Positions 1 through 64,000 of a stretch of 64,000 nucleotides of DNA are shown piece after piece. Positions within the stretch are counted from its first letter, which is position 1, and each line of letters begins with the position of its first letter. A program made the translations under genes and the position numbers. The notes under the pieces are model-generated. The model did no database searches and had not been told where the DNA came from. It saw only the letters and a list, made by a program, of their open reading frames with translations. The stretch covers positions 2,356,001-2,420,000 of the forward strand of contig NZ_WKJO01000001.1 in the NCBI RefSeq assembly GCF_009674605.1, written 5' to 3'. This stretch comes from Haloferax litoreum (lineage in GTDB: Archaea; Halobacteriota; Halobacteria; Halobacteriales; Haloferacaceae).

Positions 1-2
1 TC

Positions 3-722
3 AGAAGCGTCGTCGACCGTTTCCTCGAACACTCGCGCATCTTCTACTTCGAAAATGCGGGTGCCCCCGAGTATTACGTCGGGTCGGCCGACTGGATGAC
101 GCGCAACCTCGACAAGCGTGTGGAGGCCATCGCACCGGTCGAGGACCCGGACATCCGGGAGCAACTCAGGTTCGTCCTCGAACTCGGCTTGGCCGACAAC
201 CGGAAGGCGTGGGAGATGAACCCCGACGGGTCGTACGAGCAACTGACGCCGGACGGTGACCGCACTATCAACATGCAGTCGATTTTGATGCAACAGACTC
301 TCGCCGCACGAAAGCGCAACGACGTGTACCGCGGTATCCCGGCGTCGCACCCGGACGTCCCCGAGACGCTCCTGGTCGAACCGAATCCGACCGTCATGCG
401 GCCTGCAGACGCCCCCGACCCGCAGTCTCTCGCCACCGAAACCGTCTCGGCCGTCACCGACCGCAGTGAGTCGGCAAACGGGAGCGAGAGGGGAACCGAA
501 CAGGACGCTTCGACCGAGGCCAAATCGACCGCAGACGACGCACCCGCCGCACTGGGCAACGGCGACCCACAGCGAATTCTCGACCGATTCCCGAGTAAGT
601 GGTACGTCCCGGACAGCGAACACTACGAATACGCGGTCCGGACGCCGAACGGCGACCGAGCGTACCGAAAGACGCCCACCGCGGCGGCGAACTTGGTGCG
701 AAAATACTACGACACGCGGTAA
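3..722 (+). CDS. ppk1: Polyphosphate kinase 1, C-terminal part (5' end outside window)
   Basis: The reading frame is open from base 3 and ends at 722. Its first visible residues include the PPK1 signature YYVGSADWMTRNLDKRVE, the last active-site domain of polyphosphate kinase, which reversibly transfers the ATP gamma-phosphate to polyphosphate in the cytoplasm. After the normal family end (about DGSYEQLTPDGDRTINMQS) the protein continues for over 100 residues: a low-complexity acidic linker and then a compact tail ending near NLVRKYYDTR. This tail is not part of the standard PPK1 fold. The catalytic His lies upstream of the window. The stop codon abuts the stop of the convergent histidine kinase gene with no spacer. 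Family assignment is firm; the role of the tail is unknown. Confidence 0.9.
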   Translation, partial: RSVVDRFLEHSRIFYFENAGAPEYYVGSADWMTRNLDKRVEAIAPVEDPDIREQLRFVLELGLADNRKAWEMNPDGSYEQLTPDGDRTINMQSILMQQTLAARKRNDVYRGIPASHPDVPETLLVEPNPTVMRPADAPDPQSLATETVSAVTDRSESANGSERGTEQDASTEAKSTADDAPAALGNGDPQRILDRFPSKWYVPDSEHYEYAVRTPNGDRAYRKTPTAAANLVRKYYDTR

Positions 723-2786
723 TCAGTCGGAGACGACTTCGACGCCGCGGAACTCGAAGACACTCCCGCCGAGGTCCGAGTTCAGCGTCACGGTCCAGCA
801 GTGGCCCGACGCGATGCGTTCGACCAGTGCCAATCCGAGTCCGGCCCCGTCGTTGCCGGAGACGCCGACTGCCCACGGGTTATCTGCCACGTCGTCCGGG
901 AATCCCGGCCCATCGTCGGCGACGGTAAACCCGTCCGCGCACCGACCGACCGTCACTCGAACACCGTCGTCACTGTGCTCCACGGCGTTCCGGAACAGGT
1001 TTTCGAGGAGTTGGACCAACCGCGACTCGTCGGCCATGAGTTCCCAGTTCGGGTCGATGTCGAGCGAGAGCGTCGCGTCGTCTGACGCGACGTGTCGCCA
1101 CGCCTCCTCTGCCGCCTCGGCGACAGAGACCGGTTCGAGTTCGCCGGTGTCTTTTCCTTTCTTGGCGAGGTCCAACATCGAATCGACCAGTTCGTTCATC
1201 CGGTCGAGTTGGTCAGAGACCGTATCGAGACGCTCGATATCACCTTCTTTGGCGAGTTCGAGGTTGCCGCCGGCGATAGCCAACGGGTCACGCAGGTCGT
1301 GTGCGACGCTGTCTGCGAACGTCCCGAGTCGTTCGTTCCGCCGAGCGAGACGTCGTTGACTGCTCTGGAGTGACCGGATTCGCTCGTGGTTGCCCGTCAC
1401 GTCGGCGTTCACCGCCACGAACGCGTACCGCTCGCCGCGGTCGTTTTCGATGGGCGCAATCGTCTGGTTGGCGACGTACTCGTCGCCGTTCTTCTTCCGG
1501 TTGATGATGCGCCCGCGCCATACGTCGCCGTCGAGGATGGTCTGCCAGAGGTTCTGATAGAACGCGGACCCGTGGACGCCAGACTTGAGGACACTGGCGT
1601 TCTTCCCGACGACTTCGTCGGCGTCGTACCCGGTGACCTGCTCGAACGCCGTGTTCACCCACTGGATGGTGCCAGTCTGGTCGGTCAGGTAGATGGTGTG
1701 TCCTGCCCGATTGACCGCTTCTTTGTATCCACGGAGACGCGACTGCAGTTCGATACGGTGGAGTGCGTGTGCGATATCGTTCGAGAGTTCGACGAGTAGT
1801 TCGCGCTCCGGTCCATCGAAGACGTTCGGGCGTTCCGCGTAGACTGTGAGGACGCCCCACTCTTCGTCCCCGCGCGTGAGGGGGACGCTCAGACTCGACC
1901 GTAACCCGTGTTCGAGTGCGTCGTCGCGCCACGGTTCGAACGATGGGTCTGTCTCGATGTCGGCAGTCGCCTGTGGTCGGCCACTTCTGAGGACGCGGCC
2001 GATGGGTCCCCGACTCTGTGCACCGCCGTCAGTTTCGACGACCATGTTCTCCACGTACGACGTGCCGGTCCCAGCCATAGCAACCGGGTCGACGCGGTTA
2101 GTCTCGGGATTTGGTTCGCCGACCCACGCGAGCGAGCAGTGACCGTCGTCGACGAGCGTCTCACACACTTGCTCGAAGAGGTCGGTGTCGGAACTCGCTC
2201 GGACGAGTCGCTGTCCGACCTTCCGAACCGTCTCGGAGAGTCTGGCCCGTCGTTCGGCCTGTTGGCGAGTTCGTCGCTGTTCGACCGCGTGACGAATCCG
2301 GTTGGCGAGACGCATCGCGACGGCCGACCCGCGGTCTTTGAACATGACGTCGGTCGCTCCTGCGTCGATGGCGGATTCGACGAGAGACGCGTCGCGACGT
2401 CCCGTGAGGAGGACGAGCGGAATGCCCGAGTCACGTTCTCTCAGCGACGTGAGTAACGAGATTCCGTCTTCGGGATGCATCTCGTAATCGGAGACGACAC
2501 AGTCGATGTCGGTCTCGTCGAAGACCTCCCGTGCCTCGGCCGCCGACGAGGCGAACTCGAACTCGAACCCATCTTCGACGCGTCGCACCTGTGCCGCGAC
2601 GAGTGAGGTGTACGACTCGTCGTCGTCGACGAGGAGGACACGAACGTGGTCTGCCCCGCCCGCGCCTCTCGTGTGTTCTGGTCGTGGCCGTACCTGTCCA
2701 CCGTCCGTCTCGATTGTACTCTCCCGTCGCTGTTCGACTGTCCGACGTGCCCGGTGGTCGTCTGCCTGTGTCGTGTCTCTGACCAT
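723..2786 (-). CDS. Sensor histidine kinase, REC-GAF-PAS-HisKA-HATPase
   Basis: A 687-residue soluble signalling protein. In order it has an N-terminal receiver domain (RVLLVDDDES; phospho-acceptor Asp in VVSDYEM), a GAF domain (about 180-340), a PAS domain (about 350-470, with IYLTDQTGTIQWVN), a dimerisation and phospho-acceptor helix with H-box VAHDLRDPLA, and an HATPase domain (N-box NLFRNAVEHS, G1 DDGPGFP, G2 GAGLGLAL). No membrane segment is visible, so the stimulus is probably cytoplasmic. I chose the ATG at 2786; the 34 codons upstream lie in AT-rich promoter-like DNA and have a non-haloarchaeal composition. No partner regulator is adjacent, which is usual for haloarchaeal kinases of this build. 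The ligand is unknown. Confidence 0.88.
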   Translation of the reverse strand: MVRDTTQADDHRARRTVEQRRESTIETDGGQVRPRPEHTRGAGGADHVRVLLVDDDESYTSLVAAQVRRVEDGFEFEFASSAAEAREVFDETDIDCVVSDYEMHPEDGISLLTSLRERDSGIPLVLLTGRRDASLVESAIDAGATDVMFKDRGSAVAMRLANRIRHAVEQRRTRQQAERRARLSETVRKVGQRLVRASSDTDLFEQVCETLVDDGHCSLAWVGEPNPETNRVDPVAMAGTGTSYVENMVVETDGGAQSRGPIGRVLRSGRPQATADIETDPSFEPWRDDALEHGLRSSLSVPLTRGDEEWGVLTVYAERPNVFDGPERELLVELSNDIAHALHRIELQSRLRGYKEAVNRAGHTIYLTDQTGTIQWVNTAFEQVTGYDADEVVGKNASVLKSGVHGSAFYQNLWQTILDGDVWRGRIINRKKNGDEYVANQTIAPIENDRGERYAFVAVNADVTGNHERIRSLQSSQRRLARRNERLGTFADSVAHDLRDPLAIAGGNLELAKEGDIERLDTVSDQLDRMNELVDSMLDLAKKGKDTGELEPVSVAEAAEEAWRHVASDDATLSLDIDPNWELMADESRLVQLLENLFRNAVEHSDDGVRVTVGRCADGFTVADDGPGFPDDVADNPWAVGVSGNDGAGLGLALVERIASGHCWTVTLNSDLGGSVFEFRGVEVVSD

Positions 2787-2970
2787 CCCTGATACTCCGT
2801 AAGCGGGGTGCCACCGCCTACCACTTACGTGGACGATTGACCACGAGGGCATAAAACTAGCTAGAAAAACTGGACAAAAAGCCAACATAAACCCGAATAT
2901 TTGGGCTAATTATAGTGGGTGGGTTCGACGACGGGGGCCGTCGGTCGAGGTCGGTGAGTGAATCGCCCGG
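2787..2970. promoter_or_regulatory. Intergenic region upstream of the histidine kinase
   Basis: This stretch is 184 bases long and clearly AT-richer than its flanks between about 2848 and 2915 (many A and T runs). It holds the promoter of the minus-strand kinase gene and the 3' trailer of the minus-strand SAM synthetase gene, which ends at 2971. No gene is seen in it. The exact TATA box could not be fixed. Confidence 0.4.
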
Positions 2971-4179
2971 TCAGAACGTCGAGAGTTCGCCCTCGATGGT
3001 GCGCCGCGTGATGTCGGTCACGTCGGCGAGTTCGCGGTCGATTATCGCGACGACTTCGTCTTCGATGTCGGCGACGGTGACGCCGTCCTCGGTGATGACT
3101 TTCGCGTCGGCGACGTGGGGTTCGTCGATAGGGCGGCCAATCTGCGAGAGCAGGCGGACCTGCAAGTCGCGAATCCCTTCGACTTCGGCGACCACAGTCT
3201 CGGCGATGTGAGTCGAGAGGAGGTTGTAAATCTTCCCGATGTGGTTGACGGGGTTCTTGCCCGACGTGGCTTCCATACTCATCGGCCGGTTCGGCGTGAT
3301 GAGGCCGTTGGCACGGTTGCCACGTCCGACAGACCCGTCGTCACCCTGTTCGGCGGACGTTCCGGTCGTCGTCAGGTAGATAGAGCCTGCTTCGTAGTCG
3401 TCGGCGGTGTTGACTTCGACGTTGACCTCGCGGTCGGTGTACTCACTGGCGAGTTCGGTGACGAACGCACGGACGTTCTCGACGGCGTCGATGTAGTCGT
3501 CGATGTCGTCGATGTAGGAGTCTATCATCGCGGCGGCGACGGTCACGTCGATAACGTCGCCCTCGCGCTTGCCCATGAGTTTGATGTCCTGTCCGAGCTC
3601 GGGGTGGTCGTCGCCGTAGCGTGCCCCGTTGAGGGCGCGTTCTGCTTCGAGGACGATTTGCTCCGTCTCGGTGAGTGGGGCGTGTCCGACACCGAAACTC
3701 GTGTCGTTGGCCATCGGGACTTCCTGCGTCTCCTCGCCGAACACGTCTTGGAGGTCACCGGACCCCTCGCCGAGTTTCACGTCGACGATAATGTCGGTTC
3801 CGACGTCGAGTTCGGGGATGTTCTCGTTCAGGTACTCGCGCGCGGCCCGGAGGGCGGCCGAGTCGACAGGGAGTTTCTTCCCGTCGTACTCCTTGGTCGC
3901 CCGGCCGACGATGAGCAGGTAGATGGGTTCGATGACCTCGCCGCCACCGAAGGCGGGCGCAGCGGTCCCGGCCACGAGTTGCGTCTCGTCGGTGTTGTAG
4001 TGGAGGACCTTGCCGACGCGTTCGAGGTAGAGGTTCGAGAGCGCGCGGGAGACGCTCTCGGCGATGCCGTCGCAGATAGAGTCGGGATGACCGATTCCCT
4101 TTCGCTCGACGATTTCGACCTCCTGGTCCTCGACCGCGCGCTTCTCGGCGGATTCGAGGCGGATGTTTCGGTCAGTCAT
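2971..4179 (-). CDS. mat: S-adenosylmethionine synthase, archaeal type
   Basis: A 402-residue enzyme of the archaeal MAT family, which makes S-adenosylmethionine from methionine and ATP in the cytoplasm. Visible family marks are the N-terminal [18 protein letters not shown] with the GHPD motif, the central GHAPLTETE segment and the conserved C-terminal region [20 protein letters not shown] with the [12 protein letters not shown] that follows. Length fits the family (about 400). The ATG at 4179 is preceded by a TATA-like AGTTATAGAA about 30 bases upstream, which supports that start over the longer in-frame extension. Single gene, neighbours unrelated in function. Confidence 0.96.
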
Positions 4180-4287
4180 TGACGGGACGTACCCAGCGGG
4201 CGGTTCTATAACTTGCGGAAACCTTGCTGGCAATGTGTATTACTACCACGTATCGACAGACGGGTGGCGATGCGGTTTTCCCCGGTG

Positions 4288-4845
4288 TCACTCCTCGGGT
4301 GCACCGAGGAGCATCCCGAGATAGGAGGTTCGAATCTGGTCGTCTGGGTCGAGGCCGAGTGTGTCGAGGACCGAAAACGCGCCTTCGCGTGCGCTGTCGA
4401 CACCGTCTTCGACTTCGATTTCGACTTCGACGAACTCGCCGAGGCCGGAGACGGTGTCGAGTGAGACGGTGTACCCGTCGACGACGAAGCGTTCGCGCTC
4501 TTTTTCCACCGTCGCTGCGGGTTCGAACCCGACGGCCGTACAAATCGCATCCATCGTCTCGCCATCGTGGACGCCGGTTTCGTACTCACGCCGGGTCTTC
4601 GAGGAGTCGTCGACGAGTGGTCCTTTGTAGGTGACGTTGGTCTCCTCGCCGACGACGTCGTCACCGTCGAAGCGCGTCTCGCGCCGGAGGCGAAGCGCCT
4701 CGTCTGTCTCGGCGAAATCCTTGTGTGGTGCGTCGTAGTAGGTGTCCGTCTGGGCGACTCGGTTCACCTGCGTCGCGTCTACCGCTTCGAGTCGTTCGCG
4801 GACGACGCCGTGGTCGGCGCGGACTTTGACCTCGACTTCGTACAT
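4288..4845 (-). CDS. CYTH-domain protein (class IV adenylyl cyclase / thiamine-triphosphatase-like)
   Basis: A 185-residue protein beginning MYEVEVKVRA, which contains the ExExK signature (EVEVK) of CYTH triphosphate tunnel enzymes. Further acidic and basic tunnel residues follow (ALRLRRE, NVTYKGP, REYETGV, VSLDTVSGLGEFVEVEIEV). CYTH proteins bind triphosphate substrates with divalent metal; family members cleave inorganic triphosphate or ThTP or cyclise ATP. The exact substrate cannot be told from sequence. The ATG at 4845 is chosen because the signature sits at the N-terminus in this family; a T-rich element about 25 bases upstream may be the TATA box. It is divergent from the next gene. 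Confidence 0.85.
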   Translation of the reverse strand: MYEVEVKVRADHGVVRERLEAVDATQVNRVAQTDTYYDAPHKDFAETDEALRLRRETRFDGDDVVGEETNVTYKGPLVDDSSKTRREYETGVHDGETMDAICTAVGFEPAATVEKERERFVVDGYTVSLDTVSGLGEFVEVEIEVEDGVDSAREGAFSVLDTLGLDPDDQIRTSYLGMLLGAPEE

Positions 4846-4996
4846 CGTCCGCTCTGTCGGTTCGTGCGACAAAAACGTCGGCGACTCGCCGGTATTCCTG
4901 TCGCGTTCGTGAATCCTGATAGAGGACGATACTCTCGGATATATCATTATTAATTGTTACCCTTTATTGTGAGGGCCGTTGTAGTACGACGGGACG
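4846..4996. promoter_or_regulatory. Divergent promoter region (CYTH gene / membrane protein gene)
   Basis: A 151-base region between two divergent starts. On the plus side, CCTTTATTG lies about 30 bases before the ATG at 4997 and fits an archaeal TATA box. The AT-rich block around 4940-4970 (ATATATCATTATTAATTG) may serve either direction. Assignment is by spacing only. Confidence 0.45.
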
Positions 4997-5515
4997 ATGA
5001 GTCAAGAAACGCCGAGTACCGCGATAGGCGAAGTCGAACAACCGGCCGGAGAGACCATAGAACCCGCGATTACCGGGCGCGTCGTCCTCACCGCGATGAC
5101 GGGCGGGCTAATTGGAACGGTGCTGATGCTCCCGATTCTCGTCGGTATCCCCGAGTTACTCGGTCTATTCTTGACCGAACCAATCACGCGATTCGCAGGC
5201 ATCGCGTTGTTCTTCGGGTTCGAACCGAGTGTCGCACTGGGCGTCGTCTTGTTCGGCATGGGCGGCGTCTTCGTCCTCCCCATCACGTTCGTCGTCGTCG
5301 GGGCCTTCCTCCCGCCGGAGGAACCCGAGTACCTTCGAGGCGTCTCGTTCGCGACGCTGTACTGGGTCGGGTTCGTCCCGGCGTTCTGGCCAGACCAGAG
5401 CATCGCCGTCGTCGCTTCGTTCTTGTTGTTCTCGCTGGCGGCGCACTGGGTCTACGGACTCGTCCTCGGGTTCACACTCGACCGGTTCGCTGAAATCCCA
5501 CAGCACGAGGTCTGA
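4997..5515 (+). CDS. Membrane protein, DUF6789-like
   Basis: A 172-residue integral membrane protein with about four hydrophobic segments (roughly 28-52, 62-80, 80-105 and 125-155). It has a short polar N-terminus and ends RFAEIPQHEV. The pattern matches small haloarchaeal membrane proteins annotated as DUF6789; no catalytic motif is visible. It lies directly upstream of the cytochrome oxidase operon, about 130 bases before it, so a link to respiration is possible but only by position. Confidence 0.7.
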   Translation: MSQETPSTAIGEVEQPAGETIEPAITGRVVLTAMTGGLIGTVLMLPILVGIPELLGLFLTEPITRFAGIALFFGFEPSVALGVVLFGMGGVFVLPITFVVVGAFLPPEEPEYLRGVSFATLYWVGFVPAFWPDQSIAVVASFLLFSLAAHWVYGLVLGFTLDRFAEIPQHEV

Positions 5516-5604
5516 GTACGCTCTCGTCTCTCTCGATTCACGCGGTACTCGGCCCCTACCTCCAGTCTTTCGCACTCGACGACGAGTGGACGCCGTTCGC
5601 CGAA

Positions 5605-5652
5605 ACAGTGATTATCATGAACGTTAATTAACATAGACGGGAGATGTTACCA
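5605..5652 (+). promoter_or_regulatory. Promoter of the cytochrome oxidase operon
   Basis: The sequence holds ATTATCATGA and then GTTAATTAAC at 5623-5632, a perfect 10-base palindrome that reads as a strong archaeal TATA box. Its centre lies about 26 bases before the second in-frame ATG (5653) and only about 17 before the first (5644), so a leaderless transcript would favour translation from 5653. Confidence 0.55.
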
Positions 5653-6384
5653 ATGGGCACGCCACTCCTGCTCAGTCACTCGGTATTTCTCCAGTCGGGG
5701 CTCGTCCCGCGGGGAACGCGCGTCATCGTCTTCGAGAGTATCTTCGAGGTGTTCCTCGTCCTTGGGTCACTCGTCGGCGTGGTCGTCATCGGCTACATGC
5801 TCTACAACGCCTACAAGTACCGCTCTGGGTCCAGCTACGGGTCGGACGACGAGGCGGACCGACCCATCTTGGGTGAACTCCCGATGGGCGACTCCGGTGG
5901 CCGAAAGTTGGCAACCTCGTTTTTCATGAGTATGATTATCGTCGTCTCGTTGGTGTCGTGGACGTACCTGACGCTTCTGTACGTCGAAGAGGGGCCGGCA
6001 GACCAAGAGTCGCTGGACATCCAGGTCGAGGGCTACCAGTTCGGGTGGCGATTCACCTACCCGAACGGTCACACCACTGACGGCGTGCTTCGCGTCCCGG
6101 CGGACCAACCAATCGAGTTGCAGGTGACGTCAGCCGACGTCTTCCACAATTTCGGTATCACAGCGTTGCGTGTGAAGACGGACGCAATCCCCGGACAGCA
6201 GACTGAGACGTGGTTCGTCGCCGACGAACCGGGTACCTACACCGCACAGTGTTTCGAACTGTGTGGGGCGGGTCACTCGTACATGTCCGCTGAGGTCATC
6301 GTGATGCCGCCCGACGAGTACGAGGAGTGGTACGAGAGCACCGGCAACGAGACTGAATCCGCATCCATGGAGGTTCCAACATGA
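5644..6384 (+). CDS. coxB: Cytochrome c oxidase subunit II
   Basis: A 246-residue subunit II of a heme-copper oxidase. It has an N-terminal signal-like segment, two transmembrane helices (about 27-52 and 93-115) and an extracellular cupredoxin domain with the CuA site. The ligands are visible as His168 in VFHNFGI and the set Cys203-Glu205-Cys207-His211-Met214 in [12 protein letters not shown]. The CuA centre receives electrons from a small carrier, in haloarchaea probably a halocyanin. Translation may start at 5653 ([10 protein letters not shown]) given TATA spacing. The gene overlaps the next by four bases (ATGA), so subunits II and I+III are co-translated. Confidence 0.95.
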
Positions 6385-8954
6385 CCGAACAGAACCCCGA
6401 GCGTACAGACGGTGGCACAGAAGTCGGACGCGACGTCGTTCCCGCGGCACACGACCACGACGACCACCACGACTTCCCCGGAACGGGGAGCATCAAACGC
6501 TGGTTCGTCACGACGAATCACAAAGACGTCGGCATCCTCTACATCGTCACGTCCCTGTTCTTCCTCGTCCTCGGCGGCGTCCTCGCGTGGTTGATGCGTA
6601 TCCAACTGTGGGCACCGCGCGCCCCCGGTGAGACGATTCTCGCCCCCGTCGCGTACAATCAGGCCGTCTCCGCACACGGCCTCTTGATGGTGTTCTGGTT
6701 CCTCTCGCCGTTCGCGTTCGGCTTCGCTAACTACGTCGTCCCGCTCCAACTCGGTGCGAAAGACCTCGCGTTCCCGCGACTGAACGCGCTGAGTTACTGG
6801 CTGTACCTCTTTTCGGGCATCCTCTTCGGCGTCTCCTTCTTCCAGGGGGGCACCTTCTCCGGCGGGTGGACGATGTACGCCCCCTTGAACGTCCCCACGT
6901 TCACACCCGACGTGGGGGCGTCGACGGCAGTCTTGGCGCTCGTCTTGTTCGTCGCCTCTGTCACCGTGTCATCGGTCAACTTCTTGACGACGATGCATCG
7001 GATGCGAGCAGAGGGGCTCACACTCCGCAACATGCCGCTGTTTAGCTGGACGATTCTCCTCACCGTCTGGATGATGCTCTTCGCCTTCGCAGCACTCCTC
7101 GCCGCGTTGATGGTCCTCTCCGCTGACCGCCTCCTCGGGACGACGTACTTCGCGATGGAGTCACCGGCCGGGTCGCTCCTGTGGACACACCTGTTCTGGT
7201 TCTTCGGCCATCCCGAGGTGTACATCGTATTCTTCCCGGCACTCGGTGTCATGGCCGAGGTGTTCCAGACGTTCACCGGTCGCCGCATCGTCGGCCGGAA
7301 GTGGTTCATCCTCGCGATGCTGCTCGTCGCCATCCAGAGTTTCGTCGTCTGGATGCACCACATGTTCCTGACGAGCATCAACCTCCAGGTGAAGACGCTC
7401 TTCATGATTACGACCATCGGCATCTCGCTGCCGTTCGACCTGATGGTGTTCGCACTCATCTACACCATGCTGAAGGGGAAGATACGCTTCACCACGCCCT
7501 TCCTCTTCGTCTTCGGGGCGCTCTTGTTGTTCATCATCGGTGGCATCACCGGCGTCTTCCTCGGCGCTGTCGTCCTCGACTACGAGTTCCGCGGCACGTA
7601 CTGGGTCGTCGCCCACTTCCACTACGTGATGGTCGGCGGCGTCACGGCACTCGTCGGGGGACTCTACTACTGGTTCCCGAAGATGACCGGCCGCATGTAC
7701 GACGAGTTCCTCGGAAAGGTCCACTTCGCGACGTACTTCGTCGGGTTCAATCTGCTGTACTTCCCGCTGTTCGTCGCGTGGGAGACGCCGCGCCGCGTCT
7801 TCGACTACGCGCCGGAACTCGCGCCGTGGCACCAAATCGCCACCATCGGCGGGTTCATCCTCGGATTGTCGTTCCTCATCATGTTCTACAACCTGTTCAA
7901 GAGCGCATTCGACGGCGACCCAGCACCCGACAACCCGTGGGAGTACGCGACGACGGCCGAGTGGGCCGTGTCGTCGCCACCGCCGTTAGAGAACTTCGAA
8001 GGGACACCGACCTACCGGGACGGCCACCTCTCGTTCATCCTCGACCGTGACCCGGACGGACCATCTGGACCGTCGGCCACTGCGGACGGTGGTGTCGCCG
8101 ACGGCGGTGTCGCAACCTCGCCGCATACGGCGGTGACGAGGGAGTACGAGGTTGTCGAGACGACGGAAGCGGAGGTCGAAGGCCCGAGTCACGCCAGTAT
8201 CTGGCCGTTCGTGCTGTCGCTGGGGGCGTTCTTCGTCCTCCTCGGTATCTCGCCGATGCAAGACGCGGCGTTCCCGAACGGGACGATGGGCGCGGCGTAC
8301 GTGACGACGGCGGTGGCCGGTGGTGTCATCACACTCGGGTCACTCGTCGCGATGGGCCTCGAACCGTTCCACGGTCCGGTCTTCGAGGAGGGCGAAGCGT
8401 GGCCCTTCTCCGGCATCGACAACGGCAAGGTGGGGATGTGGATATTCCTCGCCTCCGACGTGGTACTGTTCGGTGGGTTCCTCGGCGCGTACATCTTCAC
8501 GCGCGTCGCGTTCGGCTGGACCGTCTGGGAACCAGTTCCGCCGGACCCGATTCCGGGCCTCGTCAACACGTACATCCTGTTGACGAGCAGTTTCACCGTC
8601 GTCCTCGCACTCGTCGCGGCCGAAAAGAAGCACAGGCTGGGTGTCGTCACGAGTCTCGCGGCGACGTTCGTCCTCGGGGTGGGCTTCCTCGTCAACAAGG
8701 GACTCGAGTGGCAGCACCTCTTCCACGAGGGCCTGTGGCTCTCGACGAACGTCCAGACGTCGACGTTCTTCCTCACGACGGGCCTGCACGCCGCACACGT
8801 CGTCGCAGGCCTCGTCATCACCCTGTATCTGGTCGCTCGCGCGTGGGGAGGTGCGTACCTCGAAGACAACCGGTCGGTGGAGTACTTCGGCCTCTACTGG
8901 CACTTCGTCGACATCGTCTGGTTGTTCCTCTTCCCGCTGTTCTACATTCTGTGA
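6381..8954 (+). CDS. coxAC: Cytochrome c oxidase subunits I and III, natural fusion
   Basis: An 857-residue fusion. The N-terminal part is a 12-helix subunit I with heme and copper ligands visible: His in [10 protein letters not shown], the His-Tyr pair in FGHPEVYI, the His pair in WMHHMFLT, and the two His residues in HFHYVMVGG. After a polar linker (about 540-600) comes a subunit III-like domain (about 610-857) with [26 protein letters not shown] and the C-terminal [17 protein letters not shown]. It reduces O2 to water and pumps protons in the membrane. An N-terminal His/Asp-rich stretch ([10 protein letters not shown]) precedes the first helix. It overlaps coxB by four bases. Confidence 0.96.
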
Positions 8955-8964
8955 GGTGACCAAG

Positions 8965-9225
8965 ATGGTATCAACAAAATTCTATACAGTGATTTACGTG
9001 GTATTGTTCGTCTCGGCGACGATTCAGGTGCTCGTGGAGTTCGCGGGGCTGAACTACTGGACGGCGTTCGGCATCATCCTCGTCCTCTCGGCGGCCAAAG
9101 CGGTGCTGGTCGCGGCGTACTTCCAGCACCTCCGGTTCGAACCCCGCTCGCTGACGTACCTCGTTGGAATCGGACTGGTGGCCGCGCTCGCACTCACCGT
9201 CGCGGCGTCGTATTCGCTCCTGTGA
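8965..9225 (+). CDS. coxD: Cytochrome c oxidase subunit IV-like small membrane protein
   Basis: An 86-residue protein starting at the ATG at 8965, ten bases after the coxAC stop. It has three hydrophobic helices and the pattern IILVLSAAKAVLVAAYFQHLRFE, typical of prokaryotic cytochrome oxidase subunit IV, which stabilises the complex. The longer in-frame extension upstream runs through the end of coxAC and is not real. Its TGA overlaps the GTG start of the next gene, pointing to one operon with coxB and coxAC. Confidence 0.85.
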   Translation: MVSTKFYTVIYVVLFVSATIQVLVEFAGLNYWTAFGIILVLSAAKAVLVAAYFQHLRFEPRSLTYLVGIGLVAALALTVAASYSLL

Positions 9226-9458
9226 CCGTGTCTTCCACCACTTCGTCACCGGACGCAGACCGTCGCTCGACGCTCATCGCCGTCGCCTACGCACTGCTCT
9301 TTTCGGTGCCCGTCGGTGTCGGCGTGACCGTCATGATGACGCGCGTCGTCCCCGGCCGACTCACGACACCGCTCGTCGTCGGCCCCGGCCTCGTCCTCGC
9401 CCTCGCGGTGTTTCTGCTCGTCGTCGTCGCGGCACGAAGCGGCGAGAACGCGGCCTGA
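9222..9458 (+). CDS. Small two-helix membrane protein of the cox operon
   Basis: A 78-residue protein beginning with GTG at 9222, overlapping the stop of the subunit IV gene (GTGA). A second GTG at 9228 is an alternative start. Two hydrophobic helices (about 18-42 and 48-72) flank a short loop with VPGRLTTPLV. I recognise no catalytic motif. Translational coupling to the cox genes suggests a role in oxidase assembly or stability, but this is by position only. Confidence 0.7.
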   Translation: MTVSSTTSSPDADRRSTLIAVAYALLFSVPVGVGVTVMMTRVVPGRLTTPLVVGPGLVLALAVFLLVVVAARSGENAA

Positions 9459-9539
9459 GTCGACTATCTGTGTCGTCACCTCCTTTCCGACTCCGAACTC
9501 AGGCATACTTTCTTGCTGGCTGGGGTGTTACCACTGTGC

Positions 9540-9743
9540 ATGGATGGGAACTCGTTCGCGCTCGTCACCTCGTTCGCAACCGTCGTTCTCGGATTGGCCA
9601 TCCTCCTCGGGTCGGAGGCACTCGGCATGAGTGAGGTGTTCGTCGTCGTCGGTGGTGCAGTCGCACTCGCCGGCGTGGGTATCCTGACAGCAGTCGTGAT
9701 GTGCTTGCCGAAGGAACCGGGGTCCGAACACGACCACGCCTGA
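9540..9743 (+). CDS. Small two-helix membrane protein after the cox operon
   Basis: A 67-residue protein from the ATG at 9540 (MDGNSFALVTSF). It has two hydrophobic helices and a short charged tail ending PKEPGSEHDHA, with two His that might face the cytoplasm. It lies 81 bases after the previous gene and converges on the minus-strand zinc-finger gene at 9780. GC-rich third positions support coding. Family not recognised. Confidence 0.65.
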   Translation: MDGNSFALVTSFATVVLGLAILLGSEALGMSEVFVVVGGAVALAGVGILTAVVMCLPKEPGSEHDHA

Positions 9744-9779
9744 GACGACCACGTCGAGTCGAATCCGACGACGCCCGTC

Positions 9780-10130
9780 TCAGAGCGTGAATCCGACGAT
9801 AGCGAGTAAGAACAGTATCGCGTAGAGAGCACCGAGTCCACCGGCGACTTTGAGGTGGTACGTGAACAGGTCTTCTGACTCGGCTTCTCTGGCGACTTCG
9901 TACGCCGCCCGTTCGTCGGCCGTGCAGTTCTCGTGTCGCTCACCGACGTGTAAGTCGCGAAGTCGCTCCCGTGTGAACGGGCGGTCGCAGTACGGACACA
10001 CTGCGTTCGGGTTCGACCCTGTGGGGGGAGCCGTCTCCGGAGTCACTATCGTCCCGTCGTCGTCCACGTGGCAACGCTCTTCGTCTCGTCCAACGCGCGC
10101 CAGCGTGTCATCTCGGTCGACTCGACTCAT
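9780..10130 (-). CDS. Membrane-anchored C2H2 zinc-finger protein
   Basis: A 116-residue protein with a classical-looking zinc finger CPYCDRPFTRERLRDLHVGERH, spaced C-x2-C-x12-H-x4-H, at about residues 45-66. An acidic helix follows and then a single C-terminal membrane helix (GGLGALYAILFLLAIVGFTL). It would sit on the inner face of the membrane with the finger in the cytoplasm. The start (ATG at 10130) overlaps the stop of the upstream membrane-protein gene by four bases, so it is the last gene of the four-gene operon running 12673 to 9780. A regulatory or assembly role linked to the oxidase is inferred. Confidence 0.8.
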   Translation of the reverse strand: MSRVDRDDTLARVGRDEERCHVDDDGTIVTPETAPPTGSNPNAVCPYCDRPFTRERLRDLHVGERHENCTADERAAYEVAREAESEDLFTYHLKVAGGLGALYAILFLLAIVGFTL

Positions 10131-11524
10131 CCTGCGACCCCTCCGATGGTCGGTTGCGCGACGACCCACAGACTCGTCGCTGTGTAGCAAATCGTCACGA
10201 CGACGAACGGGTACTGACTGCGGAGCGGTTGGAGTCGACCGGGGAAGATGTCGAACGAGCGCGTGTGCGCTACCCAGACCGATAGCAGGTGTCCGAGGAC
10301 GACGAACGCGAGTTGGACGCCACCGAACCAGTCGGGGACACTCACGACCGAGATGGCGGCCGGGGGCGACAAGGGAGCAGTCGCCACGGCACCCAGCGCG
10401 GGTGCGAGACCAATCACGTATCCCGCGAAGTGCGCGAGGTGATATCCTGCGGCGATTGGGACGAGTGCGGGCGCGAACCACCCGGCGATGAAGTCGCCGG
10501 TGACGTACGTATCGGCGGTCCGTCGAGCGGCGATTGCGGCGCGTCGGTAGACGACGAAGAAGAAGAGGAAGCCAGCGACGATGCCGAACAGGTTCACACT
10601 CCACGAGGGAACGGGTGCGACGGCGTCGAGGAGTTCGCTCCACGCGACAGTCGCGACGAGGCCGTCGAACGTCGTCACCCACAAGAGCGCGACGACGAAG
10701 GCCACGTCGTCCGCGTCCATCGACGTTCTGACCCGGGCCAGTGCCGACCCGGGGAACGAAATCGAGAGTCCTCCATCGGTTCGCTGAATCGGGGCGAGTA
10801 GTCCGTACAGTCGGAACACACGTGAGAGCGGGTCGACGTACTCGAACCAGTCGTCGCCGTAGACGACTGCCCCAGCGAGGGTCACGACGGTGTAGCCGGC
10901 GACGACGACGGCGAGTGCGCGAGGGGTCGCTGCCAGCGGACTCACGACTTCCACCCAGACGAGTCCGAGGAGGCCGACGACACTCGGCCACGACCCGACG
11001 CGTTTCGGGAGTATGCGAGTGTCGGCGCGATGCACTGTCCGGAACAGTCCGCCGAGCGTTCGCCACGGGTTCACGACGGGCCACACGTCGACGACGAGGT
11101 AGGTGAGCATCGTGAACCCTGCCCACCACCCGACCCAGACGAGGAGGACGCCGAGATTGGCGATAGCGACTGGTGGACCGAAGAGCGTCGACCCAAAGAC
11201 GACCAGCAAGCCGAGAACCCCGCCGATGCGGAGTGCCGTCGCGACGAGTTCGACCGACTGACCGACGTAGACGTGTCGACGAGCGAACGCACCGAGTGTC
11301 TCGTCGTCGGTCACGAACGCCGAGACGAGGAACGAGAGGCCGACGATGCCGCCGCCGGAGACGACGACCAACCAGAACGGTGCCGGGACCGACCGAAGCG
11401 ACCCACCGAGCGACCCTGCGTGTGCCAGCGCTGGACGTGTGGCGAAGGCGAGGGTGACGAGCAGACTGGTCCCCAGACTGACGAGGGCGACCAGTGCGCG
11501 TCGATGCCGTCGCTCGTGGCTCAT
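10127..11524 (-). CDS. Large multi-span membrane protein of the cox-linked operon
   Basis: A 465-residue integral membrane protein starting MSHERRHRRALVALV with a signal-like first segment ending near ALAHAGS, then about ten further hydrophobic segments. Conserved-looking loops include VVNPWRTLGG and YGDDWFEYVDPLSRVFRLYGLLAP. No enzyme motif is visible. It overlaps both operon neighbours by four bases. Haloarchaeal genomes often carry such large hypothetical membrane proteins beside cox genes. Function unknown; metal or heme insertion into oxidase is one possibility from context alone. Confidence 0.75.
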   Translation of the reverse strand: MSHERRHRRALVALVSLGTSLLVTLAFATRPALAHAGSLGGSLRSVPAPFWLVVVSGGGIVGLSFLVSAFVTDDETLGAFARRHVYVGQSVELVATALRIGGVLGLLVVFGSTLFGPPVAIANLGVLLVWVGWWAGFTMLTYLVVDVWPVVNPWRTLGGLFRTVHRADTRILPKRVGSWPSVVGLLGLVWVEVVSPLAATPRALAVVVAGYTVVTLAGAVVYGDDWFEYVDPLSRVFRLYGLLAPIQRTDGGLSISFPGSALARVRTSMDADDVAFVVALLWVTTFDGLVATVAWSELLDAVAPVPSWSVNLFGIVAGFLFFFVVYRRAAIAARRTADTYVTGDFIAGWFAPALVPIAAGYHLAHFAGYVIGLAPALGAVATAPLSPPAAISVVSVPDWFGGVQLAFVVLGHLLSVWVAHTRSFDIFPGRLQPLRSQYPFVVVTICYTATSLWVVAQPTIGGVAG

Positions 11525-12228
11525 TTCCCCGTCTCGCCATCGGTACTCGGTCGGAACGCGAGGACGACGACGGCGGCGACGAACACGACCGTCGAGAGGT
11601 CGATAGAGAGCGTCTGAAGCGCGCTCACGACACCCGTCCCACCGGCGAGTCCCGCAGTGAGGCCAGCGACCACCGGGAACGTACAGCCGATGCACGAGAC
11701 GAGGCCGAGTGCGCCCGAGAGAACCGTCCGCGCCGTGTCGAGGACTGCCGCGTACACGAGATACGACAGCGCGAGATAGCCGACCACACGGTACGGGACG
11801 AACGCCGCAGAGACGACGTCTCCCGTGTACCCGAACCGTGGCCCCCACCCCGGTGCGGTAAGCGTGAACTGCCATCCCATCGTGTGACCGCTCCCAGCGT
11901 GCGCGTGTCCGCCGCCCAGGAGTGCGCTGAAATCGACCGAGACCAACCCGGCGAGGCCGGCGAGTACGAAGAAATACGCGATTGCGACGGTGCCTGCGAC
12001 GAGTTCGAGTCGCCGACTCGTCTCGGGCGGGTTCGTCCAGAGGACCGCGGCGAAACCGACGTTTATCCAGACGAACGGGTAGAGCACGTAGCGAAGGCTC
12101 TCGACGCGTACTGGCGTCGCGAGGAGGTAAACGCTCACTGCGAGTGCCTCCACCCAGCAGAGGACTACAAGCCATCGAACCACTGGAACTCGAAGCGGCG
12201 CGGTGAGACCGACGTGCCGTGTGCTCAT
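11521..12228 (-). CDS. Membrane protein with CxxC helix and His-rich loop
   Basis: A 235-residue membrane protein with about six helices. A loop near the middle contains GGGHAHAGSGHTMGW, rich in His and Met, and a later helix contains LVSCIGCTFPVVAGL with a CxxC pair, a layout seen in CcdA-like thiol or copper-handling proteins. The protein is not an obvious CcdA. Start at ATG 12228 is one base after the upstream gene's stop; its own stop overlaps the next gene. Handling of copper or thiols for the neighbouring oxidase is plausible but inferred. Confidence 0.72.
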   Translation of the reverse strand: MSTRHVGLTAPLRVPVVRWLVVLCWVEALAVSVYLLATPVRVESLRYVLYPFVWINVGFAAVLWTNPPETSRRLELVAGTVAIAYFFVLAGLAGLVSVDFSALLGGGHAHAGSGHTMGWQFTLTAPGWGPRFGYTGDVVSAAFVPYRVVGYLALSYLVYAAVLDTARTVLSGALGLVSCIGCTFPVVAGLTAGLAGGTGVVSALQTLSIDLSTVVFVAAVVVLAFRPSTDGETGK

Positions 12229-12229
12229 C

Positions 12230-12673
12230 TCAGAGGTAACCGAGCAATCTCAGTGCCACGCCGCCGACGAACAGTAAGCCAAGCACCCACGACCCGACGA
12301 GCGCCGCTTGCGAGCGTTGGAGTCCTCGACTGCGGGCGGTATGGTACGTCCCGTAGAAGAGGTACCCGACCACGACGAGGAGCGTTGCGGTGACGAGAGC
12401 GACACCGGCCGCACTCGCCATCTCCGCCGAGATGCCGCCGCCACCCATGAATAGGACCGCTATCGCCCCGAATCCGAGGGCAAGGAGCAAGAACACGACC
12501 GAGAGAACGGTCGGGTCGTCCGCCCAGTCTGCGACGCGACTCGCTCGGGTCTCCGTCTCACCGACCGGGGAGTCAACCGAGTACCGTCGTCCACCCCGCC
12601 CGGTGATGGCTACGACGAGTGCGAGCAGTACGACCCCGACGACGAAACCGACGAACAGACTCGTTTGTGCCAT
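12230..12673 (-). CDS. Membrane protein, first gene of the cox-linked minus operon
   Basis: A 147-residue protein with about four hydrophobic segments (start MAQTSLFVGFVVGVVLLALVV; end ALVGSWVLGLLFVGGVALRLLGYL). I use the ATG at 12673; a GTG two codons upstream is possible. AT-rich, TATA-like sequence (ATTAATTATACG) lies about 22 bases upstream. The next gene follows after one base, and all four genes of this strand are tightly packed. No motif recognised. Confidence 0.7.
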   Translation of the reverse strand: MAQTSLFVGFVVGVVLLALVVAITGRGGRRYSVDSPVGETETRASRVADWADDPTVLSVVFLLLALGFGAIAVLFMGGGGISAEMASAAGVALVTATLLVVVGYLFYGTYHTARSRGLQRSQAALVGSWVLGLLFVGGVALRLLGYL

Positions 12674-12679
12674 GTCCAC

Positions 12680-12826
12680 ATGCCTCTCGTATAATTAATC
12701 GTGATAATTATATAAACGATTCGACGTAGACAGTTCGACGAGGCCGCGACTCGGCCGAAATCTCGCTCGAACGAGTCTGCGGCGGGAAACGTGATTCTTA
12801 AGGGTCACACGAATCACGTAGCGTGT
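12680..12826. promoter_or_regulatory. Divergent promoter region (cox-linked operon / FKBP gene)
   Basis: On the minus side two AT-rich blocks, 12689-12702 and 12704-12717 (including TTATATAA), can act as TATA boxes for the membrane-protein operon starting at 12673. On the plus side GATTCTTAAGG at about 12794-12804 lies 27 bases before the ATG at 12827, which fits a leaderless transcript for the isomerase gene. Confidence 0.55.
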
Positions 12827-13762
12827 ATGAGCGACGAACCGCAGGCGGAGGCCGAGCAGGTCGATGAAGAGGTCGAGTCCGGTATTCAGGACGGCGACTT
12901 CGTCCGCCTCGCATACACAGTTCGAACGACCGAGGACGGCGACGTCGTCGACACAACGAGTAAAGAAGTGGCCGAAGAGGCCGAAATCGACGTCGAGGGC
13001 TACGAGTTCGAACCTCGCGTCGTCATCATCGGTGCAGGCCACGTCTTCCCCGAAGTCGACGACGCCCTGAAGGGTGCCGAAGTCGGCGACGAAGGCACCG
13101 TCGAAATCCCCGCCGCGGACGCGTTCGGCGAGTACGACGACGACGAAGTGCGCACGGTCAGCGCCAACAAGATTCCCGAAGACGACCGCTACCCCGGTGC
13201 GCAGGTCACCATCGACGGCGACCAGGGTCGTCTCGAGACCATCATCGGTGGTCGCGCCCGCGTCAACTTCAACCACCCCCTCGCGGGCAAGGACCTCGAA
13301 TACGAGTACGAGGTTCTCGAACTCGTCGACGACCGCGAAGAGCAGGCCGCCGGCCTCCTCGGGATGTACCTCCAGCAGGCCCCCGAGGTCTGGGTCCAGA
13401 CCGACGAAGTCGAAGAAGAGCAGGTCGTCGAGTCCGACGACGACGACGAAGACGCAGAACCTGAGACGGAGACGGTCACCGTCGAGAAGGACACGCTCTA
13501 CATCGAGGCGACGCAGCAGATGACGATGAACCAGCAGTGGATGTTCTCCAAGCAGCAGATTGCGCAGGACATCATGCAGCGTCTCGACATCGACCGTGTC
13601 ATCGTCCAAGAGACCATCGAGGGCGGCATGGGCGGCATGGGCGGCCTCGGCGGTATGATGGGCGGCGCTGGCGGTGCCGACATCGAAGAGGCCATCGAGG
13701 ACGTCGACATCGACGCCGAAGAACTCGCCGCGGAACTCGACGCGGACGAGTCCGAAGAGTAA
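12827..13762 (+). CDS. FKBP-type peptidyl-prolyl isomerase, SlyD-like, long form
   Basis: A 311-residue protein. Residues about 20-180 form an FKBP domain with an inserted flap, as in archaeal long FKBPs and SlyD (GDFVRLAYTVRT; VIIGAGHVFPEVDDALKGAEVGDEGTVEIPAADAFGEYDD). A second domain (about 185-265) and a tail with Gly/Met repeats (GGMGGMGGLGGMMGGAGG) followed by acidic residues complete it. It should catalyse prolyl cis-trans isomerisation and act as a chaperone in the cytoplasm. The ATG at 12827 fits the TATA box. The Gly-Met tail recalls group II chaperonin C-termini and DnaK tails. Confidence 0.93.
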   Translation: MSDEPQAEAEQVDEEVESGIQDGDFVRLAYTVRTTEDGDVVDTTSKEVAEEAEIDVEGYEFEPRVVIIGAGHVFPEVDDALKGAEVGDEGTVEIPAADAFGEYDDDEVRTVSANKIPEDDRYPGAQVTIDGDQGRLETIIGGRARVNFNHPLAGKDLEYEYEVLELVDDREEQAAGLLGMYLQQAPEVWVQTDEVEEEQVVESDDDDEDAEPETETVTVEKDTLYIEATQQMTMNQQWMFSKQQIAQDIMQRLDIDRVIVQETIEGGMGGMGGLGGMMGGAGGADIEEAIEDVDIDAEELAAELDADESEE

Positions 13763-13772
13763 GCGAGCACCT

Positions 13773-13800
13773 CCGCCGCTTCTCGTGAATCGGCGGCTTC
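13773..13800 (+). terminator. Hairpin after the FKBP gene
   Basis: Arms CCGCCG (13773-13778) and CGGCGG (13791-13796) flank a 12-base loop and are followed by CTTCTTGAT. It starts eleven bases after the stop codon and may end the transcript. Archaeal termination does not need a hairpin, so this is tentative. Confidence 0.35.
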
Positions 13801-13831
13801 TTGATACTCGCCTTCCGACCGCCTCGTAGCT

Positions 13832-14095
13832 ATGGCTTCGTCAGACGCTTCGGCGTTCGAGTCGCTCGATTACTCCGACGTGACAGTCGCACTCGTCGCC
13901 GGACTCTGTACCGTCGGTCTGACGCTGGCGCTGGAGCTCGGCGTCGGCGTCGACGTCTCGTTCGTCTACCGACTCGTCCCGCTCGTCCCGTACTTCGGCT
14001 ACGTCTTCACCCGCGGTGCGGGTCTCTCCGTGCGCGCGTGGTCGGCACTCATCGCGGCCGTTACACTCGGTACCTTCGGATTCTTCGCGTTCTAA
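13832..14095 (+). CDS. Small hypothetical membrane protein
   Basis: An 87-residue protein with three hydrophobic stretches (about 17-38, 43-60 and 65-87) and a Ser/Asp-rich N-terminus. GC-rich third codon positions and a TATA-like TTGATACT about 30 bases before the ATG support it. I recognise no family. It sits between the isomerase gene and the minus-strand RecA-like gene, convergent with the latter. Confidence 0.65.
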   Translation: MASSDASAFESLDYSDVTVALVAGLCTVGLTLALELGVGVDVSFVYRLVPLVPYFGYVFTRGAGLSVRAWSALIAAVTLGTFGFFAF

Positions 14096-14125
14096 GGAGC
14101 GACCGTCGCGCCGGGACCCACCGGT

Positions 14126-14749
14126 TCAGGCGATGTCACGACTGGTGTCGACGGTGACCTGGTCGGCCAGACGGAGTTTGATGGTCTCGTTGAGGGCCTG
14201 CCCGCCGCGGAACTTCGGAACCGCGAGCCGATTTTCTATCTCTGAGCCGTCTATCTTCGTGTCGAGGTCGAACACGATGTCGGCCATGTGTTCGGTCAGG
14301 TCGCGGTTCTGTGGGACAGACTCGCCTTTCAGACCGTGGAGGATGGTGAGGCCGCGCGTGTTGACCATGTGCGTCTGGAGACCGTTGAGGAACTTTCGGT
14401 AGCGCGGGGCCTCGTTGCGCTCTAAGATGTCCACCACGTCGATGATGAGGTTCGCTCCCTCGGGCAAGTCGCGGACGAGTTTGTTGGCGGTGTCCAAGGG
14501 GGCGTCGCCGCCAACGTCGCGGATGGTCGGGCTTCCCGTCGGACTGACACAGCGGTCCAGTGCGTCGCTGACGGCGACTTCCGACCGAAGTGTCGTAATC
14601 CACAACGTCCCGCGCGTCGTCGTCAACTCGTTCAAGAAGAGTTCCGACTGGCTTGCGGGGTCTGCCGCGAGGAGAACGACGCTCCCTGCCGGGATGCCAC
14701 CGCCGAGTTGACGGTCGAGCACGTCGATACCCGTAGCCAGCCGAGACAT
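14126..14749 (-). CDS. RecA/KaiC-like protein with degenerate P-loop
   Basis: A 207-residue protein with the start of a RadA/KaiC fold (RLATGIDVLDRQLGGGIPAGSVVLLAADPASQSELFLNEL). Where active family members have a GPPGxGKT Walker A, this one has ADPASQSE, lacking Gly and Lys, so ATP hydrolysis is doubtful. A Walker B-like strand (ANLIIDVVDILE) remains. Such small RecA-superfamily proteins are common in haloarchaea and are thought to act in signalling or regulation. A TATA-like ATTAATAATATG lies about 27 bases before the ATG at 14749, overlapping the stop of the MinD-like gene, so it probably has its own promoter as well. Confidence 0.78.
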   Translation of the reverse strand: MSRLATGIDVLDRQLGGGIPAGSVVLLAADPASQSELFLNELTTTRGTLWITTLRSEVAVSDALDRCVSPTGSPTIRDVGGDAPLDTANKLVRDLPEGANLIIDVVDILERNEAPRYRKFLNGLQTHMVNTRGLTILHGLKGESVPQNRDLTEHMADIVFDLDTKIDGSEIENRLAVPKFRGGQALNETIKLRLADQVTVDTSRDIA

Positions 14750-14778
14750 ACACTACCAACTGACCTTCAGTCATATTA

Positions 14779-15372
14779 TTAATTCCGGCCTAACGTGTTC
14801 GATATCCGACGATATGCGGCTCGAACGGCCGGTTGCGCCAGCACGGGCGATTGCTCGTCGGGGACGGTGCCGAGGACTGGCGCGCCGACGAGTTCTTCGA
14901 CCGAATTCGGAGCGACGCGAGCACGGGAGACGACGCATCCAACGACGGGCGTTCCGAGTGCGCGCGCCATCGCCGCCGTCTTCGCCGCGTCGCGGAGGGC
15001 GGGGACGCACAGTGGACTGACGACGACGACAGCGTCGGCGACGCGGAGGGGTGCCGCGGCGTCGGGACCTGCCCCCGCGGGGCAATCGACGACTACGTCA
15101 CGATGCTCTGCAGCAACCATCCGAAGCCATCGCTCGAAGGCGTTGTCGTCTGCCTCGCTCGGCGGTGACAAGATAGACACGGTGGGGTCGCTGGGGTGCG
15201 GCCGAACAGCAGGCGTCTCACGCTCGCGTCGCTCTGTGCCGGCCATCGAATGCAAGTTGGGCATGTCCCTGTCTGCGTCGACGGCGAGGACGGGTCCGTC
15301 GAACGCTCGTGCCAGTCCGAGTGTCGTCGTGGTCTTCCCGCTGCCACCTTTGCCGCCCGCGATTGCCAACAT
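14779..15372 (-). CDS. MinD/ParA-like P-loop ATPase
   Basis: A 197-residue ATPase with a deviant Walker A (GGKGGSGKTTTTLGLARAF) at the N-terminus, the switch region VLAVDADRDMPNLHS and the Walker B-like DVVVDCPAGAG. This is the MinD/ParA/SIMIBI family, which positions or partitions cellular cargo through ATP-driven dimerisation. It is shorter than canonical MinD (about 260) and lacks a clear C-terminal amphipathic membrane helix, so the cargo is unknown. It is upstream of the RecA-like gene by 29 bases. A perfect inverted repeat lies directly before its start codon. Confidence 0.85.
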   Translation of the reverse strand: MLAIAGGKGGSGKTTTTLGLARAFDGPVLAVDADRDMPNLHSMAGTERRERETPAVRPHPSDPTVSILSPPSEADDNAFERWLRMVAAEHRDVVVDCPAGAGPDAAAPLRVADAVVVVSPLCVPALRDAAKTAAMARALGTPVVGCVVSRARVAPNSVEELVGAPVLGTVPDEQSPVLAQPAVRAAYRRISNTLGRN

Positions 15373-15374
15373 AG

Positions 15375-15391
15375 CACGGGATGGTCCCGTG
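15375..15391 (-). promoter_or_regulatory. Inverted repeat between TATA-like box and start of the MinD-like gene
   Basis: CACGGGA-TGG-TCCCGTG, seven-base perfect arms with a three-base spacer, begins three bases before the ATG. The TATA-like CAAGTACGAAC is centred about 26 bases before the ATG, so the repeat covers the expected transcription start. This is where a repressor would block initiation, or it may form a 5' hairpin. Confidence 0.45.
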
Positions 15392-15483
15392 TTCGTACTT
15401 GAACCTGCGGGGAGTGAGCGACGTGACTACCGAGAGGGGAGTGCCCGAACGGGAGAAGCGACGCAGCGAAAAATCTGTTCGCG

Positions 15484-15858
15484 TCAGTCGTTACAGCACC
15501 CACCGGCCTCGCCGCCGAAGTCGACGGCGAGTGGGTCGGAGATGGCTTCGTTGACCTTCTCCAGTTCGCCGACCATCTCGGCCTGTGCGAGGAGGAACTC
15601 CTTCATCACGGGCATCGAGTGAAGTTCGTCCTGTTTGGCCTGCACCTTCTGGAGGCCTTCCTGCGTCGCCTCGCCCATCTGTCGAGCGACGTTGAACTCC
15701 TCGCGCAGTTGGTTGAACTCGGTGATGAGTTCCTGCGCCTCGTCGTCTGCTTCGACCGCGGCCTTCGCCTCCTCGTACGCCTCGTACTTCGGGTGGTCGG
15801 CGATGGCCTCGCCGAGTTCACGGCCGAGTTCTTCGAGCCGCGTCGTCTGCGTGCTCAT
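15484..15858 (-). CDS. YlbF/YmcA-family protein
   Basis: A 124-residue, almost fully helical, acidic protein (EELGRELGEAIADHPKYEAYEEAKAAVEADDEAQELITEFNQLREEF). The pattern matches the YlbF/YmcA (DUF964) family. In Bacillus, members act with YaaT in a complex that carries iron-sulfur clusters and promotes mRNA maturation by RNase Y; the archaeal role is unknown. It ends GGEAGGCCND, a Gly-rich tail with two adjacent cysteines that could bind metal. The ATG at 15858 is clear. It is a single gene upstream of the MinD-like gene on the same strand. Confidence 0.8.
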   Translation of the reverse strand: MSTQTTRLEELGRELGEAIADHPKYEAYEEAKAAVEADDEAQELITEFNQLREEFNVARQMGEATQEGLQKVQAKQDELHSMPVMKEFLLAQAEMVGELEKVNEAISDPLAVDFGGEAGGCCND

Positions 15859-15916
15859 GGTCGCGCTTTAGGAGTCGAGCGCTTTCAACCTGCCGAAGGG
15901 GGACGTATCCGAGGGT

Positions 15917-16570
15917 TCAGACGTGCGTTTCGACGAACGAGACCACGTCCGCTAGTTCGTCCGGGCCGACCCCGTGTGGGGCGTCGTACACCTGCACGGT
16001 GACGTTGGCACCGAGTTCGCGGAGGCGGTCTGCGGCGTGTTCCGCCCGCGACGCGGGGATGATACGGTCCATCGACCCGGCACCGACGAAGACGGGTTTG
16101 TCGGCGATTCCCTCGGGTTCGACACTGGCGTGCGACTCGGCGAGATAGCCGTGCAGCGCGACCACCCACGCGTAGTCGTCGGGGTCCTCCACGAGAAGTG
16201 AGAGACTCGTGATAGCACCTTGGCTGAACCCGAGGAGGCCGATTCGGTCGGAGTCGAGGCCGTACTCCTCGATTGCGGCGTCGATGGACGCACGGACGAG
16301 TTCGCGCGAGCGCTCGAACTGTTCGGTGTGGGGTTGACTCTGGTGCAAGCCGCCGCCGGAGAGGTCGAGTTCGTACCACGTGTAGCCACCTTGTAACCGG
16401 TCGGGGGCGCGGAGGCTCACGACGTGGAGGTGGTCCGGGAAGTGCTGTGTGAGTTGGAGGAGGTCCTGTTCGTTCGACCCGCGTCCGTGGAGCAATACGA
16501 CGGCAGGAGCCGACCCATCGACCGGTTCTGATGGCTCGACGTGGACGTGTTCGAGCGGAATGTCAGTCAT
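15917..16570 (-). CDS. Phospholipase/carboxylesterase, alpha/beta hydrolase
   Basis: A 217-residue alpha/beta hydrolase of the phospholipase/carboxylesterase (YpfH/Est) group. Visible are the oxyanion region VVLLHGRGSNEQDLLQL, the nucleophile elbow GFSQG (Ser) in IGLLGFSQGAITSL, the acidic residue after VFVGAGSMDRIIP, and the C-terminal His in YDAPHGVGPDE. It should cleave short carboxyl esters in the cytoplasm; the natural substrate is unknown. The ATG at 16570 is chosen over a longer extension because the family starts near here. Confidence 0.88.
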   Translation of the reverse strand: MTDIPLEHVHVEPSEPVDGSAPAVVLLHGRGSNEQDLLQLTQHFPDHLHVVSLRAPDRLQGGYTWYELDLSGGGLHQSQPHTEQFERSRELVRASIDAAIEEYGLDSDRIGLLGFSQGAITSLSLLVEDPDDYAWVVALHGYLAESHASVEPEGIADKPVFVGAGSMDRIIPASRAEHAADRLRELGANVTVQVYDAPHGVGPDELADVVSFVETHV

Positions 16571-16695
16571 GAGCCTCGCTAGGCCGTCGGCGTTCTTGAA
16601 ACCCCGAGTGACGGCAGGGTAACCGGGTGACAAAGCTGGATGCCGGCCGTTTCACCGACCGGGTTCAGGCGTGTCGTTCGATTCGGCCGTGTCGT

Positions 16696-16941
16696 TTACT
16701 TCTGTCGCCGGCGGACGCCGAGTGTCGCACCGCACCCTTTGCACATCCAGAGGTCGTTCTTGCTTCGGCCCATCATGACACCTCGACCGTCGACCGTAGT
16801 CAGTTCGGGTACCGTCTCGCCCTGTTCGAGGTCGTCGATGCCTCGGATGGGTTTCCCACAGGCTGGGCACTCGGTGAGTTCGTGTTCCTCACTGGCCTCG
16901 TGTACGTGCTCATATTCGTGTGTATTGGTATCGCTCGACAT
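16696..16941 (-). CDS. Small zinc-ribbon protein with two CxxC pairs
   Basis: An 81-residue acidic protein with TECPACGKPIRG near residue 24 and LWMCKGCGATLGVRRRQK at the C-terminus. The two CxxCG knuckles can form one zinc site. The N-terminus is rich in Glu and His (HEYEHVHEASEEHE). Haloarchaea carry many such zinc-finger microproteins, and several affect stress response, motility or biofilm; the role of this one is unknown. It is a lone gene. Confidence 0.8.
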   Translation of the reverse strand: MSSDTNTHEYEHVHEASEEHELTECPACGKPIRGIDDLEQGETVPELTTVDGRGVMMGRSKNDLWMCKGCGATLGVRRRQK

Positions 16942-17132
16942 ACCATCCGTACGACGGCCAACAGGTAATGCGCACTGCGGTTTGGTCCACGCGACGCACG
17001 AGAGGTCGGCGTATCCCAGTTCGCCGCGCGACGTGACCGCCCGTCTTCGACAGACACGTCGTATGCGGGTGTGTGACGCCCACTCGTAGGGAAGCGCCGC
17101 CGTTATACCTCTTCATCGGTAAGGGGGCGTCA

Positions 17133-18167
17133 ATGAGTCAGGACGCCTCCTCGGAGGGAGACCTTCGGAACACCGGGATGTCGCTCAAGCACGACCGGGA
17201 GTGGGACTACGAACTCGAACGAATCATCGACGCCATCGAAGAACGCGACGCCAAACGCGTCGGCCTGCAGTTTCCCGAAGGCCTGAAGCGTCGCGGCCCG
17301 GCAGTCGCCGACGACCTGCGGCAACTCTGTGACGACGACGTGACATTCATGCTCTCGGGGCAACCGTGCTACGGCGCGTGTGACCTCGACACCTACCTCA
17401 TGCGCCGGACCGACGTGTTCGTCCACTTCGGGCACTCGCCGATGAAGGAGTCGGACAAGATTATCTACGTCCCGTTGTTCTCCAACGTCGACCCGTTCCC
17501 CATCGTGGAGGAGGCCTTAGACGAAATCGAGGGCGACGAAGTCGGACTCGTCACCACCGCCCAACACATGAACCGCTTCGACGACATGTGCGATTGGCTC
17601 GAAGAACGCGGCTACACTGTCCAGACACGGAAGGGCGACGACCGACTCACCTACGAAGGGCAGGTTCTCGGGTGCAACTACGCCTCTGCGGACATCCCTG
17701 CGGACGACGTACTCTACGTCGGCGGCGGGAAGTTCCACCCACTCGGCCTCGCGATGGAGCACCCCGACAAGAACGTCGTCATCGCCGACCCCGTCAACAA
17801 CGTGGTCACCATCGCGGACACGCGCAAGTTCATGAAACAGCGCTACGCCTCGGTCCACAAGGCGATGGACGCCGAGAAGTGGGGCGTCATCTTCTGCACC
17901 AAAATCGGGCAGGGACGCATGGAAATCGCCGAGAAGATTCTCGAAGATAACCCGAACGCCTACCTCATCACCATGGACGAGGTGACGCCGGACCGCCTGC
18001 GAAACTTCGACATGGACGCCTTCGTCAACACCGGGTGCCCACGCATCACCACCGACGACGGCCCGCGATTCCACAAACCGATGCTCACCCCGCAAGAGTA
18101 CCGCATCGCAGTCGGTGACGAACCCCTCGACTCCCTCGAGTTCGACACCTTCCACGGCACGTGGTAA
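17133..18167 (+). CDS. dph2: Diphthamide biosynthesis enzyme Dph2
   Basis: A 344-residue archaeal Dph2. It is a [4Fe-4S] radical enzyme that cleaves S-adenosylmethionine to transfer 3-amino-3-carboxypropyl to a His of elongation factor 2, the first step of diphthamide formation. Three cluster Cys regions are visible: QPCYGACDLD, LGCNYASADI and TGCPRITTDD. The N-terminal VGLQFPEGLKRRG is also typical. The ATG at 17133 is preferred; an in-frame upstream Met would add 20 residues not seen in the family. One Dph2 is expected per archaeal genome, acting as a homodimer. Confidence 0.94.
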   Translation: MSQDASSEGDLRNTGMSLKHDREWDYELERIIDAIEERDAKRVGLQFPEGLKRRGPAVADDLRQLCDDDVTFMLSGQPCYGACDLDTYLMRRTDVFVHFGHSPMKESDKIIYVPLFSNVDPFPIVEEALDEIEGDEVGLVTTAQHMNRFDDMCDWLEERGYTVQTRKGDDRLTYEGQVLGCNYASADIPADDVLYVGGGKFHPLGLAMEHPDKNVVIADPVNNVVTIADTRKFMKQRYASVHKAMDAEKWGVIFCTKIGQGRMEIAEKILEDNPNAYLITMDEVTPDRLRNFDMDAFVNTGCPRITTDDGPRFHKPMLTPQEYRIAVGDEPLDSLEFDTFHGTW

Positions 18168-18324
18168 GCCGGTTCGACGCCGTCACAGTGTGACGGCCGT
18201 CGGGCGTCCACTCACGATTTTGTTTCGAGATTCTCTTCGGTGACCACGTCGATTCCGCGGTGTACGCTCGCCCGGAGAAGTGTCATCCAGAACGACTAAA
18301 ACGTCCCCGTGTGCACACCGCAGT

Positions 18325-18897
18325 ATGGTCCCCCTCCGAAAGCCTCTCACCGCGAGTCTCGGACTCGTGTCTCTCCTCGCGTTCGCGGGCGTCACCTCTG
18401 CACAGACTGTCGAAACGACACAGCAATTCTCGCCCGTCTTCCGTGGCCTCACGACGTTCTTCGTCGATATCGTCGTCGGTGGAATCCTCGTCGCGGCGCT
18501 CCCCGCGTACACCCGTGACTCTCTCTCCGAGATACGAAACGACCCCGGCGGGTCGTTCCTCTGGGGCCTCCTCGTCGGCATCGGCGGCCTCGTCGTACTC
18601 GTCGTCCTCGCCATCACGATAATCGGCTTGCTCGTCGCTATCCCGGGGCTCGTCGCGTTCTTCGTCGTCGCGCTCGTCGGCGGCGCGGTTGGGACTGTGT
18701 TCCTCGGATCTACTGTGGCGCGGCTACTCTCTGGCAGTTCACAGTCGCGCTCGTCGCTCGGTATCTCTCTCGTCGTCGGCGCATTCGTCGCCGCGGTGTT
18801 GTCTGTCGTCCCCCTCGTGGGTGGGCTCGTCCTGTTCGTCGTGGACACGCTCGGCCTCGGCGTCGTCGGGCGCACCCTCTACCGGTCGTACGCCTGA
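18325..18897 (+). CDS. Membrane protein with N-terminal signal
   Basis: A 190-residue protein. It begins with a signal-peptide-like segment (MVPLRKPLTASLGLVSLLAFAGVTSAQT) and then has four to five hydrophobic segments (about 35-55, 75-105, 105-125, 145-165 and 165-183). No polar motif that suggests catalysis is visible. The ATG at 18325 is preferred over an upstream in-frame Met because the signal peptide begins there. Function unknown. Confidence 0.7.
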   Translation: MVPLRKPLTASLGLVSLLAFAGVTSAQTVETTQQFSPVFRGLTTFFVDIVVGGILVAALPAYTRDSLSEIRNDPGGSFLWGLLVGIGGLVVLVVLAITIIGLLVAIPGLVAFFVVALVGGAVGTVFLGSTVARLLSGSSQSRSSLGISLVVGAFVAAVLSVVPLVGGLVLFVVDTLGLGVVGRTLYRSYA

Positions 18898-18977
18898 GAC
18901 GGCCGGCCTCTTTTTGACACGCGGGTGCCACGAGTCACCACAACATTCAGGGTACCGGTAGCGAATGACTCAGACAG

Positions 18978-20558
18978 ATGCCGACGACCCACCTCTCCGT
19001 CCTCGGACTCGACGTCCAGCGGGTCGTCACCCCGCTCGAAACAGGCGACTTCGACGCCGACCGGGTACGTCTGGTCCGTGACGAGGCCGACCCCGAGCAG
19101 GGTCGCGACCCAGACGACTGCGCCGAAGGCACATCGCGAGCGCGCACTCGCGCCGCACGAACAGTCTCAGAGACGTTCTCGAAGCGCCTCGACGTCTCCG
19201 TCGACGAAGCACGGCTCCCGTTCGGTGCGTCGTTCGCGACGCTGTACGCGGCCACGACCGACCTCTTGCGGGAGTCAGTCGCCGATGGCGCTGTCGACGT
19301 GAACCTCACGAGCGCACCGCCACAGGTCGCCGCCGCGTTCTACGCCGCCAGAACGGCGCTCGTCGACACCGGTGTCGCGCCCCACGATGCCATTACGCTC
19401 TACGCCATCCCGGCGGACGAACGCACCGACCTCGCGGCAATCTCTGACCTTCGCACCATCGTCTCTGAAGTCGAGACGGCGAACGCCGCGTTCGACGAGT
19501 TCCGGCGCGTCGCCGACGGCCCCGCGGCAGACGCCGTCGCACAACTCCTCCGAACCGCGCTCTCTGACCTTCGAATCGCGCTCGCCGACGCGAGCGGTGA
19601 CACGCCGAGAGGACGCGGGGGGAGCGCGACGTACACACAGCGGTCGAAGACGGACTCTCCGTTCGGGTCGATGTCCGCGTACGTCGGCCGGGCACGCGAA
19701 CAACTTGCAGACCTCGTAGACGCCGACCAACATCGCCCGGCACCCGAGGACACGCGCGACCCGAACGCCGTCCTCGACGCTCTCGACGAGTGGCTCGACG
19801 CCGAAACCGGCCTCCTCTCACCCGTCGAAGACGACCCGCACGAACTTCTCGTTCGGTTCCGAGAGAGTTGTGTGGCGCGCTTCGGGAAGTTCGAAGACGA
19901 CGCGACGATAGCGCTGTTCGACACTATCGACCGCTTCGACGCACAACTCGACGCGTATCTCGACGCACGGACCCACCTCTCCGGTGCCTTCAGTCCAGTC
20001 ACCGAGGCGACGGCTGACCTCTCGGCGGCGGCAGACACGTCGTCTGCGCACCTCGACGAACTCCACGACGGCGGCGTCGCTCGAGGTGAGGCGATGATGT
20101 CTCTCGATGGACACTCGCTCTCACCGCTCGGGGACCTCGAAGCAATCGCGCTCCACGTGTTGACGACAGGCCCACCGCGTTCACGTCCCCGAACTCGACG
20201 AGCGGTGACCGCCGAACTCCGCGAACGGGCAGAACACCACGGAATCGTGGCGGGCGCGCGCGACGAAGATTCGTGGTCCACGTTCGACACCTTCTGTGTC
20301 GACATCGCTCGGAACGCCGCGGAGGGCGATGCCTTCGAGAAGCGTCTCTCGAACGAACTCCGCCCGCGCCTGGAGGTTGCCGTCGAAGCGTTGCTCGCCG
20401 ACGGATACGTGCAGACGAAACGACGTGAGACCGGTCGAGACGCGCTCGAACCGAGCGACTCGGCGCGACTCTGGGCAGCGACCACCGACTGGGACGAGTT
20501 CCGTGAAACTGTCGTCGACGACGTGCTCCGTGACTGCGTCGAACGCGAACTCGACTGA
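18978..20558 (+). CDS. Putative CARF-like/DUF6293-like regulator, 526 aa
   Basis: A 526-residue protein. Its first 145 residues look like a Rossmann-type sensor: a first strand (THLSVLGLDVQRVVTPLETG), DADRVRLVRDE, and a later strand-helix VNLTSAPPQVAAAFYAAR, the position where CARF and DUF6293 (HFX_2341-type) proteins have a nucleotide-contacting loop. The middle (about 150-370) is helical and acidic, and the C-terminal third contains a winged-helix-like segment (LSPLGDLEAIALHVLTTGPPRS; VEALLADGYVQTKRRETG). If correct it is a ligand-sensing transcription factor. No CRISPR or effector gene is nearby. Family assignment is moderate and rests on pattern only. Confidence 0.55.
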   Translation: MPTTHLSVLGLDVQRVVTPLETGDFDADRVRLVRDEADPEQGRDPDDCAEGTSRARTRAARTVSETFSKRLDVSVDEARLPFGASFATLYAATTDLLRESVADGAVDVNLTSAPPQVAAAFYAARTALVDTGVAPHDAITLYAIPADERTDLAAISDLRTIVSEVETANAAFDEFRRVADGPAADAVAQLLRTALSDLRIALADASGDTPRGRGGSATYTQRSKTDSPFGSMSAYVGRAREQLADLVDADQHRPAPEDTRDPNAVLDALDEWLDAETGLLSPVEDDPHELLVRFRESCVARFGKFEDDATIALFDTIDRFDAQLDAYLDARTHLSGAFSPVTEATADLSAAADTSSAHLDELHDGGVARGEAMMSLDGHSLSPLGDLEAIALHVLTTGPPRSRPRTRRAVTAELRERAEHHGIVAGARDEDSWSTFDTFCVDIARNAAEGDAFEKRLSNELRPRLEVAVEALLADGYVQTKRRETGRDALEPSDSARLWAATTDWDEFRETVVDDVLRDCVERELD

Positions 20559-20599
20559 CGCCGACTGACCCCTATACGCCTCGTCTACGACGTACGCTA

Positions 20600-21049
20600 C
20601 TACGATTCGTCTTCGACGTACGTGACGGCCGCTTCTGGTGTCTTGCACGCGCGGAAGCGGTCGAGTGCGCCGAGGTTGTGAGTCCTGATACCGGCGACCG
20701 GCCGGTCGTAGACGGCTCCGAATCCAATCTCTGAGAGCGTCCCGCCCGCCCCGTCGATGGCGATGACGGCGTCACCGTTCATCACGACGAGTGCGTTTCT
20801 CGCGTGTCTGAGGCCGGTGACGATGCTGACATCCACGTACTCGTTTGCCTCGTCACGCTCTTCACCGGGGAGAATTCCGATGGTCGTTCCGCCGGCGTCT
20901 TTCGCGCCGCGACAGGCGGCCTCCATGACGCCCCCGAGACCGCCACAGACGACGGTGTGGCCACGTTGCGCGAGGAGTCGGCCGACGTCCTCGGCGAGTT
21001 CGTCAACCGGGTCGGGAACGACGCTCCCACCGACGACGCTCACGCGCAT
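20600..21049 (-). CDS. TIGR00725/LOG-like Rossmann protein
   Basis: A 149-residue protein with a Rossmann-like N-terminus (MRVSVVGGSVVPDP), the segment GHTVVCGGLGGVMEAACRGAKDAGGTTIGILPG, which carries a PGGxGT-related GGLGGVME loop, and ALVVMNGDAVIAIDGAGGTLSEIGFG. This is the TIGR00725 family, related to LOG/lysine decarboxylase-like nucleotide-binding proteins; some relatives cleave nucleoside monophosphates, but activity here is not proven. The ATG at 21049 starts directly at the conserved N-terminus. Confidence 0.85.
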   Translation of the reverse strand: MRVSVVGGSVVPDPVDELAEDVGRLLAQRGHTVVCGGLGGVMEAACRGAKDAGGTTIGILPGEERDEANEYVDVSIVTGLRHARNALVVMNGDAVIAIDGAGGTLSEIGFGAVYDRPVAGIRTHNLGALDRFRACKTPEAAVTYVEDES

Positions 21050-21187
21050 GGCGCACCTCGCAGGCCAGCGTCGTCTGCAGTTCCGTCTTCGGCGTTGCTT
21101 CGTCTGTGCATGTGACACAGCACACTGTCAGCGTGCATAAACGACTGGGCATCGTCACGATATTGCCCGGAAAACGGAGCCGAAGTA

Positions 21188-21310
21188 TCAGAAATCGTCC
21201 ATTCGGTACGCGTCGTCTTGGAGGGGCGAGACCGGTTCCCAGGAGCCGCATGCACGCATCGTCTTGGCCATTGCCGAGAAATCCGCCGTCCGTTTGTGAG
21301 TGAATGGCAT
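21188..21310 (-). CDS. Candidate 40-residue protein
   Basis: A 41-codon frame from ATG 21310 to TGA 21188 encodes a protein with the central stretch MAKTMRACGSWEPVSP and the end LQDDAYRMDDF. A TATA-like CTATTTACTAC is centred about 27 bases before the ATG, the spacing expected for a leaderless mRNA. Third positions are mostly G or C. It fills part of an otherwise empty 447-base gap. I do not recognise a family, and the case rests on promoter spacing and codon bias. Confidence 0.42.
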   Translation of the reverse strand: MPFTHKRTADFSAMAKTMRACGSWEPVSPLQDDAYRMDDF

Positions 21311-21496
21311 GACACTCGATTTGACGAGTGCCAGTAGTAAATAGCTTCCCGGGGGAGGACCTTATATTTCCATTATTGTTCGGTAGTCTATTGTGGCATA
21401 CATTGCCGCGGATTTGCCGTTTCGTCGCCAGTCCGCCGTCTTCGTGGCATCGCCGAGAGCGCAACGCTTAGCCCCCTCGCACAAGGACTCGTCTAC
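21311..21496. other. AT-rich intergenic region, no gene seen
   Basis: Holds the probable promoter of the 40-residue candidate on the minus strand and, at about 21466-21475 (CGCTTAGCC), a TATA-like element about 26 bases before the metallo-hydrolase start at 21497. The block 21359-21410 is AT-rich (CCTTATATTTCCATTATTG) with no obvious use. Confidence 0.4.
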
Positions 21497-22330
21497 ATGA
21501 CGCGAAGTGATTGGAGCGATTGGCTTCCGCGGGCGGTCGAAGCGGCCGACCCGGAAACGGTCGCCATCTGGTACCTCGGTTGTAACGGGTTCGTACTCAA
21601 GGGAAGCGAGGGAACGACAGTCTTCATCGACCCGTACGTCGGTGTCGGTTCCCCGCCGCGGACGATTCGGATGGTCCCCATTCCGTTCGACCCCGAAGAC
21701 GTGACCGAAGCAGACGCAGTCCTCGCCACGCACGAACACACGGACCACGTCCACGGCCCGAGTCAGGCACCCATCCTCGAAAACACGGGCGCGACGTTCG
21801 TCGCCCCCGACGATTCCCTTTCGGTCGCCTACGACGACGAAGCGTGGTTCGACGACTACGACCTCACCGAAGACCAGTTCGAAGAGGTCACCGAGGGCGA
21901 CACCGTCGAAATCGGCGAGTTCACGGTCCACGTCGAACCCGCGTCCGACCCCGACGCGACGCACCCGGTCTCGTACGTCTTCGAACACGAGTCGGGGACG
22001 TTCTTCCACGGCGGCGACACTAAACCGTCTGAGGAGTTCTCCTCCCTCGGCGAGACGTACGACATCGACCTCGGCGTCCTCGCGTTCGGGACGGTCGGCA
22101 ACATCGCCGACAAGCAGACGGGCGAACCCGTCCGCACGAAGTGGTACAACGACGAGAACCAGATAATCGAGGCGGCAAGTGACCTCGACCTCGACCGACT
22201 TCTCCCGTCGCACTGGGACATGTGGAAGGGTATGACGTCTGACCCGAAAGTCCTCCACCACCACGCGAAGAGTTTCGCTGCACCGCGGTCTCTCGAACTG
22301 GTCGAAATCGGCGACCGAGTCGACCTCTAG
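21497..22330 (+). CDS. Metallo-beta-lactamase fold hydrolase, UlaG-like
   Basis: A 277-residue MBL-fold enzyme. The metal-binding motif T-H79-E-H81-T-D83-H84 is intact, a later Asp lies in FFHGGDTKP, and a His lies in LLPSHWDMWKGM. The layout resembles UlaG-type L-ascorbate-6-phosphate lactonases and related hydrolases, though the substrate in haloarchaea is unknown. The N-terminus WYLGCNGFVLKGSEGTTVFIDPYVG is typical. Cytoplasmic; no operon partner, the next gene being 128 bases away with its own TATA box. Confidence 0.88.
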   Translation: MTRSDWSDWLPRAVEAADPETVAIWYLGCNGFVLKGSEGTTVFIDPYVGVGSPPRTIRMVPIPFDPEDVTEADAVLATHEHTDHVHGPSQAPILENTGATFVAPDDSLSVAYDDEAWFDDYDLTEDQFEEVTEGDTVEIGEFTVHVEPASDPDATHPVSYVFEHESGTFFHGGDTKPSEEFSSLGETYDIDLGVLAFGTVGNIADKQTGEPVRTKWYNDENQIIEAASDLDLDRLLPSHWDMWKGMTSDPKVLHHHAKSFAAPRSLELVEIGDRVDL

Positions 22331-22458
22331 TCGACCCGAACCTGTCTGTCGTCACGCACAGACGGCAAGCGAATCAAAAACGCTGAATCGACGGACAGCG
22401 GCGGGGGAGGGTCCGATTCCCCGGTTGTTTTATATTGCATGTACGGAAAGTGGCGGCC

Positions 22459-24417
22459 ATGAGCCACGAGCCTGAAGGGGTCATTTCCGTCTCTGACGGT
22501 GAGGTCACAGTGGAGAAGACCTTCGCCGCGGACGAGTTCCCAGTCCCTGCAATCAAATTCGTCATCGCCTCGACGCGCGACGAACCGACGCGCGTCCGGG
22601 TCATCGACCGAATTCCCGAGTCGTTCACGATGGAGAGCGTCGGCTTCCATCCCGAGTACGACAGCGAGAACTGGACCGCGTACAAGGACCACCGCGTCGA
22701 GTACGAGCGAACGCTCGAACCGGACGAAGAAGTGGTCACGGTCTACGGTATCCGCCTCACCGACGGCCACCAGCGAGAGGACTTCCTCGAAGAACCGACC
22801 CTCGAACGCATCCCAGTCGACGGGGGTATCGACCCCGAGGATATCGACGACATCCTGGGTGAAGACCGGAGCCAACTCGTGCGCGACGTCCTCGCTGGCA
22901 ACCGTGACCCAGTCGGCGACGACGGGGACGACGACGACGAAACCGAAGGAAGCACTGGGAGCGACGAAGTCCCCTCTGACGAGGACCTCGCGGCCGCGTT
23001 CGAGGACGTCGACGACGAAATCGAGGGAGACGACACCAGCGCTGAGAGTGTGGTGGAAGGCACCGAAGACGAAGTCGATGCGGACGACGCCGAGACGGAC
23101 GAGGGGAGCGAGTCAGATGGCGGCGAAACGGCCGACGAAACGGCCGTCGCACTCGGTGCGGCCGACGAAGACGACGCCGTCATCCTCGACGACGACGTGG
23201 ACGAGGACGAAGACGGCGACGCGGGCGACCAACTCGATGCGTCTGTCGACGATGCCGAAATCCTCGGCGACGACGGGGACGACGAAGAGACGGAAGACCC
23301 CGTCGTGGAATCTACCGAAGAAGTCGAAGTCGAGTCCGAACACGAGCCTTCGGGTCCGCGAACTCTCGCCGACGACACGTCCGCTGCGGTGACCGAGTAT
23401 CTGGACGACCCAGAGGAGTTGACCGGTGACGACGCGGAGGACACAGTCGACGCCGAGGGTGGACTCGTCGCCGCCATCGCCGCGGAGATTCGCGAAGGCG
23501 ATGTGGACGACGACGACCTCGCAGTCGTCAGAGAGGCCGTCGAAACCGAGACACGGCGGAGCACTGACGTGCGCATCCAGCGCCTCCAGTCCCAGATGGA
23601 AGACCTGGCGGCGTACTCCGACGCACTCGCTGCGTTCATCGACGAAGAAGGGACGGGACAGCAACTCGTCGCGGAGTTCCGCGAGGAGATGCAAGACTTC
23701 CGCGCGGACATCGACGCACTCGACTCGATGGTCGGCGACGCGGTCGAATCGGTCGACGACACCGCCTCGCGCCTCGACGCCGCCGAGGAGACGCTCGCTG
23801 CCGTCGACGAGCGCAGCGAACGTGCCCAGTCGAAGGTCGAACGCGTCGACGGTCGTCTCGACGCCCACGATGGCCGTCTGGACGACCTGTCCACCAGCCT
23901 CGAAGACCACGACAACCGCCTCCACGACCACCACGAACGACTGGAAGACCACGACAGTCGTCTCGACACTGCCTCTCGAAACATCGACGCCGGTGCCGCG
24001 CGCCTCGACACCGTCGAAGAGACGCTCGAAGAACGGGCCGAGGAACTCGGCGCGATTCACGGCACCCTCGACGAACTCGCTGGTCGTCTCGACGAGACGG
24101 TCGAACGCATCGATAGCGTCGAAAGCGAGACGGAAGCTACCAGTCAGACGGTCTCGAACCTCAACGAGGAAATCGGCGAGATTCGCGAGGACATCGCGTC
24201 GCTCGACGGCGACATCGTCGAGACCCGAGACTCGCTCGAATCGCGTCTCGCGGACGTGCAGTCGAACATCGAGGACGCCGCAGCAGAGGACGAAATCATG
24301 ACGCTGCGCAAGGACATCGAGGACCTGAACGAGAGCGTCGCCGAACTCGATACGTTCCGCGAACGCCTTGCAGGTGCGTTCGGCACCGGAATGGGCGGCG
24401 AACCGGCGGACGAATAG
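22459..24417 (+). CDS. Acidic coiled-coil protein, 652 aa
   Basis: Residues 1-110 form a compact beta-rich domain (GVISVSDGEVTVEKTFAADEF; HRVEYERTLEPDEEVVTVYGIRL) that looks like a small Ig-like or membrane-protein-associated domain. Then comes a very acidic linker (about 150-310) and a long C-terminal coiled coil (about 340-640) with repeated Arg-Leu-Asp units such as RLDAHDGRLDDL and HHERLEDHDSRLD. No signal or membrane segment. Such layout suggests a scaffold or cytoskeletal role, but function is unknown. A TATA-like GTTTTATATTG lies 27 bases before the ATG at 22459, which decides the start. Confidence 0.72.
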   Translation: MSHEPEGVISVSDGEVTVEKTFAADEFPVPAIKFVIASTRDEPTRVRVIDRIPESFTMESVGFHPEYDSENWTAYKDHRVEYERTLEPDEEVVTVYGIRLTDGHQREDFLEEPTLERIPVDGGIDPEDIDDILGEDRSQLVRDVLAGNRDPVGDDGDDDDETEGSTGSDEVPSDEDLAAAFEDVDDEIEGDDTSAESVVEGTEDEVDADDAETDEGSESDGGETADETAVALGAADEDDAVILDDDVDEDEDGDAGDQLDASVDDAEILGDDGDDEETEDPVVESTEEVEVESEHEPSGPRTLADDTSAAVTEYLDDPEELTGDDAEDTVDAEGGLVAAIAAEIREGDVDDDDLAVVREAVETETRRSTDVRIQRLQSQMEDLAAYSDALAAFIDEEGTGQQLVAEFREEMQDFRADIDALDSMVGDAVESVDDTASRLDAAEETLAAVDERSERAQSKVERVDGRLDAHDGRLDDLSTSLEDHDNRLHDHHERLEDHDSRLDTASRNIDAGAARLDTVEETLEERAEELGAIHGTLDELAGRLDETVERIDSVESETEATSQTVSNLNEEIGEIREDIASLDGDIVETRDSLESRLADVQSNIEDAAAEDEIMTLRKDIEDLNESVAELDTFRERLAGAFGTGMGGEPADE

Positions 24418-24496
24418 CCGACTGCGTCACCATTTTTTCGCGCGAGAGACGTTTTCCCGAAGCGCAACCTGTTTAGCGGGCCACCACGACCATCCG

Positions 24497-25396
24497 ATGA
24501 TGACAGAGACGGTGCGCGTCGCCGTTCCGCGGAAGGGACGCCCCCTCGAAGCGGTGCTCGAACGGTTCGCTACGACCGACAGCATCGCCGAGGTGGCAGA
24601 CGAAATCATCTCGACGCTCAGGTTCGAGAAGTCCGTTACGAAGGGCCATACCCATCCGGAACGAGACGTGTACGAACGCCTCGCTGATTACAGCGACCTT
24701 TCGGACCCGACGTCTCCCGAGTATTCGCTCTTACGCGACGACCGAGAGGGCATGCCCCGTCGAATCGTCTTCGACAGCGTCGTCTTCGAAATCGACGGCG
24801 TGGACATCCATCTCGTCGGCCGCGAAGAACCATTCCGCGCCCTCCGGACCCACGAGTTCGGTCTCGGATTCGACAGCGCCGACCTCGTCCTCGAAGAAGT
24901 CGTCACACTCCAACCCGACGGCATCGGCAGTATCGAAGACGTGAACGCTCGTATCGACCCGATGGACACCGACGTTCGTGTCGTCTCCGGTCTCGGAGAT
25001 ACGGTCTACCACACGCTGATGGCCGACCCCGAGATTCTCCCTCCGGGGTCCGACCTCGACCGGGATTTCGTCGCCGACTACGCCGGTGACCTCTGTATCT
25101 CGCCGCGATACGAGCGTCTCGTCGAAGCGGTGCTCGGGACACGGTGTCTCGACGATGTCACGTTCGCGTACCCCGACGAGGGTCCCGAAGAAGAAGCCGC
25201 CATCGCAGAGACCGGTCTCGGCGTCTACCTCACGATGACTGGGTCGACTGCGCGTGAACACGGCCTCGTCCTCGGGGAACACCTCTTCCCGAGTGAGACG
25301 GTGTTGATGGAGAACGTCGCAGAGACGACAGACGCCGCCGAGACGGTCAAAGACGCTATCGAATCTCCCGAATTAGAGACCGAACTTCGGGTCTAA
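24497..25396 (+). CDS. HisG-like protein, uncharacterised
   Basis: A 299-residue protein starting MMTETVRVAVPRKGRPLEAVLE, which resembles the N-terminus of ATP phosphoribosyltransferase (HisG, typically ALPKGRL). The middle has alternating strands typical of a type II periplasmic-binding-like fold (RRIVFDSVVFEIDGVDIHLVGREE; DLVLEEVVTLQPDG). The standard HisG phosphate-binding loop is not obvious and the C-terminus is acidic, so it may be a binding-protein-like relative rather than the histidine enzyme. TATA-like CTGTTTAGCGG precedes the start by about 23 bases. Its stop overlaps the stop of the convergent lipoprotein gene by four bases. Confidence 0.6.
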   Translation: MMTETVRVAVPRKGRPLEAVLERFATTDSIAEVADEIISTLRFEKSVTKGHTHPERDVYERLADYSDLSDPTSPEYSLLRDDREGMPRRIVFDSVVFEIDGVDIHLVGREEPFRALRTHEFGLGFDSADLVLEEVVTLQPDGIGSIEDVNARIDPMDTDVRVVSGLGDTVYHTLMADPEILPPGSDLDRDFVADYAGDLCISPRYERLVEAVLGTRCLDDVTFAYPDEGPEEEAAIAETGLGVYLTMTGSTAREHGLVLGEHLFPSETVLMENVAETTDAAETVKDAIESPELETELRV

Positions 25397-26325
25397 CCCG
25401 ACGCCTCGGGCATCTCTTCACCGCAAGCCATCAGCGTCGAGAGGGTCGTGGCCTGCATGCCACCGTCGTCGTTCAGTGCGACGACTGTCGTAACCTCGTT
25501 ACAGTCGAAACTCGACGGTTCGATGGTGACCGTCTCGGACGCGTCGTTCTCGGTTCTGACGACACGAGCCACGAACTCCCGTTCCTCGGTCAGTGTCACG
25601 TCTATTCGCGCATCCGGTTCTATCTGGAACGTGCCACCGAACGCGACTGCTTCTGCGTCGTCTTCGAGACTGAGTTCGACTACGTCGGTCGACCCGGTCG
25701 GGTTCACCACCGAGAGCGTTCGTGGCTTCGTCTCCCCGTCGGGGAGCGACCTATCCCCAACTGAAACCGACAATGGTTCGTCTGCTGTGACGACCGGCGG
25801 TGAACACGCCATCCGCGTGGCCGCACCACTGACCGAGATGTCTCCTTCCTCGGGTGAAAACGTCGTCCACGACCGATTACAGTCGAAGTTGGCCGGCGTG
25901 ACGACTTCGGTCGCCGTCGCATCTGTCTCGATGTCGGTGACAGTCACTTCGTAGTCTGCGGGGAGTCTGAGGGAGAGAGAAACCTCGGCGGTGGGGTGCA
26001 GTTCGTACGTCTCGTGGTGCCCATCCCCGACGGTAGGCGCTACTCTGACTCGAACGGTCCACGGTTCGGATTCGGTGGGTGTCAGACGGACGTGGTGTGG
26101 TTTCACAGCCCCGTCGTCGGGTGAGGGGGCGTCGCCGACGACGGCCGTGAGTCGTTCGCCCGACTCGACGACGACTGCGTCGACTGGTCCGGGGGTTGGG
26201 TCCGGCGTCGGGTCGGGGGTCGGGTCGTCGTCCTCGTCCGTTCCGTCGTTCGCGCTTGCGGTACAGCCAGCGAGTGCCGCCGCGAGACCGGTACCGGTCG
26301 CGGCGAGGAAGGCTCGTCGTTGCAC
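25393..26325 (-). CDS. Tat-type lipoprotein with repeated beta domains
   Basis: A 310-residue secreted lipoprotein starting with GTG. The signal MQRRAFLAATGTGLAAALAGC ends in a lipobox Cys, followed by an acidic Pro/Thr/Asp repeat linker. Three similar segments follow, each with a Cys (ANFDCNRSWT, TRMACSPPV, SSFDCNEVTT, STLMACGEE) and motifs such as ETVTIEPSSFDCN and TKPRTLSVVNPTGS. The paired Cys suggest disulfides outside the cell. Probable surface binding protein of unknown ligand. The upstream region carries a palindrome matching one before the neighbouring regulator gene. Confidence 0.78.
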   Translation of the reverse strand: MQRRAFLAATGTGLAAALAGCTASANDGTDEDDDPTPDPTPDPTPGPVDAVVVESGERLTAVVGDAPSPDDGAVKPHHVRLTPTESEPWTVRVRVAPTVGDGHHETYELHPTAEVSLSLRLPADYEVTVTDIETDATATEVVTPANFDCNRSWTTFSPEEGDISVSGAATRMACSPPVVTADEPLSVSVGDRSLPDGETKPRTLSVVNPTGSTDVVELSLEDDAEAVAFGGTFQIEPDARIDVTLTEEREFVARVVRTENDASETVTIEPSSFDCNEVTTVVALNDDGGMQATTLSTLMACGEEMPEASG

Positions 26326-26367
26326 ACGCTCCCCGAAGAAGGGGGAGACCTTCCCCCTATGTGTAAC

Positions 26368-26383
26368 TCAAAGACGCCTTTGA
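26368..26383. promoter_or_regulatory. Palindrome TCAAAGACGCCTTTGA upstream of the lipoprotein gene
   Basis: Six-base perfect arms (eight with flanking AC and GT) around ACGC. It covers the last codons and stop of the ArsR-like gene and lies about 43 bases before the lipoprotein start. It shares TCAAA-N6-TTTGA with the site at 27023. Confidence 0.5.
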
Positions 26384-26976
26384 GTCCACACGGTAGCGAG
26401 GCTCACGGCGAGCGTCAGGAGTACGCCCACGGCGAGGACGATAGCCCCCGGTCCGTCGACGTACCCTGCGAAGAATGCGGGGGAGAAGACGTCTGGAGTT
26501 CCGGGCGTCCGCAGCACTTGCGGACGCGGTTGCTGGTTCGTCCAGACGACCTGTACCAGCACGCTCGCGACCACCGAGAGACCGACGCCGGTGACGAGGT
26601 TTCTGAGGCCGGTGGCGAGGCGTTCTGGTCGCTCCACACCCGCGAAGAGAACGACGGTGGAGTTCGTCGGACCGTACACGGTCATCTCTCGACCCTGCGC
26701 CGAGACCCAGGTCGTCACGGGTTCCACTAACTCGGCGTCGACCAATCGGTCGAGGTGGTAGCTGACGGTCTGGAGAGTCGTGTCGAGCACGTCGGCCAGC
26801 TCAGACGCGGGGCGAGGGTCGTCGTAGATTTCTGCGAGGAGGGACCGCGCAGTCGACGACGACAGTGCCGCGAGAACGTCGTCCGCCGCGGGGTCGTCGA
26901 GGGAGAGGAGGAGTGGGGCTATCTCTCGGTCGCCAAGCGATTCGGCAGCGGGTTTGAGCGGTAACAGCGAACTCAC
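26368..26976 (-). CDS. ArsR-type winged-helix regulator with membrane anchor
   Basis: A 202-residue protein starting with GTG. Residues about 30-95 form an ArsR winged helix (AALSSSTARSLLAEIYDDPRPASELADVLDTTLQTVSYHLDRLVDAELVEPV), then a wing-like segment and two hydrophobic helices (about 128-145 and 170-195). It would bind DNA in the cytoplasm while held at the membrane, a design common among haloarchaeal regulators. It lies 42 bases upstream of the lipoprotein gene on the same strand, and matching palindromes stand before both genes, suggesting autoregulation and control of the lipoprotein. Confidence 0.85.
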   Translation of the reverse strand: MSSLLPLKPAAESLGDREIAPLLLSLDDPAADDVLAALSSSTARSLLAEIYDDPRPASELADVLDTTLQTVSYHLDRLVDAELVEPVTTWVSAQGREMTVYGPTNSTVVLFAGVERPERLATGLRNLVTGVGLSVVASVLVQVVWTNQQPRPQVLRTPGTPDVFSPAFFAGYVDGPGAIVLAVGVLLTLAVSLATVWTQRRL

Positions 26977-27022
26977 GTTTCGTCCGAGAGAGTCGGTCGA
27001 TGGCTAAAGAGGCATCTAAGAG

Positions 27023-27038
27023 TCAAACGGCCGTTTGA
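27023..27038. promoter_or_regulatory. Perfect 16-base palindrome TCAAACGGCCGTTTGA
   Basis: A perfect palindrome 47 bases upstream of the GTG of the ArsR-like regulator. It shares the pattern TCAAA-N6-TTTGA and the same length with the site at 26368-26383. Likely operator of the adjacent regulator; the start of transcription is not known. Confidence 0.6.
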
Positions 27039-27161
27039 GCCAACCCCTTGCCCGAACCTGTCTGACGGTCACGGTTCAGCCGCGTTCCACGACCGACTGA
27101 CACTGATTGGATATCGCGACATACAATTCATAAGTCGTGCACCGGACACCCGATTCACCAC

Positions 27162-28211
27162 TCAGAGGAGTGAATAAATGTTCGATTCGTACGTCTCTCG
27201 CACTCTATCGCCCCAATTGTGGGTGTAGGTGTCGATGATGTCGCCGGCGACGTCGCCACGGAGGTACTTGACGATACCTCGGTCACCGGTCCTGTCGCGA
27301 AGGTGGGTGGTGAAGAAGTGCCTGAAGTAATGCGGTGTCACGTTCTCTTCGCGGTCACCACCCCTGCGGTACCACCCTACATCGGTGGCGTGCGAGGTGA
27401 CGATGTGGTGGACCGCATCGGGAGTCAGGCGTGTACCCCACCCCGACGACGTCCCCACGAACAGCGGTTCTGCGGGTGACTTGGAGTCCGGTCGGACCGC
27501 TAGCCAGCGGAGGAGCACCGTCTCTAACTCGTCGTCGACGGGGACGACTGTCGAGCGTTTTCGCTTGTTCGAGGCGGTACGAGTCTCGCCATTCGTGACC
27601 ATCCCGACGCTCGGTTCCGACGAGACGTATACCGACGGCCCCCGTCCATCGAGTGCTGCACGGGTCGATACACCGTCTACTGGTGTGTCGACAGAGAGTG
27701 ACAGGTCACGGACGTCGAGGTTGCACAGTTCACCGACACGCATTCCGGTCTTGAGCAGGGTGACGACGAGTGCGTGCTCCAGTGGATGGCGGATGTCACG
27801 GACGAACCCCCGCATTTGTGAGACCGAAACCTCTCTCCGGGCGGGGTTCGAGTCGATTTTCTCGTCCATCTCCTCCATCACGAGGCCCATCGGGTTGGAG
27901 TCGAACACGCCGACCTGGGCCATATAGGCGTAGAACCGGTGTAAGTAGGAGGCATAGGTCGCCACGGTACTGGGTGCGACTGCCCGGTTTCGAAGCGTGT
28001 GAATCCACGCCATACAGTCGCGATGGCTGGCGTCGTCGACGGATTTCGCAGTTCCAGTGGGGTTTCGAGAGGGGTCACCGAGGAACGTCTCGAACTCGCG
28101 GAGGACGCGTTCGTAGGCACCGCGGGTTCGGTCTGTCTTCCCGTGATAGGTCATATCCTGGAGGAAATACCCGACGGGGTCTTCCACGTCTGCCGGTCGT
28201 TCAGCGGCCAT
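27162..28211 (-). CDS. Tyrosine recombinase/integrase, XerC-like
   Basis: A 349-residue site-specific recombinase. An N-terminal SAM-like core-binding domain (about 10-115) is followed by the catalytic domain with the first Arg in TGMRVGELCNL, a beta-hairpin Lys region (ASNKRKRSTVVPV), His294-x-x-Arg297 in HYFRHFF and the nucleophile Tyr329 in DIIDTYTHNW. The usual LGH segment between them is replaced by YLRGD. It cuts and rejoins DNA through a 3'-phosphotyrosine link. It overlaps the upstream DUF5805-type gene by eleven bases, so the two are translated together. Whether it acts on a chromosomal resolution site or a mobile element is not known. Confidence 0.9.
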   Translation of the reverse strand: MAAERPADVEDPVGYFLQDMTYHGKTDRTRGAYERVLREFETFLGDPSRNPTGTAKSVDDASHRDCMAWIHTLRNRAVAPSTVATYASYLHRFYAYMAQVGVFDSNPMGLVMEEMDEKIDSNPARREVSVSQMRGFVRDIRHPLEHALVVTLLKTGMRVGELCNLDVRDLSLSVDTPVDGVSTRAALDGRGPSVYVSSEPSVGMVTNGETRTASNKRKRSTVVPVDDELETVLLRWLAVRPDSKSPAEPLFVGTSSGWGTRLTPDAVHHIVTSHATDVGWYRRGGDREENVTPHYFRHFFTTHLRDRTGDRGIVKYLRGDVAGDIIDTYTHNWGDRVRETYESNIYSLL

Positions 28212-28647
28212 CGTCCTCCGCTAAGGTGTACCCACCATGTCGCCCACTGTACACAACTCTCCCCTCTGATTGGAGGTCTTGCAGGGTCGATTCGAGGCGG
28301 TCTTCGATGTCGTCTGTGAGCGCCGAGACGAGGTCGTCCCACGACTGGTGTGATTCGGCCGTGAGTGTCTCGACGACACGGGCCGTGAGCCCATCGTTGT
28401 TTTCACCCGAAATATTATGATTTGAACTCTCGGTCTGGAGGGCCGTCTTCTCCCCCTCTACCCCCGGAGTTACGTCCGTCTCATTGCCCCTCGAAGGGAC
28501 CTCGAAATCTGCCCGACCAGCCTGTACCATCGTCCTGACAAATTCACTCTGACTCATGTCGAGTCGGTCGGCGTGGGCCTTCCAAATCTCCTTCTGGTGG
28601 GTGGGGACGTAGGTCTGGACTGTCGCCCGGTCGTCCTCGTCGCTCAT
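28201..28647 (-). CDS. DUF5805-like protein coupled to the recombinase
   Basis: A 148-residue protein. Residues 1-50 (VQTYVPTHQKEIWKAHADRLDMSQSEFVRTMVQAGRADF) resemble a ribbon-helix-helix DNA-binding domain. A polar linker of mixed composition follows, then a helical C-terminal domain (LTARVVETLTAESHQSWDDLVSALTDDIEDRLESTLQDLQSEGRVVYSGRHGGYTL) resembling a small winged helix. It runs into the integrase gene by eleven bases and probably acts with it, either as accessory DNA-bending factor or as regulator. Upstream lies AT-rich DNA. Confidence 0.75.
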   Translation of the reverse strand: MSDEDDRATVQTYVPTHQKEIWKAHADRLDMSQSEFVRTMVQAGRADFEVPSRGNETDVTPGVEGEKTALQTESSNHNISGENNDGLTARVVETLTAESHQSWDDLVSALTDDIEDRLESTLQDLQSEGRVVYSGRHGGYTLAEDDGR

Positions 28648-29953
28648 ACCGGGTCGACTCGGGGGCCGATATTCAATCTACCGGCACTGTCCAGAATAAG
28701 GGACTTTATCTGAAATTGTACAAGTAGATTTTTGGCGAAATTCAGAGGTTATCGTGAATAGTGCAACCATCAAATTGCCATACTGCAGGTATAATTCCGA
28801 ATATAGATATCTGCTCAACGACGTCGATTTTGACCGTTTCGAGCGAATCTGGGAGTAGTGTGACAATCTGTACTGAGGCAAACGACAGAATCGCTGCACA
28901 GTCATCTCAGATTCAGTAAGCGTCACGTAAATTAGATGGGTGTTTGTGTGGTGTTTACCCTTGGAGTCAGACACCGAAGTTGCTGTTCCAGCGGGTCCGT
29001 TATTCCACAACAAAATAGTATGAAATATTATGTTACCTCGAACGATGGTCTCGTTCCCTTGTCTTTAATCCTGGTAACTATAATTCGAAAAAATATGTGT
29101 CGGGTGCCTGTGATAACAGCATAATATTACTCATCGATAAAATTGAAATATATATCCGAATCCCTCACTATCTATCCCGATTCGATTACTGAAAATTAGT
29201 CGATGAGTACAGGCGTATTTCGAGCTGAATAAATTGATACTACTCGTTCGGAAGTGCTTCGAAACAAAGGGCCGATTTCTAACTCAAATAGAGGGCACTC
29301 CCGGCAGATAGTGTTGTACGAGAACAACACGAGAGTAGTAGAAACTCTGTCGCCGTTCGGGAGTCGACGACAGGGCAATACAGAGGAGGAACGCCCGGAT
29401 ATGACGCCCGGTCTGACCCGCGTAGATGTGAGCAGAGTGACGTCGATGGTGTGGGACTGGGCCAATCCACTCAACGGGTGAGATACCGCTCAGCGCCCCG
29501 CTGTGGCGTTTCAGTGCGTCTCTTTCGCCGGGTGACCGCATCTTCGACCATCGATCCCGGAGGGGACCTCGACAGACACACCGGTAGTGAACGCACACTG
29601 CACACTCCGTCACCAGCGTGACACCCATCCAGCGTGTACTGGTCCCGCGATAGTCTGATGAGGGCTCACTTCGCACTCAGTGCAGTCTGCTGCGGTACCA
29701 ACGGAATATCTCGACCCACCACAGACACACTCTCTCTTCGTCTTGACGAGAAATCGCACCGTCCACGAGTGAACTGAGGAATTCCAGCGATTTCGGGTGC
29801 GAGCAGTGGTTTCACTCGACGATAGCGCTGTTCGACGGACAACCCGTATATCGTATATCGCGATACACAATACTACTTTCTCGACCCCGCTCGTCGAGAT
29901 GAGAATTCACAGCGATTCGACCGGGAGAGATGATTCTCCCGATGTTCTCCGTG
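28648..29953. other. AT-rich tract of 1.3 kb without a convincing gene
   Basis: From about 28680 to 29290 the base composition is far AT-richer than the rest of the window (for example AAATATTATG, AAAAAATATG, AAATATATAT). From 29290 to 29950 it rises again but the frames use rare codons such as AGA and ATA and match nothing I know. Short open frames exist on both strands, none with haloarchaeal codon bias. I found no tRNA and no clear terminal repeats. It may be a decayed mobile element next to the recombinase, or a regulatory region for the DUF5805-type gene. Confidence 0.5.
29922..29941 (-). terminator. Hairpin after the HMCES-type gene
   Basis: Arms CGGGAGA (29922-29928) and TCTCCCG (29935-29941) with a six-base loop begin twelve bases past the stop (29954) of the minus-strand SRAP gene. 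Position suits a transcript end; no T-run follows directly. Confidence 0.35.
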
Positions 29954-30661
29954 CTACACCTCGACTCGCTGTATCAAGTCCGCCGCGTCGTTCGCGGGAC
30001 TGTTCACGCTGGTCGAAACCGGGTACGCCGTCAACTCGTCGTCTGGGTACGAGTCGAGGAGCGTCGCTGCCTCGTCGGCGTCGCCGTGAAGCCACGTCTC
30101 TTCTTCGTCGGGAGCGAGGACGACGGCCATCCGGTCGTGTAACTCCGAGATGAGGTCGTTCGGTTCGGTCGTGACGACAGTGAACGTCTCCAGTGGTTCC
30201 TGCTCGCGAGAGGGCCCACCGCTCCCGAAATCACCGAGACCTGTCTGTTTCGTCGACGGCACCCATCGCTCCCAGAGGCCGGCCATTGCGAACGGTCGGT
30301 CGTCTTGGAAGGCGACTCGGTACGGTTGTTTGCCCCCACTGCCGGTCTTCGTCCACTCGTAGAACCCGTCCGCGGGGACGAGACACCGCCGCGATTCGTA
30401 CGCGTCCGCGAAACTCCGCTTCTGGCGAACCGTCTCTCCGCGGGCGTTGATGCGGTCGTTCCCGACTTTCGGACTGTCGGCCCACGACGGGACGAGACCC
30501 CACTTCAGGAACCGAAACTCGTCGGGTGCCTCGTTCGTGACGACCGGGAGTTCTTGACCGGGTGCGCAGTTGTACCGCGGTTCCAACGGCCGTGTCGGTT
30601 CCGCACCGAACCGCTCTCGGAGGTCTTCTGGAGGCGTAAACAGCGTGTATCGACCACACAT
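29954..30661 (-). CDS. SRAP-domain DNA-protein crosslink protease (HMCES/YedK)
   Basis: A 235-residue SOS response-associated peptidase domain protein. Cys2 directly after Met, which crosslinks to abasic sites in single-stranded DNA, is present (MCGRYTLF). Asn in NDRINARGET, Glu in DGFYEWTK and the catalytic His in ISELHDRMAVVL are intact. It shields abasic sites during replication and can release itself. A TATA-like GTTTTACCC lies about 29 bases before the ATG. Length fits the family (about 220-235). Lone gene, divergent from the nuclease gene at 30750. Confidence 0.94.
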   Translation of the reverse strand: MCGRYTLFTPPEDLRERFGAEPTRPLEPRYNCAPGQELPVVTNEAPDEFRFLKWGLVPSWADSPKVGNDRINARGETVRQKRSFADAYESRRCLVPADGFYEWTKTGSGGKQPYRVAFQDDRPFAMAGLWERWVPSTKQTGLGDFGSGGPSREQEPLETFTVVTTEPNDLISELHDRMAVVLAPDEEETWLHGDADEAATLLDSYPDDELTAYPVSTSVNSPANDAADLIQRVEV

Positions 30662-30749
30662 ACCTTCGACGTAGGTGCGGTGTGGGTAAAACGCCCGCGG
30701 CGGTCAGACGACGACGCATTTAGGGTTACCCCGCTCTCCGATACGATAC

Positions 30750-31505
30750 ATGCGAATCGAGAACAGTTTCATCCCCGTCCGTGGCGTGGGAGAACGGACG
30801 GAACGCAATCTCTGGCAATCCGGGGTCACACACTGGGACGAGTTCGACCCGGCACTCGTCGGCGGCAAGACGGCCGACCGAATCGAGTCGTACATCGCGG
30901 AGGCGACGGCGCACCTCGACGACGGAAACTCTCACTTCTTCGACGACTCCTTCCCGTCCGGTGAGCGGTGGCGACTCTACGAGAACTTCCGCGACGAGAC
31001 GTGTTTCTTCGACATCGAGACGACGGGTCTGTCACCCGAGCGAGACGCTGTGACCACCGTCTCGTTCTACCACGACGGCGAGACGACGACGCTCGTCCGC
31101 GGCGATACCTTGACTGCCGACGCCCTCGCCGAGCAGTTCGCCGATGCCAAACTCATCGCGACGTTCAACGGCGCGCGGTTCGACGTCCCGTTCCTCGAAA
31201 CCTCGTTCGACGTCGATATCGACGTTCCACACGTCGACTTGATGTATCCGTGCCGGACGCTCGACCTGACCGGCGGTCTGAAGCAAATCGAGACGGACAT
31301 CGGTATCGAGCGTGACCGCCCGGATATCTCGGGCCGCGACGCGGTTCGACTCTGGCGCGAGTACGAACGCGGTGACGAATCGTCGCTCGAGACACTCGTC
31401 TCGTACAATCGCGAGGACACCGTCAACCTCGAACGTCTCATGGAGACGGTCACTGACCGACTTCACACGCGCGCCTGCGAAGGGCTGGACACGACGTTCG
31501 CCTGA
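30750..31505 (+). CDS. DnaQ-like 3'-5' exonuclease (RNase_H_2/YprB-like)
   Basis: A 251-residue protein. Residues 1-70 contain a helix-hairpin-helix-like region (FIPVRGVGERTERNLWQSGVTHWDEF). The nuclease domain follows with the first acidic motif FFDIETTGL, the second in LIATFNGARFDVPFL and the third in ETLVSYNREDTVNLERL. These are the DEDD-type metal ligands. It should degrade nucleic acid 3' to 5' in the cytoplasm, probably in DNA repair or RNA turnover. TATA-like GCATTTAGGG precedes the start by about 28 bases. Related to the ribonuclease-H-like YprB group. Confidence 0.85.
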   Translation: MRIENSFIPVRGVGERTERNLWQSGVTHWDEFDPALVGGKTADRIESYIAEATAHLDDGNSHFFDDSFPSGERWRLYENFRDETCFFDIETTGLSPERDAVTTVSFYHDGETTTLVRGDTLTADALAEQFADAKLIATFNGARFDVPFLETSFDVDIDVPHVDLMYPCRTLDLTGGLKQIETDIGIERDRPDISGRDAVRLWREYERGDESSLETLVSYNREDTVNLERLMETVTDRLHTRACEGLDTTFA

Positions 31506-31595
31506 TCTGTTTCCGTGTCGTGGAGGCGTTCGTGGCCGATTCCTCTCGTCGCAGAATCACACCCCTTTTTTGCCCCCCGTACCCACCCGGCGCAC

Positions 31596-31919
31596 ATGAC
31601 CGAGGACCCCGAGGCCGAGGACGCCGGCACAGACCCCGACGTAGAGGCGGACGAATCGGCCGACGACGCCGCTGTCGACGGTGAGACCCAGCAGGCCGCC
31701 GACGGCGGCACGGACGACGACGAGAACGGGAACGGCTATGGCGACGACGAAACCGTCCCGCACGTCGAACTCGAACTGTACGAACTCTCTGTCCGCGTCA
31801 GCGGACAATCGACCGACGAACTCGAAGACGTGGAGTCGTCTGCGACTCGTCTCATGAACTTCCTCATCGACCAGGCGAAGCAACTCGAAGACGAACCCGA
31901 CACGCGCGGACTGAGCTAA
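31596..31919 (+). CDS. Acidic haloarchaeal hypothetical protein
   Basis: A 107-residue protein. The first 50 residues are low-complexity Asp/Glu/Gly; the rest (VPHVELELYELSVRVSGQSTDELEDVESSATRLMNFLIDQAKQLED) forms a short beta-alpha unit that looks conserved. The ATG at 31596 is chosen; upstream in-frame codons run through the intergenic region. No function recognised. Confidence 0.68.
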   Translation: MTEDPEAEDAGTDPDVEADESADDAAVDGETQQAADGGTDDDENGNGYGDDETVPHVELELYELSVRVSGQSTDELEDVESSATRLMNFLIDQAKQLEDEPDTRGLS

Positions 31920-31987
31920 ATCTCCGGCTGTAGTGCTGTTTTTGGCGAACCTAAAAGTTCAAGTCGAGGCGACGGTAATCCCGCCCA

Positions 31988-32674
31988 ATGAACGCGTACA
32001 CTTTCGACGACGTGGCCGTCGTGATGGGGACGTACAACGAAGAGCAAGCCATCGGGTCGGTTCTGGCCGACATCGACCGTATCACCGATGGACGGGCAGA
32101 AGTCGTCTGCGTCGACGGGTCTGACGACCGAACCCCGCAAATCGCGCGGAAGATGGGCGCTCGCGTCATCGAACAGGAACCGCAGGGATACGGCGTCGCG
32201 GTGGAGGCTGCGGTTCTCGCACCTGACCGCTCCGTCGTCGTCACCACTGACTGCGATGACACGTACCCGATGGAGTACCTCCCGAAGTTCCTCGACCTGA
32301 TAAACGACGGGTACGACGTGGTCTCGGGTGACCGAATCTCGATGGGTGCCGAGACGATGCCACGACTCAATCGCCTCGGAAACGTCGCGTTCGCCCGCCT
32401 CGCGAGTTTCCTCATGGGTGCGACGGTACACGATACAACGACGGGAATGCGGGCGTATCGACGCGAGGTGCTCCACGACATCGACTGGACAGAGAACACT
32501 GGCCTCTCCGCAGAGTTGCTCATTCGCCCCGCGATGCGTGGGTACAAGATTGCTGAAGTGCCCATCCCGTACCGCGAACGCGCCGGTGAGACCAAACTCG
32601 ACCCCTTCGCCGGTGGCGCGGCAATCGCGAAGTCTATCGTAACAGTCGCGCTCGAAGAGCGGTTCCGGTTCTAA
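31988..32674 (+). CDS. Family 2 glycosyltransferase, dolichol-phosphate hexose transferase type
   Basis: A 228-residue GT-A glycosyltransferase. The nucleotide-sugar site is seen in VAVVMGTYNEEQAIGSVL and VVCVDGSDDRT, the metal-binding DxD-like segment in VVTTDCDDTYPMEYL, and the acceptor region in HDTTTGMRAYRREVL. It has no C-terminal membrane anchor. Enzymes of this type load a hexose from a nucleotide sugar onto dolichol phosphate for protein N-glycosylation or related surface glycans in haloarchaea. No other glycosylation gene is nearby, so the sugar is unknown. Confidence 0.88.
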   Translation: MNAYTFDDVAVVMGTYNEEQAIGSVLADIDRITDGRAEVVCVDGSDDRTPQIARKMGARVIEQEPQGYGVAVEAAVLAPDRSVVVTTDCDDTYPMEYLPKFLDLINDGYDVVSGDRISMGAETMPRLNRLGNVAFARLASFLMGATVHDTTTGMRAYRREVLHDIDWTENTGLSAELLIRPAMRGYKIAEVPIPYRERAGETKLDPFAGGAAIAKSIVTVALEERFRF

Positions 32675-32760
32675 GCTACCGCGATTTCACTTCTCGGTCG
32701 GTCGTGCGAACTGTCACCAGACCGCACGTCGTTCTTACGTGATTCGAACGAACGTGGAGT

Positions 32761-33894
32761 ATGAACCGTCGCCGTTTCCTCGCCACACTCGGGTTCACGT
32801 CTGCACTCGCGGGGTGCCTCGGGAGTGACCCACCGGTCGCAGACGACGCCGACGCGAGTAACTCCGGTACCACTGCTGGTGGCACCGAATCCCCCCGCAC
32901 CGGACCGTTCGACCTCCCAATCCCCGAAGACGAACTCCGTCGAGGGGCACCGAAAGACGCGATTCCGGCCATCACGGCTCCGGTCTTCTCCGACGACTGG
33001 TCCGGGTTCGACGAGGTCAACGTCGAACTCGGCGACTCCTTCGAGGTGGTCGGCGTCGAACTCGACGGTATCGTCCGTGCCTACCCACTCGCCATCCTGA
33101 ACTGGCACGAAATCGTCAACGACACGTTCGATGGTCGTCCTGTCGTCGTGACCTACTGTCCTCTCTGCGGGAGCGCCGTCGTCGCGGACCGACTCGTGCA
33201 GGGCGAAGCCACCTACTTCGGCGTGTCGGGGTTCCTCTGGATGTCCGACCTCGTGATGTACGACGACCGGACGAACTCACTGTGGAGTCAGGTGCTCGCT
33301 ACCGCGATTCGGGGCGAACTGACCGGTGACACACTCTCGCTCCTCCCGGCCACCATCTCGACGTGGGGTGAGTGGAAGGCGTCGCACCCCGATACCGAAG
33401 TGTTGGTCCCGCCGCCCGTCTCCGGGACGATTCGTGGCCGGCAGACCCGCCGCTACGAGGTGAATCCGTACACGAGTTACCAGCAATCCAGTTCGATAGG
33501 CATCGGTTTCAACGACGACGTCGACGAACGATTGCACCCCAAGACGTCTGTCATCGGCGTCACCTCAGGCGGCGTCGCGCGTGCGTATCCATTCGACCCG
33601 GTGTCGAAGGCCGGCGTCGTCAACGACCGGGTTGCCGACCTTCCAGTCGTCGTCGCCGCCACGACAGACGGCACGCTGGTCGCTTACGTCCGCCGCGTCG
33701 ATGGCACGGTTCTCGAATTCGAGCGAGATGGCGAGTTCCTCGTCGGGGGTGGGTCGCGGTGGGATATCGTCACGGGGCGTGCACTCGACGGACCGCACGA
33801 GGGGACGGCCCTGACCCGTGCTAACGACCGCTCGCCGATGTTCTGGTTCGCGTGGGCCGACTTCAACCCCGGAACTGAGATTTACGGCACGTAA
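32761..33894 (+). CDS. DUF3179-domain lipoprotein
   Basis: A 377-residue exported lipoprotein with signal MNRRRFLATLGFTSALAGC and a lipobox Cys, then an acidic linker. The body is a DUF3179 domain: DAIPAITAPVFSDDW, VVTYCPLCGSAVVADRL with a CPLCG knuckle, FLWMSDLVMYDDRTNSLWSQ and the C-terminal ANDRSPMFWFAWADFNPGTEIY. DUF3179 proteins are widespread extracellular or periplasmic proteins of unknown chemistry; the Cys-x2-Cys pair may bind metal. Single gene. Confidence 0.9.
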   Translation: MNRRRFLATLGFTSALAGCLGSDPPVADDADASNSGTTAGGTESPRTGPFDLPIPEDELRRGAPKDAIPAITAPVFSDDWSGFDEVNVELGDSFEVVGVELDGIVRAYPLAILNWHEIVNDTFDGRPVVVTYCPLCGSAVVADRLVQGEATYFGVSGFLWMSDLVMYDDRTNSLWSQVLATAIRGELTGDTLSLLPATISTWGEWKASHPDTEVLVPPPVSGTIRGRQTRRYEVNPYTSYQQSSSIGIGFNDDVDERLHPKTSVIGVTSGGVARAYPFDPVSKAGVVNDRVADLPVVVAATTDGTLVAYVRRVDGTVLEFERDGEFLVGGGSRWDIVTGRALDGPHEGTALTRANDRSPMFWFAWADFNPGTEIYGT

Positions 33895-33974
33895 CCCAGA
33901 CAACGATAACCTCTTCGATGGGTGTACTCGTGTGACAAGAGACTTATACTCGCACCTAGCACCTCTGTGCTACC

Positions 33975-34781
33975 GTGTCCCCTCGTACCCGCGTCGTCGT
34001 CGCGTTCGTCCTCCTCCTCGGCACACTCGGCACAGCAGCGTCCTACGGATTTGCGTACGATTCCCGTCTCGGTCAACACGCCGTCAGTGTCGGCTTCGAC
34101 CCGGTCTCCGGTGACGTTCCCGACGCCGCCGAAGTCACTCCCGTCGAGCGTCTCCCGTCCGAGGCGGCCGATACGGTCCGAACCGGTGTCGAAGATAGCT
34201 ACGTCTCCGTCTACAGAGACGACAGAGACGACCTGACGGACGCACTCGAATCGCTCTCGGGGTACGTCCGCGTCGACGGCGAGGTGTACCAAGTGTTTCA
34301 GGTGGCCGACGAGAACATGACGCTGTTCGGCCCACTGCTCACGTTGACTGCGATGTTCCTCTCGATGGGACTCCTCGGATTCGGCGTGGCCGCACTCCGA
34401 ACAGGCGGATTCAGACCGCTCTCCGTCACGGCATCGCTGTCGATTCCGGGCGTCGCGCTCGCAGTCGACGTTGCCGCCACTGTCGCCGACTCAGTTGTGA
34501 CGTTCTCGGGCGGTGCGGACCTCCCAGTCGTCCCCGCAGCGACTGGCCTCGCAGTCGTCGGCGTCGCGGTTCGGAAGCGCGACTGGCGACTCGCACTCGG
34601 TGGCTTCGTCGTCGTGATGGCCGTCGCCTCGTTCGCCGGACGCCTCGGTGGTACCTCACTCGGTCCGCTCGGCACGCTCCTTCCCGGTATTCCGCTGTTC
34701 GTCCTCGGGTACGTCGCCGGCGGTGGCCACGCACCTACCGACCGGTCCGAGACTGCGGTTCGCAGAGAAGAGGCGGCGTGA
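33975..34781 (+). CDS. Membrane protein with extracellular N-terminal domain
   Basis: A 268-residue protein starting with GTG (MSPRTRVVVAFVLLLGTLGTAASYG, a signal anchor). Residues about 30-115 form an extracellular domain (GVEDSYVSVYRDDRDDLTDALESLSGYVRVDGEVYQVFQVADE) of a type repeated in haloarchaeal surface proteins. It ends with four hydrophobic helices (about 118-140, 150-175, 180-195 and 203-250) and a charged tail. Function unknown. The last stop lies ten bases from the convergent DUF5800 gene. Confidence 0.72.
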   Translation: MSPRTRVVVAFVLLLGTLGTAASYGFAYDSRLGQHAVSVGFDPVSGDVPDAAEVTPVERLPSEAADTVRTGVEDSYVSVYRDDRDDLTDALESLSGYVRVDGEVYQVFQVADENMTLFGPLLTLTAMFLSMGLLGFGVAALRTGGFRPLSVTASLSIPGVALAVDVAATVADSVVTFSGGADLPVVPAATGLAVVGVAVRKRDWRLALGGFVVVMAVASFAGRLGGTSLGPLGTLLPGIPLFVLGYVAGGGHAPTDRSETAVRREEAA

Positions 34782-34790
34782 GAGAGACGA

Positions 34791-34994
34791 CTACGCCGAG
34801 TTGAGGATGTCGCGGACACGACGCGGTTCGCCACCGAGAGACGGGTTCTTTTCGACGATTTTCAGCACTTCGTGGTCGGTCACGTCGGGGTAGGATTTTC
34901 CAACTGCCTCCTCGATGAGTTCCTTTTCGAGACGGAACTCCGTGCCTTCGTAGACCACGTCTACGCCATCGTCGTCGAAGGAGAGAATCGTCAT
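34791..34994 (-). CDS. DUF5800-family small protein
   Basis: A 67-residue acidic protein (MTILSFDDDGVDVVYEGTEF; then LEKELIEEAVGKSYPDVTDHEVLKIVEKNPSL), characteristic of the haloarchaeal DUF5800 family. A TATA-like GTATTTAAACG is centred about 28 bases before the ATG at 34994, so I use that start; another ATG at 35003 would add three residues. Function unknown. It is divergent from the bactofilin-like gene. Confidence 0.82.
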   Translation of the reverse strand: MTILSFDDDGVDVVYEGTEFRLEKELIEEAVGKSYPDVTDHEVLKIVEKNPSLGGEPRRVRDILNSA

Positions 34995-35093
34995 ATCTGG
35001 CATTGCTCTCTGCACGTATTTAAACGCACGCTCCCGAGTTCGCGAACCGAACGACGGCAAAACGTCAGACGTGTGTCTTGCGGACCGTTTATT

Positions 35094-35969
35094 ATGGACC
35101 GCGTGTTGGGTCGGGACGTGTCACTGGGGACGGACCCACTCGAAGCGCTCGAAATACCCGACGAGACGACGGTCGAAGAACACGACCTCGTGACCGACGG
35201 CGACGTCGTCGTCGGTGGGCAGAGTACTATCGAGTTCGGAGTCCGTGGCCGAAACGTACTGGCCGGCGAACGCGTCACGTTCGGCGGCGATATCGAGGCA
35301 GAAGGCGACTGTCGACTCGATTTGTTGAACGACGTGGCCGGGAACGTTCTCGTCGGTGAAGACGCGTACCTCGGCGAACGCGTCCACATCGGTGGCCGAC
35401 TCATGGTCTCCGGCGACCTCGACATCGGCGACGACGTGGACATCGAAGAGGGGTTCGAAGCCAATGGATGGATCGTCATCCGCAACCCGGTTCCCACGCT
35501 CGTGTTCTACTTCATCGTCCTCTCGCAACTGCTTCGGCTCGGAGAAGACGAGGCAGCGGACGAACTCGCCGAGACGCTTCGGGGCGAATCGGCGAACGAC
35601 CCACTCGTGATTCCCCGGAACGCCACCGTCTCGGACGACGCGTGGCGTGTCTCGACGCCGGCGGAAATCGGGTCCTCGTGCCGTATCCACGGGAACATTC
35701 GCGCGAAGTCTATCGAACTCGGCGAAGACAACAACGTCTTCGGAAGTCTCCGCGCCCGCAACGACATCGTCGTCGGGTCGGGAACCCGAATCCACGGCGA
35801 CGTGACGACTCGAAACGGCGAGGTCATCATCGAAGAGGGTGCACGTGTCCTCGGCGACGTCTCCTGTAAGGACCTCTTGCTCGAAGAGGGTGCCCTCGTC
35901 GATGGGACGATGCGGGCCCGTGGCGAGATGCGTATCCATCGCGACAACCTCGAACGAGATATCGAGTGA
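35094..35969 (+). CDS. Bactofilin-like polymer-forming beta-helix protein
   Basis: A 291-residue protein made of repeated short beta-helix turns (GDVVVGGQSTIEFGVRGRNVL, GDIEAEGDCRLDLLNDVAGNVLVGEDAYLGERVHIGGRL and, near the C-terminus, SRIHGNI-type, VVGSGTRIHGDVTTRNGEVIIEEGARVLGDV). This resembles bactofilins. Unusually the two beta-helix halves are separated by a hydrophobic helix and an acidic helical insert (about 130-175, PTLVFYFIVLSQLLRLGEDEAADELAE), which could sit in or on the membrane. No signal peptide. It may form cytoskeletal or membrane-associated filaments. The ATG at 35094 overlaps an AT-rich stretch. Confidence 0.72.
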   Translation: MDRVLGRDVSLGTDPLEALEIPDETTVEEHDLVTDGDVVVGGQSTIEFGVRGRNVLAGERVTFGGDIEAEGDCRLDLLNDVAGNVLVGEDAYLGERVHIGGRLMVSGDLDIGDDVDIEEGFEANGWIVIRNPVPTLVFYFIVLSQLLRLGEDEAADELAETLRGESANDPLVIPRNATVSDDAWRVSTPAEIGSSCRIHGNIRAKSIELGEDNNVFGSLRARNDIVVGSGTRIHGDVTTRNGEVIIEEGARVLGDVSCKDLLLEEGALVDGTMRARGEMRIHRDNLERDIE

Positions 35970-36041
35970 CTCGGGCCTGACAGCGGTGGCCCCTGCGCGG
36001 TAAGAACAAATCGCTGTTTGTGTCTACCCAACGATTAACCC

Positions 36042-36060
36042 ACGACAGAGAGACTGTCGT
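36042..36060 (+). promoter_or_regulatory. Inverted repeat before the DUF4349 gene
   Basis: ACGACAG-AGAGA-CTGTCGT, seven-base perfect arms, ends three bases before the ATG at 36063. A TATA-like CGATTAACC is centred about 27 bases before the ATG, so the repeat covers the expected transcription start. Confidence 0.42.
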
Positions 36061-36062
36061 CT

Positions 36063-36935
36063 ATGGACAAACGACTGAAATTTCTCGCAGTCGCCCTCCT
36101 CGTAGTTCTCGCTGGGTGTACCGGCGGGAGTGCTGGTGGCGGCGGTGATGCCGCCAGCGGTGAGAGCGTGACGCTCTCTGCCGACGCGACTGGCGGTGCG
36201 GAAGTCGAGCAAGCAGACGGTGGGAGCGACGACGTTCTCCAGATAGAACAACGCGCCGTCATCAAAAACGGCTACGTCAGACTGACCGTCGACGAGTTCA
36301 ACACCTCTCGCGACGCCGTCGAGTCGACGGCCGAATCCTACGGCGGGTTCGTCAGCGACTCGAACGAACGAGTCAACCGTCGAAGCGGTGGCACGTACCG
36401 TTCTGGCGAACTCGTGGTTCGCGTCCCTTCGGACAACTTCGCGGCGTTCGTCGAAGAGACGAAGACGCTCGGCGAAGTCGAACGCGTCGAGACGAATTCG
36501 GAAGACGTGACCGACCAGTTGGTCGATATCGAAGCGCGTCTGAGCAACCTCCGCGCGCAACGTGACCGCCTTCGGGCACTCTACGAGCAGGCGAACACGA
36601 CCGAAGACATCCTCGCCGTCGAACGACGCCTCACCGAAGTACAGACCGAAATCGAACGACTCGAAGCACGACAGGCGTCGCTGGAAAACCGCGTGGCCCT
36701 CTCGACGGTTCGTATCTCCCTCTCTGAGGAACCGCCCGGCCCGGCCCAGTGGTACGATACGCCGGTCTTACAGGCGTTCTCCGAGTCGGTCAACGGCGCA
36801 TTCGTGGCCCTCCGCGCAGTCGTCGTCGCGTTCGCCTACGCCCTGCCGTACATCGTCGTCTTCGGTGGTCTCTTGGCACTCTTCGGGGGCGGTGTGGTCG
36901 TCGCTGGTCGGGCGGCGTACAGGCGGTTAACCTAA
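36063..36935 (+). CDS. DUF4349-domain lipoprotein
   Basis: A 290-residue lipoprotein with signal MDKRLKFLAVALLVVLAGC (a Sec-like signal, since it has no twin-arginine) and a lipobox Cys. The body is a DUF4349 domain: an extracellular beta part (QRAVIKNGYVRLTVDEFNTSRDAVESTAESYGGFV; LVVRVPSDNFAAFVEETK), a coiled coil (RLSNLRAQRDRLRALYEQANTTEDILAVERRLTEVQTEIERLEARQASLENRV) and a C-terminal membrane helix (about 262-283). Anchored at both ends, it probably spans or links the cell envelope. Function unknown. Confidence 0.9.
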   Translation: MDKRLKFLAVALLVVLAGCTGGSAGGGGDAASGESVTLSADATGGAEVEQADGGSDDVLQIEQRAVIKNGYVRLTVDEFNTSRDAVESTAESYGGFVSDSNERVNRRSGGTYRSGELVVRVPSDNFAAFVEETKTLGEVERVETNSEDVTDQLVDIEARLSNLRAQRDRLRALYEQANTTEDILAVERRLTEVQTEIERLEARQASLENRVALSTVRISLSEEPPGPAQWYDTPVLQAFSESVNGAFVALRAVVVAFAYALPYIVVFGGLLALFGGGVVVAGRAAYRRLT

Positions 36936-37018
36936 CTCACCTGTTGGCCGGTTGTCGTTCTCGTTTTCGCCCCCGCACGCGGCGAGCGTTTTTCCGCCTC
37001 CGCGACGTTCGTCAACGC

Positions 37019-38194
37019 ATGCTCTCACTCGCACTCGCCGGAAAACCGAACGCCGGCAAGTCGACGTTCTACACTGCTTCGACGCTCGCGGAGGTGGACG
37101 TGGCTAACTATCCCTTTACGACTATCGACGCCAATCGGGGTGTCACGCACGCGCGAACGCGATGCCCCTGTTTGGACCGCGACGAACGCTGTGGAAACTG
37201 CGAAGACGGGATTCGGTACGTTCCGGTCGAACTCGTGGACGTCGCAGGCCTCGTCCCCGGTGCGCACGAGGGGCGTGGCCTCGGCAACCAGTTCCTCGAC
37301 GAACTGACGAACGCCGACGTCATCGTCAACGTCGTCGACGCCTCCGGCGGCACGAACGCCGAGGGTGAACCCGTCGAAGTCGGGACGTTCGACCCCGTCG
37401 AGGAAGTCGACTTCATCGAAGAGGAACTCGAACAGTGGTTGGCAGGTATCGTCCACCGAAACTGGGAGTCCGTCGTTCGGAAGTCTCGCTCTCCCGATTT
37501 CGACCTCGACGACGCCCTCACAGACCTCTTGACCGGCGTGGGTGCGACCGAACACGATATCGCCATCGTTCTGCGCGAACTCGACTACTCACCGAATCCA
37601 CGCCAATGGACCGACGACGACCGAATCACGCTCGCGCGCGCGATTCGCCGCCGGACGAAACCTATCGTCCTCGTCGCCAACAAAGTCGACATCGCCCCCG
37701 AAGAGAACCTCGAACGCCTCGCTGACACGGGCAAACCCGTGATTCCGGCGACTGCCGACGGTGAACTCGCGCTTCGACGGGCGCGTGAGGCAGGTCTCAT
37801 CGACTACCATCCCGGTGACGACGACTTCGAACTCGTCGGCGACGTGAGTGGGCCACAGGAGAACGGTCTCGAACGAATCCGAGACCTGATGGCCGAACAC
37901 GGTGGAACCGGGACCCAGACTGCCATCGACACCGCCGTCTACGACGTACTCGACCACATCACGGTCTACCCGGTCCAAAACGAGTCCAAGTGGACCGACG
38001 GAACGGGCAACGTCCTCCCCGACGCGTTCCTCCTCCCGCGTGGGTCGACACCCCGTGACCTCGCGTACGCGGTTCACTCAGACATCGGCGAGGGGTATCT
38101 CCACGCCGTCGACGCGCGGTCGAAACGTCGCATCGGAGAAGACCACGAACTGAGCGAGGGCGACGTCATCAAAATCGTCTCGACGGCCAAATAA
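37019..38194 (+). CDS. ychF: OBG/YchF-family GTP/ATP-binding protein
   Basis: A 391-residue translation-linked P-loop NTPase. Walker A is GKPNAGKST at residues 8-16, switch and G3 motifs follow (ELVDVAGLVPGAHEGRGLGNQFL), and NKVD is present (LVANKVDIA). A TGS-like C-terminal domain (YPVQNESKWTDGTGNVLPDAFLLPRGSTPRDLAYAVHSDIGEGYL) closes the protein. A Cys-rich insert (TRCPCLDRDERCGNCEDGIRY) is a mark of the archaeal form. Binds ribosomes in the cytoplasm. The ATG at 37019 begins at the conserved MLSLALAGKPN. Confidence 0.93.
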   Translation: MLSLALAGKPNAGKSTFYTASTLAEVDVANYPFTTIDANRGVTHARTRCPCLDRDERCGNCEDGIRYVPVELVDVAGLVPGAHEGRGLGNQFLDELTNADVIVNVVDASGGTNAEGEPVEVGTFDPVEEVDFIEEELEQWLAGIVHRNWESVVRKSRSPDFDLDDALTDLLTGVGATEHDIAIVLRELDYSPNPRQWTDDDRITLARAIRRRTKPIVLVANKVDIAPEENLERLADTGKPVIPATADGELALRRAREAGLIDYHPGDDDFELVGDVSGPQENGLERIRDLMAEHGGTGTQTAIDTAVYDVLDHITVYPVQNESKWTDGTGNVLPDAFLLPRGSTPRDLAYAVHSDIGEGYLHAVDARSKRRIGEDHELSEGDVIKIVSTAK

Positions 38195-38476
38195 CTGGCA
38201 ACAGACTGTCTTTTCTGCGATTTGTGTCGGCTCGGAGCGGTCAGTTCGACGTCTGCTCAGCTACTAATAAACCATATATTGCGATACAGAATTGATGGTC
38301 TCGACGAGGTCGATTGTGTGTAGGATATGCCTCGAAATGCCGTGCGTGCGCTCTCTCCCGTCCGAATCACGTGCTCTTCCCAGATTCGTTCCAAAATTCG
38401 TGAGAAGTGTTGACCATGGTCAACTACGTCTCTCTCGTATGGTGTGTCTCAGCGACGGACAGTCTGGGTGGTTCCG
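38195..38476. other. Intergenic region with AT-rich start, no gene seen
   Basis: A 282-base region between ychF and the CapA-like gene. The AT-rich element ATATATTGCGATACAGAATTG lies at 38274-38294 (a site resembling those at 29853 and 27111). The remainder holds the promoter of the CapA-like gene, but no clear TATA box at the usual distance from 38477 could be fixed. Confidence 0.4.
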
Positions 38477-39481
38477 GTGACCGAGACGCTCAGACTCGGG
38501 TTCACGGGCGACGTGATGTTCGGCCGATTCGTGAACCAGCGACAGGAGCATCGGCCTCCGCACGCGGTGTGGGGTTCGATGCGAGAACGACTCGATTCAC
38601 TCGACGGCCTCTTCGTCAACCTCGAATGTTGCCTCTCGACGCGAGGCAGGCAGTGGACGCTCACACCCCACCCGTTCCACTTCCGCGCCGACCCAGACTG
38701 GGCACGTCCGGCGTTGCAGGACGTCGGCGTTACGTGGGCGACACTGGCGAACAATCACGTCCTCGACTACGGACAAGACGCCCTCGAAGACACGTTTTCG
38801 GCCCTCGAAGCGGGGGGAATTCCGTACACCGGTGCGGGACGGACCGAGACGCACGCGTGGGAACCGAGTCACGTCGTCGTCGACGGACTCGACGTTTCGC
38901 TCGTGGCTTTCACCGACAACACACCCGAGTTCGCCGCCGACGGCGACTCACCGGGGACGGCGTACGTCGATATCGACCCGAACGACGAAGCGTGTCTCGA
39001 ACGAGTAAAGACCACGCTCGAACGCGCCCGAGAGGAGAACCCGGACGTTCTCGTCGTGTCGATGCACTGGGGGCCGAACATGCGCGAGTACCCGCCGGAG
39101 TCGTTCCGCGCGTTCGCACACTGGCTAGTCGACTCGGGCGTCGACATCGTCCACGGTCACAGCGCACACGTGTTTCAGGGGGTCGAAGTGTACGACGAGT
39201 CGCTGATTCTCTACGACACCGGCGACTTCGTCGACGACTACGCCGTCGACCCAGTCCTTCGAAACGACCGGAGTTTCCTCTTCGAAATCGAGGTATCCCC
39301 GACGGGCAGTCTCTTCGACCTTCGGATGGTTCCGACCAAAATCGCCGAGTTCGCCGTCTATCGGGCCTTCCCGACGGTGGCCGAGTGGTGTCGAGAGACG
39401 ATGCGGCGTCGGTCTGCCGAGTTCGGGACACAGTTCGACGTCGAAGACGAGGCACTCGTCGTCCACGTCGGCGGGCAGTGA
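38477..39481 (+). CDS. CapA-family metallophosphatase-like protein
   Basis: A 334-residue protein of the CapA/PgsA group, related to calcineurin-like phosphoesterases, often linked to poly-gamma-glutamate or capsule synthesis. It begins LRLGFTGDVMFGRFVNQRQ with the metal-ligand GDVMF motif and contains NLECCLSTRG, WATLANNHVLDYG (NNHxxD), VSMHWGPNMREYPPE (His-Trp-Gly) and IVHGHSAHVFQG (GHSxH). GTG at 38477 is chosen because the family starts just before the GDVM motif; a longer GTG start at 38444 is possible. No signal peptide is seen. Substrate unknown. Confidence 0.85.
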   Translation: MTETLRLGFTGDVMFGRFVNQRQEHRPPHAVWGSMRERLDSLDGLFVNLECCLSTRGRQWTLTPHPFHFRADPDWARPALQDVGVTWATLANNHVLDYGQDALEDTFSALEAGGIPYTGAGRTETHAWEPSHVVVDGLDVSLVAFTDNTPEFAADGDSPGTAYVDIDPNDEACLERVKTTLERAREENPDVLVVSMHWGPNMREYPPESFRAFAHWLVDSGVDIVHGHSAHVFQGVEVYDESLILYDTGDFVDDYAVDPVLRNDRSFLFEIEVSPTGSLFDLRMVPTKIAEFAVYRAFPTVAEWCRETMRRRSAEFGTQFDVEDEALVVHVGGQ

Positions 39482-39569
39482 GTCGTGGTGGTACGAGACG
39501 GGTGACACATGCTCGCCCACCGGCCAAACGGCGGGAACGCTGATACCGGTGGTTCGCGTAGTACCGTGC

Positions 39570-39983
39570 ATGGCAACTCGCTCACAGGTCGCCGCACAGA
39601 CACGACTTTCCGTGTCTGAGACACGGGTCCTCCTCGGTATCGGACTCGCTATCGCCCTCGTCGCAGGCCTCGTCTTCCGTATCGTCGGCCAACTCGTCTT
39701 GGACCCAGCAAATCCGCTCGTCGTGGCGGCCGTCTTCGTTCTGACCGTCCCGTCGATGTGGGTGCTCGCCGTCGCTATCTTCCGGTGGCGTGGTCTCTCT
39801 GGCGTCGAGAAACGCGAGGCAGCGGTTCTCCTCGTCGTCCCGGGGATGCTCGTCGACGCGTTCTCGACGGCGCTGTTTTCGGTCGTCTATCCGAACATGA
39901 GTCTCGCCGCTGCAGGCCTCTTCGGGGGACTCTTGCTCTTGGCGTACGCGACGGTTCTCGTCGCAGGGTTCCTCTCTCGATGA
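39570..39983 (+). CDS. Small membrane protein, DUF5367-like
   Basis: A 137-residue protein with four hydrophobic segments (about 20-45, 51-72, 84-105 and 110-135) and little polar sequence. A short charged loop (FRWRGLSGVEKREAA) lies between helices two and three. The pattern fits DUF5367-type membrane proteins; no catalytic residues. ATG at 39570. It may share a transcript with the preceding CapA-like gene (88-base gap), but this is uncertain. Confidence 0.7.
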   Translation: MATRSQVAAQTRLSVSETRVLLGIGLAIALVAGLVFRIVGQLVLDPANPLVVAAVFVLTVPSMWVLAVAIFRWRGLSGVEKREAAVLLVVPGMLVDAFSTALFSVVYPNMSLAAAGLFGGLLLLAYATVLVAGFLSR

Positions 39984-40031
39984 GGCGACCCGTGCGTATT
40001 GTCTTCAACACCCACAGCACTGCGGAACGGG

Positions 40032-40041
40032 AAACATGTTT
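40032..40041 (+). promoter_or_regulatory. Palindrome AAACATGTTT in the promoter of the Lrp-RCK gene
   Basis: A perfect ten-base palindrome that overlaps a TATA-like TGTTTTACC centred about 25 bases before the start at 40065. Lrp-type regulators commonly bind near their own TATA box, so it is a candidate autoregulatory site. It is short and could be chance. Confidence 0.35.
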
Positions 40042-40064
40042 TACCCCCGCGTTGACGCAGTGGT

Positions 40065-40832
40065 ATGGGTCACCGCCTTGACGAGATTGACAGGCTTATC
40101 CTCCACGCCTTGATGGCCGACGCACGCGGTACCTCCGCACCGATGATTGCCGACGAGGTGAGCGTCTCTCCGGGGACGATTCGCAACCGCATTCGCCAAC
40201 TCGAAGACGCTGGCGTCCTGACCGGTTACCACGCCAACGTCGACTTCGAACAGACCGGTCACCGCTTTACCAACCTCTTCGTGTGCACCGCACCGGTCCC
40301 GGAGCGTGAACGTCTCTCCAAACTCGTCCGCGAGATATCTGGCGTCGTCAACGTCCGCGAACTCCTCTCTGGCCGGGGCAATATCCACGTGCTCGCCGTC
40401 GGCGAAGACATGAACGACGTGACACGCATTGGCCGGGAACTGTCGAACCTCGGCCTCGAAATCGAAGACGAGAACCTCGTCCGCCGGGAGTCGTTCGAAC
40501 CCTACAGTCCGTTCGGACCGAACGAACGGCCCGGGTTCGGTGCGCTAGCCGACGTCGTGAGTCTCGCCGGCGGGTCCGAAGTGGTCGAACTCGTCGTCGC
40601 CGAAGACGCCCCAATCGTCGGGAAGACACTCGGTGAAGTCGGTGACGACGACTTGCTCGACGACGACGTACTCGTCGTCTCTATCGAACGCGACGACGAC
40701 GTGCTCACGCCTCGCGGCGGGACGACTATCGAACCGGACGACGTGGTCACCTTGCTCTCCCGACGCGGTGTCAGTGAGCGCACGATTCAGCTCTTCTCGT
40801 CGCCAGACGACTCCGAATCGACCGAGGAGTGA
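40065..40832 (+). CDS. Lrp/AsnC-type regulator fused to an RCK_C (TrkA-C) domain
   Basis: A 255-residue protein. Residues 1-55 are an Lrp/AsnC winged helix (LDEIDRLILHALMADARGTSAPMIADEVSVSPGTIRNRIRQLEDAGVL). The middle (60-145) is an effector-like alpha/beta region. The C-terminus (about 165-240) is an RCK_C/TrkA-C fold (EVVELVVAEDAPIVGKTLGEVGDDDLLDDDVLVVSIERDDDVLTPRGGTTIEPDDVVTLL), normally found in K+ channels and transporters, where it can bind small ligands such as c-di-AMP. It therefore looks like a DNA-binding regulator with a channel-type ligand domain. The gene is convergent with the aminotransferase gene. Confidence 0.9.
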   Translation: MGHRLDEIDRLILHALMADARGTSAPMIADEVSVSPGTIRNRIRQLEDAGVLTGYHANVDFEQTGHRFTNLFVCTAPVPERERLSKLVREISGVVNVRELLSGRGNIHVLAVGEDMNDVTRIGRELSNLGLEIEDENLVRRESFEPYSPFGPNERPGFGALADVVSLAGGSEVVELVVAEDAPIVGKTLGEVGDDDLLDDDVLVVSIERDDDVLTPRGGTTIEPDDVVTLLSRRGVSERTIQLFSSPDDSESTEE

Positions 40833-40877
40833 GTTTTCTCCTCGTCCCGAATCGTCTCCGTGAAGGCGGGTATCCAG

Positions 40878-41999
40878 TCAGACGACGGCGTCGTACGCTT
40901 CGCCCATGACCTCGATAGCCTCGCGGAGGGACTCGGTGTCCGTCGCGTACGAGAGGCGGGCGTACCCCGACCCGTTCTCGCCGAACGCCTCGCCGGGGAC
41001 GATGATGACGCCGCGCTCGATGCACTCGTCGACGAAGCCTTCGGGGACTTCGGGCATCGCGTAGAAGGCACCCTTCGGTGTGGGGACGTGCAGACCGATG
41101 TCTTCGAGGCCCTCGACGACGAGGTCACGTCGTTCGCGGAACGTCTCGGTCATCTCGTCGATGCGGTCCTGTGGGCCAGTCAGTGCCGCTTCGGCGGCGA
41201 ACTGTGCCGGTGCCGACGCACACGCTTGGACGTACTGGTGGACGCGGACCATGCGTTCGACCCGACGCGACGACCCGTGGACCCACCCGAGTCGCCATCC
41301 AGTCATCGAGAAGAGTTTCGACGCCGAGTTGACGACGACGACGTTGTCCGTCTCGGCGTACTCGACAGGTGAGCGGTGTTCGCCGTCGAAGACGGTGTAC
41401 TCGTACACTTCGTCGGAGATGCAGAGCACGTCGTGTTCGTCGGCGATGCGGGCGAACTCCTCGATGTCTTCCGGCGGTGAGACGGCACCCGTCGGGTTTC
41501 CGGGACTGTTCACGATGAACGCGGCGGTGTTCTCGGTGAGGGCCGCTTCGACGGCGGCGGGGTCGAGTGTCAGGTCGTCGCGGAGTGCCACCGGGACGGG
41601 TTCCCCGCCAGCGAGTTTCGTCAGTGCGTCGTAGGAGACGAATCCGGGGTCGGGGATGATGACCTCGTCGCCCTGATTCACGTGGGCCTCGATGGCGATG
41701 TGGAGCGCTTCGCTCCCACCCGCGGTGGCGATGACGTCGTCCGGGTCGAGGTTGATGCCCTGGTCGCGGCGGTGTTTCTCGGCGATTGCTTCGCGGAGAC
41801 TCAGAATTCCTTTGTTCTCGGTGTAGCCGTCGGCCGCACCCGAGTTGATGGCGTCGATTGCTGCCTCCCGTGCGTGGTCCGGCGCGGGGAAGTCCGGTTG
41901 CCCCAGACCGAGGTTGATGGCGTCCTCGCTCGCCGCTTCGAACACTTTGCGGATACCGCTGATGGAGATGCGCTCCACCCGGTCGGAGAAGTGTGTCAT
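40878..41999 (-). CDS. PLP-dependent aminotransferase, class I (AspC/AlaT-like)
   Basis: A 373-residue fold type I aminotransferase. It contains GLGQPDFPAPDHAREAAIDAI, YTENKGILSLREAIAE, the Asn-Pro region VNSPGNPTGAV, the Asp/Tyr pair SDEVYEYTVF, the PLP lysine in NSASKLFSMTGWRLGW and the substrate-binding Arg in GYARLSYATDTESLREA. It exchanges the amino group between amino acids such as aspartate or alanine and 2-oxoglutarate. Substrate preference cannot be read from sequence. It may supply the amino-acid signal for the convergent Lrp-type gene, an inference. Confidence 0.93.
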   Translation of the reverse strand: MTHFSDRVERISISGIRKVFEAASEDAINLGLGQPDFPAPDHAREAAIDAINSGAADGYTENKGILSLREAIAEKHRRDQGINLDPDDVIATAGGSEALHIAIEAHVNQGDEVIIPDPGFVSYDALTKLAGGEPVPVALRDDLTLDPAAVEAALTENTAAFIVNSPGNPTGAVSPPEDIEEFARIADEHDVLCISDEVYEYTVFDGEHRSPVEYAETDNVVVVNSASKLFSMTGWRLGWVHGSSRRVERMVRVHQYVQACASAPAQFAAEAALTGPQDRIDEMTETFRERRDLVVEGLEDIGLHVPTPKGAFYAMPEVPEGFVDECIERGVIIVPGEAFGENGSGYARLSYATDTESLREAIEVMGEAYDAVV

Positions 42000-42254
42000 A
42001 CTCTACTCGCCGTCGGCATTCGGGATAGTTCTTCCCACGCATACTCGACCGAAATCGTCGCTCAGTCGATGAGTTTCGGGGGTGAAACCGGTCAAATATT
42101 CCTGTATCTGTGAAGGGTTCGATAGTCGAATTCGCGGGTTCTTCGGCCTGCGACGGGCGGAGGGCGAACCTCTGCCGATTTTTCGGCAACCCACGACGCG
42201 TCTATCGTTACCGCGTGCGTGCCCCGAATAAGGGTGTAATTCGTAATCGAGGCA
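42000..42254. promoter_or_regulatory. Divergent promoter region (aminotransferase / ABC transporter)
   Basis: A 255-base region. On the plus side GAATAAGGGTGTAATTCG lies about 29 bases before the ATG of the binding-protein gene at 42255 and may hold the TATA box. On the minus side no clear box could be fixed. I looked for a thiamine-type riboswitch and saw no match. Confidence 0.42.
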
Positions 42255-43301
42255 ATGACAGAGGCACCACGACCGACTTCGACGACCCGCAGACGATTCT
42301 TGCAGACCACCGGTCTCGCCGCAACCGCCGGGCTTGCAGGGTGTCTCGGCGGGTCTGGTGGGAGCAGTCTCGACGAACTCAATGTCGCCTACATGCCCAT
42401 CTACCCCGACATGCAGTACTTCGTGATGCAAGAAGAGGGGTTGTTCGACGAACTCTCCGTCCCGGTGTCGGGCAAGAAGTTCTCCGACGGCCCGAGCATC
42501 GTCCAAGCCTCGGCGAAGGGCGACTTCGACGTGATGATGTTCGGCATCGTCCCGGCGATGATTGTCGTCGACAAGGGAATCCCCGCGAAGATAACCGCGG
42601 CGAACATCAAGAACGCGATGCAGATTCTCGCCACCGACGAGTTCGCCGCGCTGTACGACGAACACGGAAAAGCGGCGTTCACGAAGTTCGAGGAAGAAAA
42701 CGGCCGCAAGTTCACCTTCGGTACCTTCCCACCGGGGTCGGTCCCCGACATCCTGCTTCGATACTGGGTCCAGAACACGCTCGGCCTCGACCCAGAAGAG
42801 GACGTGAACATCAAGGGCCTCGGCGGGGCGGCGGCAGTCCAACAGGCCCTCCTCTCGAACAAGATAGACGGCACGAGCATCATGGAACCCGTGCCGACGG
42901 TGGTCGACGCCAACGATGCACCCTTCCAGTCAATCGCGTGGGCCGGCGACTTCATGCCCGGCCAACCGGCGGCGGTCACGCTCATGCACGACCGACTCCG
43001 CGAAGAGAACCGCGAGGTTGCAAGCGAGTTCGTTCGACTCCATCAGGAAGCGACGCAGTTCGTCGCCGACAACCCGCAGACGGCCGCCGAACACGCGAGC
43101 ACGGTCATCGGTGAGAGCGCACTGCCGGTCGACACCGCTCGTGCAGCGCTCGATTCGCCCGCGTCGGATTTCATCACGAACCCCCACGACATCGAAGGTG
43201 GCGCAGAGATTTTCGCCGACTACGCGCAGACGCTCGGCAAGACCGAGGCGCAGTTGACCGTGGACGAACTGTTCGACTACGGTATCTACGACTCGCTATG
43301 A
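42255..43301 (+). CDS. ABC transporter substrate-binding lipoprotein (NMT1/SsuA-like)
   Basis: A 348-residue Tat lipoprotein (signal TRRRFLQTTGLAATAGLAGC with lipobox Cys) of the periplasmic-binding type II family used for nitrate, sulfonate, taurine or thiamine-precursor transport. Typical is LNVAYMPIYPDMQYFVMQEEGLFDEL and, near 190, GLGGAAAVQQALLSNKIDGTSIMEP. It delivers substrate to the adjacent permease. It overlaps the permease gene by four bases. The substrate is unknown; no sulfonatase or assimilation gene is close. Confidence 0.9.
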   Translation: MTEAPRPTSTTRRRFLQTTGLAATAGLAGCLGGSGGSSLDELNVAYMPIYPDMQYFVMQEEGLFDELSVPVSGKKFSDGPSIVQASAKGDFDVMMFGIVPAMIVVDKGIPAKITAANIKNAMQILATDEFAALYDEHGKAAFTKFEEENGRKFTFGTFPPGSVPDILLRYWVQNTLGLDPEEDVNIKGLGGAAAVQQALLSNKIDGTSIMEPVPTVVDANDAPFQSIAWAGDFMPGQPAAVTLMHDRLREENREVASEFVRLHQEATQFVADNPQTAAEHASTVIGESALPVDTARAALDSPASDFITNPHDIEGGAEIFADYAQTLGKTEAQLTVDELFDYGIYDSL

Positions 43302-44161
43302 GCAACGACGAAGTCGGCACCGGCGTCGTCCTCGGGGAGACCGACGAGCGACTACTCGACCGACTCGCGGCGTTCTCCTCCGAGCAGACGGGCCTCGCGG
43401 CCGCCGGTTTCGCTGGCTTCCTCGCCATCTGGTACGTCGCGGCGCTGTTCCAACCGACCTACCTCCTCCCGTCGCCCGTCGAAGTCGCCGCGGCGTTCGT
43501 CACCGAACTCACCGCGCCGGCGACGCTCGGGATTCCGTTCACCGGCGTCGAACTTCCGGCGACGCGACTGCTCGCGAAACTCGTCCAGAGTCTCTATCAC
43601 TACGTCCCGGGTCTCCTTATCGGGACGACGCTCGGCATCACCGCCGGTATCGCCATGGGATGGAACGACCGCGTCGATAGCGTGTTCACGCCCGTGACGC
43701 GCATCCTCCGACCGATTCCGCCGCTTGCGTGGATTGGTTTCGCGGTCATCTGGCTCGGCGTCAACCACCGCGGTGCGACGTTCATCGTCGCCATCGGGTC
43801 GTTCTGGATTAACTTCTACAGCGCCTACGGCGGCGTCGAAGGCGTCTCGAACGACCTCAAGGAAGTCGCCGCGACGCTCGGCGTCGACGACGACCTGACC
43901 ATGATTCGGAAGGTCGTCGTTCCGGCCGCCAGTCCGTCTATCATGACCGGTATACGGACGAGTATCGGCCAGTGTTGGATGATTGTCGTCGCGGCCGAAC
44001 TCATCGTCGGTGTCGGCGTCGGCTACGAGATTCTCAACACGGCACAGAACCTCGCGATGGACGTGTCTGTCGCCTACATGCTCGTCATCAGCCTCGTCTT
44101 CCTCGTGAGTGATGGCCTCTTCCGCCGGGTCGAACGGCGGGTACTGGAGTGGAGAGCATGA
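43298..44161 (+). CDS. ABC transporter permease (SsuC/TauC-like)
   Basis: A 287-residue inner-membrane permease with about six helices and the EAA loop that contacts the ATPase (LKEVAATLGVDDDLTMIRKVVVPAASPSIMTGIRTSIGQCWMIV). The N-terminus adds one helix with an acidic lead. It starts in the four-base overlap ATGA at the end of the binding-protein gene and ends in ATGA at the ATPase start, so the three genes are a strict operon. Substrate as for the transporter as a whole. Confidence 0.92.
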   Translation: MSNDEVGTGVVLGETDERLLDRLAAFSSEQTGLAAAGFAGFLAIWYVAALFQPTYLLPSPVEVAAAFVTELTAPATLGIPFTGVELPATRLLAKLVQSLYHYVPGLLIGTTLGITAGIAMGWNDRVDSVFTPVTRILRPIPPLAWIGFAVIWLGVNHRGATFIVAIGSFWINFYSAYGGVEGVSNDLKEVAATLGVDDDLTMIRKVVVPAASPSIMTGIRTSIGQCWMIVVAAELIVGVGVGYEILNTAQNLAMDVSVAYMLVISLVFLVSDGLFRRVERRVLEWRA

Positions 44162-44922
44162 GTGAACAACTGCACGCTGAGACGACTGTCGCAGTCGAAT
44201 CGCTCGGCAAGACCTACGAATCCGACCGCCGAACCGTCGAAGCACTCGCCGACGTGGACTTCACCGTCGACGAAGGCGAGTTCGTCTGTATCGTCGGTCC
44301 ATCTGGCTGTGGCAAGACGACGCTGTTCCGCGTCATCGCGGGCCTCGAAGAGGCGACGACTGGTGCGGTGAAACTCGGCGGCGACCCTGTAACTGGTCCC
44401 GGCACCGACCGCGGGATGGTCTTCCAGGAGTACGGCCTGTTCCCGTGGCGAACCGTCGCCGAAAACGTCGCCTTCGGCCTCGAAGAGCAGGGCGTGGAGG
44501 AACCAACGCGCTCGGCCCGCGTCGACGAGATGCTCCGTCTCGTCGGCCTCGACGGCTTCGCCGACGCCTACCCGAGGGAACTCTCCGGCGGGATGAAACA
44601 ACGCGTCGGCATCGCTCGCGCCCTCGCCGTGGACCCCGAACTCCTCCTCATGGACGAACCGTTCGGTGCGGTGGACGCGCAGACCCGCGACATGCTCCAC
44701 GGCGAACTCCTCGACATCTGGGCGGAGACGGACAAGACCGTCCTCTTCGTCACTCACGACGTGGAGGAGGCCGTCACGCTCGCCGACCGCGTGGTCGTCA
44801 TGGCCGCGAATCCGGGCCGCGTCCGCGAAATCGTCAGTGTCGATATCGAGCGTCCGCGGGAGCGAACCGACCCCGTGTTCGCAGAGTACGTCGAGCGGAT
44901 TCGTGGACTCATCGGGGAGTGA
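44158..44922 (+). CDS. ABC transporter ATP-binding protein (SsuB/TauB-like)
   Basis: A 254-residue ATPase. Walker A is GPSGCGKTT, signature is LSGGMKQRVGIARAL, Walker B is LLLMDEPFG and the switch His is in VTHDVEEAV. The N-terminal part matches ATPases of nitrate/sulfonate/taurine importers. It energises import with the two preceding genes. I use the ATG at 44158 that overlaps the permease stop rather than an upstream in-frame Met. The gene is convergent with a very small minus-strand gene at 44929. Confidence 0.94.
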   Translation: MSEQLHAETTVAVESLGKTYESDRRTVEALADVDFTVDEGEFVCIVGPSGCGKTTLFRVIAGLEEATTGAVKLGGDPVTGPGTDRGMVFQEYGLFPWRTVAENVAFGLEEQGVEEPTRSARVDEMLRLVGLDGFADAYPRELSGGMKQRVGIARALAVDPELLLMDEPFGAVDAQTRDMLHGELLDIWAETDKTVLFVTHDVEEAVTLADRVVVMAANPGRVREIVSVDIERPRERTDPVFAEYVERIRGLIGE

Positions 44923-44928
44923 GTGCCC

Positions 44929-45078
44929 TTACTCGCGCGCCTCGCGCAGTTCGTCTACCGCGGCGTCGATGACCGACAGCGTCGCGTCGGCGTCCACGTA
45001 TCCCTTCTCGTACTCCGACATCGCGCTGTTGTAGTCGCTGAGGAACTGTGCCACTGCGTCGTCCAGTTCGTCGCTCAT
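44929..45078 (-). CDS. Candidate 49-residue acidic protein
   Basis: A 50-codon frame from ATG 45078 to TAA 44929. The predicted protein has the segment DAVAQFLSDYNSAMSEYEKG and ends DAAVDELREARE; it is helical, acidic and has GC-rich third positions. A TATA-like TTCAAATCA lies about 30 bases before the ATG. It lies seven bases after the ATPase stop on the other strand. No family recognised. The composition is fully haloarchaeal, which makes it more likely than chance. Confidence 0.6.
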   Translation of the reverse strand: MSDELDDAVAQFLSDYNSAMSEYEKGYVDADATLSVIDAAVDELREARE

Positions 45079-45198
45079 ACACGTCCGTTGTCCCGCCATC
45101 TGATTTGAACCTTCGGCACGTGGACGAAGCGACGACCTGCTCCGGCAATCCGGGCCCGGACCGTCGATTTATCACCACGCCTCGCCAACGCGCCGGTA

Positions 45199-46551
45199 GT
45201 GACGACACTCCGCTTCGAGGACGGGACTGTCCACATTGCGACCGAGGACGAACGGGTCGGTGCCGCACTCGCCGGTCTGCCGAGCGTCGAATCCGACCCG
45301 CGGAGCGGTGGCTACAGAGCGCCCGCGATGCAGTACGCCGCGATTCGTGACGCCATCGAGGCGGTCGGAATCGACCCCGACGACCGAATCGGAACCGGCG
45401 ACGACCTCTCGCTGTCGACCGCCTACGACCTCCGCGAGTACCAGCAAGCGGCCCTCGACGCGTGGCTCGACGCCGGCAGTCGCGGCGTGGTCGAACTCCC
45501 CACGGGCGCGGGGAAGACAGTCCTCGCCGTCGGTGCGATGGTCGCGCACTCGGTGCCGACGCTCGTCGTCGTCCCGACCATCGACCTACAGGACCAGTGG
45601 ATACGCGAACTCGAAACCGAGTTCGACGTGCCAGTCGGCCGGTTCGGCGGCGGCGAGCAACGACAGGAGGCTATCACGGTTTCGACGTACGACTCGGCGT
45701 ACCTCCGTGCCGACGCCGTCGGCGGCGACTTCGGACTCGTCGTCTTCGACGAGGTTCACCACCTCGGCGGCGAAGGGTATCAGGACATTCCGCGCTTCCT
45801 CACGGCACCCGCGCGACTCGGCCTGACGGCGACGTTCGAGCGACCTGACGGCGCACACGAACGCGTGGCGGAACTCGTCGGCCCGCGAGTCTACCACCTC
45901 GACGTGGACGACTTGGCTGGCGAGCACCTCGCCGACTACGAAGTCCGCCGAATCGAGGTCGAACTCACGTCCGAGGAACGCGAGACGTACGACGAGGCGC
46001 AATCGACCTTCGTGAACTACCTGAAGTCGTCTGGGCTGTCGATGCAGTCGGGGAGCGACTACCAGAAACTCGTAATGCGTTCGGGGAACGACCCGCGGGC
46101 ACGGGAGGCCCTCCTCGCCAAGCAACGTGCCCGCGACGTGATGATGAACTCCGACGCGAAGGTGGACAAACTGGGCCGACTGCTCGCACGCCACCGCGAC
46201 GACCGAGTCATCATCTTCACCGCTTCGACGGACCTCGTCTACCGAATCGCGCGGCGATTCCTCGTCCCGCCAATCACGAGCGAGACCGGAACCAAAGAAC
46301 GCAGAGAGATACTCGCTCGCTTCCGCGACGGCACCTACGACACCGTCGTCGCGGCCAACGTCCTCGACGAAGGGGTAGACGTGCCCGACGCGAACGTCGG
46401 AATCCTCCTCTCCGGGTCAGGGTCGGAACGCGAGTTCACCCAGCGACTCGGTCGGATTCTCCGCCCGAAGGCCGACGACTCGACGGCGTTGCTCTACGAA
46501 CTCGTGAGCGTCGAGACGGCCGAAGAACGGGTCGCAGACCGGCGACGGTAG
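45199..46551 (+). CDS. rad25: XPB/Rad25-like DNA helicase
   Basis: A 450-residue superfamily 2 helicase. After an N-terminal damage-recognition-like domain (about 1-75) come motif I (VVELPTGAGKTVLAV), motif Ia, motif II (FGLVVFDEVHHLGG), motif III (GLTATFERPDG), an insert with the thumb-like region, and helicase domain 2 with motif IV (VIIFTASTDLVYRIA), motif V (VVAANVLDEGVDVPDANV) and motif VI (SEREFTQRLGRILRP). Archaeal XPB unwinds DNA in repair. In many archaea it works with the nuclease Bax1, which here is encoded about 0.55 kb downstream. The start at 45199 (GTG) begins at the conserved N-terminus. Confidence 0.92.
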   Translation: MTTLRFEDGTVHIATEDERVGAALAGLPSVESDPRSGGYRAPAMQYAAIRDAIEAVGIDPDDRIGTGDDLSLSTAYDLREYQQAALDAWLDAGSRGVVELPTGAGKTVLAVGAMVAHSVPTLVVVPTIDLQDQWIRELETEFDVPVGRFGGGEQRQEAITVSTYDSAYLRADAVGGDFGLVVFDEVHHLGGEGYQDIPRFLTAPARLGLTATFERPDGAHERVAELVGPRVYHLDVDDLAGEHLADYEVRRIEVELTSEERETYDEAQSTFVNYLKSSGLSMQSGSDYQKLVMRSGNDPRAREALLAKQRARDVMMNSDAKVDKLGRLLARHRDDRVIIFTASTDLVYRIARRFLVPPITSETGTKERREILARFRDGTYDTVVAANVLDEGVDVPDANVGILLSGSGSEREFTQRLGRILRPKADDSTALLYELVSVETAEERVADRRR

Positions 46552-46586
46552 GATGAGATGGTTGATGGTTGGCAGGGGACGGCAGC

Positions 46587-46979
46587 CTAGACCAGTGATA
46601 CGTCTATCTCGCCGTTGCTGACGAAGGCGTCGTACTCGACGTCGAACTCGACACTGTAGGGTGTGGTCTCACCCGACGGAACCGTCACCCCGACGTCCTG
46701 AATCGACTCGGTCCCATCGACGACGATTCGGACTCGAACCGTCGCGACCCGTTCGGACCCCGAGTCGTTGACAACCTCACCGAAGACGCGGAGACGGCCA
46801 TCGTCGGTGGCCTCGAAGTCGAAGTTCGCGATGCGGACGGGTGGCACCTCCGGTGTGTTCCGCGGTTCACCGGCGGGTGCCTCCGGTGGGTTCCGCGGCC
46901 CCGTCGCGTTCGGGAGTCCGCTCAAACACCCCGACGAGAGACCGACTGCGACCAGTCCGAGGAGGCGTCGTCGCTCCAT
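46587..46979 (-). CDS. Small lipoprotein with FxLYD-like domain
   Basis: A 130-residue protein. Signal MERRRLLGLVAVGLSSGC with lipobox Cys, then a Pro/Asn-rich repeat (NPPEAPAGEPRNTPEVPPV), then a beta domain (IANFDFEATDDGRLRVFGEVVNDSGSERVATVRVRIVVDGTE) resembling FxLYD domains. Anchored outside the cell. The ATG at 46979 is chosen because the signal begins there. It lies on the opposite strand between the helicase and Bax1 genes. Confidence 0.75.
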   Translation of the reverse strand: MERRRLLGLVAVGLSSGCLSGLPNATGPRNPPEAPAGEPRNTPEVPPVRIANFDFEATDDGRLRVFGEVVNDSGSERVATVRVRIVVDGTESIQDVGVTVPSGETTPYSVEFDVEYDAFVSNGEIDVSLV

Positions 46980-47105
46980 ACGCTCCGGTCCGGCGCGGGG
47001 GCCATGAACCTTGTCGTCCACGTCGGCGGGCGGGTCACCACTTCGAGACGACGGCCGGACCGGAGGCCCGAGGTGCTTTTGTCTCGCGCTCTCTACGTGT
47101 CGATA

Positions 47106-48608
47106 GTGCTGACGAAGGACCTGCTTCGGGTGTCACGCGCGGGTGGTGGGTATCACCCGCAGTTCGCCGGCAGAGGTGACCGACCACTCGCCGCGAAGAC
47201 CATCGGCGTCTTCCAGCGTCACGTCGGTGACTCGCGGGCCAGTCTCGACGATTCACTCGCGGCGCTCGAATCGGAGGCCGACGACTTCAAACTCGCCAGA
47301 GGGTTCGCGTCGCTCCTCGACCGCGAGGCGGTGTTCGGGACTGACGCGCCGCTTCCACCGGTTCGCGCCCGACGCGCCGCGTTCGAGGCAGCGATGGCGA
47401 CTGGTGGCGTGACGACGCCCGAGGAACGCGACACTGCGCTCGACCGTGCGGCGTCGACACTCGGGTCGACTGCCGAAGTGGTCGATTCGTCGCTCACCGC
47501 CGACCGTGAGGTCGAACAGGTTCTCACCGACTTCGACCCGCGATGGACGCCGGACGAGTTGCTGGTGCAATACAACTTATCGCTCGCCCAGACCGCGCTC
47601 TTCGACGCCACCGAGGTTCGCGTCCGTAGTTCGGACCCGAAAGCGCTGGTCTCCGCAGTCAAGCGCTTGCGACTGATGTACGAGATTCGGAAGACCGACG
47701 CCGGCCGCGAAGTCGTCGTCACCGGCCCTGACGCGCTGTTTCAGCGAACCCGACGCTACGGAACCGCCTTTGCGCGTCTGCTTCGGTCTGTCGCGAGCGC
47801 GGGCGAGTGGCGTCTGACGGCGACTATCGACGACAGAGGCCGCGAACGCGAGATGGTCCTCACGAGCGACGACGTGTCGGTTCCGGGCGTCGAACCGATG
47901 GCCGAACCCGGATTCGACAGCGACGTGGAGTCCGACTTCGCCGCCCGCTTCCGTGGTCTCGACTTCGACTGGCGACTCGTCAGGGAACCCGAACCGCTGG
48001 AGACCGGAACGAGCGTGATGATTCCCGACTTCGCCTTCGAGTACGAGTACGGCGACTTCCGCGTGTTCTTCGAAATAATGGGCTTTTGGACACCGGAGTA
48101 CGTGGAAAAGAAGTTACGACAACTCGCCGACGTGGAGGACGTTGAACTCGTCGTCGCCGTGGACGAATCGCTCGGTGTCGGCGAGGAAATCGCCGCCCGC
48201 GACCACCGCGTCGTTCCGTATTCGGGGTCCGTACGTGTGAAAGACGTCGCAGATGTCCTTCGAGATTACGAGGCGGACCTCGTCGCCGATGCGGCGTCGT
48301 CGCTCCCGGCGGAACTCACACCAGACGCGGACGTGGTGTCGCTCGCGGACCTCGCTGCGAGGCACGGTGTTGCCGTCGACGCCCTCGACGACGTGGTGTT
48401 TCCTGACCACGAACTCGTCGGGCGGACGTTGGTCAGGCCGTCCGTCCTCGACTCGGTCGCTGCTGCGGTCGAGCCGGGAACGTCCCTCTCCGAGGCTGAA
48501 TCTGTGCTCGACGAGTGGGGTCTCGACGACGCGAGCGCAGTCCTCTCTCGACTCGGCTATCGTGTCGAGTGGGAGGGACTGACCGGCGGGACGCTCCGCG
48601 AGAAGTGA
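47106..48608 (+). CDS. bax1: Bax1-like nuclease (DUF790), partner of XPB
   Basis: A 500-residue DUF790 protein starting with GTG (MLTKDLLRVSRAGGGYHPQF). The nuclease-like core is visible as TSVMIPDFAFEYEYGDFRVFFEIMGFWTPEYVEKKLRQL, a PD-(D/E)xK-type arrangement, after an N-terminal helical region. Archaeal Bax1 binds XPB and acts as a structure-specific nuclease in nucleotide-excision-like repair; the co-location with the helicase here supports that. The GTG start gives the expected N-terminus; an upstream extension would run through the lipoprotein gene region. C-terminal 100 residues are variable. Confidence 0.85.
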   Translation: MLTKDLLRVSRAGGGYHPQFAGRGDRPLAAKTIGVFQRHVGDSRASLDDSLAALESEADDFKLARGFASLLDREAVFGTDAPLPPVRARRAAFEAAMATGGVTTPEERDTALDRAASTLGSTAEVVDSSLTADREVEQVLTDFDPRWTPDELLVQYNLSLAQTALFDATEVRVRSSDPKALVSAVKRLRLMYEIRKTDAGREVVVTGPDALFQRTRRYGTAFARLLRSVASAGEWRLTATIDDRGREREMVLTSDDVSVPGVEPMAEPGFDSDVESDFAARFRGLDFDWRLVREPEPLETGTSVMIPDFAFEYEYGDFRVFFEIMGFWTPEYVEKKLRQLADVEDVELVVAVDESLGVGEEIAARDHRVVPYSGSVRVKDVADVLRDYEADLVADAASSLPAELTPDADVVSLADLAARHGVAVDALDDVVFPDHELVGRTLVRPSVLDSVAAAVEPGTSLSEAESVLDEWGLDDASAVLSRLGYRVEWEGLTGGTLREK

Positions 48609-48629
48609 GAAATCGAGGCGCAGAACCCG

Positions 48630-49166
48630 TCAGTCGAGTTTCTTCAGGTCTTCTTGGCGACCCTTCGGAACCGTCGAGCGGAGTTCGCCGTGGAGGTAGA
48701 GTCCGACGCCGAGCGGTTCGCGTTCACCGGCGAGTTCGTGGGCGGCGACGAGGTATCCCCAGTCGCCTTCCCACCAGTCGAGTTGTTGGTCGTGGCCGGC
48801 GACGAACGCCTTGGCCTCACCCGGACTGAGTTCGATGACGTTCTTCGTCGCGTCGCGGCAGAACCGCTGGACCGCGTTGGTCGATGGCTTCCAGTGTCGC
48901 TGTCGCGTTCGGAGGATACGCATCCCGAGGCCTTCGACCTGAATCGGGTCGACCATCTCGGCGGGGAACGCCCAAATCTTCCCTGCGCCTTTCTCCCAGA
49001 ACGTGTAGTGGTCGAACGTCTCCGGGTCGAGGCCGAAGCGCTCTTCCCACCAGTCGACGACTTCCTGTCGCGAGGGACGGCCTTCGACCACGCGGTCTTC
49101 CGGGGTCTCCGGGAGACGGTCGAACTGCTGGCCCCAGTTTTCGTCTTCGGCGGTTTCGTCTCTCAT
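48630..49166 (-). CDS. PUA-like RNA-binding protein coupled to the methyltransferase
   Basis: A 178-residue protein. Residues about 40-85 (EVVDWWEERFGLDPETFDHYTFWEKGAGKIWAFPAEM) and the C-terminal half (NAVQRFCRDATKNVIELSPGEAKAFVAGHDQ and the GYLVAAHELAGEREPLGVGLYLHGELRSTVPKGRQEDLKKLD end) resemble the RNA-binding C-terminal part of NOL1/NOP2/Sun methyltransferases. Its start overlaps the stop of the upstream methyltransferase by four bases. It probably supplies the RNA-binding domain in trans. Exact family name not certain. Confidence 0.72.
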   Translation of the reverse strand: MRDETAEDENWGQQFDRLPETPEDRVVEGRPSRQEVVDWWEERFGLDPETFDHYTFWEKGAGKIWAFPAEMVDPIQVEGLGMRILRTRQRHWKPSTNAVQRFCRDATKNVIELSPGEAKAFVAGHDQQLDWWEGDWGYLVAAHELAGEREPLGVGLYLHGELRSTVPKGRQEDLKKLD

Positions 49167-50104
49167 CCCTGCACCTCCAGTTTCGCGGTGAAGAACCCGC
49201 CCGTATCGTTCTGGTGGGGATAGACGCGGCGTGCCTTGGTGACCGAGGGGTCGTACTCGTCGTCTTCCCACTCCGTGACGCCCGGCGACGCTTCGAACGC
49301 GTCGGGAACGTCCCACTCGACGAGTTCGCAGTCTTCGCGTTCGAGGACGAAGTCGAGGACTGCTTCGTTCTCCTCGGGTGCGAACGTACACGTGGAGTAG
49401 ACGACGCTCCCCCCGGGTTTCGTCACCTGCACGGCGCGGCGAAGGATACCCTTCTGGATGCCGGCGACGCTCTGGACGTGGTTCATCGTCCACTCGTCCA
49501 GCACGTCGGGGTTCTTTCGGCATGTTCCCTCGCAGGAACAGGGGGCGTCTACGAGGACGCGGTCGAACTGGTCGAACGCGCCCGGTTTCTCGGGGTTCTG
49601 CTCGCCGAACGGTTTCATCGAGAAGTTACGCGCGTCCTGATTGGTCACGACCAGATTGGTCACCCCGAGTCGCTCGGCGTTGTGGCGGAGCGCCGAGAGT
49701 CGCCCGAGGTTGTTGTCGTTGCCGACGAGGACGCCCTCGTCGTTCATCATGGCGGCAATCTGGGTCGTCTTCGACCCCGGTGCCGCACAGGTGTCCCAGA
49801 CCCGTTCGCCCGGTTGTGGGTCGAGTGCGATGGCCGGAAGCGCCGACACTTCCTCTTGGCCGTGAAGCCATCCGTGGAAGTAGGGCCAGTTCGTCCCTGC
49901 CGTACTGTCTTCGAGTTTCAGGATACCGGGGTGCCAGTCCGTCTGTTCGTAGGCGACGCCCTCGTCGTCGAGGGCCTCGCGGGCACGCTCCACCGTGGTC
50001 TTGATGGTGTTGACCCGGACGACTGAGGGGAGAGGCCGCTCACAGGCCTCGAAAAATGCCTCCTCGTCGTCGACGAGTGGCGCGTACCGCTGGAGCGGGT
50101 TCAT
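49163..50104 (-). CDS. RsmB/NOP-family RNA m5C methyltransferase
   Basis: A 313-residue enzyme. It binds S-adenosylmethionine (WDTCAAPGSKTTQIAAMMNDEG) and has both catalytic Cys: in VLVDAPCSCEGTC and in VYSTCTFAPEENEAVL. An N-terminal RNA-binding segment (ACERPLPSVVRVNTIK) precedes the Rossmann domain. It methylates a cytosine at C5 in tRNA or rRNA; which RNA is not known. The C-terminus ends GGFFTAKLEVQG without the PUA-like tail, which is encoded by the next gene with a four-base overlap. ATG at 50104. Confidence 0.92.
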   Translation of the reverse strand: MNPLQRYAPLVDDEEAFFEACERPLPSVVRVNTIKTTVERAREALDDEGVAYEQTDWHPGILKLEDSTAGTNWPYFHGWLHGQEEVSALPAIALDPQPGERVWDTCAAPGSKTTQIAAMMNDEGVLVGNDNNLGRLSALRHNAERLGVTNLVVTNQDARNFSMKPFGEQNPEKPGAFDQFDRVLVDAPCSCEGTCRKNPDVLDEWTMNHVQSVAGIQKGILRRAVQVTKPGGSVVYSTCTFAPEENEAVLDFVLEREDCELVEWDVPDAFEASPGVTEWEDDEYDPSVTKARRVYPHQNDTGGFFTAKLEVQG

Positions 50105-50318
50105 ACAACTCGATTCTGTGGGGGCGCGTTTGTCGGTTTCGGAGTGGCGGGAACGCACCCGTGCCCGACGTGGATGCAAACCGTGGGGGGCACTCCCCGA
50201 AACATATCGGGTTATTTTCCCTGAAATGTCAATAACTGGCCTTTTAACGTCTCAAACGAGATAATTGGGAGATTACACTTATCTCTGATATTGTTAGTAA
50301 GTAGCACAGTTGGGTACT

Positions 50319-51905
50319 ATGAACGCGAATCAGACGGGGGCCGGTGATGGGGTGTTGATTACGAGCGAAAAACGACAGTCTGTGGACGGCAGGGCGCTCT
50401 GTGCCGAAATCGGCATCGACGACGCGGAAGTCGAGTGGCGAAAGGAGTTCACGGGGTTCACCGACGCGGACGCGGCACGCCTCGAAGCACTCTCCGAGAC
50501 GTTCGCCGACGTGGCCGAACCAGTCGTCGACGAGTTCTACGACACCATTCTGGCCGACGACGTGACGACGTCGATTCTCGACCGGTCCACGAAGTCCGTT
50601 GAGGCGCTCAAAGGGTCACAGCACGCCTACCTGTCAGACCTCACCGACGGCACGTACGGATGCGACTACTTCGAACAACGGGCGCGAATCGGGAAGATTC
50701 ACGACATGCTCGGTCTCGGGCCGAAAATCTACCTCGGTGCGTACTCGGTGTACTACGAGGGGCTTCTCGGGGCAATCGTCGAGGACGCCAAAGCCAAACT
50801 CGCCGATGCCGAGTCGGCCGATTCGCCGGAACAACCGTCGTTGAGAGCGCGGTTCACGGGGAAGAACGCCGCGACAACTGGAACGGCCGAGCGGGACGAC
50901 AACGAACTCACGCCCGAAGAGGCACTCGACGAGGTGTACGAGAACGTTATGTCCGTCCTCAAACTCGTCAATCTCGACCAGCAAGTCGCGATGGATACGT
51001 ACATCCACTCGTACAGTCGCCAAATCGAAGACGAACTCGACCGACGACAACGCGTCACGAAAAAGGTCAGAGAGACCGTCGACGAACTCTCCGAAGACGC
51101 TGAGAAGGTTACTGCACGTGCGGAGTCCATTCGCGAGTCCGCGACGGTGCAATCCGAGAGTACGCGGTCGGTCGCCGAGGAAGCGTCGTCGATGAGCGCG
51201 ACGGTCGAAGAGATTGCGGCGACGGCCACGGAAGTCGAGACGACGAGCGAACGCGCGGAGACGCTCGCTCGACACGGGCAAGAAGCGGCCAGTGAGGCAC
51301 TCGGTGCGATGGCGGAGGTCAGTACCGCCGCAGGCGGTGTCGCCGACGACGTCGACCAACTGCGAACCCGCGTGGACGAAATCGACGACGTCGTCGAGAT
51401 AATCACGGGCATCGCCGACCAGACCAACCTGCTCGCACTCAACGCCTCTATCGAGGCCGCACGCGCGGGCGATGCTGGAGAGGGGTTCGCCGTGGTCGCA
51501 GAAGAAGTCAAATCACTCGCCGAGGAGTCGAAAGCGCAGGTCGGCGAGATAGAGTCGGTCATCGGTCGGATTCAAGACGACACCGACGAGACGGCCGGGA
51601 ACATCGAACAGACCACGGTCAGATTAGACGAAGGAATCGACGAAGTCGAGTCGGCGATGGACAGTCTCGGTGAAATCGTCGCCGCCGTCGAAGACACCGC
51701 GGCGGGAATCCGCGAGGTGTCCGACGCGACGGACGAGCAGGCCACGTCGATGACCGAGATTACGAGTATGATGGACGAAGTCGCGTTGCGTGCGTCAGAG
51801 ATACGAGAGGAAGTCGCAGCCGTCTCTGACGCGAACCAGCGACAGGCCAGCCAAGTCCGTGCTATCGCGGAATCTGTCGAACGTCTCTCCGGCAACACAC
51901 GGTAG
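50319..51905 (+). CDS. hemAT: Globin-coupled aerotaxis transducer (HemAT)
   Basis: A 528-residue soluble methyl-accepting chemotaxis protein. An N-terminal sensor globin (about 40-170) binds heme; the likely proximal His is His128 in [24 protein letters not shown]. After a linker (180-260) the signalling domain follows with its hairpin tip [38 protein letters not shown], which contacts CheA/CheW. It senses oxygen and steers swimming. No membrane segment. No chemotaxis genes are nearby. The ATG at 50319 follows a TATA-like TTGTTAGTAAG at about 22 bases. AT-rich upstream sequence. Confidence 0.93.
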
Positions 51906-51989
51906 GACCGCCACTGAGGACATTCGTTCGATGTCACGTTGGTGCACACCCCCGTCGGATTTACCTCTCACCGGCGTTCATGTTCACTC

Positions 51990-52736
51990 ATGGCACGAAT
52001 ACGCGTCCTCGCCGAGGAAGTCACCGACCAACTGGAGTCACCGACGCTCGTCGAGGGACTCCCCGGTGTCGGCCTCGTCGGAAAGATTGCGGCGGACCAC
52101 CTCGTCGAGACGTTCGACATGACCCACTACGGTGACGTGTTCTGCGGTGGCGTCCCGAAAGTGGCGGTGTACATGGAAGGCTCTCCGACGCTCCATCCGC
52201 CGGTTCGCCTCTACGCAGATACCGACCGGGACCTGCTCGTCCTCCAGAGCGACATCCCGATTCGACCCGACTCGGCGACTGAACTCGCAACGTGTCTCGA
52301 GACGTGGTTCGACGAACTCGACGTGACGCCGATTTACCTCTCCGGTATCGCGCGAGAGAAGACCGAAGACGTGCCGGCGCTCTACGGCGTCGGGTCCGAC
52401 GGTGTGCTCCCGCGCCTGCAAGACGCGGACATCGGGACGCCGACCGAAACGGGTCTCGTCTCGGGGCCGACGGGTGCGATGCTGAGTCACGCCGTACAGT
52501 CGGGACGGCCTGCGCTCGCACTCGTCGTCGAATCCGACCCGCAGTTCCCCGACCCGGAGGCCGCCCGAATCATCATCAAACACGGCATCGAACCACTCAC
52601 GGGTATCGAGGTGCCGGTCGACGACCTCGTGGACAGTGCGACCGAGATTCGACAGGCGAAAGAGCAGTTGGCCAAGCGGATGCAACAGGCCGATGAAGAG
52701 AGTACGCAGGCGCGACCGCTGGGGATGTACCAGTAA
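51990..52736 (+). CDS. PAC2-family protein (proteasome assembly chaperone-like)
   Basis: A 248-residue PAC2-domain protein. It begins MARIRVLAEEVTDQLESPTLVEGLPGVGLVGKIAADHLVETF, has FCGGVPKVAVYMEG, a central YLSGIAREKTEDVPALYGVGSDG and GLVSGPTGAMLSHAV, and a short helical C-terminus (RQAKEQLAKRMQQADEE). In eukaryotes PAC2 helps assemble proteasomes; the archaeal role is unclear. The ATG at 51990 is the first good start. It is a lone gene, upstream of grpE by about 140 bases with a TATA box between. Confidence 0.9.
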   Translation: MARIRVLAEEVTDQLESPTLVEGLPGVGLVGKIAADHLVETFDMTHYGDVFCGGVPKVAVYMEGSPTLHPPVRLYADTDRDLLVLQSDIPIRPDSATELATCLETWFDELDVTPIYLSGIAREKTEDVPALYGVGSDGVLPRLQDADIGTPTETGLVSGPTGAMLSHAVQSGRPALALVVESDPQFPDPEAARIIIKHGIEPLTGIEVPVDDLVDSATEIRQAKEQLAKRMQQADEESTQARPLGMYQ

Positions 52737-52875
52737 CTGACGACGGTCTGTCCCAGTACCCGGCGGCGAGGTGTTCGAGGGGCCGACTCGCCGCCGCAAC
52801 TCACCCCAACAGTGAGAATGTTTCGGCCGGACGCCAGTCTACACTCTTAAGCCATATCAGGCACTTTTCCCGCCC

Positions 52876-53598
52876 ATGAGCGACGACCCTGCCGAGTCGG
52901 TCACGGAACCAACTGCAGAAGGCGACACTGAGACGGCCTCCGACGCCGAAGCGTCGGGGTTCGAGGACGCAGAGGTAGTCGATGCCGAGGCCGAACCGGA
53001 CGACTCTGCGGCCGACGCGCCCGAAGACTCCGCTGCTGACGCAACTGCGGAAGCTGAGTCGGGCGAACCGACCGCAGTCTCCGCCCGCGTAGCCGAGTAC
53101 GACGACGAACTCGCGTCGGAGGTTGCGGCGCTCGAAGCGCGCGTTTCCGACCTCGAAGCCGAGCGCGACGAAGTCGAAGAGACGGCGTCCGAACTCGAAC
53201 GCCGCCTCAAGCGAACACAGGCCGACTTCCAGAACTACAAAAAGCGCGCCAAGAAGCGCCAAGACCAGATTAAGGACCGCGCGACGGAGGACTTCGTCGA
53301 ACGCGTCGTCACGGTCAGAGACAACCTCGTGCGCGCGCTGGACCAAGACGAGGACGCCGACATCCGCGACGGCCTCGAATCGACGCTCAAGGAGTTCGAC
53401 CGCATCCTCGAAGACGAGAACGTCGAAGTCATCGACCCCGAACCGGGTAGCGACGTGGACCCGAACCGCCACGAAGTGATGATGCGCGTCGACAGCGACC
53501 AACCCGTCGACACCATCGCCAGCGTGTTCCAACCCGGGTACGAGATGGCCGACAAGGTCATCCGCGCCGCGCAGGTCACGGTCAGCAAAGACGAGTAA
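52876..53598 (+). CDS. grpE: GrpE nucleotide exchange factor
   Basis: A 240-residue GrpE. A long acidic low-complexity N-terminus (about 1-65, typical for haloarchaea) precedes a coiled coil (SEVAALEARVSDLEAERDEVEETASELERRLKRTQADFQNYKKRAKKRQDQ) and the beta domain with the signature NRHEVMMRVDSDQPVDTIASVFQPGYEMADKVIRAAQVTVSK. It promotes ADP release from DnaK. A TATA-like CTCTTAAGCC lies about 26 bases before the ATG. dnaK and dnaJ follow, but a hydrolase gene lies between grpE and dnaK. Confidence 0.95.
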   Translation: MSDDPAESVTEPTAEGDTETASDAEASGFEDAEVVDAEAEPDDSAADAPEDSAADATAEAESGEPTAVSARVAEYDDELASEVAALEARVSDLEAERDEVEETASELERRLKRTQADFQNYKKRAKKRQDQIKDRATEDFVERVVTVRDNLVRALDQDEDADIRDGLESTLKEFDRILEDENVEVIDPEPGSDVDPNRHEVMMRVDSDQPVDTIASVFQPGYEMADKVIRAAQVTVSKDE

Positions 53599-53687
53599 CC
53601 ACCGTCGTACCGGTCGAACGACGGATTCACCGCCATCTCGTGCGAATCCGGGGAGGACTTTTCTCCTTACCGCCCCTCGGTTCGAAC

Positions 53688-54464
53688 ATGCGATTTCGTC
53701 CCCGTCGACGCCGTCCGACGGTTCGGGTCACCCAGCACGGGAACCCGCTCGACGACGGTCTGCTGTTCGTCCTCGGGTGGGGGAACAAACCCACACACCG
53801 GAGTGTCGAATGGCTTATCGACCGACTCACCTACGACGGCTATCGCGTCCACGCCGTCGAACTCCCGACGAACGGGTGGGCGTTCGAACAACAGTACGTC
53901 GCACCGGTCAGAGCCTACGCACTCGACCGGGACCTCGACCTCGTACTCAGTCACAGCACCGGTGGTCTCGTCGCGTCGCACCTCGACCTCGCCGTCCGAA
54001 ACGTCTTCTTGAGCCCGTGGTGGGGGATGGCGCTCGACGGACTCGACCGACTCCTGTACCCGGTCGTCAGGAGACTCCCGACGAAGCGACCACTCGCCCC
54101 GAGTGGTATCTCCCGAACCGACCTCGGCGAGATGAAACTCGAAGCGGAGATGGCCGACGCGCCCGACAGGGTGTCGCCGGCCTTCCTCCGGATGATAGAG
54201 AGCGCACAACGAACACTGCCACCGTTCCGGGAGACAGATGTCGTCTTCTACTCGCCGACCGACCGGGTCGTCGACGTTCGGGCCATCGGCGAACAGACGC
54301 CCGCATCGAATCTCGTTCCCTACGACGGTGGCCACGAATTCTTCGCCAGCGAGGCCCGCGAACGGACGTTCACGAAGGTTCTCGCAGCACTCGACGACGG
54401 CCCCGACGCAGTTGGTTCCGCAGCGAACTCCCACGTCGAAGAGACAGAGCAGTCCGCAGACTGA
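53688..54464 (+). CDS. Alpha/beta hydrolase between grpE and dnaK
   Basis: A 258-residue alpha/beta hydrolase fold protein. The nucleophile elbow is LSHSTGGLVASHL (SHSTG, Ser), an acidic residue lies in VFYSPTDRVVDVR, and a C-terminal His lies in YDGGHEFFA. N-terminal Arg-rich start (MRFRPRRRRPTVRV). Substrate unknown; lipase or esterase type. ATG at 53688. It sits between grpE and dnaK with gaps of 89 and 247 bases, so it is probably transcribed apart from dnaK. Confidence 0.82.
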   Translation: MRFRPRRRRPTVRVTQHGNPLDDGLLFVLGWGNKPTHRSVEWLIDRLTYDGYRVHAVELPTNGWAFEQQYVAPVRAYALDRDLDLVLSHSTGGLVASHLDLAVRNVFLSPWWGMALDGLDRLLYPVVRRLPTKRPLAPSGISRTDLGEMKLEAEMADAPDRVSPAFLRMIESAQRTLPPFRETDVVFYSPTDRVVDVRAIGEQTPASNLVPYDGGHEFFASEARERTFTKVLAALDDGPDAVGSAANSHVEETEQSAD

Positions 54465-54677
54465 CTGAGAGAACGGTGCGTGACGGTGTCGCCCCAGAGC
54501 GAGCGGAGTGACAGAAAACCCTGTGATATCGGTGGTCCGAGACGACGGTGCGTGATGAGCGCGGAGAACACGGTGGGCGGTTCTACATAAATCGACCGAC
54601 CTGTTTCGGCGCGAGAACACAAAATCGCAAGACAGCGGTGACCTCGTGTCACCGTGTGTGTCGCAGTATCTAGTAAC

Positions 54678-54711
54678 CTTTAACCGGCAAAGGCCGGTAT
54701 CTGTGACCAAG
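54678..54711 (+). promoter_or_regulatory. dnaK promoter with inverted repeat
   Basis: TATA-like CCTTTAACC (54678-54686) is followed by ACCGGC-AAAG-GCCGGT at 54683-54698, six-base arms around four bases, lying between the TATA box and the dnaK start (GTG 54703 or ATG 54712). The repeat may be a repressor or activator site or a 5' hairpin in the mRNA. Confidence 0.45.
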
Positions 54712-56571
<1,860 letters not shown>

Positions 56572-56582
56572 CCAACCACCGC

Positions 56583-56605
56583 GGAACTCCCCTCGTCGGG
56601 GTTCC
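56583..56605 (+). terminator. Hairpin after dnaK
   Basis: GGAACTCCCC (56583-56592) pairs with GGGGTTCC (56598-56605) with one bulged base and a short loop. It lies eleven bases past the dnaK stop. A pyrimidine-rich stretch (AATTTCTCTTC) follows about 16 bases later. Possible transcription end before dnaJ, which has its own TATA-like TTTCAAATACC at about 30 bases. Confidence 0.4.
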
Positions 56606-56738
56606 TGACGCAGTCGGTCGAATTTCTCTTCTATCGCGCACCGACCTCCGCAGAGACACCCACACACGAGCCACAGAACTCCCCAGATACTAGAGGCGCA
56701 CTTTTCAAATACCTCGACGGATTACAAGGCAGTAACCG

Positions 56739-57887
56739 ATGAGCGAGGACTTCTACGACGTGCTCGGGGTCTCGCGGGACGCCTCGAAAGACGAGATCAA
56801 GAACGCGTACCGCAAGAAGGCCGCTAAGTATCACCCCGACGTCTCCGACGAAGACGACGCCGAGGAGAAGTTCAAGAAGGTCCAGAAGGCCAAGGAGGTC
56901 CTCACGGACGACGAGAAGCGCCAGATGTACGACCAGGTCGGCCACGAACGCTTCAAGCAGGCCCAGAAACACGGTGCCGGCGGCGGTGGCCGCGGCCAAG
57001 GAAACCCGTTCGGAGGCGGTGGAAACCCCTTCGGTGGCATGGGTGGCGGCGGATTCGAAGACCTGTTCAACAACCTGTTCAACGGCGGGCGGGGCCAACA
57101 GCGCAACCGGCCGCAACAGGGTCGTGACGTCGCCCAGCGCATCACCATCGACCTCGAAGACGCCTACAACGGTATCGAGCGCGACGTGACGATTCGTCGC
57201 CGTGAGGTGTGTCCAGAGTGTGACGGTGCGGGCCACCCCGACGACGCCGACGTGAACACCTGTTCGGAGTGTGGCGGGTCCGGTCAGCAGACTACCGTCC
57301 AGCAGACACCATTCGGCCGCGTACAGCAGACGACGACCTGTCGCGCCTGTGGCGGCGAGGGTGAGACCTACAGCGAGGATTGTTCCGAATGTCGCGGCAG
57401 TGGGCGCGTCCGCCGCACCCGCGACGTGACCATCACCATCCCGGCCGGATTCCGCGACGGGCAGCGTCTCCGGTACCGCGGCGAGGGCGAACCCGGCGAG
57501 AACGGCGGTCCGAACGGCGACCTGTTCGTCGAGGTCACCGTCCGTGACCACGAGGAGTTCGACCGAGAGGGTGACGACCTGTACTACACGCACCCCATCT
57601 CGTTCCCGCAGGCTGTCTTCGGCGCAACCGTCGAAGTCCCGACGCTCGACGGCGACGAAGACCTGAAGGTTCCCGCGGGCACGCAGAGTGGGTCGACGTT
57701 CACCATCTCCGGCGCGGGGATGCCTCACCTCGACGGACGCGGGTCCGGCGACTTGCACGTCGAAGTGCACGTCGTCACGCCCGAAGACCTGAACAAAGAA
57801 CAGCGTGAAGCACTCAAGCAGTTCGCCGAGGCAGGTGGCGAAGAGGTCAAAGAGGGACTCTTCCAGAAACTGAAGAACTCGCTGTAA
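56739..57887 (+). CDS. dnaJ: Co-chaperone DnaJ (Hsp40)
   Basis: A 382-residue type I DnaJ. The J domain (1-70) contains H32-P33-D34 in YHPDVSDED, then a Gly/Phe-rich region with GGGNPFGGMGGGGFEDLF, and four zinc-finger CxxCxGxG repeats (CPECDGAG, CSECGGSG, CRACGGEG, CSECRGSG) binding two zinc ions. The C-terminal substrate domains follow. It stimulates the ATPase of DnaK. Start is ATG at 56739; TATA-like TTTCAAATACC lies about 25-30 bases upstream. All type I domains are complete. Confidence 0.97.
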   Translation: MSEDFYDVLGVSRDASKDEIKNAYRKKAAKYHPDVSDEDDAEEKFKKVQKAKEVLTDDEKRQMYDQVGHERFKQAQKHGAGGGGRGQGNPFGGGGNPFGGMGGGGFEDLFNNLFNGGRGQQRNRPQQGRDVAQRITIDLEDAYNGIERDVTIRRREVCPECDGAGHPDDADVNTCSECGGSGQQTTVQQTPFGRVQQTTTCRACGGEGETYSEDCSECRGSGRVRRTRDVTITIPAGFRDGQRLRYRGEGEPGENGGPNGDLFVEVTVRDHEEFDREGDDLYYTHPISFPQAVFGATVEVPTLDGDEDLKVPAGTQSGSTFTISGAGMPHLDGRGSGDLHVEVHVVTPEDLNKEQREALKQFAEAGGEEVKEGLFQKLKNSL

Positions 57888-58022
57888 CGGGTCCTCCCGA
57901 CTCGGTGTGGCGAACGCCTCGTTCTCGATTCGGTGTGTCGTCTGGGTTCTGAGTCAGCGGTGACGAGGTGTCGTCAAAACACCAATAAGCCGTCGCCGTG
58001 AACGCGTCTGGCAACAATCAGC

Positions 58023-59111
58023 ATGGACGACACCGGCATCTCGGACCAGATAGTCACCGACATGGTTCGGCATCTCGACCCGTCGTGGCGCGTCGTCGAA
58101 ATCGACCGCATCGACGACGGCGTGAACGAAACGACACGCCTCGACGTCGAAACACCGACCGAGAGACGGCGAGTCGTTCTCAAGGCATCCACGAGTTCCT
58201 CCCCGTTGGCCGAGACGCGTGCACAGGTCGAACCACGGATGATTTCGCTCGTCGGTCGGTCGACGGAGATGCCGGTTCCGAGCGTCTCCGGTGTGTGCGA
58301 CGACCACGAGACGTATCCCACACCCTTCTTCGTCATGAGTCACGTCGACGGTGAGACCTTCGACCACGCTCGCGCCTCTGACCTGCCACCACACACCCGC
58401 GAGACCATCTTCCGTGAAGCAGGCGAGAACTTGGCGCAACTGCACGCACTTGGCCCTCTCCCGGCGGTGGGTGAACTCACCTACCGCGACGGCGACGTCA
58501 CTATCCTCGACACGACAGACCACCCGAGGTACGACGACTTCCACGACTGGTTGCTCGACACCTACGAGGAGACACTCGACCGAATCGAGGAGGACGGCGG
58601 GTACTTCCCTGACCTCACGGAGGACCCAACTCGGTTCACCGACCTCGTCCCAGGGATTCGGCAGTACCTCAGAGAGACGATTCCAGACCTCCCGTCACCG
58701 GAACCGCCGACGTACTGTCACAAAGACTATCGGTACGGTAACGTGGCCGTGGACCCGGAGACGGGGGCCACGCGAGCAGTCCTCGATTGGGGGATTCTCA
58801 TGTCGGCCCCGCCGGCGTTCAACATCGCGATGACGGAGTCGAAACTCTTGAAACCGGACTACAACGACGACGCAGACCCGGACACCGGTCGTGCCGGTGC
58901 GTTGCGTCAGATACTGCGGGACGCCTACGCCGAGACGCGAACCCAGTGGACCTTCGACGAGGAGACGCGAGAGCGAATCCGCCTGTATCGACTGGTCTAC
59001 CGGTTAGACGCGATGGCGTGTCTCCCGTTGTGGTACCGTACCGACCCTACGTTGAGCGACCGGGACACTCGCGCCGCCGAGCACCGAGCATTCGTCGAGC
59101 AGTACCTCTGA
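58023..59111 (+). CDS. APH-family kinase-like protein
   Basis: A 362-residue aminoglycoside phosphotransferase-fold protein. It has ADP-binding strands (RVVEIDRIDDGVNETTRLDV), the conserved Lys in RRVVLKASTSS, the catalytic loop YCHKDYRYGNVAVDPETGATRAVLDWG (H-x-D-x5-N, then Asp in LDWG) and a C-terminal helical part. This is the APH/choline kinase superfamily; the substrate in archaea is unknown and antibiotic resistance should not be assumed. ATG at 58023. No operon partner. Confidence 0.85.
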   Translation: MDDTGISDQIVTDMVRHLDPSWRVVEIDRIDDGVNETTRLDVETPTERRRVVLKASTSSSPLAETRAQVEPRMISLVGRSTEMPVPSVSGVCDDHETYPTPFFVMSHVDGETFDHARASDLPPHTRETIFREAGENLAQLHALGPLPAVGELTYRDGDVTILDTTDHPRYDDFHDWLLDTYEETLDRIEEDGGYFPDLTEDPTRFTDLVPGIRQYLRETIPDLPSPEPPTYCHKDYRYGNVAVDPETGATRAVLDWGILMSAPPAFNIAMTESKLLKPDYNDDADPDTGRAGALRQILRDAYAETRTQWTFDEETRERIRLYRLVYRLDAMACLPLWYRTDPTLSDRDTRAAEHRAFVEQYL

Positions 59112-59177
59112 CGCCCATCGACTGCGACCCAATGACCTATCGCCGACACGTTGAGGGTCCTCGCGGCCGATTGCTAG

Positions 59178-59501
59178 ATGATGTCATACACCAAGGCCAA
59201 CTACCGCGAGGTGGACGAACTCGGCGGCGGCCTCCACTTCATGCGCGACGTGCTCGAAACCGAGCGACTCGGGTTCACCGTACTGGAGTGCGACCCGAAC
59301 TGGACCGGGAAGGCGCACGACCACGCCGAAGAGGACCACGAAGAGGTGTACTTCCTCGTCTCTGGCGATGCGACGCTCGTCGTCGAGGGCGAGAAAATCC
59401 CGCTCGAAACGGGCGATGCCGTTCGGGTGTCTCCAGAGGATACCCGCCAGTTCCGAAACGGGGACACCGAGAGCTTCGTCGTCGTCGCCGGGTCGCCCTG
59501 A
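59178..59501 (+). CDS. Cupin-domain protein
   Basis: A 107-residue single cupin. The metal-ligand motif is HDHAEEDHEEVYFLVSGDATL, with His residues and the Glu of the G(x)5HxH-type motif, and the second motif is LETGDAVRVSPEDTRQFRNGD. Cupins bind metal and act as dioxygenases, isomerases or sensors; here the reaction is unknown. ATG at 59178 or 59181. No TATA box of standard position is certain. Confidence 0.85.
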   Translation: MMSYTKANYREVDELGGGLHFMRDVLETERLGFTVLECDPNWTGKAHDHAEEDHEEVYFLVSGDATLVVEGEKIPLETGDAVRVSPEDTRQFRNGDTESFVVVAGSP

Positions 59502-59582
59502 GTCACTGGTCCTCGTGGTCACTGGGTAAGGGCCGGCGAACACCTCGGCGCCTTTTTTCACACCCACTCCGTAGGGTCGCGT

Positions 59583-60296
59583 ATGGACGTCATCGGCGAC
59601 CTCATGGCTCGCGACAGGCGAAGTGACCACCTCGCCCTGCGAGTCGACGGCCCCGGTCGGACCTACACCTACTACGACCTCGTGACCACGTCGTATAAAG
59701 CGGGGAACGTCCTCCGCTACCTCGGCGTTCGAAAGGGCGCACGTGTCGCCATCGAACCGGCCGCGCTTCCCGAACCGATACTGACGTTCCTCGGGGCGGC
59801 CCAACTCGGTGCCGTGACAGCCTTCGACCCGACCGTCGAGGCTCGGGCCGTCGTCGTCGACGTCTCCCGCGAGGGCGAGTTCGACCTCCCACCGGGCCAC
59901 AAACTCGCCGTCTACAACGGCCCGCCGAGTTCGCCGGCGACTACCCACTGGGAGAAAGAAGTGTGGAGCGAGAACCCGGCGGTCCACCCCGAAGTGGTCG
60001 AACCAGACGACGTCGCCCTCGTCGCCGACGACCACGAGTACACCCACGGTGACGCCCTCGATGCGGCAAAGCGGGTCGTCTCCGACTACGACCTCGACGC
60101 CGACGACACCGTGGCGGTCCGGTCCTCGCTCGCACGTCCGGGAACCGTCGTCGCCGGGATTCTCGCACCGCTTCTCGCCGGCGGAACGATTCGCGTCCCG
60201 GATGGCGACGACCCGGTGGACGCGGCACTCTCAGTGGGCGACAGCGTCCCCGAGCCTCGGTCGATTTCGCCCGACGACGCCGTGTCGAGCCGGTGA
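59583..60296 (+). CDS. Shortened AMP-binding-like protein lacking the catalytic core
   Basis: A 237-residue protein resembling the N-terminal subdomain of acyl-CoA synthetases (ANL superfamily): ALRVDGPGRTYTYYDLVTTSYKAGNVLRYLGVRKGARVAIEPAALPEPILTFLGAAQLGAVTAFDP. A full member is over 500 residues and has the P-loop-like SSGTTGxPKG. Here the matching stretch reads ADDHEYTHGDALDAAKRV, without that loop, and the rest of the enzyme is missing. The frame is intact and GC3-rich, so it is a real gene rather than a fragment. It cannot make acyl-adenylate in the usual way. A binding or regulatory role is inferred. Confidence 0.78.
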   Translation: MDVIGDLMARDRRSDHLALRVDGPGRTYTYYDLVTTSYKAGNVLRYLGVRKGARVAIEPAALPEPILTFLGAAQLGAVTAFDPTVEARAVVVDVSREGEFDLPPGHKLAVYNGPPSSPATTHWEKEVWSENPAVHPEVVEPDDVALVADDHEYTHGDALDAAKRVVSDYDLDADDTVAVRSSLARPGTVVAGILAPLLAGGTIRVPDGDDPVDAALSVGDSVPEPRSISPDDAVSSR

Positions 60297-60335
60297 GTGA
60301 GAAAGTACTTATCGGCATCTGTCTTGCGGACAGCC

Positions 60336-60872
60336 ATGACTGAGACGACTGTCGTCGAAAGCGACCGTGTCGCGCTTCGCCCCGTAGAGCGCGACGATGC
60401 CGCACTCCTTCAGCGGTCGACGACCGACCCCGATATTCGCGTTCCGCTCGGTGCGCCCGCGCCCCAGAACCACCATCAGGCGACCGAGTTCATCGAACAG
60501 ACCGTCGAGGAGGGCGACAACATCGCGTTCGTCGCGGAAGTCGAGGGCGACGCAATCGGGTTCGTCATGGCCGAGATTCGTGACTACGGTCGCCCAGAAC
60601 TCGTCTACTGGCTTCTGCCCGAATACCACGGTCAGGGGTACGGGACGGACGCAGTCGGGTGTCTCGTCGACTACCTCTTTCGCACCGTCGAGTGCCACGG
60701 ACTGCAAGCGATTACGTTCGAGTTCAACGAGGCGTCGCGCGGCGTCCTCGAACGACTCGGGTTCGTGAACGAAGGACAACTTCGTGAGGCGGCGTTCATC
60801 GACGGGTCGTACGTGGATGTCGTTCGGTTCGGCTTGCTCCGCCGCGAGTGGGAAGAAAATCAGTCGGACTGA
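60336..60872 (+). CDS. GNAT N-acetyltransferase
   Basis: A 178-residue acetyltransferase of the RimJ/RimL type. The acetyl-CoA loop is YHGQGYGTDAVGCLVDYLF (R/Q-x-x-G-x-G/A form), with NEASRGVLERLGFVNEGQLREAAFIDGSYVDVVRFGLLRREW at the end. It acetylates an amino group, often a protein N-terminus or a small molecule. ATG at 60336. It follows the shortened AMP-binding gene by 39 bases, so the two may share a transcript, and is convergent with the acyl-CoA synthetase gene. Confidence 0.88.
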   Translation: MTETTVVESDRVALRPVERDDAALLQRSTTDPDIRVPLGAPAPQNHHQATEFIEQTVEEGDNIAFVAEVEGDAIGFVMAEIRDYGRPELVYWLLPEYHGQGYGTDAVGCLVDYLFRTVECHGLQAITFEFNEASRGVLERLGFVNEGQLREAAFIDGSYVDVVRFGLLRREWEENQSD

Positions 60873-60911
60873 CCGAACCCGACCGCCGCGAGTGAACGGT
60901 GTGTCCTGCTC

Positions 60912-62906
60912 TCAGGACGCGTCTTCTATCTTTTCGAGCGCTTCTGGGTTCTCGATACTGCTCATGTCGCCGAGGTCTTCGCCCGTGTAGATGGCGGAGA
61001 TTGCGCGGCGGATAATCTTCCCCGACTGCGTCTTCGGGAACTCGTCCACGAAGAGAATCTCGCGTGGGCGGAACGGCTTCCCGAGTTCCTCGCCGACGAC
61101 GCCACGAAGTTCCTCACGCAGGTCGTCAGACCCTTCGACACCGTCTTCGAGGACGACGTAGGCGACGACGGCGGTTCCCGTGGTGTCGTCGGGGACACCG
61201 ACGGCGGCGGCCTGATTCACCGCGTCGTGTTCGATGAGTGCGCCCTCGACTTCCGCGGGACCGACCTTGCGCCCGGCCACGTTGAGTGCGTCGTCGGCGC
61301 GGCCGTGGAGGAACCAGAAGCCATCTTCGTCCTTCTGTGCCCAGTCACCGTGGTCCCAGAGGTCGTCCCACGACGACCAGTAGGTGTCGAGATAGCGCTC
61401 GTCACCGTCCCAGAGGCTCTTGGTCATCGACGGGCAGGAGTCGCGGGCGACGAGGAAGCCGCGTTCGTGGGTGTCGGCGATGGACTCGCCCGAGGAGTCT
61501 ACGATGTCGATGTCCATCCCGATGCCGGGCCCACCGAGCGAGCACGGTTTGAGTGGTTGGGTCGGCATCGGCATGAGGAAGCACCCGCAGATTTCGGTGC
61601 CGCCGGAGATGTTGATGATAGGTGCTTCGCCGCCGCCGACGTTCTCGTAGAACCACATCCACGATTCTGGGTCCCACGGTTCGCCGGTGGACCCGAGGAG
61701 GCGGAGACTCGACAGGTCGTGCTTCTCGACGTATTCGTCGCCGTACTTCCGAAGGGCGCGGATGGCGGTGGGCGAGATGCCGAAGGTGGTGAGACGATGG
61801 CGCTCTATCATGTCCCAGAACCGGTCGGGTTCCGGGTAGTCTGGCGCGCCTTCGTACATGAAGATGGTTCCCGCGAAGGTGTGGTTCCCGATGAGCGTCC
61901 ACGGGCCCATCATCCACCCGATGTCAGACACCCAGAAGAAGCGGTCTTCGGGTTTCTGGTCGAAGCCGAAGTGAATCTCTTTGGCCGTCTGCATCTGGAC
62001 CCCCGCGTGCGTGTGGACGATGCCTTTCGGCTTGCCCGTCGTCCCCGACGAGTACAGGAGCATGGACTCGGCGTCCGACGGGAGGTGCTTCGTCTCGTAC
62101 TCGCTTTCGGCCTCGCCGACGGTGTCGTCCCACCATTCGTCGCGTTCGTCGTTCCACGGGACTGCTTCGTCACTGTCGTCGAATCGCTGGTAGACGACAG
62201 TGTGTTCGACGCACCCCGCTTCCTCGATAGCCTCGTCGGCCGTCGGTTTCAGACGGACCTCGGACCCGCGACGGTAGAATCCGTCTGCCGTGAACAGTAC
62301 CGAGCACTCGGGGTCTTCGAGACGGGTCGCCGTGGCGTCGACGCCGAACCCGGAGAAGATGGGGACGGCGATGGCACCGACTTTGAAACACCCGTAGAGA
62401 ATCGAGATGACTTCGGGGACCATCGGCATGTAGAGGCCGACGGTGTCGCCCGTGCCGACGCCGTAGGATTCGAGGACGTTGGCGACGCGGTTTGCCTCCT
62501 GATACAGGTCGTGGTAGGTTCGCTGGACGACGTCACCGTCTTCGCCTTCCCAGAGACAGGCGACGCGGTTTCGGTTCGGCGAGTCGACGGCGGCGTGGCG
62601 GTCCAAGACGTTGTGGGCGACGTTGAGTTCACCACCCGGATACCAGTGTGAGAACTGTGGACCCTCGGTGTCGTCGCGCACCTCGTCGTAGTCTTCGTAG
62701 AAGTCGATACCGAGGTAGTCGACGAGTTCGTCCCAGAACCACTCGACGCCGGACTCGCCGACGCCGGGTACCTCTGTCGTGGTTCGTTCGATGAGTTCGT
62801 CGTAGTCTGCGATGTCGTACTCCCGCATGAATTGCGTCACGTTGGCGTCTTCGACGAACGCCGGGTCGGGTTCGTGTACCACCGTGTCGGTATCGGGTAC
62901 GTCCAT
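60912..62906 (-). CDS. Acetyl-CoA synthetase-like AMP-forming enzyme
   Basis: A 664-residue AMP-forming acyl-CoA synthetase. The ATP-binding loop SSGTTGKPKGIVHTHAGV, the second motif STGEPWDPESWMWFYENVGGG, the hinge region GDWAQKDEDGFWFLHGRADDALNVAGRKVGPAEVE and the C-terminal Lys (PKTQSGKIIRRAI, typical site of regulatory acetylation) are present. An N-terminal region (about 1-80) is typical for Acs-type enzymes. It activates acetate or a short acyl group to its CoA ester. Two GNAT genes nearby (60336 and 63051) might in principle control the Lys, which is inference only. Confidence 0.93.
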   Translation of the reverse strand: MDVPDTDTVVHEPDPAFVEDANVTQFMREYDIADYDELIERTTTEVPGVGESGVEWFWDELVDYLGIDFYEDYDEVRDDTEGPQFSHWYPGGELNVAHNVLDRHAAVDSPNRNRVACLWEGEDGDVVQRTYHDLYQEANRVANVLESYGVGTGDTVGLYMPMVPEVISILYGCFKVGAIAVPIFSGFGVDATATRLEDPECSVLFTADGFYRRGSEVRLKPTADEAIEEAGCVEHTVVYQRFDDSDEAVPWNDERDEWWDDTVGEAESEYETKHLPSDAESMLLYSSGTTGKPKGIVHTHAGVQMQTAKEIHFGFDQKPEDRFFWVSDIGWMMGPWTLIGNHTFAGTIFMYEGAPDYPEPDRFWDMIERHRLTTFGISPTAIRALRKYGDEYVEKHDLSSLRLLGSTGEPWDPESWMWFYENVGGGEAPIINISGGTEICGCFLMPMPTQPLKPCSLGGPGIGMDIDIVDSSGESIADTHERGFLVARDSCPSMTKSLWDGDERYLDTYWSSWDDLWDHGDWAQKDEDGFWFLHGRADDALNVAGRKVGPAEVEGALIEHDAVNQAAAVGVPDDTTGTAVVAYVVLEDGVEGSDDLREELRGVVGEELGKPFRPREILFVDEFPKTQSGKIIRRAISAIYTGEDLGDMSSIENPEALEKIEDAS

Positions 62907-63050
62907 AAATCGACGTACTCCAACCGGGAGTATGAATCTTTACCGTTCTATCATGTGGGTGCTCGCCGATTATCCCGTCAGGCGGACGCCGTCTCTCGAA
63001 TCTGCTCACTGGCCGAGGTGTTTTTACCGACCGGAGAGGTATACTCGGGT

Positions 63051-63635
63051 ATGTACGTCCGGGATGCCAAGAACCGAGACGAGGCCTGGTTGCTCGACGC
63101 ACTCGAGGACCTGGAACTCGACGATGGCGCGTTCCGCTCCCGCGACTACGTCATCGCACTCGACGAAGAGACGAACGAGAAGGCCGGGTTCGGCCGGATA
63201 CGCGTTCACAAGGGTGACGAGTCGTTCTGCGAGATTACCTGCGTGGGCGTCCCTGAGCGGTGGCGCAACCAAGGTGTCGGTGCGCACGTAGTCGAGCGAC
63301 TGGTGGACCGTGCGACGGCCGAAGGATTCGATACTGTGTACGGGTTTTCGTCAGAACACCGGTACTGCATGCAGTTCGGATTCGACCCTGTCGACGCCGC
63401 CGACCTGCCGGACCGGGTCGAAACTCGCTACGAACAGGTCAAAGCGCGCGACTCGGACGCGATTGCCGTCCGACTCGAAAACGACGAGTTCATGATGTCG
63501 GACCGGGCCCGCGAACGGTTCAAAGTCGCCACACCGGCCCCGAGCGGCGACGACACGGAACCAGAACTCACGGCCGAAGACTTCGGCTACGACGAAGAGA
63601 CACCGACGAAGTATTCCACCAACCTCCGACGCTGA
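63051..63635 (+). CDS. GNAT N-acetyltransferase
   Basis: A 194-residue acetyltransferase. It starts MYVRDAKNRDEAWLLDALED and has the acetyl-CoA-binding motif VGVPERWRNQGVGAHVVERLVDRATAEGFDTVYGFSSEHRYCMQFGFDPVD. A conserved polar C-terminal extension (about 150-194) follows. Substrate unknown. The ATG at 63051 is chosen; upstream in-frame codons run through the promoter region of the divergent synthetase gene. It is divergent from the synthetase and convergent with the next gene. Confidence 0.9.
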   Translation: MYVRDAKNRDEAWLLDALEDLELDDGAFRSRDYVIALDEETNEKAGFGRIRVHKGDESFCEITCVGVPERWRNQGVGAHVVERLVDRATAEGFDTVYGFSSEHRYCMQFGFDPVDAADLPDRVETRYEQVKARDSDAIAVRLENDEFMMSDRARERFKVATPAPSGDDTEPELTAEDFGYDEETPTKYSTNLRR

Positions 63636-63643
63636 CAGACCGT

Positions 63644-63910
63644 TCAGGTCCGCCCTTCGAGGAAGTCCGTACTGAAGACAATCCACGTCAGCACGCTACA
63701 GAAGAGAATCGGCGGGAGGATGGCAAAGCCCCAGAGCGGTTCGAGTCCTTGCATCAAGATGAGGACCACGTCCGCGAGTCCGAGTGCGAGGAACGGAGCA
63801 GTCGCCAACGCGGCACGTTTCCGGTTCTTCCCACCTTCTTCTTCCGGAAGTGGGCCGGGTGAAGGCTCACCGGCCGAAGACGACGTCGATGTCGACGAGG
63901 GCGCGTCCAT
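63644..63910 (-). CDS. Small two-helix membrane protein
   Basis: An 88-residue protein with a polar Ser/Thr-rich N-terminus (1-30), then two hydrophobic helices (about 33-52 and 58-80) and a short tail. The ATG at 63910 is chosen. Nine bases separate its end from the convergent GNAT gene. No family recognised. Confidence 0.65.
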   Translation of the reverse strand: MDAPSSTSTSSSAGEPSPGPLPEEEGGKNRKRAALATAPFLALGLADVVLILMQGLEPLWGFAILPPILFCSVLTWIVFSTDFLEGRT

Positions 63911-63975
63911 AGTCGTCCCTCTGGCCCCGACGAGCAAAAACGGTCCGCCTTTTTGCCGGTCTCGTCGCGACGCGG

Positions 63976-64000
63976 TCAGGCCTCTTCGAGACGAGAGACG
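63976..64000 (-). CDS. Possible C-terminus of a minus-strand gene (cut by window end)
   Basis: The last 25 bases read on the minus strand as VSRLEEA followed by a stop (TCA at 63976-63978). This could be the end of a gene that continues beyond the window. Too little is visible to name it. Confidence 0.25.

Follow-up and report, generated by a model that had tools for sequence, protein, structure and literature searches.

The window analysed here, i.e. the whole stretch of 64,000 nt from Haloferax litoreum (GCF_009674605.1, contig NZ_WKJO01000001.1, positions 2,356,001–2,420,000, forward strand), contains two exact matches to the palindromic frame TCAAA-N6-TTTGA, compared with 0.01 expected from dinucleotide shuffles, and tolerating one mismatch adds nothing beyond the same two 16-mers. 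An earlier note on this DNA had described two such 16-base palindromes, one before a lipoprotein gene and the other before a regulator gene, and we find both present and so placed (Table 1). The downstream genes lie on the minus strand, with start codons 42 bp (lipoprotein) and 46 bp (regulator) from the palindrome edge or, counting from the far edge of each 16-mer, 58 and 62 nt away, respectively. Site 1 also overlaps the end of the regulator gene, as had been claimed: its first bases are the complement of the TGA stop codon, and the last codons are covered.

Table 1. Genes and putative control elements at the locus, with the unlinked third site
Feature	Position	Strand	Description
Operator 2 (putative), TCAAACGGCCGTTTGA	27023..27038	none	Precedes regulator promoter; conserved at -57 to -65 in 28 orthologues
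Putative TATA box of regulator, CTTTAGCC	27002..27009	minus	A/T-only columns 16–17 nt after the palindrome in orthologues
Regulator gene	26368..26976	minus	ArsR-fold winged helix (~29–111); membrane helices (~121–147, 176–200)
Operator 1 (putative), 20-bp palindrome ACTCAAAGACGCCTTTGAGT	26366..26385 (16-mer 26368–26383)	none	Precedes lipoprotein; conserved at -57 to -60 in 28 orthologues
Lipoprotein gene	25393..26325	minus	Tat signal and lipobox; two beta-sandwich domains, with one conserved cysteine pair in each
Third exact site	Genome C1:1225494–1225509 = L001:3495–3510		63 nt before BGTF gene (L001:2911–3447); unlinked

The regulator matches Pfam HTH_20 (2.5e-14; 53.4 bits against a cut-off of 27), and Foldseek matches of its winged helix have the ArsR fold (PH1932, SmtB, and CzrA). 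Two C-terminal membrane helices joined by a short loop are predicted from hydropathy and from an AlphaFold model of moderate confidence in this part of the protein. This is the combination of winged helix and membrane helices proposed in the note. A predicted DNA-binding domain and a transmembrane region in one protein are two features of a transmembrane transcription regulator; the third, control of transcription from the membrane, is suggested here by the conserved sites. The label "ArsR-type" is accurate for the fold and not beyond it. Specifically, the fold is shared with ArsR/SmtB metalloregulators but, unlike these, the regulator is membrane-anchored, has no cysteine among its 202 residues, and scores 33.7 bits with NCBIfam HTH_metalloreg, below the cut-off of 55. 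The lack of cysteine means that this is no metal sensor of the usual kind, and ArsR-kind metal sensing is rejected on this ground. Upstream of the regulator (27162–28647) lie genes for a tyrosine recombinase (Phage_integrase) and a DUF5805 protein; because the recombinase is also found upstream in several other Haloferax loci, its presence looks like a case of fixed synteny and not of recent insertion.

In the lipoprotein, the RR motif and the lipobox cysteine (R3, R4, G20, and C21) are invariant across the 25 sequences of alignment A3. Each beta-sandwich domain has its own cysteine pair (C149/C174 and C275/C301), and AlphaFold pLDDT exceeds 90 across most of both. Sequence comparison of this protein with PDB returned nothing useful, and Foldseek gave generic beta-sandwich matches only, with low TM-scores.

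Conservation of the sites and promoter geometry

The genome-wide search for the motif that the note had suggested returns three exact copies in 3.56 Mb, all of them promoter-proximal, while a reversed control motif has none (both counts are from pattern searches). All three copies sit 58–63 nt before start codons, i.e. those of the regulator, the Tat-lipoprotein, and an unlinked gene whose short product carries a BGTF surface domain (NF045517; 82.2 bits against a cut-off of 40). Judged by eye from the sequence, and not from a match above cut-off, the tail of this third protein resembles a PGF-CTERM anchor. All eight closely similar Haloferax copies of the gene that were examined retain the site; the genomes without the regulator (G003, G005, and G011) have no close BGTF copy, and two genomes with the regulator (G001 and G013) have distant BGTF relatives only.

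Comparison of orthologous loci, also proposed earlier, covered 28 regulator–lipoprotein pairs from eleven genera (Haloferax, Natrinema, Halorubrum, Halorhabdus, Halomicrobium, Salinarchaeum, Halobacterium, Haloprofundus, Halobellus, Halovenus, and Natrialba). The sites are kept in every pair examined: the lipoprotein-side site retains 9–10 of the 10 fixed bases, and the regulator-side site retains 8–10, with decay to 8 in 3 of the 28 pairs; H. elongans and H. larsenii have such weakened sites (8 of 10). Neither this conservation nor the genomic placement gives the refuting outcome named in the note. Positions scoring at least 9/10 are rare in these loci (58 of 229,539), and most of them are the sites themselves. 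The lipoprotein site lies anywhere between -13 and +145 from the regulator stop codon, whereas its distance to the lipoprotein start stays constant, which argues that the site is part of the downstream promoter. Coding constraint is rejected as the reason for site 1, because in the genera other than Haloferax it is mostly found in intergenic DNA and because lipoprotein copies unlinked to the regulator retain it. These unlinked homologues occur in G142 (contig C2; site at -58) and G007 (contig C3; site at -57), with no member of the regulator family within ~3–5 kb and the regulator on another contig.

Strong matches to the regulator (at least 150 bits) and to the lipoprotein (at least 50 bits) are found in an identical set of genomes, 16 of 147. 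Twelve of the 16 belong to one genus, the other four representing four genera, so that the nominal value of 1e-21 for this co-occurrence overstates independence.

Downstream of the palindrome, positions 16–17 are 96–100% A/T in the promoters of regulator, lipoprotein, BGTF, and paralogue-associated genes, which places a TATA region at a fixed phase after the palindrome; no clear TATA box is seen in the lipoprotein promoter of Haloferax. In cases from the TrmB family, activation goes with sites placed upstream of BRE/TATA and repression with sites placed downstream (PMC4158304, PMC9426492). With this precedent, the upstream position of the palindromes favours, and does not prove, a predicted role of the regulator as an activator rather than a repressor. 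The motif deletions made for OxsR at hvo_1043 similarly span -50 to -74, beside an upstream stop codon (PMC9426492, PMC4158304). OxsR and the other TrmB-family regulators thus resemble the present case in having sites upstream of BRE/TATA, linked there to activation, but they belong to a different family, are not described as membrane-bound, and have CG-rich or other motifs.

A predicted envelope regulon and its alternatives

The reading we prefer, with a probability of about 0.72, is that the palindromes are operators of a membrane-tethered one-component regulator, which most likely activates itself, the Tat-lipoprotein, and the unlinked BGTF gene. Its cytosolic ArsR-fold winged helices would dimerise while held at the membrane by the two helices, and the dimer would bind TCAAA-N6-TTTGA ~16 nt upstream of the TATA region. 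Once bound, it would most likely aid TBP/TFB at its own promoter and at those of the Tat-lipoprotein and the BGTF surface protein, in response to an envelope signal supplied perhaps by the lipoprotein, by the short loop on the outer side, or by the membrane as such. We infer the direct binding, the dimerisation, the activation, and the signal. The autoregulated unit of membrane-held winged-helix regulator and exported lipoprotein suggested in the earlier note is, at the level of sequence, supported by the fixed spacing, the cross-genus conservation, the co-occurrence, the lipobox, and the two membrane helices. The predicted regulon would extend past that two-gene unit, to the third, unlinked BGTF target and to the lipoprotein copies that have the site away from the regulator.

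The sign of control could be the reverse. Autorepression is common among winged-helix regulators and every site closely precedes its own gene, both of which fit a repressor of itself and its targets that an envelope signal releases. The palindromes stop short of BRE/TATA and of the start site, however, at a constant phase upstream of TATA, and such placement accompanies activation in the TrmB-family cases; we thus regard repression as unlikely, though it is the strongest of the competing readings. It is less likely still that the operators are real and serve chiefly a paralogous membrane winged-helix regulator instead of the neighbouring gene product. Paralogous membrane regulators do bear related palindromes close to their own genes, and the exact palindrome stands at -57 before a second lipoprotein family (MSLTRRTFLGS...) in Haloferax genomes with and without the regulator. 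In the regulator-lacking Haloferax G003 and G011, a similar site precedes a lipoprotein family other than the one at this locus, and this, with the paralogue sites, suggests that another family member may act here; since paralogues have similar sites, we also infer the assignment of factor to site. On the other hand, regulator and lipoprotein co-occur exactly, the regulator's own promoter has the site throughout, and the Haloferax paralogue L157 has a TAAAA variant instead.

A role of the palindromes as RNA hairpins or terminators, and not as DNA operators, appears highly improbable. Site 1 does sit on the regulator's stop codon, and its RNA can fold (-15.2 kcal/mol for a 35-nt segment that includes flanks), but its spacing is constant to the downstream start and not to the upstream stop, the minimum-energy RNA fold of site 2 lacks the hairpin, unlinked copies have no regulator gene upstream, and the A/T step follows the palindrome at a fixed distance. 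Chance can be given next to no weight: base composition predicts ~0.5 exact copies per genome against the 3 found, but the pair falls within 0.7 kb with fixed spacing and is conserved across genera, and its conservation in 28 orthologous pairs refutes this explanation.

Known systems and paralogous regulators

Transmembrane transcription regulators are widespread, archaea included (Demey et al. 2023, PMC10269533). The regulator described here resembles them in combining a DNA-binding domain with membrane helices in a single protein, with regulation predicted to occur from the membrane; it differs in that comparison of loci here defines an operator, a promoter spacing, and likely targets, and the excerpted text of that account names neither Haloferax nor ArsR types. 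ArnR and ArnR1 of Sulfolobus acidocaldarius are membrane-bound one-component regulators with an N-terminal helix-turn-helix that activate surface-structure genes (PMC6396743). The likeness to these archaeal proteins is one of architecture only: they come from another lineage and target the archaellum and pili, and the excerpts of that paper describe no lipoprotein partner. In the open-licence papers searched, neither the motif nor the regulator–lipoprotein pair had been reported before, and no envelope-sensing transcription circuit was described for haloarchaea. Transmembrane transcription regulators are known; the conserved palindromes point to an archaeal circuit, undescribed in those papers, that would control cell-envelope parts. 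Archaeal membrane-tethered regulators for which sites and targets are defined are few, and an operator with fixed promoter geometry and named candidate targets makes membrane-based archaeal gene regulation directly testable in laboratory strains of Haloferax; H. gibbonsii and H. denitrificans carry the regulator.

Members of the regulator family probably share an operator preference. One set of paralogous membrane regulators with Thr-rich outer loops (L225:1575–1900, at ~770074–770400 of genome C1, and also L108–L156) has the variant palindrome TNAAA-N6-TTTNA at or just past the stop codon, followed by a TATA-like run and then by a conserved, apparently non-coding C-rich stretch (GGCCCTCC, GTTCCCGCTGATTCTT) that precedes a convergent metallophosphoesterase-like gene. 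This C-rich stretch is a candidate small RNA; Rfam gave no match around the paralogous regulators. We tentatively consider that membrane-embedded winged-helix regulators sharing a TCAAA-N6-TTTGA-type operator may form a haloarchaeal envelope-surveillance network, in which one branch would control lipoproteins and BGTF proteins, the lipoprotein acting as an outer co-sensor, and a sister branch would drive the conserved C-rich small RNA encoded beside the regulator gene.

The second lipoprotein family is found at seven loci (L212, L218, L219, L229, L234, L235, and L232), the site in L232 being at -51 to the first possible start, and the regulator-lacking G003 has one exact site without a clear target gene (L227). 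Another paralogous membrane regulator (L226:1312–3824, contig C2) adjoins a convergent BGTF surface-domain gene, and a near match to the site, TCAAACACACGCTTGA, lies 64 nt ahead of the regulator start. Lastly, a distant regulator with 37% identity (L026:1471–2082) stands before an unrelated lipoprotein, and variant palindromes, TTAAACGGGTGTTTTA and TAAAACGACTCTTGAA, lie ahead of the regulator and lipoprotein genes at this locus.
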